A DNA stretch of 64,000 bases from Fodinicurvata sp. EGI_FJ10296 (lineage in GTDB: Bacteria; Pseudomonadota; Alphaproteobacteria; DSM-16000; Inquilinaceae): positions 186,001 to 250,000 of the forward strand of contig NZ_JBFCVL010000006.1 in assembly GCF_040712075.1 (NCBI RefSeq), in the 5' to 3' direction. Made by a program: the position numbers and the translations under genes. This document shows positions 1 to 64,000 of this stretch, one piece after another (position 1 is the first letter of the stretch; the number at the start of each line of letters is the position of its first letter). The notes beneath the pieces are model-generated. The model worked only from the letters and a program-made list of their open reading frames with translations. It did not search any database and was not told the origin of the DNA.

Positions 1-886
1 CGCCCATCAGAGGCAACTCGATGGCGACGGCGGGTCGGCCGTCATAGGTCACCGAAAGGCTGAGGCCATCGCCCCTGGGCGTCAGATCGGCGAGCCGCAG
101 CGCCGCGGCGGCGCGGCCATAGTCGATGACCCGGCGACCGGCGCGTGCGCAGGCGTCGGCAAGAATACCGAATTCCGGAACATCGGCGTTCAGGACCGCC
201 GTTCCCTCGGGCAGCAGGACGTCGGTGAACAACCGCATCTTGGCCGCGAGATACGCCTCCATTGTCCCGTGATAGTCGAGATGATCGTGGCTGAGGTTGG
301 TGAAGGCCGCCGCAGTCACCCGCAGACCGTCGAGCCTGTACTGATCAAGGCCGTGGCTGGAGGCTTCCAGCGCCAGATGCGTGATGCCGTCGTCGGCCAG
401 TTCAGCCAGATCGGCATGAAGCGCGACCGGATCCGGCGTCGTCATGGCGCCGGCGACGGTCCGGCCGTCGCGGACCAGCCCGAGCGTTCCCAGCGACGCG
501 CTGCGGTGGCCAAGCGTTTCCCATATCTGCCGCGTGAAGCTGGCGACCGACGTCTTGCCGTTGGTGCCGGTCACGGCGGCGATGGTGGCCGGCTGGCGAT
601 TGTAGAACGCAGCGGCCATGAGCGCGAATCGGCGGCGCGGCGCCGGATCCTCGATCGTCGTGACAGTGGCGAGTCTTGCCTCGATATCCGGGGCAAGGGT
701 GCTGCCTTCGGGCAGAAGAATAGCGCTGGCGCCGTTTGTCAGCGCATCGCCGATAAAGGCGCGGCCATCCGCCCGGCTCCCGGGCAGGGCGGCGAACAGG
801 AAACCGGGACGCACGAGACGGCTGTCGGCGGTCAACCCCGAAAGGCCCGCCGGCAGTCCGCCGTCCGCTTCCCTGTTTGCTGTCAT
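1..886 (-). CDS. murE: UDP-N-acetylmuramoyl-tripeptide synthetase MurE (3' part outside window)
   Basis: MurE is the cytoplasmic ligase that adds the third amino acid, meso-diaminopimelate in proteobacteria, to UDP-MurNAc-L-Ala-D-Glu during peptidoglycan precursor synthesis. Reading leftwards from an ATG at 886, 295 residues are visible. They include the Mur ligase P-loop GTNGKTS (residues 107-113), a TTPDP motif, and the LSHDHLDYHGTMEAY stretch typical of MurE. GGAG lies about 8 bases before the ATG. The C-terminal catalytic part runs off the left edge, so this is an edge truncation and not a broken gene. It follows ftsI by 35 bases, the normal dcw order ftsI-murE. The dapD and dapE genes for its diaminopimelate substrate are about 20 kb away in this window. 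Confidence 0.95.
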   Translation of the reverse strand, partial: MTANREADGGLPAGLSGLTADSRLVRPGFLFAALPGSRADGRAFIGDALTNGASAILLPEGSTLAPDIEARLATVTTIEDPAPRRRFALMAAAFYNRQPATIAAVTGTNGKTSVASFTRQIWETLGHRSASLGTLGLVRDGRTVAGAMTTPDPVALHADLAELADDGITHLALEASSHGLDQYRLDGLRVTAAAFTNLSHDHLDYHGTMEAYLAAKMRLFTDVLLPEGTAVLNADVPEFGILADACARAGRRVIDYGRAAAALRLADLTPRGDGLSLSVTYDGRPAVAIELPLMG

Positions 887-921
887 AGCCGTATCTCCTG
901 CCATCCGGATCGCATCCCGCA

Positions 922-2676
922 TCAGTTGGTGAAAGCCGCCAGTTGACCCTCGGCCTGCTCTTCGAGGTTCGGTGCGTTGTCCAGTTCCAGCGCGTTCAGT
1001 ATCGCCGGGTCCTCGGGGTCTTCCGGCCGCAGGCCCACCATGGGCCCCATTTGGGCGACAATGCGGCCGACCAGCGGAGCCGCCGTCCAGCCGCCGGTCG
1101 CATAGCCATAGGTGCGCTCCAGTCCCTGCGGCTCGTCGAGCATGGCAAAGACGACGTAGCGCGGGTCGTGCATCGGAAAGGCCGAGACGAACGACGACAG
1201 CCGTGCGTTCGCCGAGTATCCGCCGCCGCCTGTCTTCTGTGCGGTGCCGGTCTTGCCGCCGACGAAATAGCCGGGGACATCGGCATTGCCGCCGGTGCCA
1301 TCGGCGACCACCAGCCGCAGCAGACGGCGCATCTGTTCCGATGTCCGCTGCGACAGAACACGTTCGCCCTCCGGGTAGTCCTCGGGGTCGCGTCGGATCA
1401 GCGTCGGCTCGACCATGATGCCGTCATTGACGACTGCGGCGACGGCCGTGGCCAGTTGCAGCGGGCTGACGGAAATGCCGTGCCCGAACGAGATGGTCAT
1501 CATGTTGACGTCGCGCCAGCGGCTCGGCGCAATCGGTGAGCCGACTTCCGGCAGATCGAAGCGTGGCGTCGTCGTCAGGCCGAGCCGGTGCAGGAACTCC
1601 TGCTGATAGGCGCTGCCGACATCCATGGCCATGCGGGCCGAGCCGATATTCGAGGAAAAGGTGAAAACCTCCGGCGTGGTCAGCCAGCGATCCTCACCAT
1701 GAAAATCGTTGATCGTGAAACGGCCGATGCGGATCGGATCGGACGCATCGTAGCCGCTGGTCATGGTCGCGACGCCGGATTCCAGTGCCATGGCGGTGTT
1801 AAAGATCTTGAACGTCGACCCCATCTCGTAGACGCCCAGAGTATTGCGGTTGAAAATCTGTTCGTCGGTCGCGTTGCCCCGGTCGTGGGGGTCGAAATCG
1901 GGCAGCGACACCATCGACACGATTTCGCCGGACCGGATGTCCATGACCATTGCCGCACCCCCGATGGCGCGGAAATCCTCGATGCTGGCGTGCAATTCGT
2001 CGCGCACCATGGATTGAATGCGCAGATCGAGGCTGAGCTCCAGTGGCGCGACGCCGGAAGCCAGCAGGTCGTCGAAATGCTGCTCGACACCGGCGATGCC
2101 GACATTGTCCAGATTGGTATAGCCAAGAACATGGCTGACGACGTTGCCCACCGGATAGAGGCGGCGTTCTTCGCGGTCGAAGGCGACGCCGGGAATGCCC
2201 AGCCGGTTAATGGCCTCGTGCTGGGCCGGCGTCAGGCCCCGTTTGATCCAGATAAAGCGCCGATCGCTTGAAAGTTGTTCGACCAGCCGGTCGCGATTCA
2301 GTTCCGGGAGCACGCTTGCGAGCCGTTCGGCGGCTTCGACGGGGTCGATGACCATCAGTGGATCGGCAAAGACGGAGGCGATCGGCAGGCTCGTCGCCAG
2401 AACGTTGCCGTTGCGGTCGAGAATATCGGAGCGGCCGCCAAGGGACCCGGCCACACCCGCCAGATTTGCCACGCGCGCGGGACTGTCCGCGCGCAGGACC
2501 GTCACGTCGACGAGCCGCAGGCCGATGGCCAGAAAGCCGAGTGTGAATACCAGAGCGGTGACGACCAGACGCATGCGCGCGACATCGATTGCCGCCGACA
2601 GGCTCGTGCTGTCGGCCTGCGGCATGGATCGGCGTCGTCGGATCGGAAGATCGTCGGTTGCGTGAACGGCTGTCAT
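922..2676 (-). CDS. ftsI: Peptidoglycan D,D-transpeptidase FtsI (PBP3)
   Basis: FtsI is the septal class B penicillin-binding protein that crosslinks peptidoglycan at the division site with FtsW. The 584-residue protein has a short basic cytoplasmic N-terminus, one membrane anchor near residues 35-55, a PBP dimer domain, and a transpeptidase domain with all three active-site motifs: STFK (catalytic Ser, around residue 285), SSN (around 345) and KTGTAQK (around 475). Length is normal for the family. Its start overlaps the stop of the FtsL-like gene by ATGA (2673-2676), which indicates translational coupling. It sits in the dcw cluster between ftsL and murE. The C-terminal tail is acidic. Confidence 0.96.
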   Translation of the reverse strand: MTAVHATDDLPIRRRRSMPQADSTSLSAAIDVARMRLVVTALVFTLGFLAIGLRLVDVTVLRADSPARVANLAGVAGSLGGRSDILDRNGNVLATSLPIASVFADPLMVIDPVEAAERLASVLPELNRDRLVEQLSSDRRFIWIKRGLTPAQHEAINRLGIPGVAFDREERRLYPVGNVVSHVLGYTNLDNVGIAGVEQHFDDLLASGVAPLELSLDLRIQSMVRDELHASIEDFRAIGGAAMVMDIRSGEIVSMVSLPDFDPHDRGNATDEQIFNRNTLGVYEMGSTFKIFNTAMALESGVATMTSGYDASDPIRIGRFTINDFHGEDRWLTTPEVFTFSSNIGSARMAMDVGSAYQQEFLHRLGLTTTPRFDLPEVGSPIAPSRWRDVNMMTISFGHGISVSPLQLATAVAAVVNDGIMVEPTLIRRDPEDYPEGERVLSQRTSEQMRRLLRLVVADGTGGNADVPGYFVGGKTGTAQKTGGGGYSANARLSSFVSAFPMHDPRYVVFAMLDEPQGLERTYGYATGGWTAAPLVGRIVAQMGPMVGLRPEDPEDPAILNALELDNAPNLEEQAEGQLAAFTN

Positions 2677-3101
2677 GGCGCGCGCTCGTCTTCTTCCGAG
2701 CGTGCCAGCAAAAGGCCGATCGGATCGTCGGGACCTGCCTGGGCAATCGGGGGCGCCGGGGAATTCGGCCGGTCCGGTTTCGCCGCGGGCACCGGCAGGG
2801 TGTCGAAGACCTCCGGCCCCTTAAGCGGTTCGGGAATCTCCGCGAACGATGCGATCATCTGGTCGCCTTCGGACGGTCTCAGCGCGCTGTAGTTTTCCGC
2901 CAGCGCCCGCAGTCTGCCTGGCCGGTTGAGATAGGCCCATTCCGCGCGCAGGACCCGGATCGCTTCCTGCTCGCGGGCGATCTGCTGGTTCAGCCCGTTC
3001 AGCCGGCTTTCCAGAGTCGACACCTCGTGGCTCGTTTTGAACACCATGCCGGCGGCCATCGCGACGGCAACCGTTATGACGACATTGGATGCGCGGATCA
3101 T
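2673..3101 (-). CDS. ftsL: FtsL-like cell division protein
   Basis: A 142-residue protein with one N-terminal transmembrane helix (about residues 4-22), then a heptad-like coiled coil (LESRLNGLNQQIAREQEAI) and a conserved-looking RAEWAYLNRPGRL block, followed by a proline-rich tail. This is the architecture of FtsL, the bitopic divisome protein that works with FtsB and FtsQ to activate FtsWI. FtsL sequences diverge strongly, so the call rests on topology and position between rsmH and ftsI. I chose the ATG at 3101 because it overlaps the rsmH stop as ATGA. An in-frame start at 3131 would lie inside rsmH and add ten residues ahead of the helix. The tail of about 70 residues after the coiled coil is longer than in E. 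coli FtsL. Confidence 0.85.
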   Translation of the reverse strand: MIRASNVVITVAVAMAAGMVFKTSHEVSTLESRLNGLNQQIAREQEAIRVLRAEWAYLNRPGRLRALAENYSALRPSEGDQMIASFAEIPEPLKGPEVFDTLPVPAAKPDRPNSPAPPIAQAGPDDPIGLLLARSEEDERAP

Positions 3102-4099
3102 GCGGCTTCTCCCGAATGACTGTCCGACCATGCCGGCGCCGACGTTCTGAGAGCGGCGCGCATCCGGGCCGAACGCGCGCGCGGGTTGGATTTCTGCTCG
3201 GCTTCCGAGGGGATGAGCGCCTTTCGAGTGATCAGTTCGAAGGTGGGGGCTTTCGTTTCAAAAGCATCGCTGGCGGCCGGCATATGGCGTGAGCCGCCCG
3301 CCCGACGCCCGGACCGGTCGGCCAGGAAATGTTTGACCCGGCGGTCTTCCAGGCTGTGAAAGGAAACGACGGCCAGACGTCCGCCCGGCCGCAACAGTTT
3401 CTCCGCCGCGACCAGGCCGCGGTCGAGTTCGCCCAGCTCGTCGTTCACCTGAAGGCGCAAGGCCTGAAAGGTTCGTGTGGCCGGATCGATGCCGTCGCGG
3501 GCGCGCCGGACCACCGATCGGATGACGTTGCCAAGATCGGCGGTCGTGCTGAACGGCGTTTCGCGGCGGCGCTCGACGATGGTTCGCGCGACGCGCCGCG
3601 CGTGCCGCTCCTCACCCAGATCGCGGATGATCGCCGCCAGATCGGCTTCGTCGAGCGTGTTCACCAGGTCGGCCGCCGTCGGACCAGTCGTACCCATACG
3701 CATGTCGAGCGGACCGTCGTAGCGGAACGAAAAACCGCGCCGGGCGTCGTCGAGCTGCGGGGACGAAACCCCCAGATCCATGGCGATGGCATCCACCGGC
3801 CCCCCGACGACGCTGTCGATGACGCTCGCCAGGTCGCCGAAGCAGGCCTGGATCGGCGTCAGGCGGCCGGCAAGGGACTCGGCCGCCGTCCGGGCGTGGG
3901 CGATGGCCTCGGGATCGCGATCGACCGCGATCACCCGGCAATCGGCGGCCTGCAGAAATCGGGTAGTGTAACCGCCGCGCCCATAGGTCGCGTCGACCAC
4001 GACCGTGCCGGGCTGAAGGTCAAGCGCCGCCAATACCTGATCGATCATGACCGGAGTATGAGGCGGGCGGGCGTTTTCCAGTTGGCTGGTGTCGGTCAT
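3098..4099 (-). CDS. rsmH: 16S rRNA (cytosine(1402)-N(4))-methyltransferase RsmH
   Basis: RsmH (MraW) methylates N4 of C1402 in 16S rRNA using S-adenosylmethionine and helps shape the ribosomal P site. The 333-residue protein begins with HTPVMIDQVLAAL, then has the family SAM motif DATYGRGGYT, the acidic DRDPEAI strand, AMDLGVSSPQLD, and SFHSLEDRRVKHF near the C-terminus, all RsmH signatures. It overlaps mraZ upstream and ftsL downstream by ATGA at both ends, so the first three genes of the cluster look translationally coupled. The lysine/arginine-rich C-terminus (NPRARSARMRAALR) matches the usual rRNA-contacting end. Confidence 0.97.
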   Translation of the reverse strand: MTDTSQLENARPPHTPVMIDQVLAALDLQPGTVVVDATYGRGGYTTRFLQAADCRVIAVDRDPEAIAHARTAAESLAGRLTPIQACFGDLASVIDSVVGGPVDAIAMDLGVSSPQLDDARRGFSFRYDGPLDMRMGTTGPTAADLVNTLDEADLAAIIRDLGEERHARRVARTIVERRRETPFSTTADLGNVIRSVVRRARDGIDPATRTFQALRLQVNDELGELDRGLVAAEKLLRPGGRLAVVSFHSLEDRRVKHFLADRSGRRAGGSRHMPAASDAFETKAPTFELITRKALIPSEAEQKSNPRARSARMRAALRTSAPAWSDSHSGEAA

Positions 4100-4581
4100 T
4101 CCGCGACCTCCAGGCGTCTTGAATCGCCCGATCCGGAGCGCGGTGCCTTGGGAAGGGTGCGCCGCGCCCGGCGCTCGGTCCGTTCGGCCCGGCGCGCGCC
4201 GTGGCGGCCCGGCTCCCAGATCTCGAAATGACTGCCCTTGCCGACGAACACGACTTCGGCATCGATTTCGGCAAGTTCTTTAAGGTCGGCTGGAATTACT
4301 ATTCTGCCCTCGGTGTCGAAGCGAACGGCGATGCTTTCGGCGAAATACTCTTCTTCAAGGTCGTCACGCTCTTCCGAGCCGATATCGAGTTCGTCGATCC
4401 GGCGTTCGACTTCAGCCATGAAAGCCTCGGTCAGGCAATCGATGCAGCCTTCGACTTCGTTTGGCTTCAGGTAGATGATCGGCGCCCCGGACGTCTCCAC
4501 GATCGAACGAAAGGAGGCGGGCACGCTGGTCCGTCCTTTCTTGTCGATCTTGTTGAGGTGACGTGCCGTGAAGCGCCGCAT
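4096..4581 (-). CDS. mraZ: Division/cell-wall cluster transcriptional repressor MraZ
   Basis: MraZ is the AbrB-fold regulator encoded first in the dcw cluster. It binds repeated TGGG-type boxes upstream of its own gene. The 161-residue protein contains the two MraZ half-repeats: LNKIDKKGRTSVPASFR near residue 10 and FDTEGRIVIPADL near residue 90. Between them is an acidic segment including EERDDLEEEYF. AGGA lies 5 bases before the ATG. The C-terminal tail is arginine-rich (HGARRAERTERRARR), longer and more basic than in short MraZ proteins. Its upstream region holds arrays of TGGG repeats at 10-base spacing, the expected autoregulatory operator. Confidence 0.95.
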   Translation of the reverse strand: MRRFTARHLNKIDKKGRTSVPASFRSIVETSGAPIIYLKPNEVEGCIDCLTEAFMAEVERRIDELDIGSEERDDLEEEYFAESIAVRFDTEGRIVIPADLKELAEIDAEVVFVGKGSHFEIWEPGRHGARRAERTERRARRTLPKAPRSGSGDSRRLEVAE

Positions 4582-4720
4582 CGAATTCCTATCGCGTTAG
4601 CTCCAGATGCTTTGATTACTAAGCAACTACTGCGAGCATAAATATCCCCATCCCCGATCCTGTGTAGAAGGCGGCCGCTCCTGAAGCCGGCCAGAACGAA
4701 CCGGCCCCAGCGATCACGCT

Positions 4721-4754
4721 TGGGACAATATGGGATATCATGGGCGTTCGTGGG
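4721..4754 (+). promoter_or_regulatory. MraZ operator array A (four TGGG boxes, 10-base period)
   Basis: TGGG occurs at 4721, 4731, 4741 and 4751, exactly one DNA turn apart, on the strand opposite mraZ. MraZ is known to bind TGGG-type direct repeats separated by short spacers upstream of mraZ. The array covers the spacer and -10 area of a possible mraZ promoter, consistent with repression by occlusion. From memory, the E. coli boxes read on the sense strand, so the reverse orientation here is worth noting. Confidence 0.75.
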
Positions 4755-4761
4755 GCGTCAA
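4733..4761 (-). promoter_or_regulatory. Candidate mraZ/dcw promoter
   Basis: On the minus strand TTGACG (4761-4756) is followed, 16-17 bases on, by GATATC/ATATCC (about 4739-4733). The -35 is strong and the -10 weak. It overlaps the MraZ box array and would give a leader of about 145 bases before the mraZ ATG. Judged by eye only. Confidence 0.35.
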
Positions 4762-4777
4762 TTGGAATGGCCAATAA

Positions 4778-4849
4778 AGGTTTACAGATGTTAAGAAATT
4801 TACTTTCTTTAACATAAATCGGCCGTACCACCTTAGTGCCTGTAAACCT
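4778..4849. repeat. Nested inverted repeat upstream of mraZ
   Basis: AGGTTTACAG (4778-4787) and CTGTAAACCT (4840-4849) form a perfect 10-base inverted repeat. Inside it, TGTTAAGAAA (4789-4798) faces TTTCTTTAACA (4804-4814), a second near-perfect dyad with a 5-base loop. The segment is AT-rich in an otherwise GC-rich region. It may be a regulator site or a DNA/RNA structure; I cannot assign a protein. Confidence 0.5.
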
Positions 4850-4883
4850 GCGCTTTTTCCGCTTCACTGTCCAGAGAGCGACT

Positions 4884-4915
4884 GAACGAACTTTGACTTT
4901 GTTCGTTTAATGTTC
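4884..4915. promoter_or_regulatory. LexA-like half-sites (GTTC-N7-GTTC)
   Basis: GTTC at 4901-4904 and 4912-4915 are separated by exactly seven bases, the alphaproteobacterial LexA box spacing. Two further inverted half-sites, GAACGAAC, sit at 4884-4891, and AACGAAC (4885-4891) mirrors GTTCGTT (4901-4907). The motif is short enough to occur about twice by chance in 64 kb, so only its position in the mraZ control region makes it notable. Confidence 0.4.
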
Positions 4916-4938
4916 TCATCTCGGAAAATCCCATGGCT

Positions 4939-4994
4939 TGGGAAATTATGGGTAGGGCGGTAGTACCGGCGGGTGGGATTTGGGATATCATGGG
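4939..4994 (+). promoter_or_regulatory. Second TGGG box cluster (MraZ-type)
   Basis: TGGG occurs at 4939 and 4949 (10 bases apart) and at 4974, 4981 and 4991 (the last two again 10 apart). The 14-mer TGGGATATCATGGG at 4981-4994 is identical to that at 4731-4744 in array A. This suggests a second MraZ binding site about 250 bases upstream of the first. The rest of 4582-5138 holds no convincing gene. Confidence 0.5.
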
Positions 4995-5103
4995 ATCGCC
5001 GAACCGGCGGCAGGCTCCGCCGTCCACGGTTCGGGAGACGAAAACGCGGCGTTGGGCCGGACAACGCTGTCGCTGTTCGAGTCGCCTGCCGCGATCATTG
5101 TGC

Positions 5104-5133
5104 TGCGCGTTCCACGCGCACGGCGATTCGCCG
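5104..5133 (-). terminator. Two adjacent hairpins after the ABC importer operon
   Basis: TGCGCGT-TCC-ACGCGCA (5104-5120) and CGGCG-ATT-CGCCG (5121-5133) lie directly downstream of the stop of the ABC ATPase gene at 5139. No T-run follows on the minus strand, so an intrinsic terminator is only possible. Confidence 0.3.
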
Positions 5134-5138
5134 GCAGG

Positions 5139-6215
5139 CTAGTCGACGACCCGGATCGCGTCCTGCATCCAGGACAGATGGCCCGGCCCCGGCGATGGCG
5201 GGGAGGTTCGGGTATCGGCGGGGCTCAGGATCTTCACTTCCGGTCCATTGCCCTCGGACCCCAGCCGGGTGATATAGCGGGTCTTCCCGCCCAGGAACAC
5301 GGCTGTCTCCAGTACCGCCGGAGCGGCCACCATGCCGTCGACAGGACCCTCGGCGCTGAAGGTGGCGCTTTCCTGACGCAACGCGATGTGCCGCCGTCCG
5401 GTGCGGCCGTCCGGCGGCGCGTCGATGGCGACCTCCAGTGTCGGCGTGATGCGTGCGGTCCAGCCTTCAGGCGATTGCTGGATCTCCGCTTCGATCAGGT
5501 TGGCGGCGCCGATGAAATCGGCGGCAAAAGCGCTGCCGGGGGCGGCGTAAAGATCGCGTGGCGCGCCACTCTGCTCTATTCTTCCGGCCTGCATCAGAAC
5601 GACCAGATCCGACAGCGACAATGCCTCTTCCTGATCGTGGGTCACGAAGATGGTGGTGAAGCCCAGGGTCTTGTGCAGCTGGATCAGTTCGATCTGCATG
5701 TCTTCGCGCAGCCGGGCATCGAGATTCGACAGCGGTTCATCCAGCAACAGGACCCGGGGCCGGGCGACGATCGCCCGCGCCAGCGCCACCCGCTGCTGCT
5801 GGCCACCGGAGAGCTGACGGGGCCGCCGGTCGGCCAGATGGTCCAGCTTGACCATTTCCAGAGCCTCGCGGGCGCGCTCGTACTGGGCCGCCTTGGCATC
5901 ATTGCCGCGCATGCGCAGTGGAAAGCGGACATTCTCAAGTACCGACATGTGAGGTAGCAGAGCATAGGACTGGAACATCATCGCCAGATCGCGATGTTCC
6001 GGCGCCAGCCCGGTGACCGGCGTGCCGTCGATGATCACGTCACCGCTGGTGGCGGTCTCCAGCCCGGCGATGATGCGAAGCAGGGTGGTCTTGCCGCAAC
6101 CGCTCGGCCCCAGCAACGACACGAACGCCCCGTCGGGTATGTCCAGCGTCACCTGATTCAGGGCCTGGAACGTGCCGAAACTCTTGTCGATCGAATTGAT
6201 CTGTACGCTTGCCAT
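5139..6215 (-). CDS. ABC transporter ATP-binding protein (PotA/FbpC-like)
   Basis: This is the cytoplasmic ATPase of a binding-protein-dependent importer. The 358-residue protein has Walker A GPSGCGKTT (about residues 37-45), a Q-loop in MMFQSYALLPHMSV, the signature LSGGQQQR, Walker B VLLLDEP, the H-loop in VTHDQEEA, and a C-terminal TOBE-type regulatory region of about 120 residues. This is the PotA group that energises uptake of polyamines and related compounds. It follows its permease gene by 10 bases and is the last gene of the operon solute-binding protein, permease, permease, ATPase. The substrate is not known; the binding protein is of the PotD type. It is unlikely to be an exporter because of the TOBE region and neighbours. 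Confidence 0.9.
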   Translation of the reverse strand: MASVQINSIDKSFGTFQALNQVTLDIPDGAFVSLLGPSGCGKTTLLRIIAGLETATSGDVIIDGTPVTGLAPEHRDLAMMFQSYALLPHMSVLENVRFPLRMRGNDAKAAQYERAREALEMVKLDHLADRRPRQLSGGQQQRVALARAIVARPRVLLLDEPLSNLDARLREDMQIELIQLHKTLGFTTIFVTHDQEEALSLSDLVVLMQAGRIEQSGAPRDLYAAPGSAFAADFIGAANLIEAEIQQSPEGWTARITPTLEVAIDAPPDGRTGRRHIALRQESATFSAEGPVDGMVAAPAVLETAVFLGGKTRYITRLGSEGNGPEVKILSPADTRTSPPSPGPGHLSWMQDAIRVVD

Positions 6216-6225
6216 TAAGTCGGGC

Positions 6226-7026
6226 CTATCCGGTTACGCGGCCGAGTCCGAGCAGCCGGTCGATGATCACGATCAGGACCACCGTCATGGCGATCATGAC
6301 CGTGGAAACGGCGGCGACGGACGGATCCGGGCTGAATTCGAGTTCGGCATAGATCTTCAGCGGCAGGGTCTGAAGCTCCGGCGTGCGCAGAAAGAGCGCG
6401 ATCACGGCCTCGTCGAAGGAAATGTTGAAGGCGAAAAAGGCGCCGGCGGCCATGCCGCCATAGCATTGGGGCAGAATGCCGTGCCAATAGCGCTGCCACC
6501 AGTTGGCGCCCATGGTGCGGACCGCTTCCTCGACCGCCGGGTCGCTGTCTTCGAGCACGGCAATGACCGTGCGGATGACATAGGGCAGTGTGATCACCGT
6601 ATGGCCAAGCCATAGCGCCGTCAGTGACGGACCGTCGGCATACAGGGAAAAGAAGATCAGGATGCCAATGCCGAAGATGATCGTCGGCAGGATCAGCGGC
6701 GACAGGAACAGCCCTGCAACGATCTGGGATCCAGGCAGGCGGTGCCGGGTCAGGGCGATGGCCACCGGCGTGCCGATCACGGTGGCCGCCACCATGACCA
6801 GTACCGCCAGTTGCAGCGATGTCCAGGCGGCACTCAGATAGGCCGGCGACGACAGTACGGCCTGATACCAGCGCAGCGACAACCCTTGCGGCGGGAACGA
6901 CAGGAACTGCCCGGCGGTCAGCGATGCCCCGACGACCACAGCCAGTGGTGCCAGCATGAAGAACAGAATGGCCGCGCCCAGGATGACGGCGGTCGCGCGG
7001 GCGGCGAACGGTACGCGGTTAACCAT
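6226..7026 (-). CDS. ABC transporter permease (PotC-like)
   Basis: An inner-membrane permease of 266 residues with about six transmembrane helices and the EAA-type cytoplasmic loop (EEAVRTMGANWWQRYWHGILP) that docks the ATPase. It resembles PotC, the second permease of spermidine/putrescine-type importers. It overlaps the upstream permease gene by 8 bases (7019-7026), so the two are probably translationally coupled and form a heterodimer. The ATG at 7026 gives MVNRVPFAARA followed by the first hydrophobic helix, which fits the family. Confidence 0.88.
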   Translation of the reverse strand: MVNRVPFAARATAVILGAAILFFMLAPLAVVVGASLTAGQFLSFPPQGLSLRWYQAVLSSPAYLSAAWTSLQLAVLVMVAATVIGTPVAIALTRHRLPGSQIVAGLFLSPLILPTIIFGIGILIFFSLYADGPSLTALWLGHTVITLPYVIRTVIAVLEDSDPAVEEAVRTMGANWWQRYWHGILPQCYGGMAAGAFFAFNISFDEAVIALFLRTPELQTLPLKIYAELEFSPDPSVAAVSTVMIAMTVVLIVIIDRLLGLGRVTG

Positions 7027-7864
7027 TCTTCCTCCGCATCAGGGCGAGATAGGGAATGATGATGGCCATCACCAGCAGCAGCAGAAAGACGGACTGGGCC
7101 GCCGCGAAATGCCAGTCGAGCGTCGATGTCGCCTGCTGATAGATCGACCAGGCAAGCACCGGCAATCGCACGCCACCGACCAGTGACGGCGTGACGAAGG
7201 AGCTGATCGACAGCGCGAAGACGAGAAGGGAGCCGGAGACGATACCGGGGATCGACAGGGGCAGGACCACATGCCAGAGACTGCGCCAGAAACTGCAGCC
7301 CATGGTTCGGGCCGCTTCCTCGATCCGGGTGTCGATCGCTGAAATGGCGCCCAGCGTTGTGATCGCCATGAATGGCAGCAGCACCTGCACCATGGCCAGA
7401 ACGATACCGGTTTCGGTATAAAGCAGCGCGAAGTTCCGCTCGACCAGACCGGCGGCGTGCAGGATATCGGTCAGCGGCCCGCCGCGCGAAAGTACGATCA
7501 CCCACCCGAATGTCCGGATGACGACGGAGGTCATCAGCGGCAGGATGGTCATGATCAGCAGCACCAGCCTCAGCCGTGGACCGCTACGTGCGATTATGTA
7601 TGCGATCGGGAAGCCCAGCACGACGGTAATCGCGGTGATGATCACCGAGAGCCTGAGCGTGCGTTCGGTGACGCCCAGGTAATAGCCGTCGACAAAGAAG
7701 CGGGCGAAATTCGACCAGATCCCGGCATCCTCCGTCGCGGGGACAAAGGCCATCGCCAGGATCTGGAAGGCCGGAAACAGGAACCCGCCGATCAGCAGCG
7801 CCACCCCCGGCGTGATCAGCAGTATCGCTTCGCGCCGGGACTGACGGCCGGAGGTGGCGCTCAT
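7019..7864 (-). CDS. ABC transporter permease (PotB-like)
   Basis: The first of two permease subunits, 281 residues, with about six transmembrane helices and the EAA loop EEAARTMGCSFWRSLWHVVLP. It is PotB-like and partners the PotC-like protein encoded immediately downstream. The N-terminus is short and basic (SGRQSRREA) before helix one. A 61-base gap separates it from the binding-protein gene upstream. The substrate is inferred only from the binding protein. Confidence 0.88.
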   Translation of the reverse strand: MSATSGRQSRREAILLITPGVALLIGGFLFPAFQILAMAFVPATEDAGIWSNFARFFVDGYYLGVTERTLRLSVIITAITVVLGFPIAYIIARSGPRLRLVLLIMTILPLMTSVVIRTFGWVIVLSRGGPLTDILHAAGLVERNFALLYTETGIVLAMVQVLLPFMAITTLGAISAIDTRIEEAARTMGCSFWRSLWHVVLPLSIPGIVSGSLLVFALSISSFVTPSLVGGVRLPVLAWSIYQQATSTLDWHFAAAQSVFLLLLVMAIIIPYLALMRRKNG

Positions 7865-7925
7865 ATCTATCGATCGTCCTCGGTCTGTGGTGTCGGGCGG
7901 GTTACTGGCTGTATTGCTCGTCGAG

Positions 7926-8969
7926 TTACTGGGTGATCATCCGATTCCACATGTCGGTCCACTCGCTGCGGCGGTCGTTGACGACCTGCGGATCGAAGGT
8001 GACCAGATTGGCCATGGCTTCTTCACCGTAAAGCACCTGTGCCGCCAGTTCCTCGGGCAGTTCCGCCGTCCGGTTGGTGGGCGAATAGCGCAGCGCTTCC
8101 GCCCAGCCGATCTGCGCCTCGGCCCGCAGCGAGAAGTCGACGAACTTCTTGGCCAGATCGGTGTTCTCGCGGCCCGCCACGACATTCGCTGTAATGAACA
8201 CGGCTGGCGAGCCTTCCTCAGGTTGAACGAAATCGATTGGCAGCCCGGCTTCGCGCAGCGTGTGTCCGTAGTCCTGAGCGTAGGGCGCGATCCAGGCATC
8301 GTTCTGGGCGAAATTCTGCTGGATTTCGGGCGACGAGCGCACGATCACCGAGCGGTCGAGCAACTCCGACACAGCGTCCAGACCGGGCTGGATATTGTCG
8401 AGATCGCCGCCATGAACCTGGTTGATCATCAACAGACCGAGCAAGCCGTAGGTATTGGAGATATCGGTCAGGACGATATGGCCGGCGTAGTCGTCGTTCC
8501 ACAGGTCCTGCCAGCTCGCCGGCGCCGTTTCGAGCGCCTCGGTATTATAGAGCATCCCGACAGCGGCGACGGAATAGACCGGACCGACACCGTTATCCAG
8601 CCCTTCGACGGCGAAGTCATAGAGCTCGTCGGCATATTCGAGTTCGTCGCGGCTGATCGGCTCCAGCAGGCCTTCTTCGGCCGCGATGACTTCCTGACCG
8701 CCGGAGAAATGGGCGACGTCGAACTGCGGATTGCCGGCCTGCGCGCGAAGCTGGGACAGCATGTCTGCCGAATAGGCCGTGACGACCTGCAAGTCGACAT
8801 CATACATTTCTTCGAACGGCTCGATCACCAGTTCGCGGTGAGCGTCTTCATAGGCGCCGCCGAAGGAGTTGATGACCAGCGTTTCCTGGGCTGCCGCGGT
8901 CGAGGCGACCGTTCCCGCCATCGCCGCCGTCAATGCGAGGGCCGATAGTCCATATGCTGCAATTCTCAT
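7926..8969 (-). CDS. ABC transporter substrate-binding protein (PotD-type)
   Basis: A periplasmic receptor of 347 residues from the ATG at 8969. This start gives a standard Sec signal peptide (MRIAAYGLSALALTAAMAG, cleavage near ASTAAAQ-ET) and has GGGAAGG ahead of it; a start at 9041 would put 24 extra residues before the signal. The mature protein starts ETLVINSFGGAYEDA, typical of the polyamine/putrescine-type binding proteins, and includes the family-like segment WQDLWNDDYAGHIVLTD. Members of this family bind polyamines, opines, amino-acid derivatives or other small organics, so the ligand here cannot be fixed. It is encoded first among the transporter genes, after a DUF3830-like gene. Confidence 0.9.
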   Translation of the reverse strand: MRIAAYGLSALALTAAMAGTVASTAAAQETLVINSFGGAYEDAHRELVIEPFEEMYDVDLQVVTAYSADMLSQLRAQAGNPQFDVAHFSGGQEVIAAEEGLLEPISRDELEYADELYDFAVEGLDNGVGPVYSVAAVGMLYNTEALETAPASWQDLWNDDYAGHIVLTDISNTYGLLGLLMINQVHGGDLDNIQPGLDAVSELLDRSVIVRSSPEIQQNFAQNDAWIAPYAQDYGHTLREAGLPIDFVQPEEGSPAVFITANVVAGRENTDLAKKFVDFSLRAEAQIGWAEALRYSPTNRTAELPEELAAQVLYGEEAMANLVTFDPQVVNDRRSEWTDMWNRMITQ

Positions 8970-9027
8970 CGTTTTGCCTTCCCTTTCATGCGCCGAACAG
9001 GTGGTATGAAAACCGGGCCTGTTCCCG

Positions 9028-9501
9028 CTATTTGCATTCAATACGCAGGGTCTTCAGCCCCTCGGTGCGCGTCGCTGCCGCGGCTTCGGCGAAAGCATCA
9101 AGTCCGTCGGTGATCTGCGCGAAGATATTGACGGGCGTCCATCCCAGCGGGCCGAATGTCCGGCCGCCAGTGCCATAGAAGATGCCGATTTCCCACAGTT
9201 CCTCGGGCAGCCCCTTCATCGCGTTGCGGCCCTGATAGTACCAGAGGATCTCTCCGGCACCGGGGAAACAGGTCTGGTTTTCATTCGGAATAGCGGTCGG
9301 ATCGAAGGTTTGGGCTTCGGCCGGCAATCCGGTCATGATCTCCGGGCCGGCGAACATCGCGTGGACCGTTTTGACGGTGACCGGTGTTTTCAGCGCCTCG
9401 CCCAGGATCCGGCAGGTTTCCGGGGCCAGATCGGTGAACATGGTGGCTCTGGCTGTGACGCCGGCTTCGACCAGCGTGAGCTCCAGCGTTTTCTCTGACA
9501 T
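9028..9501 (-). CDS. DUF3830-like (cyclophilin-fold) protein
   Basis: A soluble protein of 157 residues with no signal peptide, starting MSEKTLELTLVEAG and containing the blocks LGEALKTPVTVKTVHAMFAG, NENQTCFPGAGEILWYYQG and FYGTGGRTFGPLGW. I recognise these as the DUF3830 family, which has a cyclophilin-like fold and no established activity. Such genes are often found beside transporters and catabolic enzymes. Here it is the first gene of the importer operon, 58 bases upstream of the binding-protein gene, with GGGAGAG ahead of its ATG. A role in modifying or sensing the imported compound is an inference from context only. Confidence 0.75.
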   Translation of the reverse strand: MSEKTLELTLVEAGVTARATMFTDLAPETCRILGEALKTPVTVKTVHAMFAGPEIMTGLPAEAQTFDPTAIPNENQTCFPGAGEILWYYQGRNAMKGLPEELWEIGIFYGTGGRTFGPLGWTPVNIFAQITDGLDAFAEAAAATRTEGLKTLRIECK

Positions 9502-9526
9502 AGCGACCCGACTCTCCCTTGGTGGT

Positions 9527-9541
9527 GGTCCGTTCCGGACC
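9527..9541. repeat. Inverted repeat in the 5' region of the importer operon
   Basis: GGTCCG-TTC-CGGACC is a perfect 6-base dyad about 26 bases upstream of the DUF3830-like start codon. It could be an operator or a leader hairpin. No protein can be assigned to it. Confidence 0.3.
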
Positions 9542-9689
9542 CCGATACGCGCTCTGCGTTCAGCATTATGGAAACGAGTGTGCGGTCAAAATGTGTCGTC
9601 GTCTAATTGATTGATGCGATGGCGATGATCAAAATTTTTTATCGGATCGGGCGGTGTGCGAAGATAAAATTATTGCGCGCCTTGGTATT

Positions 9690-10595
9690 TCACCGATCCT
9701 CCACCGCGTCGATCGAGAAGCCGGCGGCGATGTCGGCTGCTTCTGACAGGACGGCATCGACCAGCGGCGTGCGGCGGCTGGATCGGATTGACGCATAGAA
9801 TGGCAGGGGCGGAAACGGCTTCTCGACCGGGATGACCAGCAACGAACCCTCCCGGATCTCCCGCTCCACGCAATTCGGCGGGATGGCGGCGACGCCCAGA
9901 CCATCAAGGACCAGCCTGATCATGCTGGACAGCGAGTTCGAGGAGTTCACCGGCGCGTCGACCGTCGAGGTCCCGCCGAAATACTCGGTGTTCAGCCGGT
10001 ATGGTGGTGTGCCGGGCGGATAGACGATCATCGGTAGCCGCGACAACTCGGCGACCGACAGCGTCCGGTCGGTGGCAATCAGCGAAGGGCTGGCGACCCA
10101 GCCCATGGCGTATCGGCAGATCATGGTGTTGTCGAACTGCTCGCCGGGCAACTGCTGTATCGAAAAGGCAATATCCGTTTCGTCGGCATCAAGTTGCCGG
10201 GCCAGACGAAAGCTCGTGTCGTTGCTGATCTCGACGCCGACGCCGGGATATTTCGACCGCAAACGATCGATCAGCCGCGGGAGCCAGGTCTGAACGATGG
10301 CGTCAATCGCGCCGATGCGGATCGTGCCGCGGAACGGTCCGTCGACGGCGGGACGTTCGCGCATGGCCCGCATGGCGCGAAGGACCGATTCCGCGTGGAC
10401 CAGCGCGGCGACGCCTTCGGCGGTCAGCCGGACGCCACGGCTGTCGCGAACGAACAGCGAGATTCCGAGATCGTTCTCCAGGACCTTGATCCGGGCAGAG
10501 ACGGCCGGCTGTGTGGTGTTCATGCTTTCCGCCACGGCGCGGAAATTGCCGAGCCGGGCCAGGGCGACAAAGGTCTCGACGGCACGCAGATTCAT
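9690..10595 (-). CDS. LysR-family transcriptional regulator
   Basis: A 301-residue LysR-type regulator: N-terminal winged helix-turn-helix (residues 1-60, MNLRAVETFVALARLGNFRAVAESMNTTQPAVSARIKVLE) and a C-terminal periplasmic-binding-like effector domain. Length is typical. It lies on the same strand as and just upstream of the importer operon (188 bases from the DUF3830-like start), so it is the likely local regulator. Its own upstream region contains an inverted pair of ATYACTATG sequences (10613-10665) that may be an autoregulatory site. The effector is presumably related to the imported solute, by inference. Confidence 0.9.
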   Translation of the reverse strand: MNLRAVETFVALARLGNFRAVAESMNTTQPAVSARIKVLENDLGISLFVRDSRGVRLTAEGVAALVHAESVLRAMRAMRERPAVDGPFRGTIRIGAIDAIVQTWLPRLIDRLRSKYPGVGVEISNDTSFRLARQLDADETDIAFSIQQLPGEQFDNTMICRYAMGWVASPSLIATDRTLSVAELSRLPMIVYPPGTPPYRLNTEYFGGTSTVDAPVNSSNSLSSMIRLVLDGLGVAAIPPNCVEREIREGSLLVIPVEKPFPPLPFYASIRSSRRTPLVDAVLSEAADIAAGFSIDAVEDR

Positions 10596-10612
10596 TGTCT
10601 CATCTCTCGGTT

Positions 10613-10665
10613 ATCACTATGGCGCCCGGCGTTGACACCACCGGCGCGTCGGCGGACATAGTAAT
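10613..10665. promoter_or_regulatory. Candidate LysR operator (inverted ATYACTATG)
   Basis: ATCACTATG at 10613-10621 and its inverted copy CATAGTAAT at 10657-10665 flank the region between the LysR gene and the rightward VTT-domain gene. Eight of nine bases are symmetrical. LysR proteins usually bind partially dyadic sites next to their own promoters. Confidence 0.3.
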
Positions 10666-10743
10666 GGTATCGCGCCGGGCCCGGCGTGGGTGAAGAGTCC
10701 GGACCGTGATCCGGGAACCCAAATGATGACAGGTTGGCTGCTC

Positions 10744-11487
10744 ATGTCCGCATCGTCCGTGACCTACCGAAATACCGGCCGGATAGCGATCCTGGTCGCC
10801 GTTGTGGCGCTGATCGTTGCCGCGATTGTCAGCCTGCCGGTCCAGGATTACAGCGTGTCGCTGCTGACATGGATCGAAGGACTCGGCTTTACCGGATATA
10901 TCGTCTTCTTCGCACTTTATGTTCTGTTCACAGTCCTGTTTCTGCCGGGCTTCATTTTTACGTTGGGCGGAGGCGCCTTGTTCGGTCTTGGTACCGGATT
11001 CGTCGTCGTGTCCCTGGGCAGCACTGTCGGCGCCTGTGCGGCATTCCTTATCGGGCGCTTTCTGGCGCGGGACATGGTGGCGCGTAGGGTTGCCGGCAGT
11101 CCCCGGTTTTCAGCCATCGACAGCGCCGTGGGCCGACAAGGCTGGAAGATCGTATTCCTGACCCGCCTGAGCCCGGTATTTCCGTTCAACCTGATCAACT
11201 ACGCCTATGGGCTGACGCGGATCCCGTTTCTGCATTACGCCCTGGCGACATGGATCGGCATGATGCCGGGGACGCTCGTCTACGTCTATCTCGGCTCGCT
11301 GGCCGGCGATGTCGCCCGTGCGGCTGTCGGCGACCGGCCCGACGCCAGCGGTCTGGAAACGGCGACCCAGGTGGTGGGGTTGATGGCGACCGTCGCGGTT
11401 ACTTGGTACATCACCCGTATTGCGCGCCGGGCTCTTCGCGAAGCATTGCCCGAGGATGAACGGGCTAGCGGTGAGGCGGCGAAATGA
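10744..11487 (+). CDS. TVP38/TMEM64 (VTT-domain) membrane protein
   Basis: An integral membrane protein of 247 residues with a SNARE-associated/VTT domain: helix near residues 14-34, the conserved block VLFLPGFIFTLGGGALFG (about 60-77), GSTVGACAAFLIGRFLARD, RLSPVFPFNLINYAYGLT, and PGTLVYVYLGSLAG. The DedA/TVP38 superfamily is implicated in membrane lipid scrambling and homeostasis. The start is uncertain: ATGs at 10723, 10726 and 10744 and a GTG at 10690 are all in frame. I prefer 10744 because AGG lies 10 bases before it and the N-terminus then runs directly into helix one. Its stop overlaps the next gene by ATGA (11484-11487), linking it to the methyltransferase. Confidence 0.88.
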   Translation: MSASSVTYRNTGRIAILVAVVALIVAAIVSLPVQDYSVSLLTWIEGLGFTGYIVFFALYVLFTVLFLPGFIFTLGGGALFGLGTGFVVVSLGSTVGACAAFLIGRFLARDMVARRVAGSPRFSAIDSAVGRQGWKIVFLTRLSPVFPFNLINYAYGLTRIPFLHYALATWIGMMPGTLVYVYLGSLAGDVARAAVGDRPDASGLETATQVVGLMATVAVTWYITRIARRALREALPEDERASGEAAK

Positions 11488-12131
11488 CGGCCATCGCCCG
11501 CACCGACCGGTCAGCCGGCAGGCCGCCTTCCGAACGAAGCCGAACCGGAAGGAGCTTCTTCCAGCGTCAGTTGGACCGCAGCCTGGAACGCCGGGCTCTG
11601 ATCAACGCGCGGGCGGTTGCGCCCTTCGTGGTTGGCCCGATGGTGCTCGACGTCGGCGCGGCCGAAGGTTGGGTCGGGCAAGCTTTGGCCGATGACGATA
11701 TCGGGCTCATGGTTTCGCTGCTCGATGTGGTCGATCTCAATCTTGCGACTCTGCCGCTCACACTTTACGACGGGCTGACATTCCCGTTCGGCGACAACAG
11801 CTTCGACACCGTGCTCGTGATGCTGACGCTGCATCATTGCGACGATCCGGTCCGCGTTCTGGCAGAGGCCTCCCGAGTGGCTCGACGGCGCGTGATCGTC
11901 ACCGAATCCGTCTATCGGACCTCGGCGGGCCGATGGCTGCTGTGGACAATGGACAACGGCCTGAACGGGTTGCGCAGCGGCTGGCAAATGCCGGGCGGGC
12001 TGCACTTTGCGCCGGTGGCGCACTGGCTGGACCGGTTCCGGGACCTTGATCTTGCCGTTATCGAAACCCGCTGGCTTTCCCGTGGTCTCCACCGCCATGT
12101 CGCATTTGTGCTGGAGCCGCCGTATTCATGA
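11484..12131 (+). CDS. Class I SAM-dependent methyltransferase
   Basis: A 215-residue protein with a Rossmann methyltransferase core: motif I VLDVGAAEGWVG (about residues 53-64), LPFTLYDG-like acidic strand region, and the post-motif FPFGDNSFDTVLVMLTLHHCDDP, as in UbiE-like Methyltransf_11 enzymes. The substrate is unknown. Translational coupling with the upstream VTT membrane protein suggests a membrane or lipid-related substrate, but that is inference. The N-terminal 35 residues are rich in Arg and Ser and could be trimmed if a later start is used. Confidence 0.8.
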   Translation: MTAIARTDRSAGRPPSERSRTGRSFFQRQLDRSLERRALINARAVAPFVVGPMVLDVGAAEGWVGQALADDDIGLMVSLLDVVDLNLATLPLTLYDGLTFPFGDNSFDTVLVMLTLHHCDDPVRVLAEASRVARRRVIVTESVYRTSAGRWLLWTMDNGLNGLRSGWQMPGGLHFAPVAHWLDRFRDLDLAVIETRWLSRGLHRHVAFVLEPPYS

Positions 12132-12305
12132 TGCCGCGTTCTCAGGACCGGGTTCTCAGGGCCCGCTTCGGATTGTGCGGTGGGTGGGGAGACAAAAAAC
12201 CCCTTAAGCATGGACGCGGAGTGTGGCACAAAAGCCTCACGACCCAGCCGGGTGGCAATCGGGCCGGCCCGGGCGGAACGGCCAGAAAAATCGGGGTTCT
12301 TCAGG

Positions 12306-12905
12306 ATGGAAGCTTTCAAGCGGATTACAGGCATTGCAGCACCGATGCCGATGGACAATGTCGACACCGACATGATCATACCCAAGCAATTCCTGAAGAC
12401 AATCAAGCGTTCGGGACTCGCGCGCGGCCTGTTCTATGAATTGCGCTATGATGCCGACGGCAACAAGATCCCGTTCGTGCTCGACACGCCCCCCTATGAT
12501 CAGGCCAAGGTCCTCGTCGCCGGCGACAATTTCGGCTGCGGTTCATCGCGGGAACATGCGCCGTGGGCGATCAACGATTTCGGCCTTCGGTGCGTCATCG
12601 CCAAGAGCTTCGCCGACATCTTCTATAACAACTGCTTCAAGAACGGCATCCTGCCGATCGCGATCAAGGACGACGCCACCCTGGCCGCGTTGATGGGCGA
12701 CGCCGAACAGGGCGCATCGCTGACCGTGGATCTCGAATCGAAGACGATCACGCGCCCGGATGGCAGCACAATCGCCTTCGAGACCGACGACTTCCGCCGC
12801 CACTGCCTGTTGAACGGTCTTGACGATATCGGCCTGACGCTGAAGAACGCGCCGGAAATCGAGGCGTTCGAGGCAAAGCGCACCCAGGAACGGCCCTGGC
12901 TCTGA
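12306..12905 (+). CDS. leuD: 3-isopropylmalate dehydratase small subunit LeuD
   Basis: LeuD pairs with LeuC to isomerise 2-isopropylmalate to 3-isopropylmalate in leucine synthesis. The 199-residue protein starts [24 protein letters not shown] and contains [29 protein letters not shown] and [13 protein letters not shown], all LeuD hallmarks. The ATG at 12306 matches the family N-terminus; an in-frame ATG at 12180 would add a non-conserved 42-residue leader. leuB lies 79 bases downstream. leuC is not in the window, a common separation in alphaproteobacteria. Confidence 0.97.
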
Positions 12906-12984
12906 GCCGGACCAGCCGAACCCGATGGCAGCAGTGCCCGGGAAATCGACGACTTGGTGAACCAGAGACGGGATCGAAAGCAGT

Positions 12985-14097
12985 ATGACCGTTAAGAAGA
13001 CCATCCTTATGCTGCCGGGCGACGGTATTGGCCCGGACGTCATCGCCCAGACCCGTCGGCTGATCGACTGGCTGAACAGCAATCGCGACGTCGCATTCAC
13101 CGTGGAAGAAGATCTGGTAGGCGGATGTTCCCACGACGCCCATGGCGTTCCGTTGACCGATGCGGCGATGGCCCGCGCCCAGGCGGCGGATGCCGTTCTG
13201 CTGGGCGCTGTCGGCGGCCCGCAATATGACGGCCTGCCGTTCGACGTCCGGCCGGAAGCTGGTCTGCTTCGCCTGCGCAAGGAAATGGAACTGTTCGCCA
13301 ATCTGCGGCCGGCGGTCGTGTTTCCGGCGCTTGCCGATCATTCGTCGCTCAAGCGGGAAGTTGTCGAAGGCCTCGACATCATGATCGTGCGCGAGTTGAC
13401 CGGCGGCGTCTATTTCGGCGAGCCGCGCGGCATCGAGACACTGCCGGATGGCCAGCGCCGCGGTATCAATACGCAGGTCTACACCACCTCGGAAATCCAT
13501 CGGGTCGCGGCGGTGGCGTTCGATCTGGCCCGCAAGCGCGGCAAGCTCGTCCATTCCGTCGAGAAGATGAACGTGATGGAAAGCGGCCGGTTGTGGCGCG
13601 AAGAGGTCACCGCACTGCACGAGAAGTCCTTCTCCGACGTGAAGCTGGAGCATATGCTGGCGGATAATTGCGCGATGCAGCTCGTGCGCAATCCCAAGCA
13701 GTTCGACGTCATCGTGACCGACAATCTCTTCGGCGACATGCTCTCCGACGAAGCCGCCATGCTGACCGGCAGTCTCGGCATGCTGCCGTCGGCATCCCTG
13801 GGCGCCACTGACGGGCAGGGCCGGCGCAAGGCACTCTATGAGCCGGTTCATGGATCGGCGCCGGATATCGCGGGCCAGAATCTCGCCAATCCGATTGCCA
13901 CCATTCTCAGCTTCGCGATGATGCTGCGATACAGTTTCGATCTGGCGGAACCGGCGAGCGTGATCGAAGACTCGGTGCGTGACGTGTTGAATCAGGGCCT
14001 CAGAACCGGTGACATCATGGGCGCCGGCATGACCCAGGTCGGCACGGCGGGCATGGGCGACGCCATTCTCGCCGCCATGGAAAAATACGCGGCCTGA
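12985..14097 (+). CDS. leuB: 3-isopropylmalate dehydrogenase LeuB
   Basis: LeuB oxidises and decarboxylates 3-isopropylmalate to 2-oxoisocaproate with NAD in leucine synthesis. The 370-residue protein begins with the nucleotide-binding [10 protein letters not shown], has the [13 protein letters not shown] block, the metal-ligand segment [21 protein letters not shown], and [18 protein letters not shown]. Length and motifs are full and normal. It follows leuD in the same direction and is probably co-transcribed with it. 57 bases separate it from the first M20 hydrolase. Confidence 0.97.
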
Positions 14098-14154
14098 CCG
14101 GCCATGTGAATTGTCCGCCGATCTGAGTGACCAGAGCAACCGTCAGGAACGAGC

Positions 14155-15330
14155 ATGCCCGTCAGAAACAGTATCGCCGCCATGGAAGCCGACCTTACCG
14201 AGTGGCGCCGGCACCTCCATTCCTATCCGGAACTGGCCTTCAACGAATTGCACACCAGCGCTTTCGTTGCGGAGCGGCTGGCGGAATGGGGCGTCGAAAT
14301 CCATCGCGGGCTGGCGAAAACCGGTGTCGTCGGCGTGCTGCGCGGGCAGGGCGGGGATGGGCCGACAATCGGTTTGCGGGCGGATATGGATGCCTTGCCG
14401 ATCGTCGAGGAAACCGGTTTGCCTCATGCGTCGACGCGTGAGGGCGTGATGCATGCGTGCGGTCACGACGGCCATACCACGATGCTGCTGGGGGCCGCCC
14501 GTCATCTGGCGGAAAATCCCGACTTCAAGGGAACGATCTGCTTCATCTTCCAGCCGGCCGAAGAGAATGGCGGCGGTGCCAACGTCATGATCGAGGACGG
14601 GTTGTTCGACCAGTTCCCGATGGAGAGCGTTTGGGGACTGCACAACTCGCCGCACTATCCGTTTGGAATGCTGGCGTGGCGACCCGGGCCGGCGATGGCC
14701 GCCGTCGACGATTTCGACATCGTCATCCACGGCAAGGGCGGGCACGCGGCGCGGCCCCATACCGCCGTCGATCCGATCGGCATCGGCTGCGAATTGCATC
14801 ACCAACTCGAAACGCTGATCCGGCGCCGGATCGAAACCCACGCCGAAGCCGTGATCACCGTTACCCAGTTCCAGGCTGGCGATGCCTATAACGTGATACC
14901 GTCATCCGCGACTCTGCGCGGCACCATCCGCTCTTACGATGACGCGCTCGTCGCCCGCGTTCGCGATGCGATCGGGTCTGTCTGCCGCGGCGTCGAAGCC
15001 ATGACCGGCGCACGCGTCGAACTTACGCTCCATACGGGTTACCCGCCGCTTGTGAACGACCCGGCGTCGACCGCCATCGCCGCCGAGGTCGCGACCCGTG
15101 TCGCCGACGACGGCAAGACGTTTCCCGATGCGCCTGCAGTGATGGGAGCCGAAGATTTCGCCTTCATGCTGCAAAAGAAGCCGGGAGCCTATATCTGGAT
15201 GGGCACGGCTGAAGAGGGCGCCGACACCGCCCAGCTTCACCACCCTTCGTTCGACTTCAACGACCGCGCCCTGACGCTGGGGACAGAATACTGGGTCAGC
15301 CTGGCTGAACGTCTGTTGGGGAACCGGTGA
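14155..15330 (+). CDS. M20-family amidohydrolase (first of a tandem pair)
   Basis: A cytoplasmic metal-dependent amidohydrolase of 391 residues, M20D type (hippurate hydrolase / N-acyl-amino-acid hydrolase group). Visible features are WRRHLHSYPEL, RADMDALPI, the metal-binding ACGHDGHT (Cys and His), PAEE, GHAARPH, and MGAEDFAFML near the C-terminus. The central dimerisation domain spans about residues 185-300. These enzymes cleave N-acyl or N-carbamoyl amino acids or indole-acyl conjugates; the actual substrate is not readable. It is closely related along its whole length to the next gene, indicating tandem duplication. Confidence 0.9.
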   Translation: MPVRNSIAAMEADLTEWRRHLHSYPELAFNELHTSAFVAERLAEWGVEIHRGLAKTGVVGVLRGQGGDGPTIGLRADMDALPIVEETGLPHASTREGVMHACGHDGHTTMLLGAARHLAENPDFKGTICFIFQPAEENGGGANVMIEDGLFDQFPMESVWGLHNSPHYPFGMLAWRPGPAMAAVDDFDIVIHGKGGHAARPHTAVDPIGIGCELHHQLETLIRRRIETHAEAVITVTQFQAGDAYNVIPSSATLRGTIRSYDDALVARVRDAIGSVCRGVEAMTGARVELTLHTGYPPLVNDPASTAIAAEVATRVADDGKTFPDAPAVMGAEDFAFMLQKKPGAYIWMGTAEEGADTAQLHHPSFDFNDRALTLGTEYWVSLAERLLGNR

Positions 15331-15388
15331 CGTAGCCATCTGAGGTTGCGCCGCAATAATTAATTGCAATTTATGGTAGTTTTCTTTA

Positions 15389-15419
15389 CCAAGGCGAGGT
15401 CTTACAGACCTCACCTTGG
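15389..15419 (+). promoter_or_regulatory. Long hairpin just upstream of the second M20 gene
   Basis: A 14-base stem with one mismatch around a TAC loop (left arm 15389-15402, right arm 15406-15419), followed directly by TAGGGACGAG and the ATG at 15433. An AT-rich promoter-like stretch lies at 15352-15388. There is no T-run, so this is more likely an operator or a 5'-UTR structure than a terminator. Confidence 0.45.
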
Positions 15420-15432
15420 ATAGGGACGAGCC

Positions 15433-16614
15433 ATGCCGATACGCAAGGAAATCGTCGGGCTGAAAAAGGAAATGATTGCCTGGCGACGGCATCTCCACGC
15501 CCATCCGGAACTCGGCTTTCACGAGCACATGACCGGCGACTTCGTCGCAGAAAAGCTCGAGTCCTGGGGGCTGCGGGTACATCGGGGGCTGGGCGGAACC
15601 GGCGTCGTCGGCGTTCTGGCGGGGCAGCAGGGGGATGGGCCCTCTGTCGGCTTGCGGGCCGAACTCGACGCGCTTCCGATAGCCGAGAAAACCGGTGCTT
15701 CGTGGGCGTCACGCCATGACGGTGTGATGCATGCCTGCGGGCATGACGGCCACACAGCCATGCTGTTGGGGGCCGCAAAGCATCTCTCGCGCAGCCCAGC
15801 CTTTGGCGGAACGGTGACATTCATCTTTCAGCCCGCTGAGGAAAAGGGCGGCGGCGCCAATGTCATGATCGGCGATGGCCTGTTCGAGCAGCACCCGATG
15901 GACTCGGTCTGGACGCTGCACAACGCGCCCCATCTGCCGTGTGGCATGATTGCGTGGACGACGGGGCCGGCGATGTCGGCGGTAGAAGATTTCGACATCG
16001 AAATCCAGGGGACAGGCGGCCATGCGGCTCGCCCCTATGTCGCAAACGACCCGATCGGCATCGCGTGCCGTTTGCAGCAGGAGCTGGAATCCCTCGTCCG
16101 GCGGTCCACCGATTCCTACGAAGAGGCAATGATCACCGTCACCAGGATCCGTTCCGGCGACAGCTACAATGTAATCCCTTCTGCGGCGACGCTTTCCGGC
16201 ACGATGCGCGCGCTCGACGACAGTGTCATGGACCGCCTGCGTTCGGCTCTGAGCCGGTTGTGTTCCGGATACGAAACGATGTTCGAAGCCGAAATCGCGG
16301 TGAAACAGCACCTGGGCTATCCGGTTCTCGTCAACCGCGCCGAGAACACGGCGTTGGCGGCCGAAGTGGCGGCGGGCGTTGTCGGCGAGGATCGCATTTA
16401 TGGACGGCATCCGCCCGTAATGGGATCGGAGGACTTCGCCTTCATGCTGCGTCATAAGCCCGGCGCCCAGATCTGGATCGGCGGTGGGCCGCCCGATGGC
16501 GACGGACCGCAACTTCACGATCCACGATACGATTTCAACGACGCGGCATTGACCATCGGCACCGAATTTCTGGTCAGCCTGACCGAACGTCTGGCAGCGG
16601 ACGGGGGCGGCTGA
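15433..16614 (+). CDS. M20-family amidohydrolase (second of a tandem pair)
   Basis: A 393-residue paralogue of the preceding hydrolase, with the same order of motifs: WRRHLHAHPEL, RAELDALPI, ACGHDGHT, PAEE, GHAARPY and MGSEDFAFML. The metal-binding Cys, His and Glu residues are retained, so it should be active. Compared with its neighbour, RADMDALPI reads RAELDALPI and the last catalytic-domain loop is GGGPPDGDG. Unlike the first copy it has its own AT-rich upstream region and a long hairpin, so it may be expressed separately. The two enzymes probably act on related N-acyl compounds with different preferences. Confidence 0.9.
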   Translation: MPIRKEIVGLKKEMIAWRRHLHAHPELGFHEHMTGDFVAEKLESWGLRVHRGLGGTGVVGVLAGQQGDGPSVGLRAELDALPIAEKTGASWASRHDGVMHACGHDGHTAMLLGAAKHLSRSPAFGGTVTFIFQPAEEKGGGANVMIGDGLFEQHPMDSVWTLHNAPHLPCGMIAWTTGPAMSAVEDFDIEIQGTGGHAARPYVANDPIGIACRLQQELESLVRRSTDSYEEAMITVTRIRSGDSYNVIPSAATLSGTMRALDDSVMDRLRSALSRLCSGYETMFEAEIAVKQHLGYPVLVNRAENTALAAEVAAGVVGEDRIYGRHPPVMGSEDFAFMLRHKPGAQIWIGGGPPDGDGPQLHDPRYDFNDAALTIGTEFLVSLTERLAADGGG

Positions 16615-16651
16615 GGGGCAGCCTCAAGGCATCAGCCAGCGACCGAAGTCG

Positions 16652-17953
16652 CTATTCGATGCCGAAGAATGCCAGTTGCCGGCGCAGATCCGCCACAGGC
16701 ATCGGGTAATCCGTGCCATTGCGGGCATGCAGCACGGCGGACGGCTGCACCCGGGCGATATGGGTCTGAACCTTGATCGCAATCCCGACCGGCAGCCCGG
16801 CCTTCCAGCACAGGGCGACGATGCCTTTTGGGCTCCGCGTGTCGAGGACTGCCTGCACGGCGTGATGCGGAACCTCCGCCAGCAATGCCAGGGCCGCCGC
16901 GACGAACGGCCGGTCGCCGTCGAAGATCGCGTCGTCGATGTCCTGACTGCTTAACACACCGCGCGCATGAAGGTCGGCGGCGCGGTGGCGTGCGGTGTTC
17001 GGGTCCGGTGCGGACTTTGCCGCCGACCCGACCGGCTTTACGACATCAAGGGGCGGTCCCCGGTCGAGCGGGTGGCTTTCCGACGTCAGGCGCGTGCGCA
17101 ACATTTCGGTCAGGGCATCGGCCGTGTCGGGATCGATATCGGAGCGGCTCCGCATTGCCTCGATCAGGCCGGCGGCAACGAAGCGGGAAAGCGTGCGCAT
17201 GGCGCTGCCGGTCAGGGCAGGGCGATAGACCAGCGGCCGGTGCCACGCGGGGTGGTCCGGCGCCCGCTCCAGAATGGCGTCGAGTGTTTCTTCGCGGATC
17301 TGGGCCGATTGATTGGCGAGCAGGCTGCCGATCGCGTCGGCGTCGCCCGATTCGACGATCCCGGCCGCGACGCGTGTCGACAACCCGTCGCGGCGGGCGA
17401 GCGATCCCGCAACACCCGGTGGTGGGGCCGATCTCAGGACCGCCAGCAGATCGTCGTCGGTCAGGACCGGGCTGTGCTCGACCATTGGGCTCGCGACCTG
17501 GCCTTCCCGGTCGAGCGCAAGTCCGAGCGCCACTTTCGCTGGCAGGTTCCGGCATTCCCGGGTCGCCCGCGCCAGCAATGCCCGGATCGACGGCCTTGGG
17601 TCAGCGGCAATCTGCATCAGAATGTCATTGACGATCCGGTCGAGCGGCGGGGGATTGGTCTCTTCGTTCGGTGCCAGACGTGCCACGGTCTTGCGCACCA
17701 GGTCGGCGCAGATTGCCGGATCGGCATCGCCGGTCAGCAGAAGATCGGCCTTGAGCGGAGTGTTCGGGTTTTGCGCCACGGCCAGCCGCACCTCTGCGGC
17801 GACGTCACCGGCCAGGAAATACAGGATCTCCGGCGGAACGTCCGGCTGGGCGGCGAGATCGCGGCGATCGTCGACCGTTGCGGCCGTCGCCCTGCGCTTG
17901 GCGGATTCATAGGCCGGCAGGGAAGGGTCGCGGTCCTCCGGAGGCCGCGCCAT
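16652..17953 (-). CDS. DUF2336 domain-containing protein
   Basis: A soluble, mostly helical protein of 433 residues. It has the pattern of the alphaproteobacterial DUF2336 family: KRRATAATVDDRRDLAAQPDVPPEILYFLAGD near the N-terminus, HEAT-like stretches such as VRLAVAQNPNTPLKADLLL, and the repeated SPVLTDDDLLAVL and RPLVYRPALTGSAMRTLSRFVA units. The C-terminal half (ADLHARGVLSSQDIDDAIF and VPHHAVQAVLDTRSPKGIVALCWKAGLP) resembles the family end. The molecular function is unknown. I use the ATG at 17953, two bases after the stop of the PAS gene, because that coupling is tight. A start at 18052 would lie within the PAS gene. Confidence 0.8.
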   Translation of the reverse strand: MARPPEDRDPSLPAYESAKRRATAATVDDRRDLAAQPDVPPEILYFLAGDVAAEVRLAVAQNPNTPLKADLLLTGDADPAICADLVRKTVARLAPNEETNPPPLDRIVNDILMQIAADPRPSIRALLARATRECRNLPAKVALGLALDREGQVASPMVEHSPVLTDDDLLAVLRSAPPPGVAGSLARRDGLSTRVAAGIVESGDADAIGSLLANQSAQIREETLDAILERAPDHPAWHRPLVYRPALTGSAMRTLSRFVAAGLIEAMRSRSDIDPDTADALTEMLRTRLTSESHPLDRGPPLDVVKPVGSAAKSAPDPNTARHRAADLHARGVLSSQDIDDAIFDGDRPFVAAALALLAEVPHHAVQAVLDTRSPKGIVALCWKAGLPVGIAIKVQTHIARVQPSAVLHARNGTDYPMPVADLRRQLAFFGIE

Positions 17954-17955
17954 GC

Positions 17956-18864
17956 TCAGGCCTCTTCCGGGGCGGGGCGCTCGTCCGGCTGCCGCTCTTC
18001 GGACGGCAGCGGAGGATCGACCAGCAGGACCACGCCGCGCGCTCCGACCCATTCGTCCTGGTCGTCGTGCAGCGGCCGGGCGGATACGGCGCCGACCACC
18101 AGCGTGCCGTCGATGCGCAGAAGATCGAGCCGTTCGGCGCGCACTGGCCGCCGTACTTCGAACGCCGTGCGCTCCAGCCCCTCATGGGCCAGAAGCACCG
18201 AGAAATGGGCGCCAATCAGGGCGTCGGCCGGATAGCCGAGGGCACCATCGGACGAAACGTAGACCAACTGACCATTGATGTCGGTCTCGAACGAGAAATC
18301 GCAGGCCATATCGACCATGTCACGGAATCGCTGCCGCGAATCGGCAAGCGCCTGGCGCAGATGCCGCTCCAGCGTCACGTCGCGGCCCAGCAGCAGTCGG
18401 CAGCCGTCGGGCAGCAAAGTGGCTGACCATTCGATCATCGTCGGCCCGCGATCGGTTGCGAGTGTCGATGTATGGTTGGCGGCGCCGGCGGTTTCGGTGG
18501 CGCTGGCGGCCCACTCGATCAGGTCCCAGCCCCATTCGGCGTCAAGCAGGCCGGGGCCGAGATCGGTCAGCGCCGACCCGACGCGAATGGGAGTCAGATC
18601 GGCGTCGAGCAGGATCGACGGGCCGGGGTAACGCTCCACCACAGCATCGATGGGGGCGGGCCGCCAGCCGCCACCGCCCGTCCCGGCCGCGTCGATCCCG
18701 GCAACGGCGACAGCGGACCCGGCGTCCGGCGCCACTGGTCCGGTCGTCGGGGGCACGGTCGGCGCAGAGGGATCTGGTGGGGGTGACATACCGAAAAGCC
18801 GCTTGAACACGAAAGGGGCATCCTGCAAACAATTACCGTCAACGCAGTGGTCGATATCTTCCAT
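17956..18864 (-). CDS. PAS-domain protein
   Basis: A 302-residue soluble protein with a low-complexity Pro/Ala N-terminal linker and two PAS-like modules. The first lies at about residues 65-165 (PGPSILLDADLTPIRVG to WSATLLPDGCRLLLGRDVTLERHLRQALADSRQRF). The second follows it (FRDMVDMACDFSFETDINGQLVYVSSDGALGYPADALIGAHFSVLL to VGARGVVLLVD). It has no kinase, GGDEF or other output domain. The ATG at 18864 has GGAG 8 bases ahead. Its stop is two bases from the DUF2336 gene start, so it is likely the sensory partner of that protein. The ligand or cofactor is unknown. Confidence 0.75.
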   Translation of the reverse strand: MEDIDHCVDGNCLQDAPFVFKRLFGMSPPPDPSAPTVPPTTGPVAPDAGSAVAVAGIDAAGTGGGGWRPAPIDAVVERYPGPSILLDADLTPIRVGSALTDLGPGLLDAEWGWDLIEWAASATETAGAANHTSTLATDRGPTMIEWSATLLPDGCRLLLGRDVTLERHLRQALADSRQRFRDMVDMACDFSFETDINGQLVYVSSDGALGYPADALIGAHFSVLLAHEGLERTAFEVRRPVRAERLDLLRIDGTLVVGAVSARPLHDDQDEWVGARGVVLLVDPPLPSEERQPDERPAPEEA

Positions 18865-19020
18865 AGCGCACTCCGGTGAAGGTCCTGTTAAGCATCGATA
18901 GAAGGCGCGGGATTTCTTTGTGTATCGCTGGCATGCAGGTATCCTGCGGGCGCGATGCGGCGGTTGGCACCACGGCCGCAGATCGTCACCTGCAATTCTG
19001 TCCGTCAGAAGCGAGACACC

Positions 19021-19692
19021 ATGAGCGACCGGGTCGATCATATCGAGACATGGGTCTTTGACCTGGACAACACCCTCTATCCGGCCTCATCCAATCTGTT
19101 CGATCAGGTTGACCGCCGGATGGGAGAATTCATCGCCGCGCGATTCGCCATGGCCCCCGACGAGGCCCGACTTCTGCAAAAGAAACTGTTCCGCGAACAC
19201 GGCACGACGTTGCGCGGGTTGATGACGGATCATGGTGTGGCGGCGGCCGATTTTCTGGATTTCGTGCACGACATCGATCTGTCGGTGCTGGCGCCGCAAG
19301 ATGATCTGGTGACGGCCCTGGAGGCCTTGCCCGGACGCAAGCTGATCTTCACCAACGGCTCCGAACGCCATGCCGAACGGGTGCTGGGGCATATCGGCAT
19401 CGACCATCTGTTCGACGGCGTGATGGATATCGTCGGCAGCGACTATGTGCCCAAGCCAGCGGCGGCCCCCTATGACGCCCTGATCGCGCGATTTGCCATC
19501 GAACCGGCGCGCGCCGCGATGGTTGAGGACATGGCGCGCAATCTCGAAGTGCCGCACCGGCTCGGTATGACGACGGTCTGGGTCGCCGGCGGGCCGGATT
19601 GGGCCCAACCCGACGATACGGCCCATATTCACCATGTCGTCCACGATCTCGCCGGCTGGTTGAGCGAGCGGGCGCGCGGGCGGATCACCTGA
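19021..19692 (+). CDS. HAD-family pyrimidine 5'-nucleotidase-like protein
   Basis: A 223-residue haloacid-dehalogenase-superfamily phosphatase. Motif I is FDLDNTLYP (residues about 13-21, nucleophile Asp), motif II is IFTNGS, the motif III lysine lies in VPKPAAAPY, and motif IV is MVEDMARN. This matches the pyrimidine 5'-nucleotidase/YjjG-like group that dephosphorylates nucleoside monophosphates or sugar phosphates. The ATG at 19021 gives the family N-terminus MSDRVDHIETWVFDLDNT. From memory, alphaproteobacteria commonly carry this gene next to dapD, as here with one intervening hydrolase gene. Confidence 0.88.
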   Translation: MSDRVDHIETWVFDLDNTLYPASSNLFDQVDRRMGEFIAARFAMAPDEARLLQKKLFREHGTTLRGLMTDHGVAAADFLDFVHDIDLSVLAPQDDLVTALEALPGRKLIFTNGSERHAERVLGHIGIDHLFDGVMDIVGSDYVPKPAAAPYDALIARFAIEPARAAMVEDMARNLEVPHRLGMTTVWVAGGPDWAQPDDTAHIHHVVHDLAGWLSERARGRIT

Positions 19693-19719
19693 TGCCTGTG
19701 GCGAGCGTTTGGTCCGGCC

Positions 19720-20607
19720 TCATCCGAAAAAGCGCCTGAATTCGTCGACGACGGCCTCCGGCGCTTCCTCGGCCAGATAGTGGCCAGTGGGCACGGACCC
19801 GCCGGTCGGTGCAACCTCGCAATACCGGGTCCAGATCGCGAGCGGGTCGTACCATTGCCCGATCTTGCCCTTGTCGCCCCATAGAACGCGCGTCGGGCAC
19901 TGGACCTTGCGGTCTTCGGCACGGCTCGTCCGGTCGTGATCCATGTCGATTGTCGCCGCCGCGCGATAATCCTCGCACATGCCGGTGATCATGTCCGGCG
20001 AGCGCACCGCCGCCAAATAATCGGCAAGGGCTTCGGGGTGGAAGAATCCCGGCGGCTTGGGCTCTCGTGAGGTGTGGGCCGCGAACCAGGCATCGGGTGC
20101 GGCATTGATCAGCGTTTCCGGAAAGGGGTGGGGCTGAGCCAGCCAGAACCAGTGGTAATACCCCATCGCAAACTTCATATCGGCCCGCTCGAAATGCTCC
20201 AGCGTCGGAACGATGTCGAGTACGGCAAGGCGCCGGACGCGGTCGGGATGATCGATGGCAAGCCGGTGCGCGACACGCGCGCCACGATCATGACCGGCCA
20301 GCAAAAAGCTGTCATGGCCAAGCGTTGCCGCCAACTCGACGATCTCCGCCGCCATTTCGCGCTTGGCATAGGGCGCGTGATCGGTGCTCGCGGCCGGTTT
20401 CCACGATCCTCCATAGCCGCGCAGATCGGGGCAGATGACGTCGAATGCCGCAGCCAGATCCGGCGCCACGGCATGCCACATGGCATGGGTCTGGGGATTG
20501 CCGTGCAGCAGGATCAGCGGCGGACCTGATCCGCCGCGCCGGAACCGGACGCGGCGGCCCTGGATGTCCATGGTCTCGGTGCGGAAGCCGTCGAAAAAGG
20601 CCGTCAT
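19720..20607 (-). CDS. Alpha/beta hydrolase, fluoroacetate dehalogenase-like
   Basis: A 295-residue alpha/beta hydrolase. The nucleophile elbow is GHDRGARVAHR, with Asp107 in place of Ser. Residues expected for fluoroacetate dehalogenase are present at near-constant offset from the characterised Rhodopseudomonas enzyme as I recall it: Asp107 (nucleophile), Arg108 and Arg111 (carboxylate binding), Asp131, His152-Trp153 (halide pocket, in YYHWFWLAQP), Tyr214 and His276. This supports a haloacetate-type dehalogenase that replaces halide by hydroxide. An epoxide hydrolase is the main alternative because it shares the Asp nucleophile. The ATG at 20607 gives MTAFFDGFRTETM. It is divergent from dapD. 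Confidence 0.7.
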   Translation of the reverse strand: MTAFFDGFRTETMDIQGRRVRFRRGGSGPPLILLHGNPQTHAMWHAVAPDLAAAFDVICPDLRGYGGSWKPAASTDHAPYAKREMAAEIVELAATLGHDSFLLAGHDRGARVAHRLAIDHPDRVRRLAVLDIVPTLEHFERADMKFAMGYYHWFWLAQPHPFPETLINAAPDAWFAAHTSREPKPPGFFHPEALADYLAAVRSPDMITGMCEDYRAAATIDMDHDRTSRAEDRKVQCPTRVLWGDKGKIGQWYDPLAIWTRYCEVAPTGGSVPTGHYLAEEAPEAVVDEFRRFFG

Positions 20608-20714
20608 TGAGGGTGATCCCGGTTTGATGGTTCTGGCGCAGAGCCGCCAGTATGCATATGCCGGCAACCGACCGGAAAGAGCACAGGCGTGCACCGAACC
20701 CGGTCCGGGTGCGA

Positions 20715-20743
20715 TTGACATTGGACGGGGGCTTGATCATGGT
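20715..20743 (+). promoter_or_regulatory. Candidate dapD promoter
   Basis: A perfect TTGACA (20715-20720) is followed after 17 bases by CATGGT (20738-20743). It would give a leader of about 45 bases before the dapD ATG at 20794. The -10 is weak. Confidence 0.4.
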
Positions 20744-20793
20744 AGTCGCGCTTCCTCTCGGACATCGATCCAACGACCATTTACGGACATGAC

Positions 20794-21636
20794 ATGACGC
20801 CGGACACGCTTCAGCAGGTAATCGAAAGCGCTTGGGAAAGCCGTGACGCGATCACGGTTTCCACGGCAGGTGAAACCCGCGAAGCGGTTGAGGCGGCGCT
20901 GAACGGTCTGGACAGCGGCGCGATGCGCGTCGCCGAAAAAATCGACGGCACATGGCAGGTCAATCAGTGGCTGAAAAAGGCGGTTCTGCTGTCGTTCCGC
21001 CTGAGCCCGATGACGACGATCGGCAACGGTCCCGGCGGCACGGCGTGGTGGGACAAGGTGCCGTCGAAATTCGACGGCTGGGGCGCGGCGGATTTCGAAA
21101 GTGCCGGCTTCCGTACCGTGCCGACGGCGGTGGTCCGGCGCTCGGCCTATATCGCGCCGAGCGTGATCCTGATGCCGAGCTTCGTGAATATCGGCGCCCG
21201 CGTCGATAGCGGAACGATGATCGATACCTGGGCAACGGTCGGCTCCTGCGCGCAGATCGGCCGGAACGTCCATCTGTCCGGCGGCGCCGGCATCGGCGGC
21301 GTGCTGGAACCGTTGCAGGCGGGACCGGTCATCATCGAGGACGGCTGTTTCATCGGCGCCCGGTCCGAAGTGGCCGAAGGCGTGATCGTCGAAGAAGGCG
21401 CGGTGCTGTCGATGGGCGTTTATCTCGGAGCCTCGACGAAGATCGTCGATCGCGAAACGGGAGAAACGTTCCGCGGCCGCGTGCCGGCCTACTCCGTCGT
21501 CGTGCCGGGCACCATGCCGGGCAAGCCGCTTCCGGACGGATCGCCGGGGCCGGCGCTTTATTGTGCGGTCATCGTCAAGCGGGTCGACGAGCAGACGCGC
21601 GCCAAGACCAGCGTCAACGAGTTGCTGCGCGACTGA
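20794..21636 (+). CDS. dapD: 2,3,4,5-tetrahydropyridine-2,6-dicarboxylate N-succinyltransferase DapD
   Basis: DapD succinylates tetrahydrodipicolinate with succinyl-CoA in the succinylase route to meso-diaminopimelate and lysine. The 280-residue protein has the helical N-terminal domain ([14 protein letters not shown], ending near FRLSPM) and a left-handed parallel beta-helix built from hexapeptide repeats ([40 protein letters not shown]). [10 protein letters not shown] segment lies close to the C-terminus. Length is typical. It is 43 bases upstream of dapE, the enzyme two steps later, so the two are probably one operon. Confidence 0.97.
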
Positions 21637-21679
21637 CGCCCGAACCTTCCGTTCAGACATCCGAAAGCGAATCCTGCCA

Positions 21680-22864
21680 ATGGCGCCGCGCACCGATCCC
21701 GTCGAACTGGCCCGTGATCTGATCCGGTGCCGCAGCGTCACACCCGACGACAGCGGCGCGATGGACGTCGTCGAAACCGCCCTGTCGACGCTGGGCTTCG
21801 AGTGTCACCGTCTGACGCTGGGCGAGGCGGGCGATCCCCCGATCGAGAATCTGTACGCCCGTCTCGGCACCGAGGGGCCGAACCTCTGCTTTGCCGGTCA
21901 CACCGATGTCGTGCCGCCCGGCGACGAGGCCGATTGGACCCATCCACCTTTCGCGGCCGAAATCCACGACGGCATTCTTTATGGCCGCGGCGCTGTCGAC
22001 ATGAAGGGTGCAGTTGCGTCCTTTATCGCTGCGGTCGGCCGCATGGCAACGTCACTCGCGGGGCCCGATGGCCGTTGGACGCCATCAGGGTTTTCGCTGT
22101 CGTTGCTGATCACGGGCGACGAGGAGGGCCCGGCTTTCAACGGAACGCGCCGGGTCCTGGAATGGCTCGCCGACCGGGGGGAGCGGATCGACGCCTGTGT
22201 CGTCGGTGAACCGACCAACGCCACGCGCATCGGCGACACGATGAAGATCGGCCGCCGCGGCTCGATGTCCGGATTTCTGTCGGTCGAGGGCGCCCAGGCT
22301 CATGCCGCCTATGCGAGGTCCGAGGATAACGCTGTCCACCGCATGATCGCCCTGTTGCACGCGCTGACGGCGGCGCCGATCGATGAAGCTACCGATCATT
22401 TCGATCCGACCAGCCTGCAGGTCGTCACCGTGGATGTCGGCAACCCGACCGTCAATGTCGTGCCGCCCCGTGCTGCTGCAACGATCAACACCCGCTTCAA
22501 CGACCGCCATACCAGCGCGTCCCTGCAGGCGCTGATCTGCGAAAAACTGGACGCCGTCGATCGCGATTACGCCATCCGGTGGCATGTGAGTGGTGAGAAC
22601 TTCCTGACCGAGCCGGGCGTCTTTACCGAACTGGTGGCGTCTTCAGTCGCCGATGCAACGGGGAGCCGGCCGGCCTACAGCACATCGGGCGGCAGTTCCG
22701 ACGCCCGTTTCATCAGGCATCACTGCCCGGTGGTCGAGTTCGGGCTGAACAACGCCACCATCCACAAGACGAACGAGCAGACGCCGGTGGCCGATCTCGA
22801 AGCCCTGACTGCAGTATATCAGGCGCTGATCACGCGGGTGGCACGCGGCGAGCCATTGGTCTGA
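21680..22864 (+). CDS. dapE: Succinyl-diaminopimelate desuccinylase DapE
   Basis: DapE is a zinc M20A-type hydrolase that removes succinate from N-succinyl-L,L-diaminopimelate. The 394-residue protein contains CFAGHTDVVPPGDE, YGRGAVDMKGAVA, ITGDEEGPAFNGT, the VGEPTN segment and HKTNEQTPV near the end, covering the metal ligands and catalytic Glu. The ATG at 21680 gives MAPRTDPVELARDLIRCRSVTPDD, the usual beginning. An in-frame upstream ATG at 21563 lies inside dapD and is rejected. In relatives as I recall them, truA-fmt-def would follow; here a GntR/FAH/TRAP cassette intervenes. Confidence 0.96.
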   Translation: MAPRTDPVELARDLIRCRSVTPDDSGAMDVVETALSTLGFECHRLTLGEAGDPPIENLYARLGTEGPNLCFAGHTDVVPPGDEADWTHPPFAAEIHDGILYGRGAVDMKGAVASFIAAVGRMATSLAGPDGRWTPSGFSLSLLITGDEEGPAFNGTRRVLEWLADRGERIDACVVGEPTNATRIGDTMKIGRRGSMSGFLSVEGAQAHAAYARSEDNAVHRMIALLHALTAAPIDEATDHFDPTSLQVVTVDVGNPTVNVVPPRAAATINTRFNDRHTSASLQALICEKLDAVDRDYAIRWHVSGENFLTEPGVFTELVASSVADATGSRPAYSTSGGSSDARFIRHHCPVVEFGLNNATIHKTNEQTPVADLEALTAVYQALITRVARGEPLV

Positions 22865-22912
22865 ACATCGCGGGTCCCGGCACCTGGTCAAAGATGTTCA
22901 GGGCGTCCGATC

Positions 22913-23611
22913 CTACGACTCTCCCAGCATGTTTGCGGCGACCACGCGCAAATGGTCGCGCATCGCCGCTTCGGCCGCGGTGCGGTCGCGGTCGGCGATC
23001 GCGTCGCGAACGGCCCTGTGCTGCAGGATATAGGCGCTGATCCGTTCCGGTGTCAGCGATGCCTGCTTCAGACGCCCCCACATGGAATCGCTTCGCGCCT
23101 GGTTCAGGGTTTCGAACAGTGTCAGCAGCATCGAATTGTTGCAGGCCGTCGCGACGATGCCATGAAAAGCACTGTCCCAATGCTCGAACTGCAGCAGGCT
23201 TGATGCCCGCTCTGACTGGCTGATCGCTTCGTCCATTCGTTCGATATCGTCCGGCGTCGCCCGAAGGGCGGCAATCGCGGTGATTCGCGGTTCCAGAACG
23301 CTGCGGGCTTCCAGCACCTCGGCCGGATTGGTCGTGTTAAGTGCGGCCGTGGGGCGGGCTGACGGCTGATGGGCGAACGGGGCTGCATCGGCCGTCCTGC
23401 CGTCCATGCGCCTGCCGACGAATGTGCCCTGGCCGACGCCCCGCCACAGCACGCCGTCGTCGCGCAGTCTGTCCATCGCACGCCGCATCGTCCCGCGGCT
23501 GCCGCCGAGAACCTTGATCAATTCGCGTTCGGCCGGCAGGCGATCCCCCGGCCCGAAGCCGCCGTCGGCAATGTAGGCGCGGAGCGATTCCGCAAGTTCC
23601 GTGCTGCGCAT
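22913..23611 (-). CDS. GntR-family regulator, FadR-type
   Basis: A 232-residue transcription factor: winged helix at residues 1-70 (LRAYIADGGFGPGDRLPAERELIKVLGGSRGTMRRAMDRL) and an all-helical FCD effector domain (LEARSVLEPRITAIAALRATPDDIERMDEAI, FHGIVATACNNSMLL, HRAVRDAIADRDRTAAEAAMRDHL). The FCD domain usually binds a small acid, often with a metal ion. It is divergent from the FAH-hydrolase/TRAP operon and should control it. I use the ATG at 23611 with GAGG and AAGGAG nearby; an in-frame TTG at 23653 is less likely. TAGTCCAAT repeats lie in the shared promoter region. Confidence 0.9.
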   Translation of the reverse strand: MRSTELAESLRAYIADGGFGPGDRLPAERELIKVLGGSRGTMRRAMDRLRDDGVLWRGVGQGTFVGRRMDGRTADAAPFAHQPSARPTAALNTTNPAEVLEARSVLEPRITAIAALRATPDDIERMDEAISQSERASSLLQFEHWDSAFHGIVATACNNSMLLTLFETLNQARSDSMWGRLKQASLTPERISAYILQHRAVRDAIADRDRTAAEAAMRDHLRVVAANMLGES

Positions 23612-23645
23612 GGCGCCTCGATTCTCCTTCACAACGGACCAAAAA

Positions 23646-23759
23646 TAGTCCAATTATCGGAATGGATCAAATATTATGTCCGAAATGTGCTTGACTGCGG
23701 CATTGACATGAGGTTTCTTAGGAAAAAGGCTATCCAATATTAGTCCAATCACGAATTGG
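23646..23759. promoter_or_regulatory. Candidate GntR operators between regulator and FAH/TRAP operon
   Basis: TAGTCCAAT occurs at 23646-23654 and again at 23741-23749. The second copy is part of CCAAT-CACGA-ATTGG (23745-23759), a perfect 5-base dyad with an odd spacer, the usual shape of FadR-type operators. A third CCAAT lies at 23734. The region is AT-rich. Confidence 0.45.
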
Positions 23760-23770
23760 GTCAAACTGCA

Positions 23771-24673
23771 ATGAAGCTCGTCACCTTTACCCTGTCGTCC
23801 ACCCCGGAGTCTCCCGCCCATGTGGGTGCCTGCGACGATGGAGACGCAACTGTCGCGGACCTGACCGATGGCGGTCTGGCCGATTCGATGGAAAGCTTCA
23901 TCCGGATGGGCAAAGCGGGTCTGGACAAGGCGCGGGCCTATGTGATGGGCACGCCGAAGCGGTACGCTTTGGCGGACATCGTAATCGGTGCTCCCATATC
24001 CCGTCCCGCCAAGAATATCATGTGCGTCGGCAAGAACTACTACGCTCATGCGGTGGAATTTCATTCCAGCGGCTTCGATGCCTCCAGCGCGGCCGGTGCC
24101 GCGGCCGTTCCCGACAAGCCCGTGATCTTCACCAAGGCCCATACGAGCATCGCCGCGCCGGGTGCCGTCATCGACACCCGTCTCGACCCGACCGGTTCGA
24201 CCGATTACGAGGGCGAGCTGGCCGTCGTCATCGGCGTCGGCGGCCGGGGCATCGCGCGCGACCGGGCCCTGGAACACGTTTACGGTTATACCATCGTCAA
24301 CGATGTGACGGCGCGAACGATTCAACACGCCCACAAGCAGTGGTTCCTGGGCAAGAGCATCGATGGCTATTGCCCCATGGGTCCGTGTCTGGTGACGGCG
24401 GACGAGATCGAGGATGTCGAGGCGCTCGAACTCGTGACCACGGTCAACGGCGAGGTTCGGCAAAAGGCTTCGGTCGCCGATCTGGTGTTCGACATTCCGA
24501 TGCTGATCGAAACCATCTCCCACGGTATCCGGCTGGAGCCGGGCGATGTGATCGCAACCGGAACGCCTGCCGGCGTCGGGATCGGCTTCGATCCGCCGCG
24601 CTATCTCAAGGCCGGCGACAGCGTTGCCGTCACGATCGAACCCATCGGGACGTTGACCAATCCAGTCTCGTAA
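23771..24673 (+). CDS. Fumarylacetoacetate hydrolase (FAH) family protein
   Basis: A 300-residue enzyme of the FAH superfamily, which cleaves or tautomerises beta-diketone or 2-oxo acids such as acylpyruvates, or decarboxylates oxaloacetate-like compounds. Motifs: NIMCVGKNYYAHAVEF, DYEGELAVVIG (metal-ligand Glu), NDVTARTIQ, GKSIDGYCPMGP, and TGTPAGVGIGFDPP. The ATG at 23771 gives MKLVTFTL. It is the first gene of the operon transcribed away from the GntR regulator and directly precedes the TAXI binding-protein gene, so it probably processes the imported compound. The exact reaction cannot be read from sequence. Confidence 0.88.
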   Translation: MKLVTFTLSSTPESPAHVGACDDGDATVADLTDGGLADSMESFIRMGKAGLDKARAYVMGTPKRYALADIVIGAPISRPAKNIMCVGKNYYAHAVEFHSSGFDASSAAGAAAVPDKPVIFTKAHTSIAAPGAVIDTRLDPTGSTDYEGELAVVIGVGGRGIARDRALEHVYGYTIVNDVTARTIQHAHKQWFLGKSIDGYCPMGPCLVTADEIEDVEALELVTTVNGEVRQKASVADLVFDIPMLIETISHGIRLEPGDVIATGTPAGVGIGFDPPRYLKAGDSVAVTIEPIGTLTNPVS

Positions 24674-24676
24674 CGC

Positions 24677-24702
24677 CGGCCCCGTCTGAATAAACGGGGC
24701 CG
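24677..24702 (+). repeat. Intercistronic hairpin between FAH and TAXI genes
   Basis: CGGCCCCGT (24677-24685) pairs perfectly with ACGGGGCCG (24694-24702) around an 8-base loop. No T-run follows, so it probably stabilises or partially attenuates the operon mRNA. Confidence 0.5.
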
Positions 24703-24737
24703 AATACAAGAACATCAAAGCGGAGGAGGAAATACTC

Positions 24738-25703
24738 ATGAAGAAATATATGTTGACCACGGCGCTGGTCTCGGCCGGTTTCGCGGCGGCAATGGCCGCC
24801 ACGCCGGCCGCAGCGCAGACGCAGGTCGCGTGGGGCGGCTCGAACCCCGGCGGTGTCATGTATTACATGGTCGGTGTCGCGGGCACGCTGTTTTCCGAGC
24901 AGGTTGACGGGCTGAACGTGACCCAGGTAACGACCGGCGGTTCGACGGAAAACGCCAAACGGCTGGTCAGCGGCGAACTCGACATGGGGATCGTCTACGG
25001 GGCGCATGTCTATATGTCGCTGAACAACGAGGGGCCGTTCGAGAACGACGCCACGGGTGACATGCTGCGCGGGGTGGCCAAGGCTTACGAGGGCCCGACC
25101 TATTTCGTCACGCTCGAAGGCTCCGACATTGAAACGATCGACGATCTGGCCGGTGCCAATGTTGCGTTGGGCCCGCCGGGTTCCGGGACGGTCTTCAATT
25201 GCTCGAACATGCTTCGCGCGCTTGGCATGCTCGACGACATCGAGCCGGAGATGATGACCTTTGCCGATGCGGGCCGGGCGCTGGGCAACAATCAGATCGA
25301 CGCGTTCTGCCAATCGTCCGCACCGGCAGCGGCAGTGTCCGAACTGGCGGAGACCCAGGGCGTGCGCGTCCTGGAATACAGCGACGAGCAGATGGCGACC
25401 ATCCAGGAGATGTATCCGTTCTATAATACCGGCCGTCTTGCCGACGATGTCTATACCGGCGTCCCGGAAACGCAAATGCCGTTCATGACGGTCTATTGGG
25501 TCGCGCATGAGCGGGTCGACGCCGATGTCGTCGAGGACATGCTTGAGGTCGCCTATACCGACGAGAACCGCCAGCGGCTTGCCGAGGGGCATGCGGCCTG
25601 GGCGCAAATGGAGCCCGACACCGCGAATTTCCTCGCGCTGGGCGCGCCGATGCACCCGGGTGCCGAAGCCTATTATCGGGCCAATGGCATGTGGGAAGAG
25701 TGA
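24738..25703 (+). CDS. TAXI-family TRAP transporter solute-binding protein
   Basis: The periplasmic receptor of a TAXI-type TRAP transporter, 321 residues. It has a Sec signal (MKKYMLTTALVSAGFAAAMAA, cleavage near ATPAAAQ) followed by TQVAWGGSNPGGVMYYMV and the family blocks TGGSTENAKRLVSGELDMGI, GANVALGPPGSGTVFNCSNML and GNNQIDAFCQSSAP. GGAGGA precedes the ATG. TAXI proteins carry glutamate, 2-oxoglutarate and other organic acids; the ligand here is unknown. The fused permease follows. Confidence 0.92.
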   Translation: MKKYMLTTALVSAGFAAAMAATPAAAQTQVAWGGSNPGGVMYYMVGVAGTLFSEQVDGLNVTQVTTGGSTENAKRLVSGELDMGIVYGAHVYMSLNNEGPFENDATGDMLRGVAKAYEGPTYFVTLEGSDIETIDDLAGANVALGPPGSGTVFNCSNMLRALGMLDDIEPEMMTFADAGRALGNNQIDAFCQSSAPAAAVSELAETQGVRVLEYSDEQMATIQEMYPFYNTGRLADDVYTGVPETQMPFMTVYWVAHERVDADVVEDMLEVAYTDENRQRLAEGHAAWAQMEPDTANFLALGAPMHPGAEAYYRANGMWEE

Positions 25704-25731
25704 TCCCTGCCGCAGTAAAAGCGTAAGATCG

Positions 25732-25765
25732 TCGCCCGCGCGGAAATGAACAGCCGCGCGGGCGA
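25732..25765 (+). repeat. GC-rich intercistronic hairpin between binding protein and permease
   Basis: TCGCCCGCGCGG (25732-25743) and CCGCGCGGGCGA (25754-25765) form a perfect 12-base stem with a 10-base loop. There is no T-run. Such hairpins after binding-protein genes commonly protect the upstream message and lower permease expression. Confidence 0.6.
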
Positions 25766-25817
25766 TTGCCAGTGTGGGGCGAGGGGCCCGACACCTCCGG
25801 AGTCCAGGGCAACGCCA

Positions 25818-27746
25818 GTGACGAACGCCGCCATGACTGAGACAGCTTCCCCCTGGTTCGGGCCGGTCGCGGGACCGAAGCGGCGCCTGACGGGGCCGTT
25901 CGCCATCGCTTTTCGGCTGATCGCGGCCGGATTTGCCGGATTCTACCTCTATACCTCGGGCTTCGGACTGGTTTCCACCGAGAGCAACCGCGGCGTCTAT
26001 CTGATGCTGACCTCGGTGCTCGTCTTTCTGCTGTTCCCGGCCACACGGCGTTCGCCGACGGATCGAGCGACGATTGTCGACCTGGTCTGGATAGCGGCGG
26101 CTGTGATCACGATTACTTACTGGATGGACCAGTACGTATCCTATGCCATGTTCAGGGTCAGTTCTCCGAACCAGACCGACCTGATCATGGGGGCGGTGGC
26201 AATCGTCACCATGCTGGAAACGAGCCGCCGCGTCCTCGGCTCCGCCCTGGTGTTTATCGCAGTGGCCTTTCTCGCCCAGCTTTATCTCGGCGCCTGGTTG
26301 CCGGGAAAGCTGGCGCATTCGGGCATGTCGGTCGAACGGATCCTGGAGTTTACCTTTTCGACGCAGGAGGCGATCTTCGGCGTCGTGACGGCCACATTCG
26401 CGACCTTCGTCTTTCCGTTCATGATCTTCGGCGCGTTTCTGGAGCGATCCGGCGCCGGCACCTTCTTCATGGAACTGGGCACCGCCGTTGCCGGGCGCTG
26501 GCGCGGTGGACCGGCAAAGATCGCGGTCCTGACATCGGCCCTGTTCGGCTCGATCTCGGGTTCGTCGGTGGCCAACACCGTGACGACCGGCAGTTTCACC
26601 ATTCCGCTGATGAAGCGCACCGGCTTCAAGCCGCACAATGCCGGTGCGATCGAGGCCATCGCGTCAACCGGAGGGCAGTTCATGCCTCCGGTAATGGGGG
26701 CCGGCGTGTTCATCCTGGCGACATTGACACAGACGAGCTATCTGACCATCGCGCTGATGAACATCATTCCGGCGGCGCTGTTCTTCATCTTTCTGATGTT
26801 GATGATCGATCTGGAAGCGCTGCGGACCGGGATCAAGGGGCTGCCGCCGTCCGATATTCCGTCCGTGTCGGGCGTAATGCGGCGCGGCTGGTTCTTCTTC
26901 CTGCCGCTGGTGGTCGTAATCGGCCTGCTGTTCATCGGCTATTCGCCCGATTTCGGTGCCTTCTGGGGAACGGTCGCGGCCTTCGCGCTCTCGTGGCTGC
27001 GTCGTGAAACCCGCATGGGGCCAAGGAAGCTGTTCCATGCCATGTCCTGGGCGGGGCAGAGCAATACATCCGCCGGTGCGGCGATCGGCACCCTGGGCAT
27101 TATCATCGGCGGCATCGTCCTGGCGGGTCTGGGGCTGAAATTCTCCGCCGTCCTCATCGACTTCGCCGGCGGGCAGTTGCTGCCGGCCGTCATCATGGTG
27201 ACGTTGATCTCGATCATCATCGGGATGGGAAGCTCCACAACCGGGTCATATATCATCCTGTCCGTCGTGGCGGCGCCGGCGCTGGTCAATCTGGGCGTGC
27301 CGCTGATTGCGGCGCATCTGGCGGTATTCTATGCCGCCTGCCTTTCCAACATCACGCCGCCCGTCTGCGTCTCGGCCTATGCCGCCGCGGCCATCGCCGA
27401 TTCCAACCCGATGCGAACGGGATTCGCGGCCCTGAAATTCGGCGCGACGCTCGTCATTATCCCGTTCGCCTTCGCCTATACGCCTGAAATCCTGATGATC
27501 GGCGAGGTGCCCGCCATCGTTCACCGAACGGCCGCGTTCCTGGTCGGCAGCATCGCGCTGGCAACGGCATTGCAGGGACTGTCCTGGCTGGGCGGGTCGC
27601 TGGACCGGGGCTCCCGGGCGGCAATGATCGTGTTGGCCGCTGTCCTGTTCGTGCCGGTCCCGCTCTGGATCGACGGGCTCGCGCTGCTTGGCGTTGCGGC
27701 AATCTGGTTCATGCGGCGGTCGAGCATGGCGCCGGTGGCCGGCTGA
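25818..27746 (+). CDS. TRAP transporter fused permease (TAXI type)
   Basis: An inner-membrane protein of about 642 residues with some 16-18 hydrophobic helices. It fuses the small DctQ-like part (about residues 30-170) with the large DctM-like part, which contains the conserved GSISGSSVANTVTTGSFTIPLMKRTGF, GGQFMPPVMGAGVF and GMGSSTTGSYI blocks. It imports the ligand of the TAXI protein using an ion gradient. The start is chosen as GTG at 25818 because CAGGG sits 8 bases before it; an ATG at 25833 is also possible, and one at 25746 falls inside the hairpin. It ends 2 bases from the convergent truA. Confidence 0.92.
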   Translation: MTNAAMTETASPWFGPVAGPKRRLTGPFAIAFRLIAAGFAGFYLYTSGFGLVSTESNRGVYLMLTSVLVFLLFPATRRSPTDRATIVDLVWIAAAVITITYWMDQYVSYAMFRVSSPNQTDLIMGAVAIVTMLETSRRVLGSALVFIAVAFLAQLYLGAWLPGKLAHSGMSVERILEFTFSTQEAIFGVVTATFATFVFPFMIFGAFLERSGAGTFFMELGTAVAGRWRGGPAKIAVLTSALFGSISGSSVANTVTTGSFTIPLMKRTGFKPHNAGAIEAIASTGGQFMPPVMGAGVFILATLTQTSYLTIALMNIIPAALFFIFLMLMIDLEALRTGIKGLPPSDIPSVSGVMRRGWFFFLPLVVVIGLLFIGYSPDFGAFWGTVAAFALSWLRRETRMGPRKLFHAMSWAGQSNTSAGAAIGTLGIIIGGIVLAGLGLKFSAVLIDFAGGQLLPAVIMVTLISIIIGMGSSTTGSYIILSVVAAPALVNLGVPLIAAHLAVFYAACLSNITPPVCVSAYAAAAIADSNPMRTGFAALKFGATLVIIPFAFAYTPEILMIGEVPAIVHRTAAFLVGSIALATALQGLSWLGGSLDRGSRAAMIVLAAVLFVPVPLWIDGLALLGVAAIWFMRRSSMAPVAG

Positions 27747-27748
27747 GC

Positions 27749-28558
27749 CTATCGGTCGTTCGGCTGATCGTCTTCCGGCTTCGGATAGGCGACATCGGCA
27801 AAATAGAGCCCGTCTGCGGGGGCGGTCGGGCCGGCGGCGGCGCGCTCGCGGGCGGCCAGGGCGCGGGCGACGGCGCCGGAATCCCATCGGCCCTGGCCGA
27901 CCTTGATCAGCGTGCCCACGATGATGCGGACCTGGTTCTGCAGGAACGATCGGGCCTTGACCTCGAATACGATCTCGTCGCCCGCCTGTGCGGCGGTGAA
28001 GAGCGCCGGCTGCGCGGTGTCACCATCGATGATGCGGATCGAGTCCATGGTCCGCATGGGCGACGACGCCTGGCATTCCGATGCCCGGAAACTGGTGAAA
28101 TCATGGTGTCCGATCATCGCCGCCGCCCCGGTTCGCATGGCATCGATATCGATCTCGCCCTGGACCTGCCACGCCAGCCCCCGATCGAGCACCAGCGGCG
28201 CGCGACGATTGATCACGCGATAGAGATACCGGCGCTGAAGCGCCGATGTCCGGGCGTTGAAACCGGGGGGCGCCTCCTCGGCGGCGATGACGGCAACGGG
28301 CGCCGGCCTCAGATGAAAGTTGATGGCGTCGCGGACGACATCCGGACGGCTGGGGCGATCGATATCGACATGGGCGACTTGTCCCAGGGCATGAACGCCG
28401 GAATCCGTGCGCCCGGCACCCTGAACCGACCGCTGCTCGCCGCAGAATTTGTGAATCGCGGTTTCCAGCGTCTCCTGTATCGACTGGCCGTTGGCCTGAC
28501 GCTGCCAGCCGACGAACGGACGCCCGTCATATTCGATGGTCAGCTTGTAGCGTGTCAC
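27749..28558 (-). CDS. truA: tRNA pseudouridine(38-40) synthase TruA
   Basis: TruA converts U38-U40 in the anticodon arm of tRNAs to pseudouridine. The 269-residue protein begins [18 protein letters not shown] and has the catalytic [14 protein letters not shown] (active-site Asp), YLYRVINR and [14 protein letters not shown]. It starts with GTG at 28558, overlapping the fmt stop as GTGA. It is the last gene of the def-fmt-truA operon and is convergent with the TRAP permease. Confidence 0.96.
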
Positions 28559-29517
28559 GGGGTGTCGTTCTCTGCCGGCGCGCCAAGGACGGTGCCGGGC
28601 GACAGGTCGCCCGGATAGCCGCGAAGAAAAGCCGCCGCATCGGTGGGCGAGCGCCCGGGCCGCTGCAAGGTGAGCAAGCGCAGGGCCTGACCATCACCGC
28701 AGGCGACGGTCAGAACGTCGTCGAGGATTTCACCCGGCCGGCCACGGGTAACGGCCGGCAGACGCTCGACCTTTTTCAGCTTGATCGTCTCACCCGCATG
28801 CGCGAACCAGGCGCCGGGGAAAGGAGACAGCGCACGCACCTGCCGGTCGGCGTACTCCGCGCTGGACCAATCGATCTGCCCCTCGGTGCGCGAGATCTTT
28901 GCGGCATAGGTCACGCCATCATCGGGCTGCGGCGTCGGCGTCAAGGTTCCGGAAACCAGGCCGTCGAGCGCGCCCGGCAAAAGGTGGGCGCCCAGAGCCG
29001 CGAGGCGATCGTGGAGGCCCGGTGTCGTTGTTTCCGGCGTGATGGGCACTGACCGCCATGTCAGCATATCGCCGGTATCGAGCCCTTCGGCCATCATCAT
29101 GATGGTGACGCCGGTCTCGGTGTCGCCAGCCAGGATCGCCCTGTGAATGGGCGCCGCACCGCGCCACCGGGGCAGCAGACTGGCATGAACGTTGATGCAG
29201 CCATAGCGGGGCGCGGACAGGATCGGCAGTGGCAGAATCAGGCCATAGGCTGCGACGACCGCCGCGTCGAGTTCCAGATCGGCGAACGCCTGCTGTTCGT
29301 CCGCGCCGCGCAGTCCGGATGGGTGCCGCACCGGCAGCCCAAGTGCTTCGGCCTTTTGCTGAACGGGTGACGGCCGTTGTTTCTGACCCCGGCCGGCCGG
29401 GCGCGGGGGTTGAGTATAGACGGCGGCGATCTCGTGACCGGCCGCGATCAGCGCCGTCAGGCTGGGGACGGCGAAATCCGGCGTGCCCATGAATGCGAGC
29501 CGAAGCCGGTGGGTCAC
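28555..29517 (-). CDS. fmt: Methionyl-tRNA formyltransferase Fmt
   Basis: Fmt transfers a formyl group from 10-formyltetrahydrofolate to initiator Met-tRNA. The 320-residue protein starts [23 protein letters not shown] and contains the catalytic [30 protein letters not shown] and the C-terminal OB-fold region. I use the GTG at 29517 because it overlaps the def stop as GTGA and gives the family N-terminus; an ATG at 29538 is inside def. Its product is the substrate that Def, encoded upstream, later deformylates at the protein level. Confidence 0.96.
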
Positions 29518-30029
29518 GCGGCCCGACCCTTCTTCCATTTCGCCACCTTGCGCATGATCATGTTGCGTTTCAGGGTCGACAGATGGTCGGTGAACAGGAC
29601 GCCGTCCAGGTGGTCGATCTCGTGCTGGATGCAGACGGAAAGAATGCCATCGCCTTCCAGCTCACGGCGGGTACCGGTCTCGTCGAGATAAGCGATCCTG
29701 ACCTGTGCCGGGCGCGTCACGTCCGCGTATTGCTCGGGCACCGAAAGGCACCCTTCCTGCGTGGTCACCAGATCTTCCGACGTCCAGAGGATTTCAGGAT
29801 TGATCAACCGCATGGGAGCCGGGTCGGCGCCCTTTTCCGCGACATCCATGACCACGACGCGCTTGAAGACGCCGATTTGCGGCGCGGCGAGGCCGATGCC
29901 TGGTGCGTCGTACATCGTATCGAGCATGTCGTCCATAAGACGCAGAATCCCGTCATCGATTTCGCTGACCGGTTGACAGGCCTGCTTCAGCGCCGGGTCC
30001 GGGATTAACCTGATTTCATGTATGGCCAT
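29514..30029 (-). CDS. def: Peptide deformylase Def
   Basis: Def removes the N-formyl group from nascent proteins. The 171-residue protein contains all three motifs: [19 protein letters not shown] (metal-ligand Cys) and QHEIDHLDG (two metal-ligand His and the catalytic Glu). Length is typical. It is the first gene of def-fmt-truA and lies 148 bases downstream of the histidine-kinase gene on the same strand. That gap shows no clear hairpin, so partial read-through from the kinase gene is possible. Confidence 0.97.
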
Positions 30030-30177
30030 TTGCCGGAACTCTTGAACTCTTGCTCGAACAAATCCGCGCGCGCCGATGTGCGACGCGCGAAAATGATGAT
30101 TGCAGACCCTTATTGGAGGGGCCCGTTCCCGTCAAGCCTCGCCAGCGGGCGGGTCTGCAGGAATCCGCCGCCGTCGA

Positions 30178-31551
30178 TCACAACTCTGCCGAGGGAAAGG
30201 TCAGCGTAACCGACGTTCCCTCGCCGGGGCGGCTGTCGATCGACATGGTGGCGTTCTGAATCGACGCAAAGGCATGCACCAGCGGCAGGCCGAGGCCGGT
30301 GCCGGGGGCAGCGGAAATCTCGGTCGTGGCCACTCTGCCGAATCGCTCCATCGCGATCGCGACTTCTTCAGCGGACATGCCGATTCCGGAATCGGTGACC
30401 TTGATCGCTACCTTGCCATCGACCATGCGCGCCGTAACGCCGACGGTTCCGCCACGCGGTGTAAATTTGATGGCATTGGACATGAGATTCAAGAGCATCT
30501 GACGCAGCAGCCTGGGGTCTGCTGCCAATGGCGTCATTGCCTCGGCGACGTCGTCGGTCAGCGTCAGGTCGCGCTTCGCGGCCTGGGGTCTGACGATCCT
30601 CATGCATGTGCGGACGATGTCGGCGGCAGCGATGGCTTCGGGTTCCACTGACATTCGGCCGGCTTCAACCTTGCTCAGGTCCAGAACCTCGTTGATCATT
30701 TCCAGGAGATGCTGCGCGCTGTCATGGATGTCGCGAATATAATCGAAATAGCGCTCGCGCGAGAAGGCGCCCAGCGCCTCGGTGGCGATCAGCTCCGAAA
30801 AGCCGATGATTGCGTTCAGCGGCGTTCGCAGTTCGTGGCTCATATTGGCCAGGAATTCCGATTTCGTCCGATTGGCGTCCTCGGCCTGCTGGCGGGCGAC
30901 GATCACGGCCCGCCGGGTTGCGGCCAGTGTCAGGGCACCGCCGACAAAGGCGCAGGCGGTCTCGATGGCATCCACCACCGGTCGGGGCCAGTCGGTCGCC
31001 GCATCGGCGCTTTCGAACGATACGATGCCCCACAGATGGCCTGCCTCCATGACCGGGACGGCGCATACGCTGCCGAGTCCGCATTCGGCCATCCATGCCT
31101 GCATTTCGGCTTCGACGCGGTCGCGCCGACCGACGATGGTTTCGCCGCTCTGCAGGGCGTCGCCCCAGGGTGCCAGATTACGGTCGGCTATCGCCGATGC
31201 CCAGTCGACCTGTTCGCCGCGTCGGCTCCTGTCGGCCGGGGGCACAACACTCACCCCACGGTCGGCGGACCATATCAGCACGTCGTTGCTGTCGCGCGCG
31301 GCCGGCGAGATCGGTTCGATCCGGACGGTCCCCACGCCCGCCCCTCGGCCGAGCTGCTCCAGGATCTCACGGATGGCCGGGTGCCAGTCTCCATCCTGCA
31401 AGAGGCGGCTGGCATTCGCGCCAATGGCGGAGAGAATCGCCTCGCGGCGGTCGGGGGTGCCGGTCGCTGCATCAATGGTTTCCGCCACGCCGCCCTCATC
31501 AATATTAGCAAAATTGCACGAATGAACGTTAAAGGCCGAATCGTAAGTCAT
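30178..31551 (-). CDS. GAF-domain sensor histidine kinase (orphan)
   Basis: A soluble hybrid-free histidine kinase of 457 residues. A GAF-like sensor domain covers about residues 35-215 ([15 protein letters not shown] to [10 protein letters not shown]). It is followed by HisKA with the phospho-acceptor His239 in [19 protein letters not shown], then HATPase_c with the N box [17 protein letters not shown]1 DSGIGMS and G2 [11 protein letters not shown]. No receiver domain, transmembrane helix or neighbouring response-regulator gene is seen. The start at 31551 is chosen because the longer frame to 31695 would run into the SDR promoter and gene; no strong ribosome site decides it. Confidence 0.85.
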
Positions 31552-31673
31552 CAACGCATACGAAAAAGTTAATGCCACAATAGCGAATTTGCTTCCTGCG
31601 GACGTGCGCGCTTCCCCGAGTGTGCATGCTCTGGCAAGATCGCGCTCAAATAATCCAGTACGGGAGGATGCCC

Positions 31674-32435
31674 ATGTCGTTTGCCATTTATCCAAGCCTG
31701 AAGAATACCACTGTCATCGTGACCGGTGGAGCGTCGGGAATCGGCGCGGAAGTCGTCGAGGCGTTCGCCGCTCAGGGATCGCGCGTCGGCATGATCGACC
31801 TGGACGGAGACCGTGGTGCGGCCAAAAAGGCGGAAATGGACGGGCGCGGCCTGCCATTTGCTTTCGAAAAATGTGATCTGCGGGACATCGATGCTTTGAA
31901 ATCGTCCATCGCAGCCCTGAAGTCGGCGCTCGGTCCGGCCACTGTGCTCGTAAACAACGCCGCGCGGGACGACCGGCATCCCTGGACCGAGGTGACGCCC
32001 GATTACTACGACGAGCGCATCGCGACCAACCTGCGACACATGTTTTTCGCCATTCAGGCTGTGGCGCCGGACATGATCGCGGCCGGCAAGGGGTCGATCA
32101 TCAATTTCGGCTCCAATTCCTGGTGGGAAGGGGCCGGTGGTATGCCCGTCTATACGTCGTCGAAGGCAGCGGTGCACGGCATGACGCGGTCTTTTGCCCG
32201 CGACCTCGGCCCCCATCGGATTCGCGTCAACACGGTTGTTCCCGGCTGGGTGATGACCGAGCGGCAGAAATCCCTGTGGGCGACGCCCGAAGCCCTGGAG
32301 AAGCATCGCCAGCGCCAGTGCCTGCCCGACCTGATCGATCCTGTCTATCTCGCCCGGATGGTGCTGTTCCTGGCGTCGGACGATGCGGCCATGTGCACCG
32401 CCAACAACTACATGGTCGAAGCGGGATCGATCTAG
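31674..32435 (+). CDS. SDR-family oxidoreductase
   Basis: A classical short-chain dehydrogenase of 253 residues: cofactor motif [11 protein letters not shown], an acidic residue at the end of beta-2 (MIDLDGD) suggesting NAD(H), NNAARDD, the catalytic Ser in GSNSWWEG, and [10 protein letters not shown] (YxxxK). GGGAGG precedes the ATG at 31674 with good spacing. A related group acts on sugars (for example L-arabinose or galactose dehydrogenases), so a sugar or polyol substrate is plausible but unproven. It is divergent from the histidine kinase and convergent with the YhaN-like gene. Confidence 0.85.
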
Positions 32436-32453
32436 CGCGCATATCCTGGCGGG

Positions 32454-35400
32454 CTAGGCGGTCGCTTCGGACATTGCTGCGGACGTAGCATCGGATATGG
32501 CGCCGGTTTTCGCGTCAGCGTTGGCGTCTGGCAGCGCAAGGACCCGGATCGTCGGGTCGATCGATCGGAACGTGTCGACGACCCAGGGATGGCAGGTGAA
32601 CATCATGACCTGGTGCTCGGGCGCCAGGTCGAGGAACGATTCCGCCATCGCCCGCGCGCGGGCCGGGTCGAAGTTCACGAATACGTCGTCCACGATCACC
32701 GGCAGCCGGGCGCGCCGCTCGCCATAATCGGCGACCAGGCCCAGCCGCATGGCGAGATAGAGCTGTTCGGCGGTCCCCCGGCTGAGGGCGTCGTCGGTGA
32801 TCGGCAGGCCGGATTCGGGTTCGACCAGGATCGCGCCCTCGTTCTGCGGATCCTGCAACACACGCGAATAGCGCCCACCCGTCACGCGGCGGAAGTGGAG
32901 CCCGGCCTTTTGCAGCACGGCGGGCTGCCGCGCCTTCTGGAAATCGGCCAGCGTGTCGCGGATCAGCCGGGCGGCCAGGGTAACCTCGCGCCACTCGGCC
33001 AAACCATTCTCAAAGGCCTCCCGGTGGCCGGCCAGCGCGTTCTCCAGTGCGGGAATGTCAGCCGAGGCTTCGACCTGTTCCCGTTCGGTGCGCAGTTCCA
33101 CCGATCTTTCGAACGCGGCATCGGCGTCTGTCCGCGCCTGCTCGGCCGCGTCGCGCTCGATCTGTTCGGATTCCCGCCACGCTTCGAGTTGGCCGGTTTC
33201 GAGTTCCGCCAGTATCGACGAGGCGGCATCGCCGTCGCCGACCTGCGCACGGCGCTGTGCTTCGTCGGCCCGTATCGCATCCTGCAGAGTGGCGCGGCGG
33301 CGGGAAGTCTGCAGCGCGGCAGGAAGGTGGTCCGGATCGGGAAGACCGGCTTCCGCCGCGATGCCGCGCAGACGCTCGTTTGCCGAGGCCATCTGGGCGC
33401 GAACCTTCTCCAGGTCCTGTTGAACCCGTTCCAGGCTGTCTTGTTGTTTGGACCGCCGGTCGACGGTCGCGTCGTGTCCCTTGAGGCGGTGGGTCAGGCT
33501 GTCAGCCACGGCGATCGCCGCGCTGACGGATTCCGGCAGGGGCGACAGTTCAAGGCGCGCTGCCAGCGCCGCCATGTCCCGGCGCCACGCCTCCAGTTGT
33601 GCATCCAGGGCCGACAGCCGATCTTCCTCGCGGCGCACATCGGCGGCACGGTCGGTTGCCTGATCGATCAGCGCCAGGGCGCCCGTCAGGCCGTCGGTGG
33701 TCAGCGTGTCCGGCAGGCCGCAACCAGCCAGCATATGGCGCCACTCGGCCTCGGCCTCGGCATCGCCGCGTTCGGCGTCTTGTCGCGCCCCGATCGCCTT
33801 GTCCCGGCGCGCGGTCTCGTGGCGCAGTTTCTCCCGCGCTTCGGCCTGTCGTTCCAGTGCGCGGTCGCGCTGATGGCGCGCGGTTCGTGCCGTGGCAATC
33901 GCGGCTTCGCCATCGGCGATCGCGTTTTCCGCCATGACTTCGGCATGGTCGGGGTCGGTGTTGTCGGCGTCGGCCAGACCGGCGGCGCGGAGCGCATCGC
34001 GACAGGCCGACACTGTGTCCGCTGCCGCCTGTTCGGCCAGTTGCAAAGCCATATGTGCGGCGTCGCGGGCGTCCAGCGCGGCTTGCCGCCGGCCGGCACG
34101 TGCGGCGAGATCGGCCCGGAATTTCGGCATCCAGGCGATCAGTGCGGCCAGCGCTACGAGGCAGAGCGCGCTGGCGATGGCCGTCGCGGCATCGACGCCC
34201 TCGCCGGCGGCCGGCCAGGCGGCATACCCGAAACCGGCGGCCGAGAGCGCCAGTATGCCTGCTGCCAGAACAGGCAGGGCCCGGCCTGGTCCCGAGGCGT
34301 CCGGCGGATGGGCGTCGACGTTCCGCTCGGCCTGTTGCAGGGCTGCTTGCGCCTGGGCCGCCTCTCGGGCGCGGGCCGAGACGCGCGGCGTCAATTGCCG
34401 GGCGTGGCGCAGGCGGCGGTCCTGTTCGTCCAGCGCCTCGGCCGTCGGTGCGGACGGCAACCGGTCGACCGCCTCGTCGGCGGTGTTGGCCGCGTCCCCG
34501 GCCGCCTGGACCGCTTCCTCGGCGGCGGTTTCAGCTTGTTGGGCAGCGGTCAGTGTGCGGGCAGCCTCATCCCGGCGCTGACGGGCGGCGGTCAGGGCAT
34601 TCCGGTCGGCCAGGGCAAGGGTGGTCTCGGTCAATCGCTCAGGCGACCAGTCGGGGCCGAGCCGGCCGAGAACCTCATTCAGTCGCCGGCGCGCGGCAGA
34701 CACTTCGGCCTCAAGGGCCGCGCGGGCTTCGTGCTTGTCTCGTATTGCAGCGAGATGGGCCACGGCCGCGGCGACAGCCTCGCGTTCGCCGGCAATGGCC
34801 GGGTCGGGGGCGAGCGATGCCACCGTCTTTGCCAGATTGGCTTCGCGTGTTTCGAATTCGGCGATCTGCTCGCGGCATGAGCCGGTCCTGGCAATCAGGG
34901 CGTTGATCTCGCCCTCCAACGCCAGCAGGTCGATCGCGCAGTCAGTGCCGGCTGCCAGTTCGCTCCGGGCTTCGGCGATCCGCACCTGGACCGGCCATAG
35001 CCGCTGCAAAAGTTCTGCCCTTGCAGCCGCCTCTTCGTGGCTTCGCGCCCGTCGGCGAGCCTCGTCCGCTTCGGCGGCCGCCGCTTCCTCGCGGCGGGCC
35101 AGGTCGGCGTGGTCGGCAACGCTGGCGCGGGATTCGGCGAGCTTGCGCTTCAGGCGGTCGATCTCGTCGGCGATTTCCTTCAGCGGGCCAGAGCGCGGCT
35201 TCAGCAATGATTCGATCCGGCCATCCAACTCAGCCAGAGCGGCGCTGGCGCTTCGGCCCGCGCCGAGCAGTCCGGCGGAAAAGAGCTGCTCGCGGATGCC
35301 GTCGGCATTAAGGCTCTTGAAGGATTCCAGCTCCCAGAGTCCGAAAGCGAAAACGTTGCGGAAGACTCTGGCGTCCGTGTGGCCAAGGGCGGTTTCGAGT

Positions 35401-35711
35401 ACCGATTCAGGCTCGACGGTTCCGTCCGCGCGCGTGACGGACAGGCTGCTTTTGCCCCGCGCTATCGTCAACTCGCCGTCCGGCGTTGCCAGAACGATTC
35501 GGCCGCCATGGGTGCCGCCGGCGAGCGGGTGGTATTTCCGGTCGTTCCGGCCTTTGGGGAAGCCGAACAGGACGCCCTGAAGAAAGGCCAGCAGTGTACT
35601 CTTGCCGGCCTCGTTCCGGCCCTGGACGATCAGCGGCTTGCCGTCGAGGTCATCGACGCGCCAGTTGTTCAGGATGCCGAATCCGTCAACATGCCAGCCG
35701 GCAATATGCAT
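32454..35711 (-). CDS. YhaN-like SMC/Rad50-type ATPase
   Basis: A 1085-residue ABC-class ATPase of the SbcC/Rad50-like YhaN family. The N-terminus carries the Walker A sequence GRNEAGKSTLLAFLQG near residues 33-48. Long coiled coils follow. The C-terminus has the signature-like SRGTAEQLYLAMRLG and Walker B LPVIVDDVFVNFD, so head halves lie at both ends. At the coil apex, where Rad50 has a CxxC zinc hook, there are two hydrophobic segments (about residues 478-495 and 510-530) and no CxxC. It lies 6 bases after the metallophosphoesterase gene, its expected nuclease partner. The complex probably processes DNA ends; B. subtilis YhaN/YhaO is the nearest named pair. Confidence 0.85.
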   Translation of the reverse strand: MHIAGWHVDGFGILNNWRVDDLDGKPLIVQGRNEAGKSTLLAFLQGVLFGFPKGRNDRKYHPLAGGTHGGRIVLATPDGELTIARGKSSLSVTRADGTVEPESVLETALGHTDARVFRNVFAFGLWELESFKSLNADGIREQLFSAGLLGAGRSASAALAELDGRIESLLKPRSGPLKEIADEIDRLKRKLAESRASVADHADLARREEAAAAEADEARRRARSHEEAAARAELLQRLWPVQVRIAEARSELAAGTDCAIDLLALEGEINALIARTGSCREQIAEFETREANLAKTVASLAPDPAIAGEREAVAAAVAHLAAIRDKHEARAALEAEVSAARRRLNEVLGRLGPDWSPERLTETTLALADRNALTAARQRRDEAARTLTAAQQAETAAEEAVQAAGDAANTADEAVDRLPSAPTAEALDEQDRRLRHARQLTPRVSARAREAAQAQAALQQAERNVDAHPPDASGPGRALPVLAAGILALSAAGFGYAAWPAAGEGVDAATAIASALCLVALAALIAWMPKFRADLAARAGRRQAALDARDAAHMALQLAEQAAADTVSACRDALRAAGLADADNTDPDHAEVMAENAIADGEAAIATARTARHQRDRALERQAEAREKLRHETARRDKAIGARQDAERGDAEAEAEWRHMLAGCGLPDTLTTDGLTGALALIDQATDRAADVRREEDRLSALDAQLEAWRRDMAALAARLELSPLPESVSAAIAVADSLTHRLKGHDATVDRRSKQQDSLERVQQDLEKVRAQMASANERLRGIAAEAGLPDPDHLPAALQTSRRRATLQDAIRADEAQRRAQVGDGDAASSILAELETGQLEAWRESEQIERDAAEQARTDADAAFERSVELRTEREQVEASADIPALENALAGHREAFENGLAEWREVTLAARLIRDTLADFQKARQPAVLQKAGLHFRRVTGGRYSRVLQDPQNEGAILVEPESGLPITDDALSRGTAEQLYLAMRLGLVADYGERRARLPVIVDDVFVNFDPARARAMAESFLDLAPEHQVMMFTCHPWVVDTFRSIDPTIRVLALPDANADAKTGAISDATSAAMSEATA

Positions 35712-35717
35712 GGCGTT

Positions 35718-36977
35718 CTACCGATCGTTTTCCAGGGTGAGCACCGCCTGCCGGATCGCGGCCTTGAACAGACGCGCGCGTTCGTCCGCGTCGGGTTTGC
35801 TGCGGGCGAGATTGTCACCGCGCTGCCAGACGGCGTTGGCCAGTGCTTCGGCCTCGTTTGCGTCACTCAACAGGTGATCGCCCCTGCGAACGATTTCGCC
35901 GACGAGATCGTCGCGCTCGCGCAAGATGTCCCAGTCGATCGTAGCCGTCGTGTCGTCGCGAAGGTCGCGCCACCAGATCAGACGCCCGTCGGGCGCGGCC
36001 GTCGTTTCGCGCAATCGTTTCAACAGGTCCTGGCGCGCGCCGGGGCGGCGCAGGTCGTCGTGAACCGCGCCGGAGCCGCCGAGCCGGGCGGTCAGGATCG
36101 CTCCGCCGGGTGTCCGCCGCGCCTGTTCCACGGCCCGATTGGTCAAGGTGTCGATAAGCGCATCGATGCCATCGATGTCGCTGATGTCGAGGGCAATGTC
36201 ATCGAATACGATCTCGGCCAGTGGAACCGGGTCGATCGCCGATACCTGTCCTCCGGCAACCGTCACCAGGATGGCTCCCTTTTCGCCTGTTTCGCCCGGC
36301 TTGGGGCTGCGGCCCTGGGCGCAGCCGGGATAGACCACGTAGGGGTGTTCGTGCAGAACGGCCTGGCCATGGACATGGCCGAGCGCCCAGTAATCGATGG
36401 CGCGGCTGCGCAGATCGTCGAGCGAGCAGGGGGCATAGGTCGCGTGATCGCCGACATCGCCAACCGAACAATGCAGCATGCCGATGGTGAAACCGTCAGC
36501 CGGCTGACGGTCTGCCGGAAAGCGCAGCGCCAGATTCTCGCGGACGTCGGGCCGGTCATAGCTGATCCCGTGTATCGTCGCCAGGCGTTCGCCGTCGCGC
36601 TCCACCGGCTGCGACGTGACCTCGTCCGGTGCGAAAATCGTGACCCCTTGCGGCCATTCCCGAACCGCCGACCAGCCGCCGAGCGGGTCGTGATTGCCGT
36701 GTATGATGAATATCGGGATGTTCTTCGCTGAAAGGCGGGCGCAGCCGTCGCGAAATCGAAGCTGGGCGCGCAGGCCGCGCTCCGCGCCGTCATAGATGTC
36801 GCCGGCCAGAACCAGGAAATCCACGTGCCGGTCGATGGCTGTCTGAACGAGCCGGTCCCAGGCAGCGAGCGAAGCATCGCGCAGACGCTCGGCCAGCCGG
36901 TCGTCAAGCCGCCCGACGCCGGCGAAGGGCGTATCGAGATGAAGGTCGGCGGCGTGCAGGAATGAGAACCGGGCCAT
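35718..36977 (-). CDS. YhaO/SbcD-like metallophosphoesterase
   Basis: A 419-residue DNA-repair-type metallophosphoesterase. The five phosphoesterase motifs are visible: FLHAADLHLDTPF (D-x-H), VLAGDIYDGAERG (GD), IHGNHDPLGG (GNHD), MLHCSV (His) and GHVHGQAV (GHxH). The C-terminal 150 residues form the capping region. This family (YhaO, SbcD, Mre11) makes single- or double-strand nuclease cuts when paired with an SMC-like ATPase, here the YhaN-like protein encoded 6 bases downstream. It follows recR by 85 bases in the same direction, so dnaX-ybaB-recR-yhaO-yhaN may be one transcript. Confidence 0.87.
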   Translation of the reverse strand: MARFSFLHAADLHLDTPFAGVGRLDDRLAERLRDASLAAWDRLVQTAIDRHVDFLVLAGDIYDGAERGLRAQLRFRDGCARLSAKNIPIFIIHGNHDPLGGWSAVREWPQGVTIFAPDEVTSQPVERDGERLATIHGISYDRPDVRENLALRFPADRQPADGFTIGMLHCSVGDVGDHATYAPCSLDDLRSRAIDYWALGHVHGQAVLHEHPYVVYPGCAQGRSPKPGETGEKGAILVTVAGGQVSAIDPVPLAEIVFDDIALDISDIDGIDALIDTLTNRAVEQARRTPGGAILTARLGGSGAVHDDLRRPGARQDLLKRLRETTAAPDGRLIWWRDLRDDTTATIDWDILRERDDLVGEIVRRGDHLLSDANEAEALANAVWQRGDNLARSKPDADERARLFKAAIRQAVLTLENDR

Positions 36978-37062
36978 GTCGTGACCTTCGCTTTTTTCCA
37001 GGGGCTCCGATCGGCCCGGTTGACCGGAATTTACGGTCGTGAGCCGTCGGTGCGAGAAGGTG

Positions 37063-37662
37063 TCAGTCTTCGTATTGCCGTCGGCTGCGCAGCGCAGCCG
37101 TCAGGGTGCCGTCGTCGAGATAGTCCAGTTCCCCGCCAACCGGGACACCATGCGCCAGGCGCGTTACCCGGACGTCGCAACCGTCCAGTGTATCGGTAAT
37201 ATAATGCGCGGTCGTTTGTCCATCGACGGTCGCATTCAGGGCGAGAATGACCTCGGCAATCTCCGGAGCGGCGCATCGGGCGGCCAGCGCGTCGATCCGC
37301 AGATCGTCAGGCCCGACGCCGTCCAATGCCGATAGCGTTCCGCCCAGCACATGATACCGCCCGGAAAACGCGTGCGTCCGTTCCAGCGCCCAGAGATCGG
37401 CAACCTGTTCCACGACACAGATTGTCGAGATCTCGCGTTGCGGGTCTGTGCAAATGCTGCATGGGTCGCTGCTGTCGAGATTGCCGCACCGGCTGCAATT
37501 CCGTACCGATTCAGCCGCATCCGACATGGCCAATGCCAGTGGCTCCAGAGCGCTTTCGCGGTGGTTGAGCAGGTGAAGGGCGGCGCGCTTGGCCGAACGA
37601 GGCCCGAATCCAGGCAGCCTGGCAAGCAGGGAAATCAGCCGCTCGATTTCCGGTCCCATCAT
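37063..37662 (-). CDS. recR: Recombination mediator RecR
   Basis: RecR works with RecO (and RecF) to load RecA on gapped DNA. The 199-residue protein has the N-terminal helix-hairpin-helix ([17 protein letters not shown]), a four-Cys zinc finger ([17 protein letters not shown]), the Toprim domain ([17 protein letters not shown]) and the C-terminal THYITDTL and [22 protein letters not shown]. It is complete. Location after dnaX-ybaB is the widespread bacterial arrangement. Confidence 0.97.
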
Positions 37663-37708
37663 GCCCGACTGTTCCCGCCTTCCTTGCCGGCGCTCGATAC
37701 ACGCATGA

Positions 37709-38032
37709 TCAGAATGGCAGTTTCATGCCCGGCGGCAGCTTCATGTCGCCCATCACCTTTTGCGTTTCTTCCTGCACCCGAACCTCGACCTTTGCCTTGG
37801 CGTCGTTGATCGCCGCGACGACCAGATCCTCAAGAACTTCGGGGTCTTCGGGATCGATGAGCGACTTGTCGATCTTGATGGAACGCATCTCGCCACGGCC
37901 ATTCATCGTGGCGACGATCATGCCGCCGCCGGATTGGCCGGTGACCTCGATTTCTCCAAGCTGGGTCTGCATGTCCGCCATCTTGGACTGCATCTCCTGT
38001 GCCTGCTTCATCATCTGGCTGAGATTCTTCAT
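37709..38032 (-). CDS. YbaB/EbfC nucleoid-associated protein
   Basis: A 107-residue DNA-binding protein of the YbaB/EbfC family: N-terminal amphipathic helix rich in Met, Gln and Lys ([22 protein letters not shown]), central beta region ([23 protein letters not shown]), and C-terminal helix ending [10 protein letters not shown]. Such proteins form dimers that coat the nucleoid. It lies 14 bases downstream of dnaX and 46 bases before recR. Confidence 0.95.
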
Positions 38033-38046
38033 GGGATAGCCCCTTC

Positions 38047-40254
38047 CTATTCGAATTCGTCACCGGCTTCATCGATCCCGTAATCGGGGAAGCCGTGATC
38101 GGGATAGAACTCTGTGTCGTCGTCTATCGGGTAGCCGTCGTCGCCAAACGGGTCGCCGCCCTCGTGACCAGCCTCTCCCGGGATGGCAGGGGAAAAGGTG
38201 CCTGGACCTGACGGGGTCGAATCCCGGCGGCCAGCGACAGCGGCGCCGCGCACCGCATGAATATCGAGTATCTGCGCATTGGGGAAGCTGTTGAAAAGGG
38301 CCTTTACCGTCGGATTCTCTGCGGCTTCCTCCAGGCGGCGCTTGCGCGCGCTCTCGTCCTGCTGGGAAAGGGTCGGTTCGCCTTCGTCTCGCGAGACGCT
38401 GACCATCCATCGTTCGCCGCTCAGATTTTGCAGAAGTTGCATGATCTGGCTGGCGAGCGTGTCGGGCGCACCGGCGCGCGGCCGGAATTCCAGCCGGCGG
38501 GGCTCGTAGCGGACGATGTGGACGAACGAGTACAGATGCGCATGGATGAGCGGATCACCCTGTTCGGCGATCATATCGACGAGTTCACGGAAACTGCCGG
38601 GAAGAATCGTCCCGCTGGCAACCGTTTCGGGGTCGGGCCGTCGGTTGGCGGGATCGGCATCGCCGATCGGGAACGCGTCGGCAGCGGTGTCTGGCGAAAC
38701 GCCCAGAGATGATTGGGGGGATGGTAGGGCGGACGAATGGGGGGACGTTCGGGGAGATCGCCCGACCGCCGCCGATCCTTCCGCCGCCGATCCCCCCGCT
38801 GTGGGCGCAGAAGCTGAGTGGCCGCTGGTGACCGGCGCATTGTGCTGCTGGTTCGACGGTGAGGCGGCCGTCGTAACGGTCCGTCCGTTCCCGGCAGCCT
38901 GGTGAGGGGGCGGCCCACTATTTCCATCGGGTGCCGGACCCGATGGCGATCGGGCGGCGTCCTGAGGCAGGGAGGCCAGCTTCTTCAGCAGGTCGTCCGG
39001 CGTCGGCAGGGCGGCGCCGTGTATCAGGCGGATCAGCACCATATCCAGCGCGGCGGTCGGGTCGGGCGCCGCCTGGATCTCGCCCAGGCCTTTCAGCAGG
39101 ATCTGCCAGCACCGTGTCAGGGCGGGCATCGACAGCTGCTCGGCAAGGGCGCTGCCGCGCCGGATTTCCGCTTCGGGCAGTGTCGGGTCGCTCGCCAGGT
39201 CGGGGACGACCTTCCAGCGTGTCAGGAAATGGGTGAAGTCCAGCAGATCCTGCGTCACCACAACGGGATCGGCGCCGCTGGCGGACAGGTCGGCGGCCAG
39301 CGCCAGCGCATCGGCGGCTCGGCCGGTGACGAGGCTTTCGAACAGATCGATGATCCGCGTCCGGTCGGCAAGACCGAGCATTTCCCGAACCTGATCCGCC
39401 GTGACGGTGACCGCGGGGCCGTTCTCCGGCGAGCTGTCGTACCCCCCGGCATCTCCCTGGCCAGCCTGGCCGATGGCCTGATCGAGAAGGCTGAGGCCGT
39501 CGCGCACCGACCCATCGGCAGCGCGGGAGATCATTCCCAGGGCGTCCGGCTCGATCGCCGCGCCTTCGAGTTCCACGATCCGGCCGAAATGACGCTGAAG
39601 CAGACTGCTGTCCACGCGCCGCAGGTCGAAACGCTGGCACCGGGAAAGAACGGTAACGGGAACCTTCCGAATCTCGGTCGTCGCGAAGATGAACTTCGCG
39701 TGATCGGGAGGTTCTTCCAGCGTCTTGAGCAGAGCGTTGAAAGCCGCCCGCGACAGCATGTGGACTTCGTCGATAATATAGATCTTGTAGCGAACGGAGA
39801 CGGGTGCATAGCGCACCGCCTCGATGATTTCGCGGATATTGTCGACACCTGTATTAGAAGCGGCGTCGATCTCGATCACGTCCACGTTGCGGTCGGCGGC
39901 TATGCTGATGCAGGCGTCACACTGGCCACAGGGTGTCGGCGTCGGCCCACCGGTGCCGTCCGGACCGGTGCAATTGATTGCCCGTGCGATGATTCGGGCC
40001 GTCGTGGTTTTGCCGACGCCGCGCACGCCGGTCAGAATAAAGGCATGCGCCATTCGGCCGGTACGAAGCGCGTTGGTCAGCGTCCGGACGAGGGCGTCCT
40101 GGCCAATCAGCTGGTCGAATGTGCCGGGTCGGTATTTTCGGGCAAGGACGCGATAGTCGCCGCCGTCCGCGCTGGCCGACATCGTGTCGGCCGCGTCTTC
40201 CGGCGCAGCGCCCGCGAGGGGCGTATCGTTCGGTGGGTCAGGAGTGTCGGCCAC
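38047..40254 (-). CDS. dnaX: DNA polymerase III subunit gamma/tau DnaX
   Basis: DnaX is the clamp-loader ATPase that organises the replisome. The 735-residue protein has ARKYRPGTFDQLIGQ, Walker A GVRGVGKTTTARI, a zinc module beginning CGQCDAC, Walker B region YIIDEVHMLSRAAFNALLKTLEEPP, and sensor motif CQRFDLRR. A low-complexity Pro/Ser/Ala linker (about residues 420-530) precedes the tau C-terminal domain that contacts the polymerase. I see no A-rich slippery site for a gamma frameshift near KKLASLPQD, so only the long form is expected. It heads the dnaX-ybaB-recR operon and lies just downstream of the SRP RNA gene. Confidence 0.97.
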   Translation of the reverse strand: MADTPDPPNDTPLAGAAPEDAADTMSASADGGDYRVLARKYRPGTFDQLIGQDALVRTLTNALRTGRMAHAFILTGVRGVGKTTTARIIARAINCTGPDGTGGPTPTPCGQCDACISIAADRNVDVIEIDAASNTGVDNIREIIEAVRYAPVSVRYKIYIIDEVHMLSRAAFNALLKTLEEPPDHAKFIFATTEIRKVPVTVLSRCQRFDLRRVDSSLLQRHFGRIVELEGAAIEPDALGMISRAADGSVRDGLSLLDQAIGQAGQGDAGGYDSSPENGPAVTVTADQVREMLGLADRTRIIDLFESLVTGRAADALALAADLSASGADPVVVTQDLLDFTHFLTRWKVVPDLASDPTLPEAEIRRGSALAEQLSMPALTRCWQILLKGLGEIQAAPDPTAALDMVLIRLIHGAALPTPDDLLKKLASLPQDAARSPSGPAPDGNSGPPPHQAAGNGRTVTTAASPSNQQHNAPVTSGHSASAPTAGGSAAEGSAAVGRSPRTSPHSSALPSPQSSLGVSPDTAADAFPIGDADPANRRPDPETVASGTILPGSFRELVDMIAEQGDPLIHAHLYSFVHIVRYEPRRLEFRPRAGAPDTLASQIMQLLQNLSGERWMVSVSRDEGEPTLSQQDESARKRRLEEAAENPTVKALFNSFPNAQILDIHAVRGAAVAGRRDSTPSGPGTFSPAIPGEAGHEGGDPFGDDGYPIDDDTEFYPDHGFPDYGIDEAGDEFE

Positions 40255-40374
40255 GGCTCAGCTCATTGCCCCCGTTCATCCCCGGCCCCGCGTCGTCTGA
40301 GCCGACATCCGCGCCGGGGCTGTGATCGTTCAAGAGGCGCCGCCGCGACGGGACACCACCCGGCGCAATATAGT

Positions 40375-40468
40375 GGAGACTGGACGACGACCCGAATCGA
40401 AACTCGTTACGGCTGCTCCCTTCCGGGCCTGACCGGGTTGGCGAGAGATCCGTCCGCCGCCAGCCTCC
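40375..40468 (-). ncRNA. ffs: Signal recognition particle RNA (small, 4.5S type)
   Basis: On the minus strand the universally conserved domain IV hairpin is present (GGTCAGGCCCGGAAGGGAG followed by CAGC), the binding site of Ffh. The ends pair: GGAGGCTGG at the 5' end with CCAGTCTCC at the 3' end, giving a single long hairpin of about 94 bases. It lies on the same strand immediately upstream of dnaX, the common alphaproteobacterial place. The exact ends are set by the terminal helix and may be off by several bases. The rest of 40255-40711 shows no gene. Confidence 0.93.
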
Positions 40469-40711
40469 GACGCGGAATATCGGAAACGTGGCCGCAAAAC
40501 GCAAGAGCCGTCATGCCTCCGCTGGTCGTTCTTTCAGGATTTCGCCGGTGGCGCGCGTCGGATTGCCTTCCGCGCTGCCGTCAGATCGCCTTGCGGCCCC
40601 ATACCTTAGGCCACTAAACATTGATAAAATTGCCTTTTCCGGGCGGTGGCAACTAAACCCTAACCATTCGGTGATTGTCTGCTGACGGACGAATGTCGAA
40701 CTGGTGGATCG

Positions 40712-42529
40712 GTGACGGGCAACGAGAGCGATACGACGGAGGGCGGCAAAGGCCCGGACCGGCCGCAAACGGCCGGCGCCGGGCCTTCGTCTGTCCAGTC
40801 CTCGGCCACGACTGGCCCGGATAAGGTCCCGACGCGGATTTCCTATGAATATCTGACTCTGAAAGGCAATCGGTGGGGGCCGGTCGAGAAGTTCGAATCG
40901 GAAGACGAAGCGCGCACGCTGTTGCTGAAGGAGGCGGAAGAAGGGGTCGCGGATGGGGCCCGGGTCGATTTGATCGTCTTCTATCCGGACTATGCGTTTA
41001 CCGAACGGACGATCCTCGACAAACGCATGCGCCGCGGCATCAAGGAGCCGGCCGAAGCGCAAAAGGTCTCTGAACTGGAACGCCATGCCGTTTGCCGTAC
41101 GGCGGAAGACTTCTATCACGACCGCGCTCGGGCGCAGATGCCCCATTTGCTGCGGAAGTTCATTGCCGAACGTCGGATCGTTCCGCTGGAATTGCTCCAT
41201 AGCGCCGAGCAATCACGGGCCCTGGCAAACGCCGGGACGACGGTTCAGGGTGCGCTGCAGAAAGTGGCGGTCCGTGATGGTCGTCACATCGGAGTGGCGA
41301 CTCAAGCCTACCTGAAACAACTCATGGGGCTGGTCGACCAGGTGGAAATGCGTCTGCGCCAGACCGCAGGCACCCCGGCGCCCGATGTTCCTCCCGGACG
41401 TTACGGCGCGCTGCTCAAGTCGGTATTTGGCCGCCTCAAAGGGTTCGACGCGGCGTTCGAGGTCAATCGCGCCATCACGGCCAAACTGGCGGCCTGTGAT
41501 ACATGGCTGGAGAAGCTGGGCGTCATCGACGGTCTGATCGATCCCCGGCTACCGCGATGGGGACTGCGCCATCTCGACGCTTTCGCGGCGGAGTTCATTG
41601 CCGCCGAAGGAGCGGTGATGGAGATCGGGGCGTTCAGCGAACGACCCGAGGGTGTGGACGTCGTCCGGCTATTCGTGGCGCTGCACAGTGGCGATTGCCC
41701 ATCATCCGCTTCGGCCTTTCCGCAGCGGATCCTCAAAGCCGTGGGGGCCGGAATTTTTCCCCGGACACGGGCTGCGATCCACAAGCGCGTTTTGCTGGAG
41801 ATCCGCGACGGCGGGCCATTGGTCGCGCGTGGTACGAGCATCGATGCGCTCGATGCGGTGCGCGCGGTGACCGAATTGCTGGATTCGGCCGCGCCGCCGC
41901 TATCCCGAGACCGTGATATCCGCGAAGCGCTCGACAAGAAGGTCGCGGGTGCGCTGACGCAGGAGCGCCTGGAACCGTTGCTGGCCGAACAGGGCGGCGG
42001 CATCGCGCGCGTCAAGATGCTGCTCGATCTGGCCGCCAGGACGCCGGGCGCGCATAATCGCGACTTGCTGTTGGAGTATCTTCGGATGGCCTTGCAGCAG
42101 GACCGGCTGACGCGCGGCATGAAGCGGGACCCGGGAGCGAGCGGCAGACTGAAATGGATGACACCGTTGGCCGCGATTGCCGGACTGCTTGCCACTACGG
42201 GTTTTTCCGAGGAAGTCAGGCGCGACCTGGTCGGTCATGTGGATGATATCCTGACTGATATTCTGCGCCATGACGTATTGGCGCAGCGGCCCACCTATGC
42301 TGACCGTATAGCAACGCTGGTCCGGATAACGGCGGCGATCGAGCTTCCGCCGGGACGATGCCGCGATCTCGTTCGGCGCGAGATGACCCAGGCCGCGACG
42401 AACAAGCAGTTGATGGCCCGGTGCATGAAGGCATTCCGAGACCCTCAGCAGCGCCAGAAGGTCATGGTCCGCATCAAACGCCTGATCAAGAGCGCCCCGG
42501 CTGGCAACGATCAGCAGATGGCGAGCTGA
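40712..42529 (+). CDS. Unrecognised 605-residue protein
   Basis: I do not recognise this protein. It starts with GTG at 40712 (no in-frame ATG for the next 140 codons), after GGTGGATC. A disordered, Gly/Pro/Ser-rich N-terminus of about 40 residues is followed by a small mixed domain (ISYEYLTLKGNRWGPVEKFESEDEARTLLLKEAEEG, VDLIVFYPDYAF). About 480 mainly helical residues follow, with no clear transmembrane segment, signal peptide or enzyme motif. Basic residues are frequent near the C-terminus (RQKVMVRIKRLIKSAP). Codon use looks like its neighbours. It is divergent from the SRP RNA and faces an outer-membrane protein gene. A cytoplasmic structural or regulatory role is only a guess. Confidence 0.8.
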   Translation: MTGNESDTTEGGKGPDRPQTAGAGPSSVQSSATTGPDKVPTRISYEYLTLKGNRWGPVEKFESEDEARTLLLKEAEEGVADGARVDLIVFYPDYAFTERTILDKRMRRGIKEPAEAQKVSELERHAVCRTAEDFYHDRARAQMPHLLRKFIAERRIVPLELLHSAEQSRALANAGTTVQGALQKVAVRDGRHIGVATQAYLKQLMGLVDQVEMRLRQTAGTPAPDVPPGRYGALLKSVFGRLKGFDAAFEVNRAITAKLAACDTWLEKLGVIDGLIDPRLPRWGLRHLDAFAAEFIAAEGAVMEIGAFSERPEGVDVVRLFVALHSGDCPSSASAFPQRILKAVGAGIFPRTRAAIHKRVLLEIRDGGPLVARGTSIDALDAVRAVTELLDSAAPPLSRDRDIREALDKKVAGALTQERLEPLLAEQGGGIARVKMLLDLAARTPGAHNRDLLLEYLRMALQQDRLTRGMKRDPGASGRLKWMTPLAAIAGLLATTGFSEEVRRDLVGHVDDILTDILRHDVLAQRPTYADRIATLVRITAAIELPPGRCRDLVRREMTQAATNKQLMARCMKAFRDPQQRQKVMVRIKRLIKSAPAGNDQQMAS

Positions 42530-42563
42530 GTCGCTACGCCGCCGGTCCGCTTTCGCCGATGTC

Positions 42564-42591
42564 ACCGGCCGGTTCCTGTAAGCCGGCCGGT
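42564..42591. terminator. Hairpin between convergent genes
   Basis: ACCGGCCGG (42564-42572) and CCGGCCGGT (42583-42591) form a perfect 9-base stem with a 10-base loop between the stops of the 605-residue protein gene and the outer-membrane gene. It lacks a T-run on either strand but is well placed as a bidirectional terminator. Confidence 0.45.
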
Positions 42592-42604
42592 TGCATGTAA
42601 ACGG

Positions 42605-43381
42605 CTAGAATCGCCAGCTCACGCTAGCGCGGACCATTGGATACAGGTTGAAGGAATCCAGGGCCGATTGAGCGTCCTGCTCCTCGCGTGCGATATCGTC
42701 GGCAATCTGCTGCCGTGCGGCGGCAGGCAGAGCCGGATTGATATCCCGCGCCGACAGGGCGACATCGGGCGATCCCTGATAGACGGCACCCCCGTCGAGC
42801 GAGATCGATAGGCCGCTCGTCAATTGCGCCTGATAGCCGACGCTGACGAACGGCGCGATCGCATCGAATTCCACCGAACCATCCAGCCCGCCGACATCGT
42901 TGGCGCCATAGGTGGTGCCGCCGATCTCGAACGTCTGGGTCCCCGTCAGCCGTGCCGACAGGTCGGCGCTGTTCTGGTTGACGAATGCCCCGGCGGACAG
43001 GCGCAGCCCGCTGTCGGCCAGCGGATAAATATCGGCCTGCGCGCCAATGGTCAGGAGTTGCAGATCGACTTCGTATGAAACGTCTTCCACGGTATCCGAA
43101 GTGCTGTAGGGCAGATAGTTGATCAGACCGGTGATACCGAAATACTCATTGATGCGGGCAGACACAGAGAAGCCGGGGCCGAGCGTACTGATATGGGCGC
43201 CCGCAGAAATGCCGACATCATATGGCGTGGTGGAAGTGTTGGCCTGATCCTCCAGTTGAGCGAGCAGTAGCCGGTCGGCCGACCCATCCGAAAGACCGTT
43301 GAATCCGTCCGCCGCCGCCGTTTGCGGCAGGACGAATGCCGAAAGAGCGACGCCCGCAGCCGTCAGGGTATTTTTGCGCAT
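42605..43381 (-). CDS. Outer-membrane beta-barrel protein
   Basis: A 258-residue secreted protein with a Sec signal (MRKNTLTAAGVALSAFVLPQTAAA, cleavage before DG). The remainder alternates polar and hydrophobic residues as in beta strands, for example YDVGISAGAHISTLGPGFSVSARI and VDLQLLTIGAQADIYPL. It ends MVRASVSWRF, with the terminal Phe used by the BAM machinery. This suggests a small barrel of 8-10 strands; the family is unclear and no ligand can be named. The ATG at 43381 is preceded by AAAGGT. It is monocistronic between convergent and divergent neighbours. Confidence 0.75.
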   Translation of the reverse strand: MRKNTLTAAGVALSAFVLPQTAAADGFNGLSDGSADRLLLAQLEDQANTSTTPYDVGISAGAHISTLGPGFSVSARINEYFGITGLINYLPYSTSDTVEDVSYEVDLQLLTIGAQADIYPLADSGLRLSAGAFVNQNSADLSARLTGTQTFEIGGTTYGANDVGGLDGSVEFDAIAPFVSVGYQAQLTSGLSISLDGGAVYQGSPDVALSARDINPALPAAARQQIADDIAREEQDAQSALDSFNLYPMVRASVSWRF

Positions 43382-43541
43382 AAATGATACCTTTTGCAAC
43401 TTTTCAGAGGTGACGGGCGTACCTAGTCCAGGCGCGTTAACAATTAGCTAAGCGCCGGTCTTGCAGAGTTCGGCACGACACGCCCCCCGGGTGGCCGCTG
43501 ACTGCCTTGCGGCGCCCGATGCGACATGCGATTAGGATGCA

Positions 43542-44480
43542 ATGACCAGAATCATTCTTTACGCCTCCGATACGCTGGATCGCGGAACGCAACATCGTTC
43601 GGACGACAACGCCATTGCCCGACGTTTGAGCGATCCCGACGCTCTGGTGCTGCCGGTTTGGCGGGGCCAGCATCTGCGGCCCGGCGAAGTTGGCGACGTG
43701 ACGATTGCGGCGGATGCCTTGCCGGGCGAATTCCGGCGCTGGCTTCTGGAGAATGCCGACTATGCGGTCTATCTCGGGCAGTTCGGCGACCGTCCTGTTA
43801 TTGCGACGGGACTGTCGGCGTTGGCCGAAGAGGCCCTGATTTCGGTCTGTCCGGCGACGTGGACACCGGTATCGCTTCGGACGATTTCTCCGCTGGTCGA
43901 CCATCACGAGGCGGCACTGCTGGCTTATGCCCAGGCGCTGGTCTGGTGGCGCGATCATAATCGCTTCTGCGGCGTTTGCGGGCACAGGACCGTGGTCATC
44001 AACGGCGGCCACGCCATCCGGTGCGCCGATCCCGATTGCAATCATACGATATTCCCGCGCACGGATCCGGCTGTGATCGTTCTGGTCCATGACGGCGATC
44101 GGGCGCTACTGGGCCGGCCCGCCCATTGGCCAGCCGGTCTGCATTCCGTGATCGCCGGGTTTGTGGAGCCGGGTGAAACGATCGAGGGCGCCGTCCGGCG
44201 CGAAGTCGCCGAAGAAACGGGCATAATCGTCGACGAGGTCAGCTATCGGGACAGTCAGCCCTGGCCGTTTCCTCAATCCCTGATGCTCGGCTTTCGCGCG
44301 CGGGCCACGACCCGGGAAATCAGCTTGAACGACCAGGAACTGGAGCACGCCGCGTGGTATGACCGGCAGACCCTGATGGCGGTCGACCGCAACGCCGATC
44401 CGGCGACCGCGCCTTTCGCCCTGCCGCGGGGGGACAGCATTGCCCGGCGCCTGATCGAGGAATGGCTGCAGGAAGTCTGA
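43542..44480 (+). CDS. nudC: NAD(+) diphosphatase / deNADding Nudix hydrolase NudC
   Basis: NudC hydrolyses NADH/NAD and removes NAD caps from RNA. The 312-residue protein has an N-terminal beta domain, the zinc ribbon (FCGVCGHRTVV with a second CADPDC pair), the FPRTDPAVIVLV strand typical of NudC, and the Nudix box GFVEPGETIEGAVRREVAEETGI (complete GX5EX7REUXEEXGU). After it comes QPWPFPQSLMLGF, the NudC-specific SQPWPFPxS motif. Length is slightly above the E. coli enzyme. Confidence 0.95.
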   Translation: MTRIILYASDTLDRGTQHRSDDNAIARRLSDPDALVLPVWRGQHLRPGEVGDVTIAADALPGEFRRWLLENADYAVYLGQFGDRPVIATGLSALAEEALISVCPATWTPVSLRTISPLVDHHEAALLAYAQALVWWRDHNRFCGVCGHRTVVINGGHAIRCADPDCNHTIFPRTDPAVIVLVHDGDRALLGRPAHWPAGLHSVIAGFVEPGETIEGAVRREVAEETGIIVDEVSYRDSQPWPFPQSLMLGFRARATTREISLNDQELEHAAWYDRQTLMAVDRNADPATAPFALPRGDSIARRLIEEWLQEV

Positions 44481-44574
44481 GCCGAGCGAGGCTCGACGAC
44501 AACATTTTCGCTGCACTGTACATGCCAATGCACTACCGAAGGTGGCATTCAATCAAGGATTGTCGCCATGATCC

Positions 44575-45545
44575 ATGCGCACGCCCGCCATTCCGCATGA
44601 CGCTCTGTTCAAGGCGTTGCTTGACGACCCGGTCCGCGCGGCAGCCGTGTTGCGCGACTACGTGCCTCCGGAAATCGCCGCAATGCTGGAGGACTCTTTA
44701 CCCGAACCGGTCGACGGCAGTTTCGCTGACGAAGCTCTGGCGAGCAGCCAGAGCGATCGCCTGTTCAGGATCCGGACCCGGGACGGGCGGGCCGGCTTCG
44801 TCTATACGCTGCTGGAACACAAGAGCGCGGTGGATGTCGCCACGCCGCTCCAGCTTGGTACATACCTGTTGCGGATCTGGCGGCGATACGGCGCTGAACC
44901 AAGTGGTGATTTGCGCCGGCTGCCACCGATCATTCCCATCGTCTTCTATCACGGAATGCAGCGCTGGACGGTTCCGACGACGATTGCGGACTGCATTGAT
45001 GCGGACGAAGCGCTGACGGACCAAATCCGCGACTTCCGGTATATGGTGCATCATCTGAACCAGAGACCCGAAGAAACATTGTCCGGCAACCGCGAGGTGG
45101 AGGCGGTCTTTCTGGCATTCAAGCATTTACGCGATGAGAACGTTCCGGCCGAAATTCTGGTTCGAATCATGAAGCTGCCCGGCGGCGACAGCCAATTGCT
45201 GAAACAGCTGATCCATTATATTCTGATAAATCAGCCGTCTATCGACAGCGAAAAATGGCGGGATCTTGTCGCCGCCGCCAGACCGGGTGAGGAGGATGAA
45301 GTGATGTCGATCGCCATCCGCCAGTGGCAGGAAGAAGGGCGTCCCAGGGACTGGCAGAAGGAGAAGCCAGGGGTCGGGCCAACAGCCTCGTCCGCGTTCT
45401 GGAGGCACGGTTCGGGTCGGCGGATATAATTCTCCGGAAACTTCTGTCCAGCGAATTTGCCGACGTTCTCGACGCCGCCATCGAGCGCGCGCTTGTTGCG
45501 CATACGCTCGATGAGGCGTTGGAGCCATTGAACCGGCCGCGCTGA
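44575..45545 (+). pseudogene. Rpn-family nuclease/transposase-like gene with a frameshift
   Basis: The first frame (44575-45429) encodes 284 residues starting MRTPAIPHDALFKALLDDPVRAAAVLRDYVP. It has the PD-(D/E)XK-type core GFVYTLLEHKS (Glu-x-Lys) and IIPIVFYHG, typical of Rpn recombination-promoting nucleases and PDDEXK putative transposases. After IRQWQEEG the frame turns into an atypical tail. The expected family C-terminus (GLAEGEARGRANSLVRVLEARFG to ALVAHTLDEALEPL) continues in another frame up to 45545. One missing base (or two extra) near 45335-45345 explains it. Joined, the product would be about 323 residues. It could be a decayed gene, a sequencing error or a functional shift. No terminal inverted repeats are seen. 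Confidence 0.75.
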
Positions 45546-45583
45546 GGTCGCGGCTGTGACCCCCTCGGCCGGCTCCGGTCATC

Positions 45584-46993
45584 CTACATATGGAGGGCTC
45601 GGCCATCCACGGCGAGTGCGGCTTCCTTGACCGCTTCGTTGAGCGTTGGGTGAGCGTGGCAGGTGCGGGCGATGTCTTCGGCCGATGCGCCGAACTCCAT
45701 TGCCAGGACGCATTCGGCGATCATGGTTCCGGCTTCCGCGCCCAGGATATGGACGCCCAGAACCTTGTCGGTTGTCTTGTCGGCCAGCACCTTGACGAAG
45801 CCGTCCGTCGCATTCATCGCCCGGGCGCGGCCGTTGGCCGTGAAGGGGAACTTGCCAACCTTGTAGTCGACGCCTGCCTCTTTCAGCTCTTCCTCGGTCT
45901 TGCCGACCTGCGCGACCTCCGGTGCGGTGTAAACCACACCCGGGATCGTGTCGGGGTCGAGATGACCCGACTGGCCGGCAAGAATCTCAGCCACCGCGAC
46001 GCCTTCATCCTCTGCCTTGTGGGCGAGCATCTTGCCTTCGATCACGTCGCCGATTGCATAGACGCCGTCGGCCGTCGTTTTCCATTCGCCGTCGGTCTTG
46101 ATCCGTCCTCGATCGTCGACCTCGACGCCAGCGGTTTCGAGACCGAGATCCTGCGTGAAGGGTCGGCGCCCGATGGCGACCAGGACGACGTCGACATCCA
46201 TGACTTCCGCGTCACCGCCCTTGGCCGGCTCGACGGTCAGCTTGACCCCGTTCTTCGTCGCCTCGGCGCTGGTCACCTTTGTCGACAGCTTGAACTTCAG
46301 ACCCTGACGCTGGAGGATCTTCTGCATGGCCTTGCCCACTTCGCCGTCGCAGCCGGGGACGATGCGATCGAGGAACTCGACGATCGTGACCTCGGCTCCC
46401 AGACGCGACCAGACCGATGCCATCTCCAGGCCGATATAACCGCCGCCGACAACGACCATTGATTTCGGCACTTCCGGCAGGGAAAGCGCACCGGTGGACG
46501 AGACGATCTTTTTTTCGTCGACAGGTACATTCGGCAGAGGAATGGATTCCGAACCGGTAGCGACGACGATCGACTTCGCCTCGACCGACGTCGTCTTGCC
46601 GTCAGCGCCGGTGACTTCGACGGCATTCTTGCCCGTAATCCGGCCATGACCGTTGAGCCGATCGATCTTGTTCTTCTTGAACAGGAATTCGACGCCTTTG
46701 ACGTTACCGTCGATCGTCTTGTCCTTGTGCTTCATCATAGCCTTTAGGTCGAGGCCAACCTCGCCGACGGATACGCCGAAGTCTTTCAGGTGTTCACGGG
46801 CTTCGGTGTATTTCTCGGACGCCTGGAGCAGAGCTTTCGACGGGATGCAGCCGACATTCAGGCAGGTGCCGCCGAGCGTGGCGTCCTTTTCGATACAGGC
46901 GGTCTTGAGGCCGAGCTGCGCGCATCGAATGGCGCATACATAGCCCCCGGGACCGCTGCCGATGACGACGACGTCGTAGCTCTTGTCTGCCAT
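45584..46993 (-). CDS. lpdA: Dihydrolipoyl dehydrogenase
   Basis: The E3 flavoenzyme that reoxidises the lipoyl groups of 2-oxo-acid dehydrogenase and glycine cleavage complexes. The 469-residue protein has the FAD motif VVVIGSGPGGYVCAIRCAQLG, the redox disulfide GGTCLNVGCIPSKAL, the second Rossmann motif VVVGGGYIGLEMASVW, ADGVYAIGDVIEGKMLAHKAEDEG, and the His-Glu pair in CHAHPTLNEAVKEAAL. The ATG at 46993 has GAGGAAG ahead of it; a TTG two codons upstream is less likely. No E1 or E2 genes adjoin, so its complex cannot be assigned. Confidence 0.95.
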   Translation of the reverse strand: MADKSYDVVVIGSGPGGYVCAIRCAQLGLKTACIEKDATLGGTCLNVGCIPSKALLQASEKYTEAREHLKDFGVSVGEVGLDLKAMMKHKDKTIDGNVKGVEFLFKKNKIDRLNGHGRITGKNAVEVTGADGKTTSVEAKSIVVATGSESIPLPNVPVDEKKIVSSTGALSLPEVPKSMVVVGGGYIGLEMASVWSRLGAEVTIVEFLDRIVPGCDGEVGKAMQKILQRQGLKFKLSTKVTSAEATKNGVKLTVEPAKGGDAEVMDVDVVLVAIGRRPFTQDLGLETAGVEVDDRGRIKTDGEWKTTADGVYAIGDVIEGKMLAHKAEDEGVAVAEILAGQSGHLDPDTIPGVVYTAPEVAQVGKTEEELKEAGVDYKVGKFPFTANGRARAMNATDGFVKVLADKTTDKVLGVHILGAEAGTMIAECVLAMEFGASAEDIARTCHAHPTLNEAVKEAALAVDGRALHM

Positions 46994-47073
46994 GGTCAAA
47001 TTCTTCCTCGATTATTCAGACGGACGCGCCCGTGCATTCCTTCGGGCGCAGGATTGGAACTGAGCCGCGGCGT

Positions 47074-48090
47074 TCAGCCGAGATGGTCGGCAATGAGCCG
47101 CTCGGCGATCTGAACCGTGTTCAGGGCCGCGCCCTTGCGCAGATTATCCGAGACAACCCACATCGACAGCCCGTTTTCGACCGTCGGGTCCTCACGAATC
47201 CGGCTGACATACACCGCGTCTTCGCCCGCGCATTCGATGGGCGTGACATAGCCTTCGTCCGCGCGATGATCCACGACGATCACGCCGGGTGCCGCCCGCA
47301 ATGCGCGCCGGGCGCTCTCGACGTCGATCTCGTTTTCGAATTCGATGGACACGGCTTCGCCATGGCCGACAAAGACCGGGACGCGGACGCAAGTGGCGTG
47401 CACCTTGATCGACGATCCCATGATCTTCTTGGTCTCGGCGGCCATCTTCCATTCTTCCCTGGTGGCGCCGTCGTCCATGAAGACATCGATATGCGGGATG
47501 ACGTTGAAGGCGATCTGCTTGGTGAACTTCGACTTCTCCACGGGGTCGTTGACGAAGACGCCCCGGGTCTGATTGAAAAGCTCGTCCATGGCCTCGCGCC
47601 CCGAACCGGAAACGGACTGGTAGGTGGAAACCACCACGCGCTTGATGCCGGCGAGGTCATGAAGCGGCTTCAGCGCGACGACCATTTGAATCGTCGAACA
47701 ATTCGGATTGGCAATGATGTTGCGCCGGGCGTAACCTGACAACGCCTCCGGGTTCACTTCGGGCACGACCAGCGGGATATCCGGGTCCATGCGGAACTGA
47801 GAGGTGTTATCGATGACGACACATCCCGCCTCGGCAGCGCGAGGGGCGAATTGCGCCGACACGCTCGCGCCGGGCGATGACAGCGCAATATCAGTGCCGG
47901 CAAAGTCGTAGTCATCCAGATCCCTGACTTTGAGGATCGTCTCCTCGCCGTATGAAACTTCCGTCCCGATAGACCGGGATGACGCCAGTGGAACCACTGT
48001 GTCGGCAGGGAAGTCCCGCTCAGCCAGGATCTGCAACATTTCCTGCCCGACATTGCCCGTGGCACCGACGACCGCGACCTTGTACCCCAT
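47074..48090 (-). CDS. asd: Aspartate-semialdehyde dehydrogenase Asd
   Basis: Asd reduces aspartyl phosphate to aspartate semialdehyde with NADPH, feeding lysine/diaminopimelate, threonine and methionine synthesis. The 338-residue protein starts MGYKVAVVGATGNVGQEML and contains SPGASVSAQFAP, the catalytic Cys in NPNCSTIQMVVALKPL, TYQSVSGSGREAMDEL, and the substrate/His region VFVGHGEAVSIEF. The ATG at 48090 has GAGG close by; a longer frame to 48141 is not conserved-looking. Its product enters the branch completed by DapD and DapE, encoded elsewhere in the window. Confidence 0.96.
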   Translation of the reverse strand: MGYKVAVVGATGNVGQEMLQILAERDFPADTVVPLASSRSIGTEVSYGEETILKVRDLDDYDFAGTDIALSSPGASVSAQFAPRAAEAGCVVIDNTSQFRMDPDIPLVVPEVNPEALSGYARRNIIANPNCSTIQMVVALKPLHDLAGIKRVVVSTYQSVSGSGREAMDELFNQTRGVFVNDPVEKSKFTKQIAFNVIPHIDVFMDDGATREEWKMAAETKKIMGSSIKVHATCVRVPVFVGHGEAVSIEFENEIDVESARRALRAAPGVIVVDHRADEGYVTPIECAGEDAVYVSRIREDPTVENGLSMWVVSDNLRKGAALNTVQIAERLIADHLG

Positions 48091-48214
48091 AACCGCCTCG
48101 TTTCGCTCAACAACGCACGCCCGATTGCGCGCGCTCGTCACCTAAAGCCGAGTCGCTCCCGATTGCAAGGGCAGTTCGCCGTTTTTGCCGACAAGTGCCG
48201 TTGGCAGCCCCCCG

Positions 48215-48231
48215 CAGCACACAATGTGCTG
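48215..48231. repeat. Inverted repeat upstream of asd
   Basis: CAGCACA-CAA-TGTGCTG is a perfect 7-base dyad in the 295-base gap between asd and the small gene at 48386. A G/C-rich CCCCTTGGGGGG follows at 48242. It could be an asd operator. I see nothing else definite in the gap. Confidence 0.3.
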
Positions 48232-48385
48232 AGACGTTTTGCCCCTTGGGGGGAGATGCCGGATCAATTGACCGCGTCGCACGATCCGGCGTACCCATCT
48301 GCGTGAGGGTGGCTTCGGGGACGTTGGCGTCGGTCGCCGATCCCGGATTAGATGCCTTTTAACCACTAACTGAAGCGGCGACACG

Positions 48386-48622
48386 ATGAGACGGCATTCT
48401 TTTCTGGCTTTGAGTGGAATAGGCACGCTTCTGGTTCTGGCCATGATGTTTGCGCTGGGCCTTCAGCAATCGCATCCATCGGCCGTCAGCGGCGACGCGG
48501 CAGAGCAGAGGGCCTATCCGTCGATTGATCCGGATGGCCGGGGAGCGGCGCCGATAATCGACGTTCCGCCCCTCTCGGCCCTTGGTACTATGCCGACGGC
48601 GTGTCCAGCCCCGAAAGCGTGA
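48386..48622 (+). CDS. Small putative membrane-anchored or secreted protein
   Basis: A possible 78-residue protein, MRRHSFLALSGIGTLLVLAM followed by more hydrophobic residues and a polar, Pro-rich tail (SAVSGDAAEQRAYPS and IDVPPLSALG). The N-terminus looks like a signal anchor. The ribosome site is weak (GAAGCGGCG). Its 3' end overlaps the convergent dehydrogenase gene by 35 bases. I do not recognise a family. It could be spurious, but the gap would otherwise be about 500 bases and the signal-like N-terminus is convincing. Confidence 0.4.
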   Translation: MRRHSFLALSGIGTLLVLAMMFALGLQQSHPSAVSGDAAEQRAYPSIDPDGRGAAPIIDVPPLSALGTMPTACPAPKA

Positions 48623-49499
48623 ATGAAAGTTTGTGAAGTGCCGAGGCGTTTTCATCGCCGAGACCGGCGTTGAGAGCCGCCTGATACATTTCGGCGATCA
48701 GGGCTGCCGATGGCGCGGCGATGCCCAGCGCCTGGGCGTGGGTGCCGATCAGACGGGCGTCCTTGAGCATATGCTTGAGGTAGAAATTGGGCGAGAAGTC
48801 ACCAGCCAGCGTGGCCGATGCTGTGCCGACCACCACACCTGAGCTGTAATCGGTAACGTTCAGCACACCCATCATGGCGTCGGTATCAAGCCCGGCCTTG
48901 CGGGCCATGGACAATGCCTCGCCGGTCGACAGGATCTGGGCGGCGACCAGCAGGTTGCCGACAAGCTTCATGGTTGCGCCACTGCCGGTCGGCCCCATGT
49001 AGTGCACGGATTTGGCCAGCACGTCCAAAAGTGGTCTCACCTTGTCGAATGTTCCCCGCTGCCCGCCGCAGACGATGTCGAGCGTCCCTTCCCATGCCTC
49101 GTTGCGGCTCCCGAAGACGGGTGCATCGATGTAGGCGGCTCCCTTGTCCGTGACGGCCGCAGCCAAAGCCTTCGTCAACTCGGGGTCGGTGGTCGTCAGA
49201 TCGATGACGACTTTCCCCGGGGTGAGGGCGGCAATCAGCCCGTCGGCGCCGCCATTGCCGGTCGCGCTTCCCCCATAGAACACGGCACGCTGGGCGTCCG
49301 GTCCGGTCAGGCAGAGCATGACGATGTCGCGGTCCCCGACAGCTTCGGAAATACTCGGGGCGACCTGAGCCCCGGAGAGTTCCTCGGCCAGGGGCCGCGT
49401 GGTTCGATTCCAGACGGCAAGGTCGTGCCCCGCCTTGAGCAGATTGCGCACCATGCCGGTGCCCATGATTCCCAAACCCAAAAATGCAATGTCCGTCAT
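48588..49499 (-). CDS. NAD(P)-dependent oxidoreductase, 3-hydroxyisobutyrate dehydrogenase family
   Basis: A 303-residue beta-hydroxyacid dehydrogenase. Cofactor motif GLGIMGTGMVRNLLKAGHDLAVWNRT at the N-terminus (Arg after the second strand suggests NADP), DAPVFGSRNEAWEGTL, and the catalytic Lys in GPTGSGATMKLVGNLL. The C-terminal helical domain (FYLKHMLKDARL) is complete. Relatives include glyoxylate/succinic semialdehyde reductases, tartronate-semialdehyde reductase and 3-hydroxyisobutyrate dehydrogenase, and I cannot choose between them. It is not obviously part of an operon. Confidence 0.88.
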   Translation of the reverse strand: MTDIAFLGLGIMGTGMVRNLLKAGHDLAVWNRTTRPLAEELSGAQVAPSISEAVGDRDIVMLCLTGPDAQRAVFYGGSATGNGGADGLIAALTPGKVVIDLTTTDPELTKALAAAVTDKGAAYIDAPVFGSRNEAWEGTLDIVCGGQRGTFDKVRPLLDVLAKSVHYMGPTGSGATMKLVGNLLVAAQILSTGEALSMARKAGLDTDAMMGVLNVTDYSSGVVVGTASATLAGDFSPNFYLKHMLKDARLIGTHAQALGIAAPSAALIAEMYQAALNAGLGDENASALHKLSFTLSGLDTPSA

Positions 49500-49653
49500 C
49501 CGTTGCGTTTCCTCGTGCAGGGGTTCTTGCTGTCGTTGTTTGCGGGGCGAACCTACAACGGAATGCAGAAAATCGAAAGCGGGGCGAGGGATGGGCCAGG
49601 CTATGGCCTAGCTATCGCCAGGTTTTTGGGCCCGCTCTGTTCAAGTCCCGTTG

Positions 49654-51129
49654 TCAGTCGGGAGCCTCCTCCTGCCCTGGCGTCGGCGGCGTAACCCTGA
49701 TCAGCGTGATCTGGTTGCGTTGCCGGCGAAGAATGTCGAACCGGAAGCCATGGAACAGGAACGACTGTCCGACATTGGGTATGCGGCGGGCTTCGTGGAG
49801 GATCAGCCCGGCGAGAGTCGCCGCCTCTTCGTCGGGAAGCCGCCATTCGAATTGCCGGTTCAGGTCCCGGAGCGTCACCGTGCCGTCGATGATATAACTG
49901 CCATTGGTCTGCGGGCGAACACCCGCAACCGGAATATCGTGCTCGTCGGTAATATCGCCGACGATTTCCTCAAGTATGTCTTCCAGCGTAACGACGCCCT
50001 GGAGGCTGCCATATTCGTCGACGACCAGTGCGAAATGCTCGCGCCGCTTGCGAAAGGCGTGCAGCTGATCCAGCAACGACGTCGAGTCCGGAATGAACCA
50101 CGGCGTTGCCGCGATCGAGAGCAGGTCGAAGCCCCCCGCGTCAGTTGATTGGTTGTCGGTTGAGTCGCCATCGGTCCGGTCGTCGTCGGCTGATCCGGCT
50201 GTCTTGCCGGCGTCAACTGCCGGCTGCTCGTCGATTGCCGCCGTTGCGTCAGGCGCTGCCGATGCGTCGGAACTGGTCGCATAGGTACCCGGGGCACTGT
50301 CGCCCATGCTCTCGCGGAAGGCATCGGTTAACGCGCCCTGCCGCCGGAGTGTGCGCAACATGTCCTTCGCGTGCAAAACGCCGACGACGTTGTCGGGATC
50401 ATCCCGCCACAACGGGATGCGGGTAAAGGGGCTGTTGAGGACGGCTTCCACGATGACGTCCAGCGGCTCGTCGACATCGATCGCAAGAATGTTGCGGCGG
50501 TGAGTCATGATCTCGCCGACCTCGACATCGCTGAGGTCCAGGATCGACCGCAGCATGGCGCGCTCGTGCTGGGTTTCCTCTTCAGGTCCCCTGTGCAGCT
50601 CGATTGCGCCGCGCAATTCGTCGACATAGTCGGTCATCGACATGTTGTCGGTGCTGAGGCGCATGCCTCGCATCAAAAGCCGGACCAGAAATCCTATGCC
50701 ATAGGTGATCGGGGCCAGGACCATCACGACCATGCGGAGCAGCGGCGCGACGGCGAGCGCAATCCGATCGGATTGCTGAATGGCGACCGTCTTGGGCAGC
50801 ACTTCGGAGAAAACCAGAACGAGAAGTGTCATGACTACGGTCGCGATCGGGACCGCCCCTTCGCCGACGACGGCAATGAAGAGCGTCGTTGCCAGCGCGG
50901 ACGCCAGGATGTTGACCAGATTGTTGCCGAGCAGGATCGCGCCAATAAGGCGTTCCTTGTCGAGGCGCAGACGGTTGACCGTCGCGGCCCGGGTATTTCC
51001 GTCCTGTTCCAGCTGGTGCATCTTTGCGCGGCTGGCTGCGGTCAATGCTGTTTCCGACCCCGAGAAGAATGCGGAAAGGAGCAGCAGCACGGCAATGCCG
51101 CCAATCGTCAGCCACATGGCTGTGTCCAT
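49654..51129 (-). CDS. CorC/HlyC-type (CNNM-like) membrane protein with CBS domains
   Basis: A 491-residue membrane protein of the DUF21-CBS-CorC_HlyC family, linked to magnesium or cobalt efflux. The N-terminal DUF21 region has four helices (WLTIGGIAVLLLLSAFFSGSETALTAASRAKM, LLGNNLVNILASALATTLFI). A CBS pair follows (IMTHRRNILAIDVDEP and FALVVDEYGSLQGVVTLEDILEEIVGDI), then the CorC_HlyC C-terminal domain. An unusual Asp/Ser/Thr/Ala-rich insertion of about 60 residues (roughly 273-330) separates the CBS units. The ATG at 51129 has GAGGG ahead. It lies 10 bases after aroB, a pairing familiar from alphaproteobacteria. Confidence 0.92.
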   Translation of the reverse strand: MDTAMWLTIGGIAVLLLLSAFFSGSETALTAASRAKMHQLEQDGNTRAATVNRLRLDKERLIGAILLGNNLVNILASALATTLFIAVVGEGAVPIATVVMTLLVLVFSEVLPKTVAIQQSDRIALAVAPLLRMVVMVLAPITYGIGFLVRLLMRGMRLSTDNMSMTDYVDELRGAIELHRGPEEETQHERAMLRSILDLSDVEVGEIMTHRRNILAIDVDEPLDVIVEAVLNSPFTRIPLWRDDPDNVVGVLHAKDMLRTLRRQGALTDAFRESMGDSAPGTYATSSDASAAPDATAAIDEQPAVDAGKTAGSADDDRTDGDSTDNQSTDAGGFDLLSIAATPWFIPDSTSLLDQLHAFRKRREHFALVVDEYGSLQGVVTLEDILEEIVGDITDEHDIPVAGVRPQTNGSYIIDGTVTLRDLNRQFEWRLPDEEAATLAGLILHEARRIPNVGQSFLFHGFRFDILRRQRNQITLIRVTPPTPGQEEAPD

Positions 51130-51139
51130 CTTTCGGCCC

Positions 51140-52252
51140 TCAAACCTCTGTGATCGCGTGAGATAGAAACGACAGGATCCGCGTTTCGGGCGTCTCGGCT
51201 GTGGTAAAGGCACCGCCGATGCCGCGCGTCAGTATCAGGGTCACCCGACCGCCCGACGCCTTCTTGTCGTGCGTCATGTGATGAAACAGCCGTTTCGCCG
51301 GCGGTGGCGCCGCAAAGCGTTCACCGATCGTCGTCGGCAAGCCGGCATCGGCCAGATGATCGCGAAGGCGCCTTGCGTCGGGCGCGGAGCAGTGCCCGAG
51401 TTCGACGGAAAACTCGAACGCCATGACCATGCCGATCGCCACTGCTTCGCCGTGAAGCAAAGACCCGTCATATCCCGCCTCGGCCTCGAGCGCGTGGGCG
51501 AAGGTATGGCCGAGATTGAGCAATGCGCGACCGCCATGTTCGCGCTCGTCGGCGGCGACGATGGCGGCTTTCGAGCGGCAGCTCTCAGCGACGGCGTGGG
51601 CCAGGGCAGCCTGTTCCCGGGCGAGCACGCTGCGACCATTGCTTTCGAGCCAGTCGAAGAAGTCGGGCCTGTCGATGGCTCCGTATTTGACGATTTCCGC
51701 GTACCCTGCCTTCATTTCGCGGTCTGGCAGCGTGTCGAGCGTCCCCGTGTCGGCCAGAACGAGGCGCGGCTGGTGGAAGGCACCGATCAGGTTCTTGCCC
51801 GCAGCGGCATTGACGCCGGTTTTTCCGCCGACCGAGCTGTCCACCTGGGCCAGCAGGCTGGTCGGCACCTGAACGAAATCCACGCCCCGCAGCAGCACGG
51901 CCGCGGCGAAACCGGCGAGATCGCCGACCACGCCGCCGCCCAGCGCGACGATTGTCGTCGATCGGTCGATGCCCCGAGCCAGCAGCCGTTCAACCAGATC
52001 CGCCAGTACGGTCATGCTCTTGGACGATTCGCCCGCCGGTACGGTTTCGACCGCCGCGGCGATCCCTGCGGCATCCAGCGCAGCGACCAGGTCGCCGGCA
52101 TGAGCCCGGGCGACGGTCTCGTCGGTGACGATAACGGCCCGCCGCGACCGCATTACCGGGGTGATCAGGCGGTCGGCCCGGGCGAGCAGCCCCTTGCCGA
52201 TGAGGATGTCGTAACGCCGTTCGCCCAAGGCGACGGTCACCGTGTCGGTCAT
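51140..52252 (-). CDS. aroB: 3-dehydroquinate synthase AroB
   Basis: AroB converts DAHP to 3-dehydroquinate, the second step of the shikimate pathway, using NAD and a divalent metal. The 370-residue protein contains VTDETVARAHA, PAGESSKSM, the NAD-binding VALGGGVVGDLAGFAA, PTSLLAQVDSSVGGKTGVN, KNLIGAFHQP and LNLGHTFAHALEAE (metal-ligand His). The ATG at 52252 is taken as start (MTDTVTVALGERRYDI); others at 52276 and 52288 are in frame. aroK, commonly directly upstream in this group, is absent; serC is divergent instead. Confidence 0.95.
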   Translation of the reverse strand: MTDTVTVALGERRYDILIGKGLLARADRLITPVMRSRRAVIVTDETVARAHAGDLVAALDAAGIAAAVETVPAGESSKSMTVLADLVERLLARGIDRSTTIVALGGGVVGDLAGFAAAVLLRGVDFVQVPTSLLAQVDSSVGGKTGVNAAAGKNLIGAFHQPRLVLADTGTLDTLPDREMKAGYAEIVKYGAIDRPDFFDWLESNGRSVLAREQAALAHAVAESCRSKAAIVAADEREHGGRALLNLGHTFAHALEAEAGYDGSLLHGEAVAIGMVMAFEFSVELGHCSAPDARRLRDHLADAGLPTTIGERFAAPPPAKRLFHHMTHDKKASGGRVTLILTRGIGGAFTTAETPETRILSFLSHAITEV

Positions 52253-52419
52253 GGTATCCGCTTTGCCGTTTGTCATCATTCGGCCCATGTTTACCGCGAT
52301 CGAAGCCGCGCGTCATCAGGCGCGGCGACGGACGGTGTCTTGTCGGCCCGGCCTGGTGCCGGTCCCGTCGCCATGACCCAGGCGCGCAGCAGCAACCCAC
52401 GATCATTTTGAAGGCTCGG

Positions 52420-52447
52420 TTGACGCGGGGATCGATATCTGTATGGT
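52420..52447 (+). promoter_or_regulatory. Candidate serC promoter
   Basis: TTGACG (52420-52425), 16 bases, TATGGT (52442-52447): a good sigma-70-type match. It predicts a transcript start near 52454 and a leader of about 48 bases that would consist almost entirely of the two hairpins described next. Confidence 0.5.
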
Positions 52448-52454
52448 CGGCGGC

Positions 52455-52501
52455 GGGCCACACCTCCCCAACGGGGTGCAACTATTCTGGAAGGAATAGC
52501 C
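52455..52501 (+). promoter_or_regulatory. serC leader RNA with hairpin enclosing the ribosome site
   Basis: Hairpin 1 lies at 52461-52478 (CACC/GGTG or CCCC/GGGG pairing within CACCTCCCCAACGGGGTG). Hairpin 2 at 52482-52499 is a perfect CTATTC / GAATAG stem whose loop holds the Shine-Dalgarno GGAAG, two bases before the serC ATG. A serC RNA motif is known as a cis-element upstream of serC in alphaproteobacteria; place and shape fit, though I cannot verify the consensus. Its ligand, if any, is not established. Confidence 0.5.
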
Positions 52502-53668
52502 ATGACGAAGCCAACGGTTCGCCCCGCGAATCCGAATTTCTCTTCCGGTCCGTGTGCCAAAAGGCCGGGCTGGTCCCTATCACAACTGAAGACCGACTCT
52601 CTCGGACGCTCGCATCGCGCTGCCATCGGCAAGTCGCGCCTCGCCGAGGTCCTTGATCGAAGCCGGTCGATACTCGGTATTCCCGACGATTACAGAATTG
52701 GTATTGTGCCGGCGTCGGACACCGGCGCCGTCGAAATGGCCTTGTGGTCGATGCTCGGTGCGCGCGGCGTCGACATGCTCGCCTGGGAAAGTTTCGGCGA
52801 GGGATGGGTCACCGATGTCGTCAAGCAGCTCAAGCTCGACGACGTACGCACCATGACCGCCGACTACGGTCACCTGCCGGATCTCGGCAGTGTCGGTGCC
52901 GACCGCGACGTGGTCTTTACCTGGAACGGTACCACATCGGGTGTCGCGGTCCCGAATGCTGACTGGATCGCCAACGACCGCACGGGCCTGACTTTTGCCG
53001 ACGCAACGTCGGCGGCGTTCGCCATGGATCTGCCGTGGCAGAAGCTCGACGTGACCACATGGTCCTGGCAAAAGGTCCTTGGCGGCGAGGGCGCGCACGG
53101 CATGATCGTGCTCAGCCCGCGCGCGGTCGAGCGGCTGGAATCGTTCTCTCCCGGCCGTCCGCTGCCCAAGATCTTTCGCATGACCAAGGGCGGAAAACTC
53201 AACGAGGGCATATTCAAGGGCGAAACGATCAATACACCGTCCATGCTGGCGGTCGAAGATCATCTCGACGCCTTGCGCTGGGCGGAGTCGATCGGCGGAT
53301 TGCCCGCCCTGATCGACCGTTCCAGGGCCAATCTCTCCGCCGTGGCCGAATGGGTCGAGCGGACTCCCTGGGTCGATTTCCTTGCCGCCGATGCGGCGAC
53401 CCGGTCTTCGACCTCGATCTGCCTGAGGATCGTCGATCCGGCCATCACGAGCCTTGATGAAAAGGCGCAGGGTGAGGTGCCGAAGGCGATCACCAAGCTG
53501 CTCGAAAGTGAAGGCGTCGCATACGACATCAACGGATATCGCGACGCCCCGCCCGGCCTCCGGATATGGGGTGGCGGCACTGTCGAATCGACCGACATGA
53601 AGGCGTTGCTGCCCTGGCTCGACTGGGCGTACCAGGCGGTCAAGGCGGAAAAAGCAAAAGCCGCCTGA
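52502..53668 (+). CDS. serC: Phosphoserine aminotransferase SerC
   Basis: SerC is the PLP enzyme that converts 3-phosphohydroxypyruvate to phosphoserine, step two of serine synthesis, and acts also in pyridoxal phosphate synthesis. The 388-residue protein belongs to the longer (Methanosarcina/alphaproteobacterial) SerC subgroup: [18 protein letters not shown] at the start, [35 protein letters not shown], and the PLP lysine region [23 protein letters not shown] precedes the ATG inside a hairpin. serA, step one of the pathway, follows 145 bases downstream. Confidence 0.96.
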
Positions 53669-53726
53669 TCATCGATTCCAGTCGCCCGCTGCGGCGCCGG
53701 ACTCTCATTCTTGCATTTACAGGCGA

Positions 53727-53798
53727 TCGGGCAAAGCGCCCGACGCGGATTCCGATGGCTCGGGGTGGTGGCGACGCCACCGTCCCGGCAATCGGGAC
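53727..53798 (+). promoter_or_regulatory. Three consecutive hairpins in the serA leader
   Basis: TCGGGC/GCCCGA (53727-53743), GGTGGCG-A-CGCCACC (53767-53781) and GTCCCG/CGGGAC (53782-53798) lie in the serC-serA gap, the last two directly abutting and ending three bases before the TGGAGG ribosome site. They could form a structured leader or a processing site. No known riboswitch is recognised. Confidence 0.4.
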
Positions 53799-53813
53799 AA
53801 TGGAGGTATTTAA

Positions 53814-55391
53814 ATGCCCAAGGTTCTGATTTCAGACAAACTCAGCAATCGCGCGATCGAGATATTTACCGAGCGCGGTATCGAGGTCGATTTCAAGCCG
53901 GGACTGTCTCCCGAAGACCTGATGTCGATCATCGGCGACTATGATGGCCTGGCCATACGGTCGGCAACCAAGGTCACCCCGCCCGTGCTTGAAGCAGCGA
54001 CCAACCTGAAGGTGGTCGGGCGCGCCGGTATCGGTGTCGATAACGTCGATCTGCCGGCGGCGACGGCTCAGGGCGTCGTTGTCATGAACACGCCGTTCGG
54101 GAACTCCATCACGACGGCAGAACACGCCATCGCGATGATGTTTTCTCTCGCCCGGCAGATTCCCCAGGCCAATGCCAGCACCCATGCCGGCAAATGGGAA
54201 AAGTCCAAATTCATGGGGACCGAGGTCTACGGCAAGACTCTCGGTCTGATCGGTTGCGGCAATATCGGCGCGATCGTCGCGGACCGTGCCGTCGGCCTGT
54301 CCATGCATGTCGCTGCCTACGATCCGTTCCTCAGCGTTGAGCGGGCCGAGGAGATGGGGATCGAGAAGGTCGAACTGGACGAGTTGTTCCGCCGAGCCGA
54401 CTTCATTACCCTGCACACGCCGCTGATTGACGCGACCCGCAACATTCTGAATGCCGAGGCGTTCAAGAAGATGAAAAAGGGCGTGCGGATCATCAACTGC
54501 GCGCGCGGCGGACTCGTCGACGAAGCGGCCCTGAAGGACGCTCTCGACAGCGGACACGTTGCCGGTGCGGCGCTGGACGTCTTCGAGGAAGAGCCGGCAA
54601 AACAGCATCCGCTGTTCGGTATGGAAAACGTCGTGTGCACCCCGCATCTGGGCGCCAGCACGAGTGAGGCGCAGGAGAACGTCGCCATTCAGGTCGCCGA
54701 GCAGATGTCGGACTTCCTGCTGACGGGCGCTGTTACCAATGCCCTCAACATGCCGTCGGTCAGCGCCGAAGACGCGCCGCGTCTGCGGCCTTATATGAAG
54801 CTGGCCGAGCAGTTGGGCGGTTTCGGCGGTCAATTGGCCGAAAGCAGCATCAAGTCGATCGCCGTGTCCTACGAAGGCGAAATCGCCGGCCTCAACGTCA
54901 AGCCACTGACGGCGACCATTCTGATGGGCGTTCTGCGGCCGCAGCTTGACAGCGTCAACATGGTGTCGGCGCCTATGGTCGCCAAGGAACGGAACATCGA
55001 CGTTTCCGAGACCAAGCGCGAAAAGGCCAAGGGCTACCACACGCTGGTGCGGCTCCAGATCGTCACCGACAAGGGCGAGTTCACCGTGCGCGGTACGGTT
55101 TTCGCCGGCGAGAAGCCCCGTATCGTAGGAATCGACGACATCATCCTGGAAGCCGAACTGTCCGATTTCATGCTCTTTGTCACGAACGAGGACAAGCCGG
55201 GCCTTATCGGCGCATTGGGCACGCTGCTCGGCAACAGCCGGCTCAACATCTCCAACTTCCATCTCGGCCGCCGTGAGCACGGCAGCGGCGCCGTCGCGCT
55301 CGTCTCGGTCGACGAAGCCGTACCGCAGAACGTCGTCGAGGATGTGCGTCACCTTCCCAGCGTGACCAACGTCCGCGCTTTGAAGTTCTGA
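53814..55391 (+). CDS. serA: D-3-phosphoglycerate dehydrogenase SerA
   Basis: SerA oxidises 3-phosphoglycerate, the committed step of serine synthesis. The 525-residue protein is the long (type I) form: substrate domain, NAD domain with GKTLGLIGCGNIGAIVADRAVG, catalytic region CARGGLVDEAAL and CTPHLGASTSEAQ, then an intervening ASB-like domain (about residues 320-450) and a C-terminal ACT domain (FMLFVTNEDKPGLIGALGTLL to NVRALKF). The ACT domain usually gives serine feedback control. TGGAGG precedes the ATG. It lies between serC and hisZ. Confidence 0.97.
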   Translation: MPKVLISDKLSNRAIEIFTERGIEVDFKPGLSPEDLMSIIGDYDGLAIRSATKVTPPVLEAATNLKVVGRAGIGVDNVDLPAATAQGVVVMNTPFGNSITTAEHAIAMMFSLARQIPQANASTHAGKWEKSKFMGTEVYGKTLGLIGCGNIGAIVADRAVGLSMHVAAYDPFLSVERAEEMGIEKVELDELFRRADFITLHTPLIDATRNILNAEAFKKMKKGVRIINCARGGLVDEAALKDALDSGHVAGAALDVFEEEPAKQHPLFGMENVVCTPHLGASTSEAQENVAIQVAEQMSDFLLTGAVTNALNMPSVSAEDAPRLRPYMKLAEQLGGFGGQLAESSIKSIAVSYEGEIAGLNVKPLTATILMGVLRPQLDSVNMVSAPMVAKERNIDVSETKREKAKGYHTLVRLQIVTDKGEFTVRGTVFAGEKPRIVGIDDIILEAELSDFMLFVTNEDKPGLIGALGTLLGNSRLNISNFHLGRREHGSGAVALVSVDEAVPQNVVEDVRHLPSVTNVRALKF

Positions 55392-55444
55392 TCGGCCGGC
55401 ATTGTGCCTGATGGTCGGAAAGTGCCATAAAGAGACTGGTGCGC

Positions 55445-55478
55445 GGCGGATCGATACCCGGTTGGTATCTGATCCGCC
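55445..55478 (+). terminator. Strong hairpin between serA and hisZ
   Basis: A 14-base stem with one bulged T (left arm 55445-55458, right arm 55464-55478) closes a CGGTT loop in the 183-base serA-hisZ gap. No T-run follows, so it may be a Rho-assisted terminator or a stabilising structure. A repeated GGGATCGAT lies just after it (55499 and 55514). Confidence 0.4.
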
Positions 55479-55574
55479 CGTTCCGGCCACCGCGTCCGGG
55501 ATCGATTCGTTGGGATCGATGCCGGCAACGGAGGGCACTGCGCCGCCAGTCACAGCCACCACATCATCGCGACC

Positions 55575-56801
55575 ATGACCGACACAGCCACTCACCCCGA
55601 CAGTCAGGCCAGCGGCGCTTCAGCACCGCCGGGCACCGATGCCCATTGGGCGCTGCTGCCGACCGGATTTCACGACGGCTTGCCGCCTCTTGCCGAGCAT
55701 GAGGCCAAGGTCGTGGACGGGCTGATGGCCTGTATCGCGTCGCATGGCTATGATCGGGTGAAGCCGCCGCTTTGCGAGTTCGAAACATCGCTGCTCGCCG
55801 GTGCCGGACAGGCCCTTGCGTCAGAGACGTTTCGGCTCATGGATCCTGCCAGCCAGCGGATGATGGGTCTGCGGGCCGACATGACGACACAGATCGCGCG
55901 GCTTGCGGCGTCACGCCTGAGCAGCGCGCCGCGGCCGCTTCGTCTTGGATATGCCGGTCAGGTGCTGCGGGTGACCGGCGGCCAGATCCGTCCTGAACGT
56001 CAGATCGCGCAGGTCGGCGCCGAACTCATCGGTGCGACCGGTCCGGCCGCCGATGCCGAAGTGGCCGCTCTGGCGCTCAAAGCTCTGGAGAAGGTTGGCG
56101 TCACGGGGCTGTCCCTCGATCTGACGGTGCCAACACTGGTGGGAAAAATACTCGACGCTCATGCCCATGCTGATCGGGAGGGCGACGGGGACGGCGATCG
56201 CGACCGGATCATGGCGGCGCTCGACCGCAAGGACGCGGCCGATGTGCGGGCGCTCGGAACCCCGGTCGCCAAGCTGTTGCATGCCTTGCTGCGGGCCGAG
56301 GGGGCCGCGGAAAAGGCACTGGATGCCGCACGAAAACTGGCGCTTCCCGACAGCGTCGCCGCAGACCTTGACGAACTGGCCGATATCGTGGCGCGCCTGC
56401 GGGTTCTGGCGCCCGGAACGACGCTGACGATCGACTTCGTCGAGCATCGCGGTTTTCGTTATCATACCGGCGTGACGTTCTCGTTGTTCGCACGGCGCGG
56501 CCGGGGCGAACTCGGGCGTGGCGGACGCTATATCACGGCCTCGCCTGCCGGACGCGCGGGCGAGCCCGCGACGGGGGTAACTCTCTATCTGGACAGTATT
56601 CTCCATACGATACCGGCAGCGACGCCAATGCGCCGCATCTATGCCCCCTATGGGGCCGATGCGGCGGCCGTGGCCGCACTGCGCGACAGCGGACGGATCG
56701 TCATCTCCGGTCTCTCTGCCGATGCTGGGCCGCGCGACGAAGCGCGCCGCCTCGGCTGCGCGGACATCCTGGTTGATGGTGCGGTCCATCCGGTCGATTG
56801 A
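55575..56801 (+). CDS. hisZ: ATP phosphoribosyltransferase regulatory subunit HisZ
   Basis: HisZ is a histidyl-tRNA-synthetase-like protein without synthetase activity that partners the short HisG in the first step of histidine synthesis. The 408-residue protein has the class II synthetase core: LLPTGFHDGLPPLAEHEAKV, YDRVKPPLCEFE, FRLMDPASQRMMGLRADMTTQIARLA, and a late GFRYHTGVTFSLFARRGRGELGRGGRY. It lacks the C-terminal anticodon-binding domain. hisG is not in the window. It is followed by purA, linking histidine and purine branches. Confidence 0.93.
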   Translation: MTDTATHPDSQASGASAPPGTDAHWALLPTGFHDGLPPLAEHEAKVVDGLMACIASHGYDRVKPPLCEFETSLLAGAGQALASETFRLMDPASQRMMGLRADMTTQIARLAASRLSSAPRPLRLGYAGQVLRVTGGQIRPERQIAQVGAELIGATGPAADAEVAALALKALEKVGVTGLSLDLTVPTLVGKILDAHAHADREGDGDGDRDRIMAALDRKDAADVRALGTPVAKLLHALLRAEGAAEKALDAARKLALPDSVAADLDELADIVARLRVLAPGTTLTIDFVEHRGFRYHTGVTFSLFARRGRGELGRGGRYITASPAGRAGEPATGVTLYLDSILHTIPAATPMRRIYAPYGADAAAVAALRDSGRIVISGLSADAGPRDEARRLGCADILVDGAVHPVD

Positions 56802-56884
56802 GGCGTAGCGCCGAATCGTCCGATGAATCGCGATGATGCAGATGCGGGCAATTGGGACCCGCCGAATTACGGAAAGACGCACAG

Positions 56885-58177
56885 ATGACGAATGTGGTTG
56901 TCGTCGGCTCTCAATGGGGCGATGAGGGCAAAGGCAAGGTTGTGGACTGGCTGTCGAATCGCGCGGATGTGATCGTGCGCTTCCAGGGTGGCCATAATGC
57001 CGGCCATACGCTGACCATCGACGGCAAGGTATTCAAATTGAGCCTGCTGCCGTCAGGCGTCGTGCGCGGCGGCAAGCTGTCGGTGATCGGCAATGGCGTC
57101 GTCGTCGATCCGTGGGCGCTGATCGACGAGATCGAGCGGGTCCGTGCGCTCGGCGTCGATATCACGCCGGAATCCCTGATGCTCGCGGAGAACGCGACAT
57201 TAATCCTTCCCCTCCACAGCGCCGTCGACAAGGCGCGCGAGGTGGCACGGGGTGAGAACAAGATCGGCACGACCGGCCGTGGTATCGGCCCGGCCTATGA
57301 GGACAAGATCGCCCGCCGGGCGATCCGCGTCTGCGATCTCGAAGACGAGGGCATCCTAGCCCAGAAGATCGACGATTTGCTGCTCCACCACAACGCCCTG
57401 CTGCGCGGTCTCGGTGCCCCGGAGTTCAAGGCCGACGAACTGGTTGCGCAACTCAGGGCGATCGCGCCGAAGGTCCTGCCTTATACCGGCGTCGTCTGGC
57501 GCACGCTGGATGCCGCCCGCCAGGAGGGCAAGCGGATCCTCTGGGAGGGTGCGCAGGGCGCCTTGCTCGACGTCGACCATGGGACGTACCCGTTCGTGAC
57601 TTCCAGCAATACCGTTGCCGGGCAGGCCGCGACGGGATCCGGCAGCGCACCCGGCGCGTTGGGCCGTGTTCTGGGCATCACCAAGGCCTACACGACCCGC
57701 GTAGGCTCGGGGCCGTTTCCAACGGAACTGGACGACGATATCGGGCAGCGCCTGGGGGAACGGGGGCGCGAATTCGGGACCGTTACAGGCCGGGCACGGC
57801 GATGCGGCTGGTTCGATGCCGTTCTCGTCCGTCAGGCCGTCAAGACTGGCGGTATCACCGGCATCGCTCTGACCAAACTGGATGTCCTCGACGGCTTCGA
57901 ACATCTCAGAATCTGCGTCGGCTACCGGTGGCGGGGCCGCGATCTCGATCATCTGCCGGCTTCTCAGGTGGCGCAGGCCGAGGTCGAGCCGGTTTACGAG
58001 ACCCTTCCCGGATGGACCGACAGCACCCAGGGCGCCCGGAGCTGGGCGGAATTGCCGGCCAATGCGATCAAATACATCGTCAGGATCGAGGAGCTGATTC
58101 AAACGCGCGTCATCCTGCTGTCCACAAGCCCGGAGCGGGACGACACGATCGTTACCGCCGATCCATTCGGCGATTGA
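56885..58177 (+). CDS. purA: Adenylosuccinate synthase PurA
   Basis: PurA condenses IMP and aspartate using GTP in the first committed step to AMP. The 430-residue protein starts [23 protein letters not shown] (P-loop with catalytic Asp) and has [11 protein letters not shown] (catalytic His), [44 protein letters not shown] and [14 protein letters not shown]. The ATG at 56885 has GGAAAG ahead; an in-frame ATG at 56852 is not family-like. It lies 83 bases after hisZ. Confidence 0.97.
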
Positions 58178-58340
58178 GGGCTACGGACCGCTTAAATCAA
58201 TGACGCCGGCAGATATCCGGCCGCGACCTGTCTGATCCGGGTTAACGGTTCGTTTGGCTTATGGCGCTAGCGTGTCGGTGAGACTGCGGGGCAACCCGCG
58301 AGTGTCAACCATTCTCGCCGATACGGGACGCGCAACTGAC

Positions 58341-60476
58341 ATGGCCACCGACGATACGCTTTTGCCCGATCAGGCCACGGAGACCGGCAATGGCGCCGCA
58401 CTGGATGGTGACGGCGTATCGGGTCAGGGCGGACAACAGGGACCGGCGGGTGGCGCGCCATCGGCCGCGTCGCTGAAAGTCCGGCTGCACAATCGTTTCG
58501 AAATCGATGCCGAAAGCCCCTTGCCGGACCTCGATTCGCACACCGCGTCGGCCTATGCGGCACGGGGGCGGGAAGAAGCGGGCCGCAGTCTGTTCAGCCT
58601 CGTGCTCGACCCGCTGCGGCCGAATCGCCTGGATGTCATGGGGTCGCTCCGGGGCATCGACCAGGTATCCATCCTGCGCATGATCGAATTCGGCGTCGTT
58701 CCGTGGGGGCGCGACGAAACCGAGCGGTTGGTGGTCATTTTCGAACAGCCCAACGGCCCCCGTCTGGCGCGGACGATCAACGATCGGCGGGAGCCGATGT
58801 CGGAAGATCAGATCGCTCGCAAAATACTGGTCCCGATGGTCGCGGCAATGCGCGAGCTTCGGGTTCGGCGTGTGTTTCACGGCTCTATCAATCCGACGAA
58901 CCTGTTCATGAACGACGGCGGTGGCGTGCAGCTGGGCGAATGCGTCAGTTGTCTTCCGGGGGCGATGCAGCCGACCGTCTTCGAACCGCTGGAACGGGGC
59001 ATGGCAATGCCCAGTGGCCGCGGTACCGGCGTATTGGAGGACGATCTCTACGCGCTCGGCGTTACCTGTGTTTTCCTGGCGCTCGGCTACAATCCTGTCG
59101 CTCATCTGTCCGACGAGGAAATCACCCTTCAGAAAATGGAAAAGGGCACTTTCCAGCTTCTGGCCGGCGATGTGAAATTGCCGGCTGCGCTGATAGAGCC
59201 GGTGCGCGGTCTGCTCATCGATGACAGCGGTCAGCGCTGGTCGCTTGACGATCTCGACCTTTGGGCGAGCGGCCGGCGCCTTTCGCCAAAGCAGGCGCAG
59301 CCGCCGAAACGGGCGGTCCGGCCTATCGATTTCAGTGGTGGTCAGCACTGGACCGCCCGATCGCTTGCCCATGCCATGCGCAAACAGACGGCCGAGGCCA
59401 ATGGCGTCATTGAAAGCGGCGGGCTGGAACACTGGCTCAATCGCAGCCTTGATGACGAGGCGACGCTGAAGCGGGTGCTGGAGGCCATGCGAACGGCGGG
59501 TATGGGGCGCGGCGGCTCAATCGAGGAACGCCGTGTCGCCCGCGTGATCATGGCGCTCGATCCAAAAGGACCCGTTCGCTACAAGGGCGTCGCGGTGATG
59601 CCCGACGGGCTCGGCGGCGCATTGGCCGAGGCGCTGGGCACCGGCCGGTCGACCCAGGAACTGGCCGAAATCGTGTCGGCTCAACTCCCCATGTTCTGGG
59701 TCAATGTTCAAAGCACGTTCCGGCCGGAATTCGTTCCTCTGGCGAAGAAATTCGACCAGATGCGCGGCTATCTGGAGAATACCGGCATCGGCTTTGGAAT
59801 TGAGCGGTGCCTGTATGAACTGAACCAATCGCTACCCTGCCAAAGCTCCATCCTTCAGGGGCACTATGTCACCGAACTCGATGCATTGCTGACGGCCCTG
59901 GAATCCATGGCGGAGAAGGGAAAGCACGGCAGCGGCCAGCAGGGGGCGGGACCGCAGGAACCCGTGGACCGTCATGTCATGGCTTTCATGCTTTCCCGCC
60001 ACGGCGGGCTCGATGACAGACTCGTGCAGAAGCTGAATCGCGACCGAGAGGACCCTGCCCGGCGTATCGCCATTCTCGACATCTTCCTGGAACTGCAGAA
60101 GCAGGCGCGTATCAAGAGCGTGCCTAACCTGTGCGTGTGGCTCGCGGCCCTGATCGAACCGGCGGTGGCGCTCTACCATAGCCGAACCCTGCGAACCCGA
60201 ATGACAGAGGAACTCGCGGCGCAGGCGAAGACCGGTATGGTGAGAAACCTCTATTCATTGATCCACAATGGCGATCTTGCCCGTCGCGACGCCGCCGGGT
60301 TCGACATGGCCAGACGCGAATTCGAGTACACCAACCGGGGAATCGCCCAGCGCCGAAAAGACATTCAGGACAGTCCGGCCGTCAACGGCGAACTTGGCCG
60401 CCAGATCGCGGCCGTCGCCGCCGGTGTCATGTCGATGGTGCTGTTGGTTGGGATCATACTGGTTCAGGCCGTTTAG
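58341..60476 (+). CDS. Membrane-anchored pseudokinase-like protein
   Basis: A 711-residue protein with a disordered Gly-rich N-terminus (1-45), a protein-kinase-like domain (about 45-315), an uncharacterised helical region (325-680) and a C-terminal transmembrane helix (about 689-709, tail-anchor-like). In the kinase-like part, HRDxKPxN is replaced by HGSINPTNLF (180-189) and DFG by LGECV, so both catalytic aspartates are lost. No VAxK lysine or glycine loop is obvious. Structural residues remain, notably VLEDDLYALGV (231-241) and the Arg in GQRWSLDDL. This predicts a scaffold or sensor and not an active kinase. The ATG at 58341 has only a weak GGGACG. The next gene encodes a small membrane protein. 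Confidence 0.7.
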   Translation: MATDDTLLPDQATETGNGAALDGDGVSGQGGQQGPAGGAPSAASLKVRLHNRFEIDAESPLPDLDSHTASAYAARGREEAGRSLFSLVLDPLRPNRLDVMGSLRGIDQVSILRMIEFGVVPWGRDETERLVVIFEQPNGPRLARTINDRREPMSEDQIARKILVPMVAAMRELRVRRVFHGSINPTNLFMNDGGGVQLGECVSCLPGAMQPTVFEPLERGMAMPSGRGTGVLEDDLYALGVTCVFLALGYNPVAHLSDEEITLQKMEKGTFQLLAGDVKLPAALIEPVRGLLIDDSGQRWSLDDLDLWASGRRLSPKQAQPPKRAVRPIDFSGGQHWTARSLAHAMRKQTAEANGVIESGGLEHWLNRSLDDEATLKRVLEAMRTAGMGRGGSIEERRVARVIMALDPKGPVRYKGVAVMPDGLGGALAEALGTGRSTQELAEIVSAQLPMFWVNVQSTFRPEFVPLAKKFDQMRGYLENTGIGFGIERCLYELNQSLPCQSSILQGHYVTELDALLTALESMAEKGKHGSGQQGAGPQEPVDRHVMAFMLSRHGGLDDRLVQKLNRDREDPARRIAILDIFLELQKQARIKSVPNLCVWLAALIEPAVALYHSRTLRTRMTEELAAQAKTGMVRNLYSLIHNGDLARRDAAGFDMARREFEYTNRGIAQRRKDIQDSPAVNGELGRQIAAVAAGVMSMVLLVGIILVQAV

Positions 60477-60575
60477 GATGGCGGGCGGGCCGGCCCTTCC
60501 CGTCGATGAAGCCACTGGCGAGCCGTCCGACTCCTGTCAATCGGCACGCACGAATGGAAATGGAAAGTACGCTCG

Positions 60576-61118
60576 ATGACGACGGTCTCGAAACAGGGCG
60601 GCCCCAAGTCCGGCACCGCGCCCTTGGTATCCCGTCAGGGTAAGGCCCGGAGGCGACCGGCGACCGGCTGGAAGTTGGGGATGCTCATCGGTATCTGCGC
60701 GCTTCCTTTTGCATTGCTTGCCTTGCCGACGACCCTGCTGTTCGCGGTGGGAATGGCGCCGACGATCGTGGCCCTTATCGTCGATCGGGACCCGAACAAG
60801 TTTGCGCCGATCACGGTCGGGTCGCTGAACTTCTGCGGCGTGATGTCGACGGCCATACCGCTGTGGGGGGGTACCCATTCGCTCGATGGCGTTGCATCGG
60901 TGCTGGCGGATCCCTTTACATGGCTCGTCATGTATGCTGCGGCTGCGCTCGGGTGGCTGCTCTATTTTTCGGTTCCGCCTGCGGTGAGCACGTTCATGGC
61001 GATGCGCTATCAGGCAGAGATCGACGAAATGACCGCGCGGCAGGCCGAACTCAAGGAGGAATGGGGAGACGATGTCGCCGACGCTTCGGGGCATGCGGAT
61101 GCGGCGGCTGCAGCCTGA
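60576..61118 (+). CDS. Small multi-pass membrane protein paired with the pseudokinase
   Basis: A 180-residue protein I do not recognise. A basic Ser/Gly/Lys N-terminus (residues 1-32) is followed by two close helices (about 33-52 and 54-72, LGMLIGICALPFALLALPTTL and LFAVGMAPTIVALIVD), then a polar segment with DRDPNKFAPITVGSLNFCG. A further helix lies near 117-138 (WLVMYAAAALGWLLYFSVPP), then a charged cytoplasmic-type helix (YQAEIDEMTARQAELKEEWGDDV). GGAAAG precedes the ATG. It lies 99 bases after the pseudokinase-like gene on the same strand, so the two membrane proteins may interact. Confidence 0.75.
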   Translation: MTTVSKQGGPKSGTAPLVSRQGKARRRPATGWKLGMLIGICALPFALLALPTTLLFAVGMAPTIVALIVDRDPNKFAPITVGSLNFCGVMSTAIPLWGGTHSLDGVASVLADPFTWLVMYAAAALGWLLYFSVPPAVSTFMAMRYQAEIDEMTARQAELKEEWGDDVADASGHADAAAAA

Positions 61119-61241
61119 CGCCTTTTCTTTTTGTTATCGTTCAAATTGACAGCGGACCGGGGCCATTTCAAATTTTCAGATGTGTGACCGGCCGCTGCAT
61201 TCCTTCGGTCGGATGCTGTGACTGGTCTGCAGGGGAATATT

Positions 61242-61274
61242 ATTACTCCTTGCGTTTGATGCGGCACGAGTAAT
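61242..61274. promoter_or_regulatory. Candidate Lrp-type operator
   Basis: ATTACTC (61242-61248) and GAGTAAT (61268-61274) form a dyad with a 19-base spacer just upstream of the Lrp/AsnC gene, within an AT-rich stretch (ATATTATTACTC). Autoregulation is common in this family. Confidence 0.4.
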
Positions 61275-61316
61275 ATCTTTACCCAAATGACCCTCAAAGT
61301 GTTCCGCGAGATATCA

Positions 61317-61826
61317 ATGCGCCGCGTCAAACTTGACCGAATCGACCGTCGGATCCTGCGTGATCTGCAAGACGATGGCCGTATGACCAATGTCGAACTG
61401 GCTCGTCGGGCAGGTATTTCGGCGCCGCCGTGTCTGCGTCGCGTCAGGGCGCTGGAGGAAGCCCAGTTCATTCGCGGCTACCACGCGGACATCAACCCGG
61501 AGGCTTTGGGCTATGGCGTTATGGTCTTTGCCCATGTCGGGCTGACGAGCCAGGCCGAGAACGATCTTCGGGCATTCGAGGATCTGGTGGCATCCTGGCC
61601 TCTCGTGCGGGAATGCCACATGTTGGCCGGGGAGACCGATTTCCTGCTTAAAGTCGTTGCGGAAGACTGGGACAGCTATCAGAAGTTTCTGACGACGCAA
61701 CTCACGGCTGCGCCGAATGTCAGTCATGTGAAATCTTCACTCGCAATCCGGACGGGCAAGAGCCTTCCCGGAGTGCCCGTCGACGTCAATGTCGGTCCCG
61801 CAGGGGATGACCATGACGAGGAATGA
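61317..61826 (+). CDS. Lrp/AsnC-family transcriptional regulator
   Basis: A 169-residue Lrp/AsnC regulator: helix-turn-helix near residues 5-50 (LDRIDRRILRDLQDDGRMTNVELARRAGISAPPCLRRVRALE) and a RAM/ACT-like effector and oligomerisation domain (VMVFAHVGLTSQAENDLRAFE, ECHMLAGETDFLLKVVAEDWDSYQKF). The ATG at 61317 gives MRRVKLDRIDRR, the common beginning; one at 61287 is also in frame. It ends with an acidic tail (DDHDEE). The effector is probably an amino acid, as for the family. It is convergent with the AI-2E-type gene. Confidence 0.9.
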   Translation: MRRVKLDRIDRRILRDLQDDGRMTNVELARRAGISAPPCLRRVRALEEAQFIRGYHADINPEALGYGVMVFAHVGLTSQAENDLRAFEDLVASWPLVRECHMLAGETDFLLKVVAEDWDSYQKFLTTQLTAAPNVSHVKSSLAIRTGKSLPGVPVDVNVGPAGDDHDEE

Positions 61827-61859
61827 GGGGCAGGCGGCAATTGCCGAACGTGGTCTGTT

Positions 61860-62918
61860 CTAGAGTTCGTTGTAGTAGAGCGCGCTTTGTTTGTAGGCCG
61901 TGATGGCACTGCGAATGAGGACGTTGAGCACCGCCGCTACGGGCATGGCCAGTAGTATGCCGACGAAGCCGAACGTCGCGCCGCCGGCCAACAGTGCGAA
62001 CAGAATCCACACCTCGCTCAATCCCACGCTGCGGCCGACCAGCCGAGGCGTCAGGTAATAGCTTTCCAGCGCTTGTCCCGCCAGAAAGACTCCGATCGTT
62101 GCCAGGATCGGATAAAAGCTGTCAAAGGTCACCAGGGCTGCGATGAGACTCAGTGCCAGCCCAACTGCAAATCCCAGAAACGGTATGAATGCAGCAATGC
62201 CGGCAACGACCCCGATGAAGATGCCGTACTGAAGGCCAAGGAGAGTCAATCCGACGCTGTAGAAAGCCGCCAGAATCAGGCACACCAGAACCTGACCGCG
62301 CATCCATGCGCTGATGGCGTCATCGACGGCCTGTGCGTGGCTGCGCACGATCGGCCTTTGCTTTGGCGGAACGAGATCGTCCATATGCGTCAGCAAGGCG
62401 GGCCAGTCGCGCATTGCGAAAATCGCGACGATCGGCGTGATGAACATCAGGCTGACGAAGTCGAAGAGAGCCATGCCGCCGCTAAGTAGCTGCAGCCCGA
62501 CCTGTCCGGCTGATTCCATTGCCCAGCCGACGGATTCACTGCCGATGTCGATAATGCGGTCGCCCCATCCGTCGGGAAGGAACTCGTCCAGGATGATCAG
62601 CGGTGTCAGTTCTTCGTTGGCGATCGCTTGCTGAAGATCGGAGAGCGCAGTGACGAACCCTGCAGCCTGCGAGATAAGGATCGGCATGGCCGCCACGATA
62701 AGCCCCGCAATGGCGACGAAGAATCCACCGACGATCAGCATACCGGACGCAATTCGGGGCACACCGCGCTCTTCAAGCCAGCGACAGGCCGGGTCGCAAA
62801 GATACGCCAGCAGTATCCCGACTAGAAAAGGCGCCAGAATATCCGATACGAACCACAGAAACAGTATGCCGACGCCCGCGATCAGGCACCAGACGACAAT
62901 CCGCCGATCAATATTCAT
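61860..62918 (-). CDS. AI-2E family transporter (PerM/YdiK-like)
   Basis: An inner-membrane protein of 352 residues with about eight helices. Family pattern: paired N-terminal helices (WCLIAGVGILFLWFVSDILAPFLVGILLAYLCDPACRWLEERGVPR), a long periplasmic or cytoplasmic domain, VVPPKQRP-like loop (MDDLVPPKQRPIVRSHAQAVDDAISAWMRGQ), GVVAGIAAFIPFLG and SYYLTPRLVGRSVGLSEVWILFALL. The family was named for autoinducer-2 export, but members also act as sodium/proton antiporters, so function is open. It is separated from greA by 72 bases on the same strand. Confidence 0.9.
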   Translation of the reverse strand: MNIDRRIVVWCLIAGVGILFLWFVSDILAPFLVGILLAYLCDPACRWLEERGVPRIASGMLIVGGFFVAIAGLIVAAMPILISQAAGFVTALSDLQQAIANEELTPLIILDEFLPDGWGDRIIDIGSESVGWAMESAGQVGLQLLSGGMALFDFVSLMFITPIVAIFAMRDWPALLTHMDDLVPPKQRPIVRSHAQAVDDAISAWMRGQVLVCLILAAFYSVGLTLLGLQYGIFIGVVAGIAAFIPFLGFAVGLALSLIAALVTFDSFYPILATIGVFLAGQALESYYLTPRLVGRSVGLSEVWILFALLAGGATFGFVGILLAMPVAAVLNVLIRSAITAYKQSALYYNEL

Positions 62919-62990
62919 ATGCTACCCGAGCGACATTGAGACCCCGGGTAGCATTCGCCGGAGCAGGGCAAACGCAACCCCCGGGATGGG

Positions 62991-63464
62991 TCAGTTATAG
63001 GTGACGGAAATCACTTCGTACGAGCGGGCGCCGCTGGGGGTCGTAACCTCGACAAGATCGCCGACACTTTTACCGATCAAGCCACGAGCCAGCGGCGCGG
63101 TGATGGAGATACGGCCATCCTTGATGTCACTCTCGTCTTCTCCGACGATTTGATAGGTGATTTCCTCATCAGTATCCTCGTCGGCGAGGCTTACCGTTGC
63201 GCCGAACTTGATTATATCGCCCGACAGTTTGGAAACATCAATAACTTCGGCTCTGGCGATTTTGTCTTCCAGTTCCAGAACACGACCTTCGATGAAGCTT
63301 TGACGCTCCCGCGCGGCGTGATATTCGGCATTCTCGGAGAGATCACCATGTTCTCGAGCCTCGGCGATCGCACGGATGACTTCCGGTCGCGCGGTCGATT
63401 TCAGAAACTTTAGCTCGTCCTGCAAACGGGCGTAGCCCGTTGCGGTCATCGGGACCTTCTCCAT
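62991..63464 (-). CDS. greA: Transcription elongation factor GreA
   Basis: GreA enters the RNA polymerase secondary channel and stimulates cleavage of backtracked RNA. The 157-residue protein starts [23 protein letters not shown], has the coiled-coil tip acidic residues in [19 protein letters not shown] (Asp-Leu-Ser-Glu-Asn), and the C-terminal FKBP-like domain ending [10 protein letters not shown]. The ATG at 63464 fits the usual length exactly; a longer frame to 63572 is not family-like. It follows carB by 171 bases. Confidence 0.97.
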
Positions 63465-63539
63465 ATTCTGTCTACCTTCTAAGGAAAATTCGAGCGGCGA
63501 TAACCTTAACGCCGCCCGCCAGTCGTTAACGAACATAAA

Positions 63540-63563
63540 CCGCCGCAACCTCTGCTGCGGCGG
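63540..63563 (-). terminator. Candidate terminator after carB
   Basis: CCGCCGCA (63540-63547) and TGCGGCGG (63556-63563) form a perfect 8-base stem. On the minus strand it is followed by TTTATGTT, a partial T-tract. It lies between the carB stop (63636) and greA. Confidence 0.5.
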
Positions 63564-63565
63564 CT

Positions 63566-63640
63566 CCGGCAAGTCACGGTTCCAGGCCGGTCATGATACC
63601 CGGCCAGTTACAATTCCCGGCCGGCACCCGGCAGGTTACG
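63566..63640. repeat. Three imperfect direct repeats at the carB 3' end
   Basis: Related units CCGGCAAGTCACGGTTC (63566), CCGGCCAGTTACAATTC (63600) and CCGGCAGGTTACGATCC (63628) occur at 28-34 base spacing, partly overlapping the carB stop codon. Purpose unknown. Confidence 0.4.
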
Positions 63641-64000
63641 ATCCGAAGACATAAGATTGCAGCGCCTCGACTTCAAGCTCACCTTCCTTCAGTGCGGCGA
63701 TGGCCTCTACCGCAGCGCGCGCCCCAGCGATCGTCGTATAATAGGGAATAGTATTGACCAGAGCGGTTCGCCGCAACCCCATGCTGTCGCGTACGGCCTG
63801 GGCGCTATCGGTCGTATTGATGACGAGGTCGATGACCCCGTTCTTCATTTCATCGACGATGTGGGGCTGGCCTTCCAGCACCTTGTTGACGGTGGTCACC
63901 GTCAGGCCGTGCGACGCGAGAAAGGCCTGGGTGCCGCGCGTAGCGACCAGGGTGAAGCCGAGTGCGGCCAGACCGCGGGCGATCGGTTCCAGGTTGGCCT
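63636..64000 (-). CDS. carB: Carbamoyl-phosphate synthase large subunit CarB (C-terminal end)
   Basis: Only the last 121 residues are in the window. They are the MGS-like allosteric domain: LAALGFTLVATRGTQAFLASHG, VNKVLEGQPHIVDEMKNGVIDLVINT and RRTALVNTIPYYTTIAGARAAVEAI, matching the CarB C-terminus, which binds regulators such as ornithine, UMP or IMP. CarB makes carbamoyl phosphate for arginine and pyrimidine synthesis. It is cut by the window edge, and its upstream portion is outside. Confidence 0.94.
   Translation of the reverse strand, partial: ANLEPIARGLAALGFTLVATRGTQAFLASHGLTVTTVNKVLEGQPHIVDEMKNGVIDLVINTTDSAQAVRDSMGLRRTALVNTIPYYTTIAGARAAVEAIAALKEGELEVEALQSYVFGS

Follow-up and report, generated by a model that had tools for sequence, protein, structure and literature searches.

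The window, a stretch of 64,000 nucleotides from Fodinicurvata sp. EGI_FJ10296, carries a pair of neighboring genes on the forward strand whose products are a membrane-anchored pseudokinase and a small multi-pass membrane protein, called the partner here. Both genes were found where the original prediction had placed them, and the coordinates of the pair and of the related features are displayed in Table 1.

Table 1. Features of the pseudokinase-partner locus in the window
Feature	Position	Strand	Basis
purA (adenylosuccinate synthase), upstream neighbor, probably outside the system	56888..58177	+	ORF, homology, neighbor survey
CtrA-like box GTTAACGGTTCGTTTGGC, 83-100 bp ahead of the ATG of the pseudokinase	58241..58258	+	class-wide enrichment, profile rank
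Membrane-anchored pseudokinase, 711 aa	58341..60476	+	ORF, homology, model
Pseudokinase domain, residues 44-312	58470..59276	+	predicted structure, fold match, profile register, column counts
HGSINPTN motif, pseudokinase residues 180-187	58878-58901	+	
Glu200 codon, DFG-Asp position of the pseudokinase	58938-58940	+	
Conserved helical domain, residues about 313-640, no recognized family	59277..60260	+	model and fold searches
Single C-terminal transmembrane helix, residues 689-707	60405..60461	+	hydropathy and model
Partner, small multi-pass membrane protein, 180 aa	60576..61118	+	ORF, model, locus survey

The first protein had been described as a kinase fold with a large helical domain and one C-terminal transmembrane (TM) helix, and the model, the fold match, and the hydropathy profile bear this out. 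The AlphaFold model, built from 43 relatives, reached a pLDDT of 90.1 and a pTM of 0.83. Its residues 44-312 form a bilobal protein kinase fold, which was aligned by VIA-align over 252 residues with a Z of 24.2 and an rmsd of 2.6 (best chain 5o21). Pfam Pkinase was matched by 34 of the 43 relatives (E 0.1 or better) and was the top, sub-threshold, Pfam match of the window protein. Beyond the kinase region, no domains were found in Pfam or NCBIfam scans of the family. The model is mostly helical from about residue 313 to 640, where the fold search gave weak armadillo/HEAT matches at most (best E 0.011), and it continues into a long helix (644-710), at the end of which lies the one strongly hydrophobic stretch of the hydropathy profile. 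This C-terminal helix would hold the pseudokinase to the inner membrane on its cytoplasmic side. The dN/dS values of about 0.08-0.13 indicate purifying selection.

Regarding the partner, the expected small multi-pass protein was modeled as such, with a pLDDT of 87. The model is helical, with a 51-residue helix at residues 113-163, and the long C-terminal helix carries a conserved EEWG stretch. Its dN/dS lies between 0.03 and 0.26, again purifying selection. Searches with the partner gave no PDB match with E 0.001 or better and, in Pfam, no family that recurred consistently.

Catalytic residues and comparison with described pseudokinases

The residue register was set by aligning a profile of the 43 relatives with solved kinases, and the columns were then counted. 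The Lys of the VAIK motif in beta3 is replaced by Val88 in the window protein, and this column holds Val or Ile in 36 of the 43 relatives and Lys in one, within a family consensus of FAL-V/I-C. The HRD Asp is replaced by Ser182 (Asp in 1/43) and the catalytic-loop Lys by Asn184, a column with Arg in 29 of the 43. Over the family, the HRD columns read His in 39 and Arg or Gly in 41, followed by Ala, Ser or another residue. On the other hand, the catalytic-loop Asn187 is kept in 42/43 relatives and the alpha-F Asp235 in all 43. A single relative (L033) has an Asp at the HRD position, in the motif HGDVRPTN, and it is still without the beta3 Lys.

The original prediction held that both catalytic aspartates were lost, with LGE in place of DFG. 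The loss of the HRD Asp was confirmed, but the LGE reading proved to be off by one residue. Glu200 stands where the DFG Asp would be, and the column is acidic in 38 of the 43 relatives (Glu in 21, Asp in 17), so that an acidic residue is retained at the metal site and the loss holds for one of the two positions as stated. Since the VAIK Lys and the HRD Asp are both lost, the protein is, judging by its residues, a pseudokinase that is catalytically dead by the canonical mechanism, although its pocket is incompletely erased: the retention of Asn187 and of an acidic residue 200 leaves room for the binding of a nucleotide or a metal.

In NCBI, the Azospirillum orthologues of the two genes are annotated as "serine/threonine protein kinase" and "hypothetical protein", and the first name implies an active enzyme in which other residues have taken over catalysis. 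The kinase fold and the overall motifs are compatible with this, and some unusual kinases do use other residues. However, the beta3 Lys, the HRD Asp, and the catalytic-loop Lys are missing in nearly all of the 43 relatives, which makes an active enzyme highly improbable. WNK chains top the fold-match ranking of the pseudokinase. WNK kinases have a Cys at the beta3 Lys position, with the Lys moved to beta2. A catalytic rescue of this type was considered and rejected, because the family has Val or Ile, not Cys, at the Lys position, and its common Cys lies one residue later.

Seven families of bacterial pseudokinases have been described, with unknown functions (PMC12599244). In the GLW pseudokinases (O'Boyle et al. 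2025, PMC12599244), GLW replaces HRD and LLLL/W is found at beta3, whereas the window family shows H-R/G-A/S and A-L-V/I-C at these sites and has a helical domain of about 330 residues between the kinase and the TM helix. The DLHK pseudokinases are similar to the window family in keeping the Asn at the end of the loop, in the common catalytic-loop Arg, and in the loss of the beta3 Lys (PMC12599244), but they keep the HRD Asp and have no TM helices, while the window family has lost that Asp and has a TM helix. CP1 pseudokinases lack a TM helix, unlike the window family, and carry a fused COG3899 domain; additional domains of the window family were looked for in Pfam and NCBIfam, with the outcome given above. 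ActPs1-3 and DYD pseudokinases were described from actinobacteria and firmicutes, with residue patterns specific to each family (PMC12599244).

The best NCBIfam matches were LanL, the class IV lanthionine synthetase, and the MAD6 kinases (38 and 34 of the 43 members), both limited to the kinase region, with LanL reaching 37.7 bits against a cut-off of 650. The Ser/Thr kinases of the PknB/StkP type share the kinase fold and the single TM helix, but the window protein is dead, has its anchor at the very C-terminus and no extracellular sensor part, and is accompanied by a different partner. A literature search that lay mostly outside subscription papers found no flagellar or alphaproteobacterial pseudokinase, nor the pair. 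We take the window family to be undescribed, on a comparison that covered the described features of GLW, DLHK, and CP1. Of the undescribed signaling system proposed originally, the evidence supports a pseudokinase anchored in the membrane, a conserved membrane partner, and a lack of described relatives, with signaling as a possible role.

Conservation of the pair and its neighbors

Of 96 class genomes sampled around that of the window, 37 contained pseudokinase relatives; a 38th match (E 3e-4) was generic and is left out of this count. A lack of conservation of the pair had been named beforehand as refuting, but the partner was present in all 37 of these genomes. Moreover, 93 of 98 complete pseudokinase loci, where the gene calling is approximate, have it immediately after the pseudokinase and in the same orientation. 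The adjacency of the two genes is far from chance. Without the pseudokinase, the partner turned up in only two other genomes, which are fragmented and carry FlgI, and as a single weak match in G020.

Some genomes carry additional copies. One of them (G030) has four partner copies (including G030:C1:1773317, 1300422, and 2762082) and one pseudokinase, indicating that the partner has paralogues of its own. The whole pair is duplicated in tandem at two loci, L089 (G147:C2) and L094 (G329:C5), and the genome of the former has a third pair that adjoins purA. Second pseudokinase copies at L081 and L124 adjoin genes for TPR-like proteins, and at L081 also aminotransferase-like genes (all named by eye); from this gene content, these surroundings may be loci for the glycosylation of flagellin or of the surface.

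The position beside purA, pointed out originally, turned out to be common but not defining. In Azospirillum thermophilum NZ_CP029356, the gene beside the orthologue is annotated as adenylosuccinate synthase. The gene purA lies directly upstream of the pseudokinase in 52 loci. Since it is absent from that position in 45 loci, it is best seen as an old neighbor and not as a defining member. In the loci without purA, no recurrent neighbor was noticed on inspection by eye. An rpoH-like sigma factor gene is found just downstream of the pair, and convergent with it, in five loci from distant families (L073, L088, L094, L119, and L122), and in A. thermophilum (L137) the convergent gene downstream of the pair is annotated as rpoH.

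The frequent vicinity of purA, together with the conservation of Asn187 (42/43) and of the acidic residue 200 (38/43), could point to a nucleotide sensor, whose pocket would bind a purine nucleotide or a metal and tune swimming or purine metabolism. This is unlikely, since in 36 of the 43 relatives Val or Ile replaces the Lys that binds the phosphates of ATP, 45 loci are away from purA, and conserved neighbors can be inert.

Co-occurrence with flagellar genes and a CtrA-like promoter box

The strongest clue to function is a flagellar link, seen in the distribution over genomes and in a CtrA-like box, and it was absent from the original prediction. In a divergent locus (L055), the pseudokinase gene lies 111 bp after flgI-flgJ-flgN-flgK-flgL, and this flagellar neighborhood led to a test of the distribution of the pseudokinase against flagellar genes. 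In another locus (L089), two tandem pairs are placed immediately upstream of flhA-flbD. At larger distances, flgF, flgG, flgA, and flgH are about 5 kb from the pair in L090, and fliE and flgC about 8 kb from it in L105. Immediate linkage to flagellar genes amounts to 2 cases among about 35 independent non-purA loci, which is within chance, and hence it is taken as illustrative only.

The distribution was studied in 387 genomes of the class that were at least 90% complete, with the pseudokinase called at E below 1e-20. FlgI was present in 122 of the 130 pseudokinase-bearing genomes and in 108 of the 257 without the pseudokinase (Fisher p 6e-26, with relatedness ignored). Closely related genomes are not independent, so relatedness was handled by sampling one genome per family (n=80); the pseudokinase versus FlgI table then read 25/3/20/32 (p 8e-6), and a control family, PhaC, gave 18/10/29/23 in the same sampling (p 0.31), that is, no association. 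Eight genomes were positive for the pseudokinase and negative for FlgI. Flagellin was found in six of them, so that FlgI or flagellin is present in 128 of the 130. This flagellin rescue search covered the pseudokinase-positive genomes only, and the FlgI-only figures are for this reason the fair test. The remaining two, G408 and G410, have only a single or fragmentary hook/rod-domain match, against six in their flagellated relative G283, a pattern that fits a recent loss of flagella. FlhF was tried as a marker of flagellum type and discarded, as TIGR03499 matches related GTPases in 95/96 genomes and in all controls.

At a finer scale, within the family of the window, neither the pseudokinase nor FlgI is present in the genome G006 or in five of six genomes from another genus, g3, and the sixth (G013) has FlgI and no pseudokinase. 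In the order of Azospirillum, the pseudokinase is present in 82/82 genomes and FlgI in 80/82. The order-level contrast around G071 comprises three genomes only. About half of the flagellated genomes are without the pseudokinase, so the gene would be accessory or lineage-specific and not a universal flagellar part.

Uniformly positive orders such as that of Azospirillum (82/82) are what would be expected if the gene simply dated back to the ancestors of orders that are flagellated by coincidence, the flagellar link being a phylogenetic artefact. This explanation is quite unlikely: the signal survives the sampling of one genome per family, where PhaC shows none, joint absences occur within families (e.g., f1 and f56), and the promoter evidence is independent of the distribution.

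Concerning the promoter, the CtrA site has been defined as TTAA-N7-TTAAC (PMC3692519), and flagellar genes are under CtrA in every order studied, including the early-branching Rhodospirillales (PMC8116508). The upstream regions were searched for TTAAC-N6-TTAAC with at most 2 mismatches, a search seeded with the CtrA consensus. Of 85 regions upstream of the pseudokinase, 33 contained the pattern, whereas 40 shuffles gave an expectation of 8.1 and a maximum of 13. It was present in 4/80 regions downstream of the partner and in 4/86 pseudokinase 3' ends. The strictest control was made with gene-upstream intergenic regions of the same loci, in which the box preceded the pseudokinase in 25/75 cases (33%) and other genes in 55/562 (10%; OR 4.6, p 3.5e-7). 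For sigma-54 sites upstream of the pseudokinase, the main pattern was at chance level.

The box in the window has three mismatches to the strict pattern and was picked up by a profile, not by the fixed pattern. This CtrA-like profile was trained without the family of the window and scored on the window and seven further stretches of the same genome. The upstream region of the pseudokinase ranked first of 112, and the next-best ranks include the regions upstream of fliF, a cheY-like gene, fliC, and fliQ and a region by flgB. With the flagellar genes named by eye from sequence, 5 of 17 flagellar upstream regions were above the threshold versus 7 of 94 others (p 0.019; rank test p 0.22), a modest enrichment that shows with the threshold only. 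Within the window, the second-best profile match lies at 12191-12208, upstream of a leuD-like gene (12306-12905) on the opposite strand. From these sequence patterns, the pseudokinase is probably CtrA-regulated.

Co-distribution by itself fits flagella, chemotaxis or another CtrA-controlled trait alike. CtrA regulons include non-flagellar genes (PMC8116508, PMC12363192), and in combination with the box this could indicate that the pair is a non-flagellar envelope, polarity or cell-cycle factor, which follows the full CtrA programme of flagellated lineages. This is considered rather unlikely, given that flagellar genes are present in nearly all pseudokinase genomes, that nearly all FlgI-less genomes lack the pseudokinase, and that two pseudokinase loci are inside flagellar operons.

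Proposed role of the pair

The near-confinement of the pair to flagellated Alphaproteobacteria suggests that it belongs, as an undescribed element, to the machinery of swimming or to its control. We consider it somewhat probable that the two proteins form a membrane complex that serves the flagellum in many members of the class, with the dead kinase acting as a scaffold or switch together with its partner, under a CtrA-type promoter. The flagellar link is one of association, and we infer the mechanism as follows. The pair would be transcribed from its own promoter under the CtrA-type box, together with flagellar genes. Once anchored by its single C-terminal helix, the pseudokinase would form a physical complex with the multi-pass partner, and the kinase fold could serve as a scaffold or a ligand-responsive switch instead of an enzyme. 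The complex would then build, place or regulate the flagellum, acting at the flagellar base.

A structural role of this kind has a possible analogy in EssB/YukC, the membrane pseudokinase of the type VIIb secretion system (PMC12599244). Compared by description only, EssB/YukC and the window family share a non-catalytic kinase fold and a membrane anchor, and the former is a structural part of a machine (PMC12599244). However, EssB/YukC belongs to Gram-positive secretion, whereas the window family is anchored at the C-terminus, contains a large additional helical domain, and comes with a multi-pass partner and a flagellar distribution. By this analogy, the pair could be a widespread inner-membrane component of the flagellum in which the dead kinase and its partner scaffold or gate the export apparatus or the motor; we regard this more specific assignment as tentative.

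Few bacterial machines have been studied as thoroughly as the flagellum. If the flagellar link is true, a two-gene module that tracks roughly half of the flagellated Alphaproteobacteria would be a missing flagellar part or regulator, and it would provide a testable function for a family of bacterial pseudokinases.
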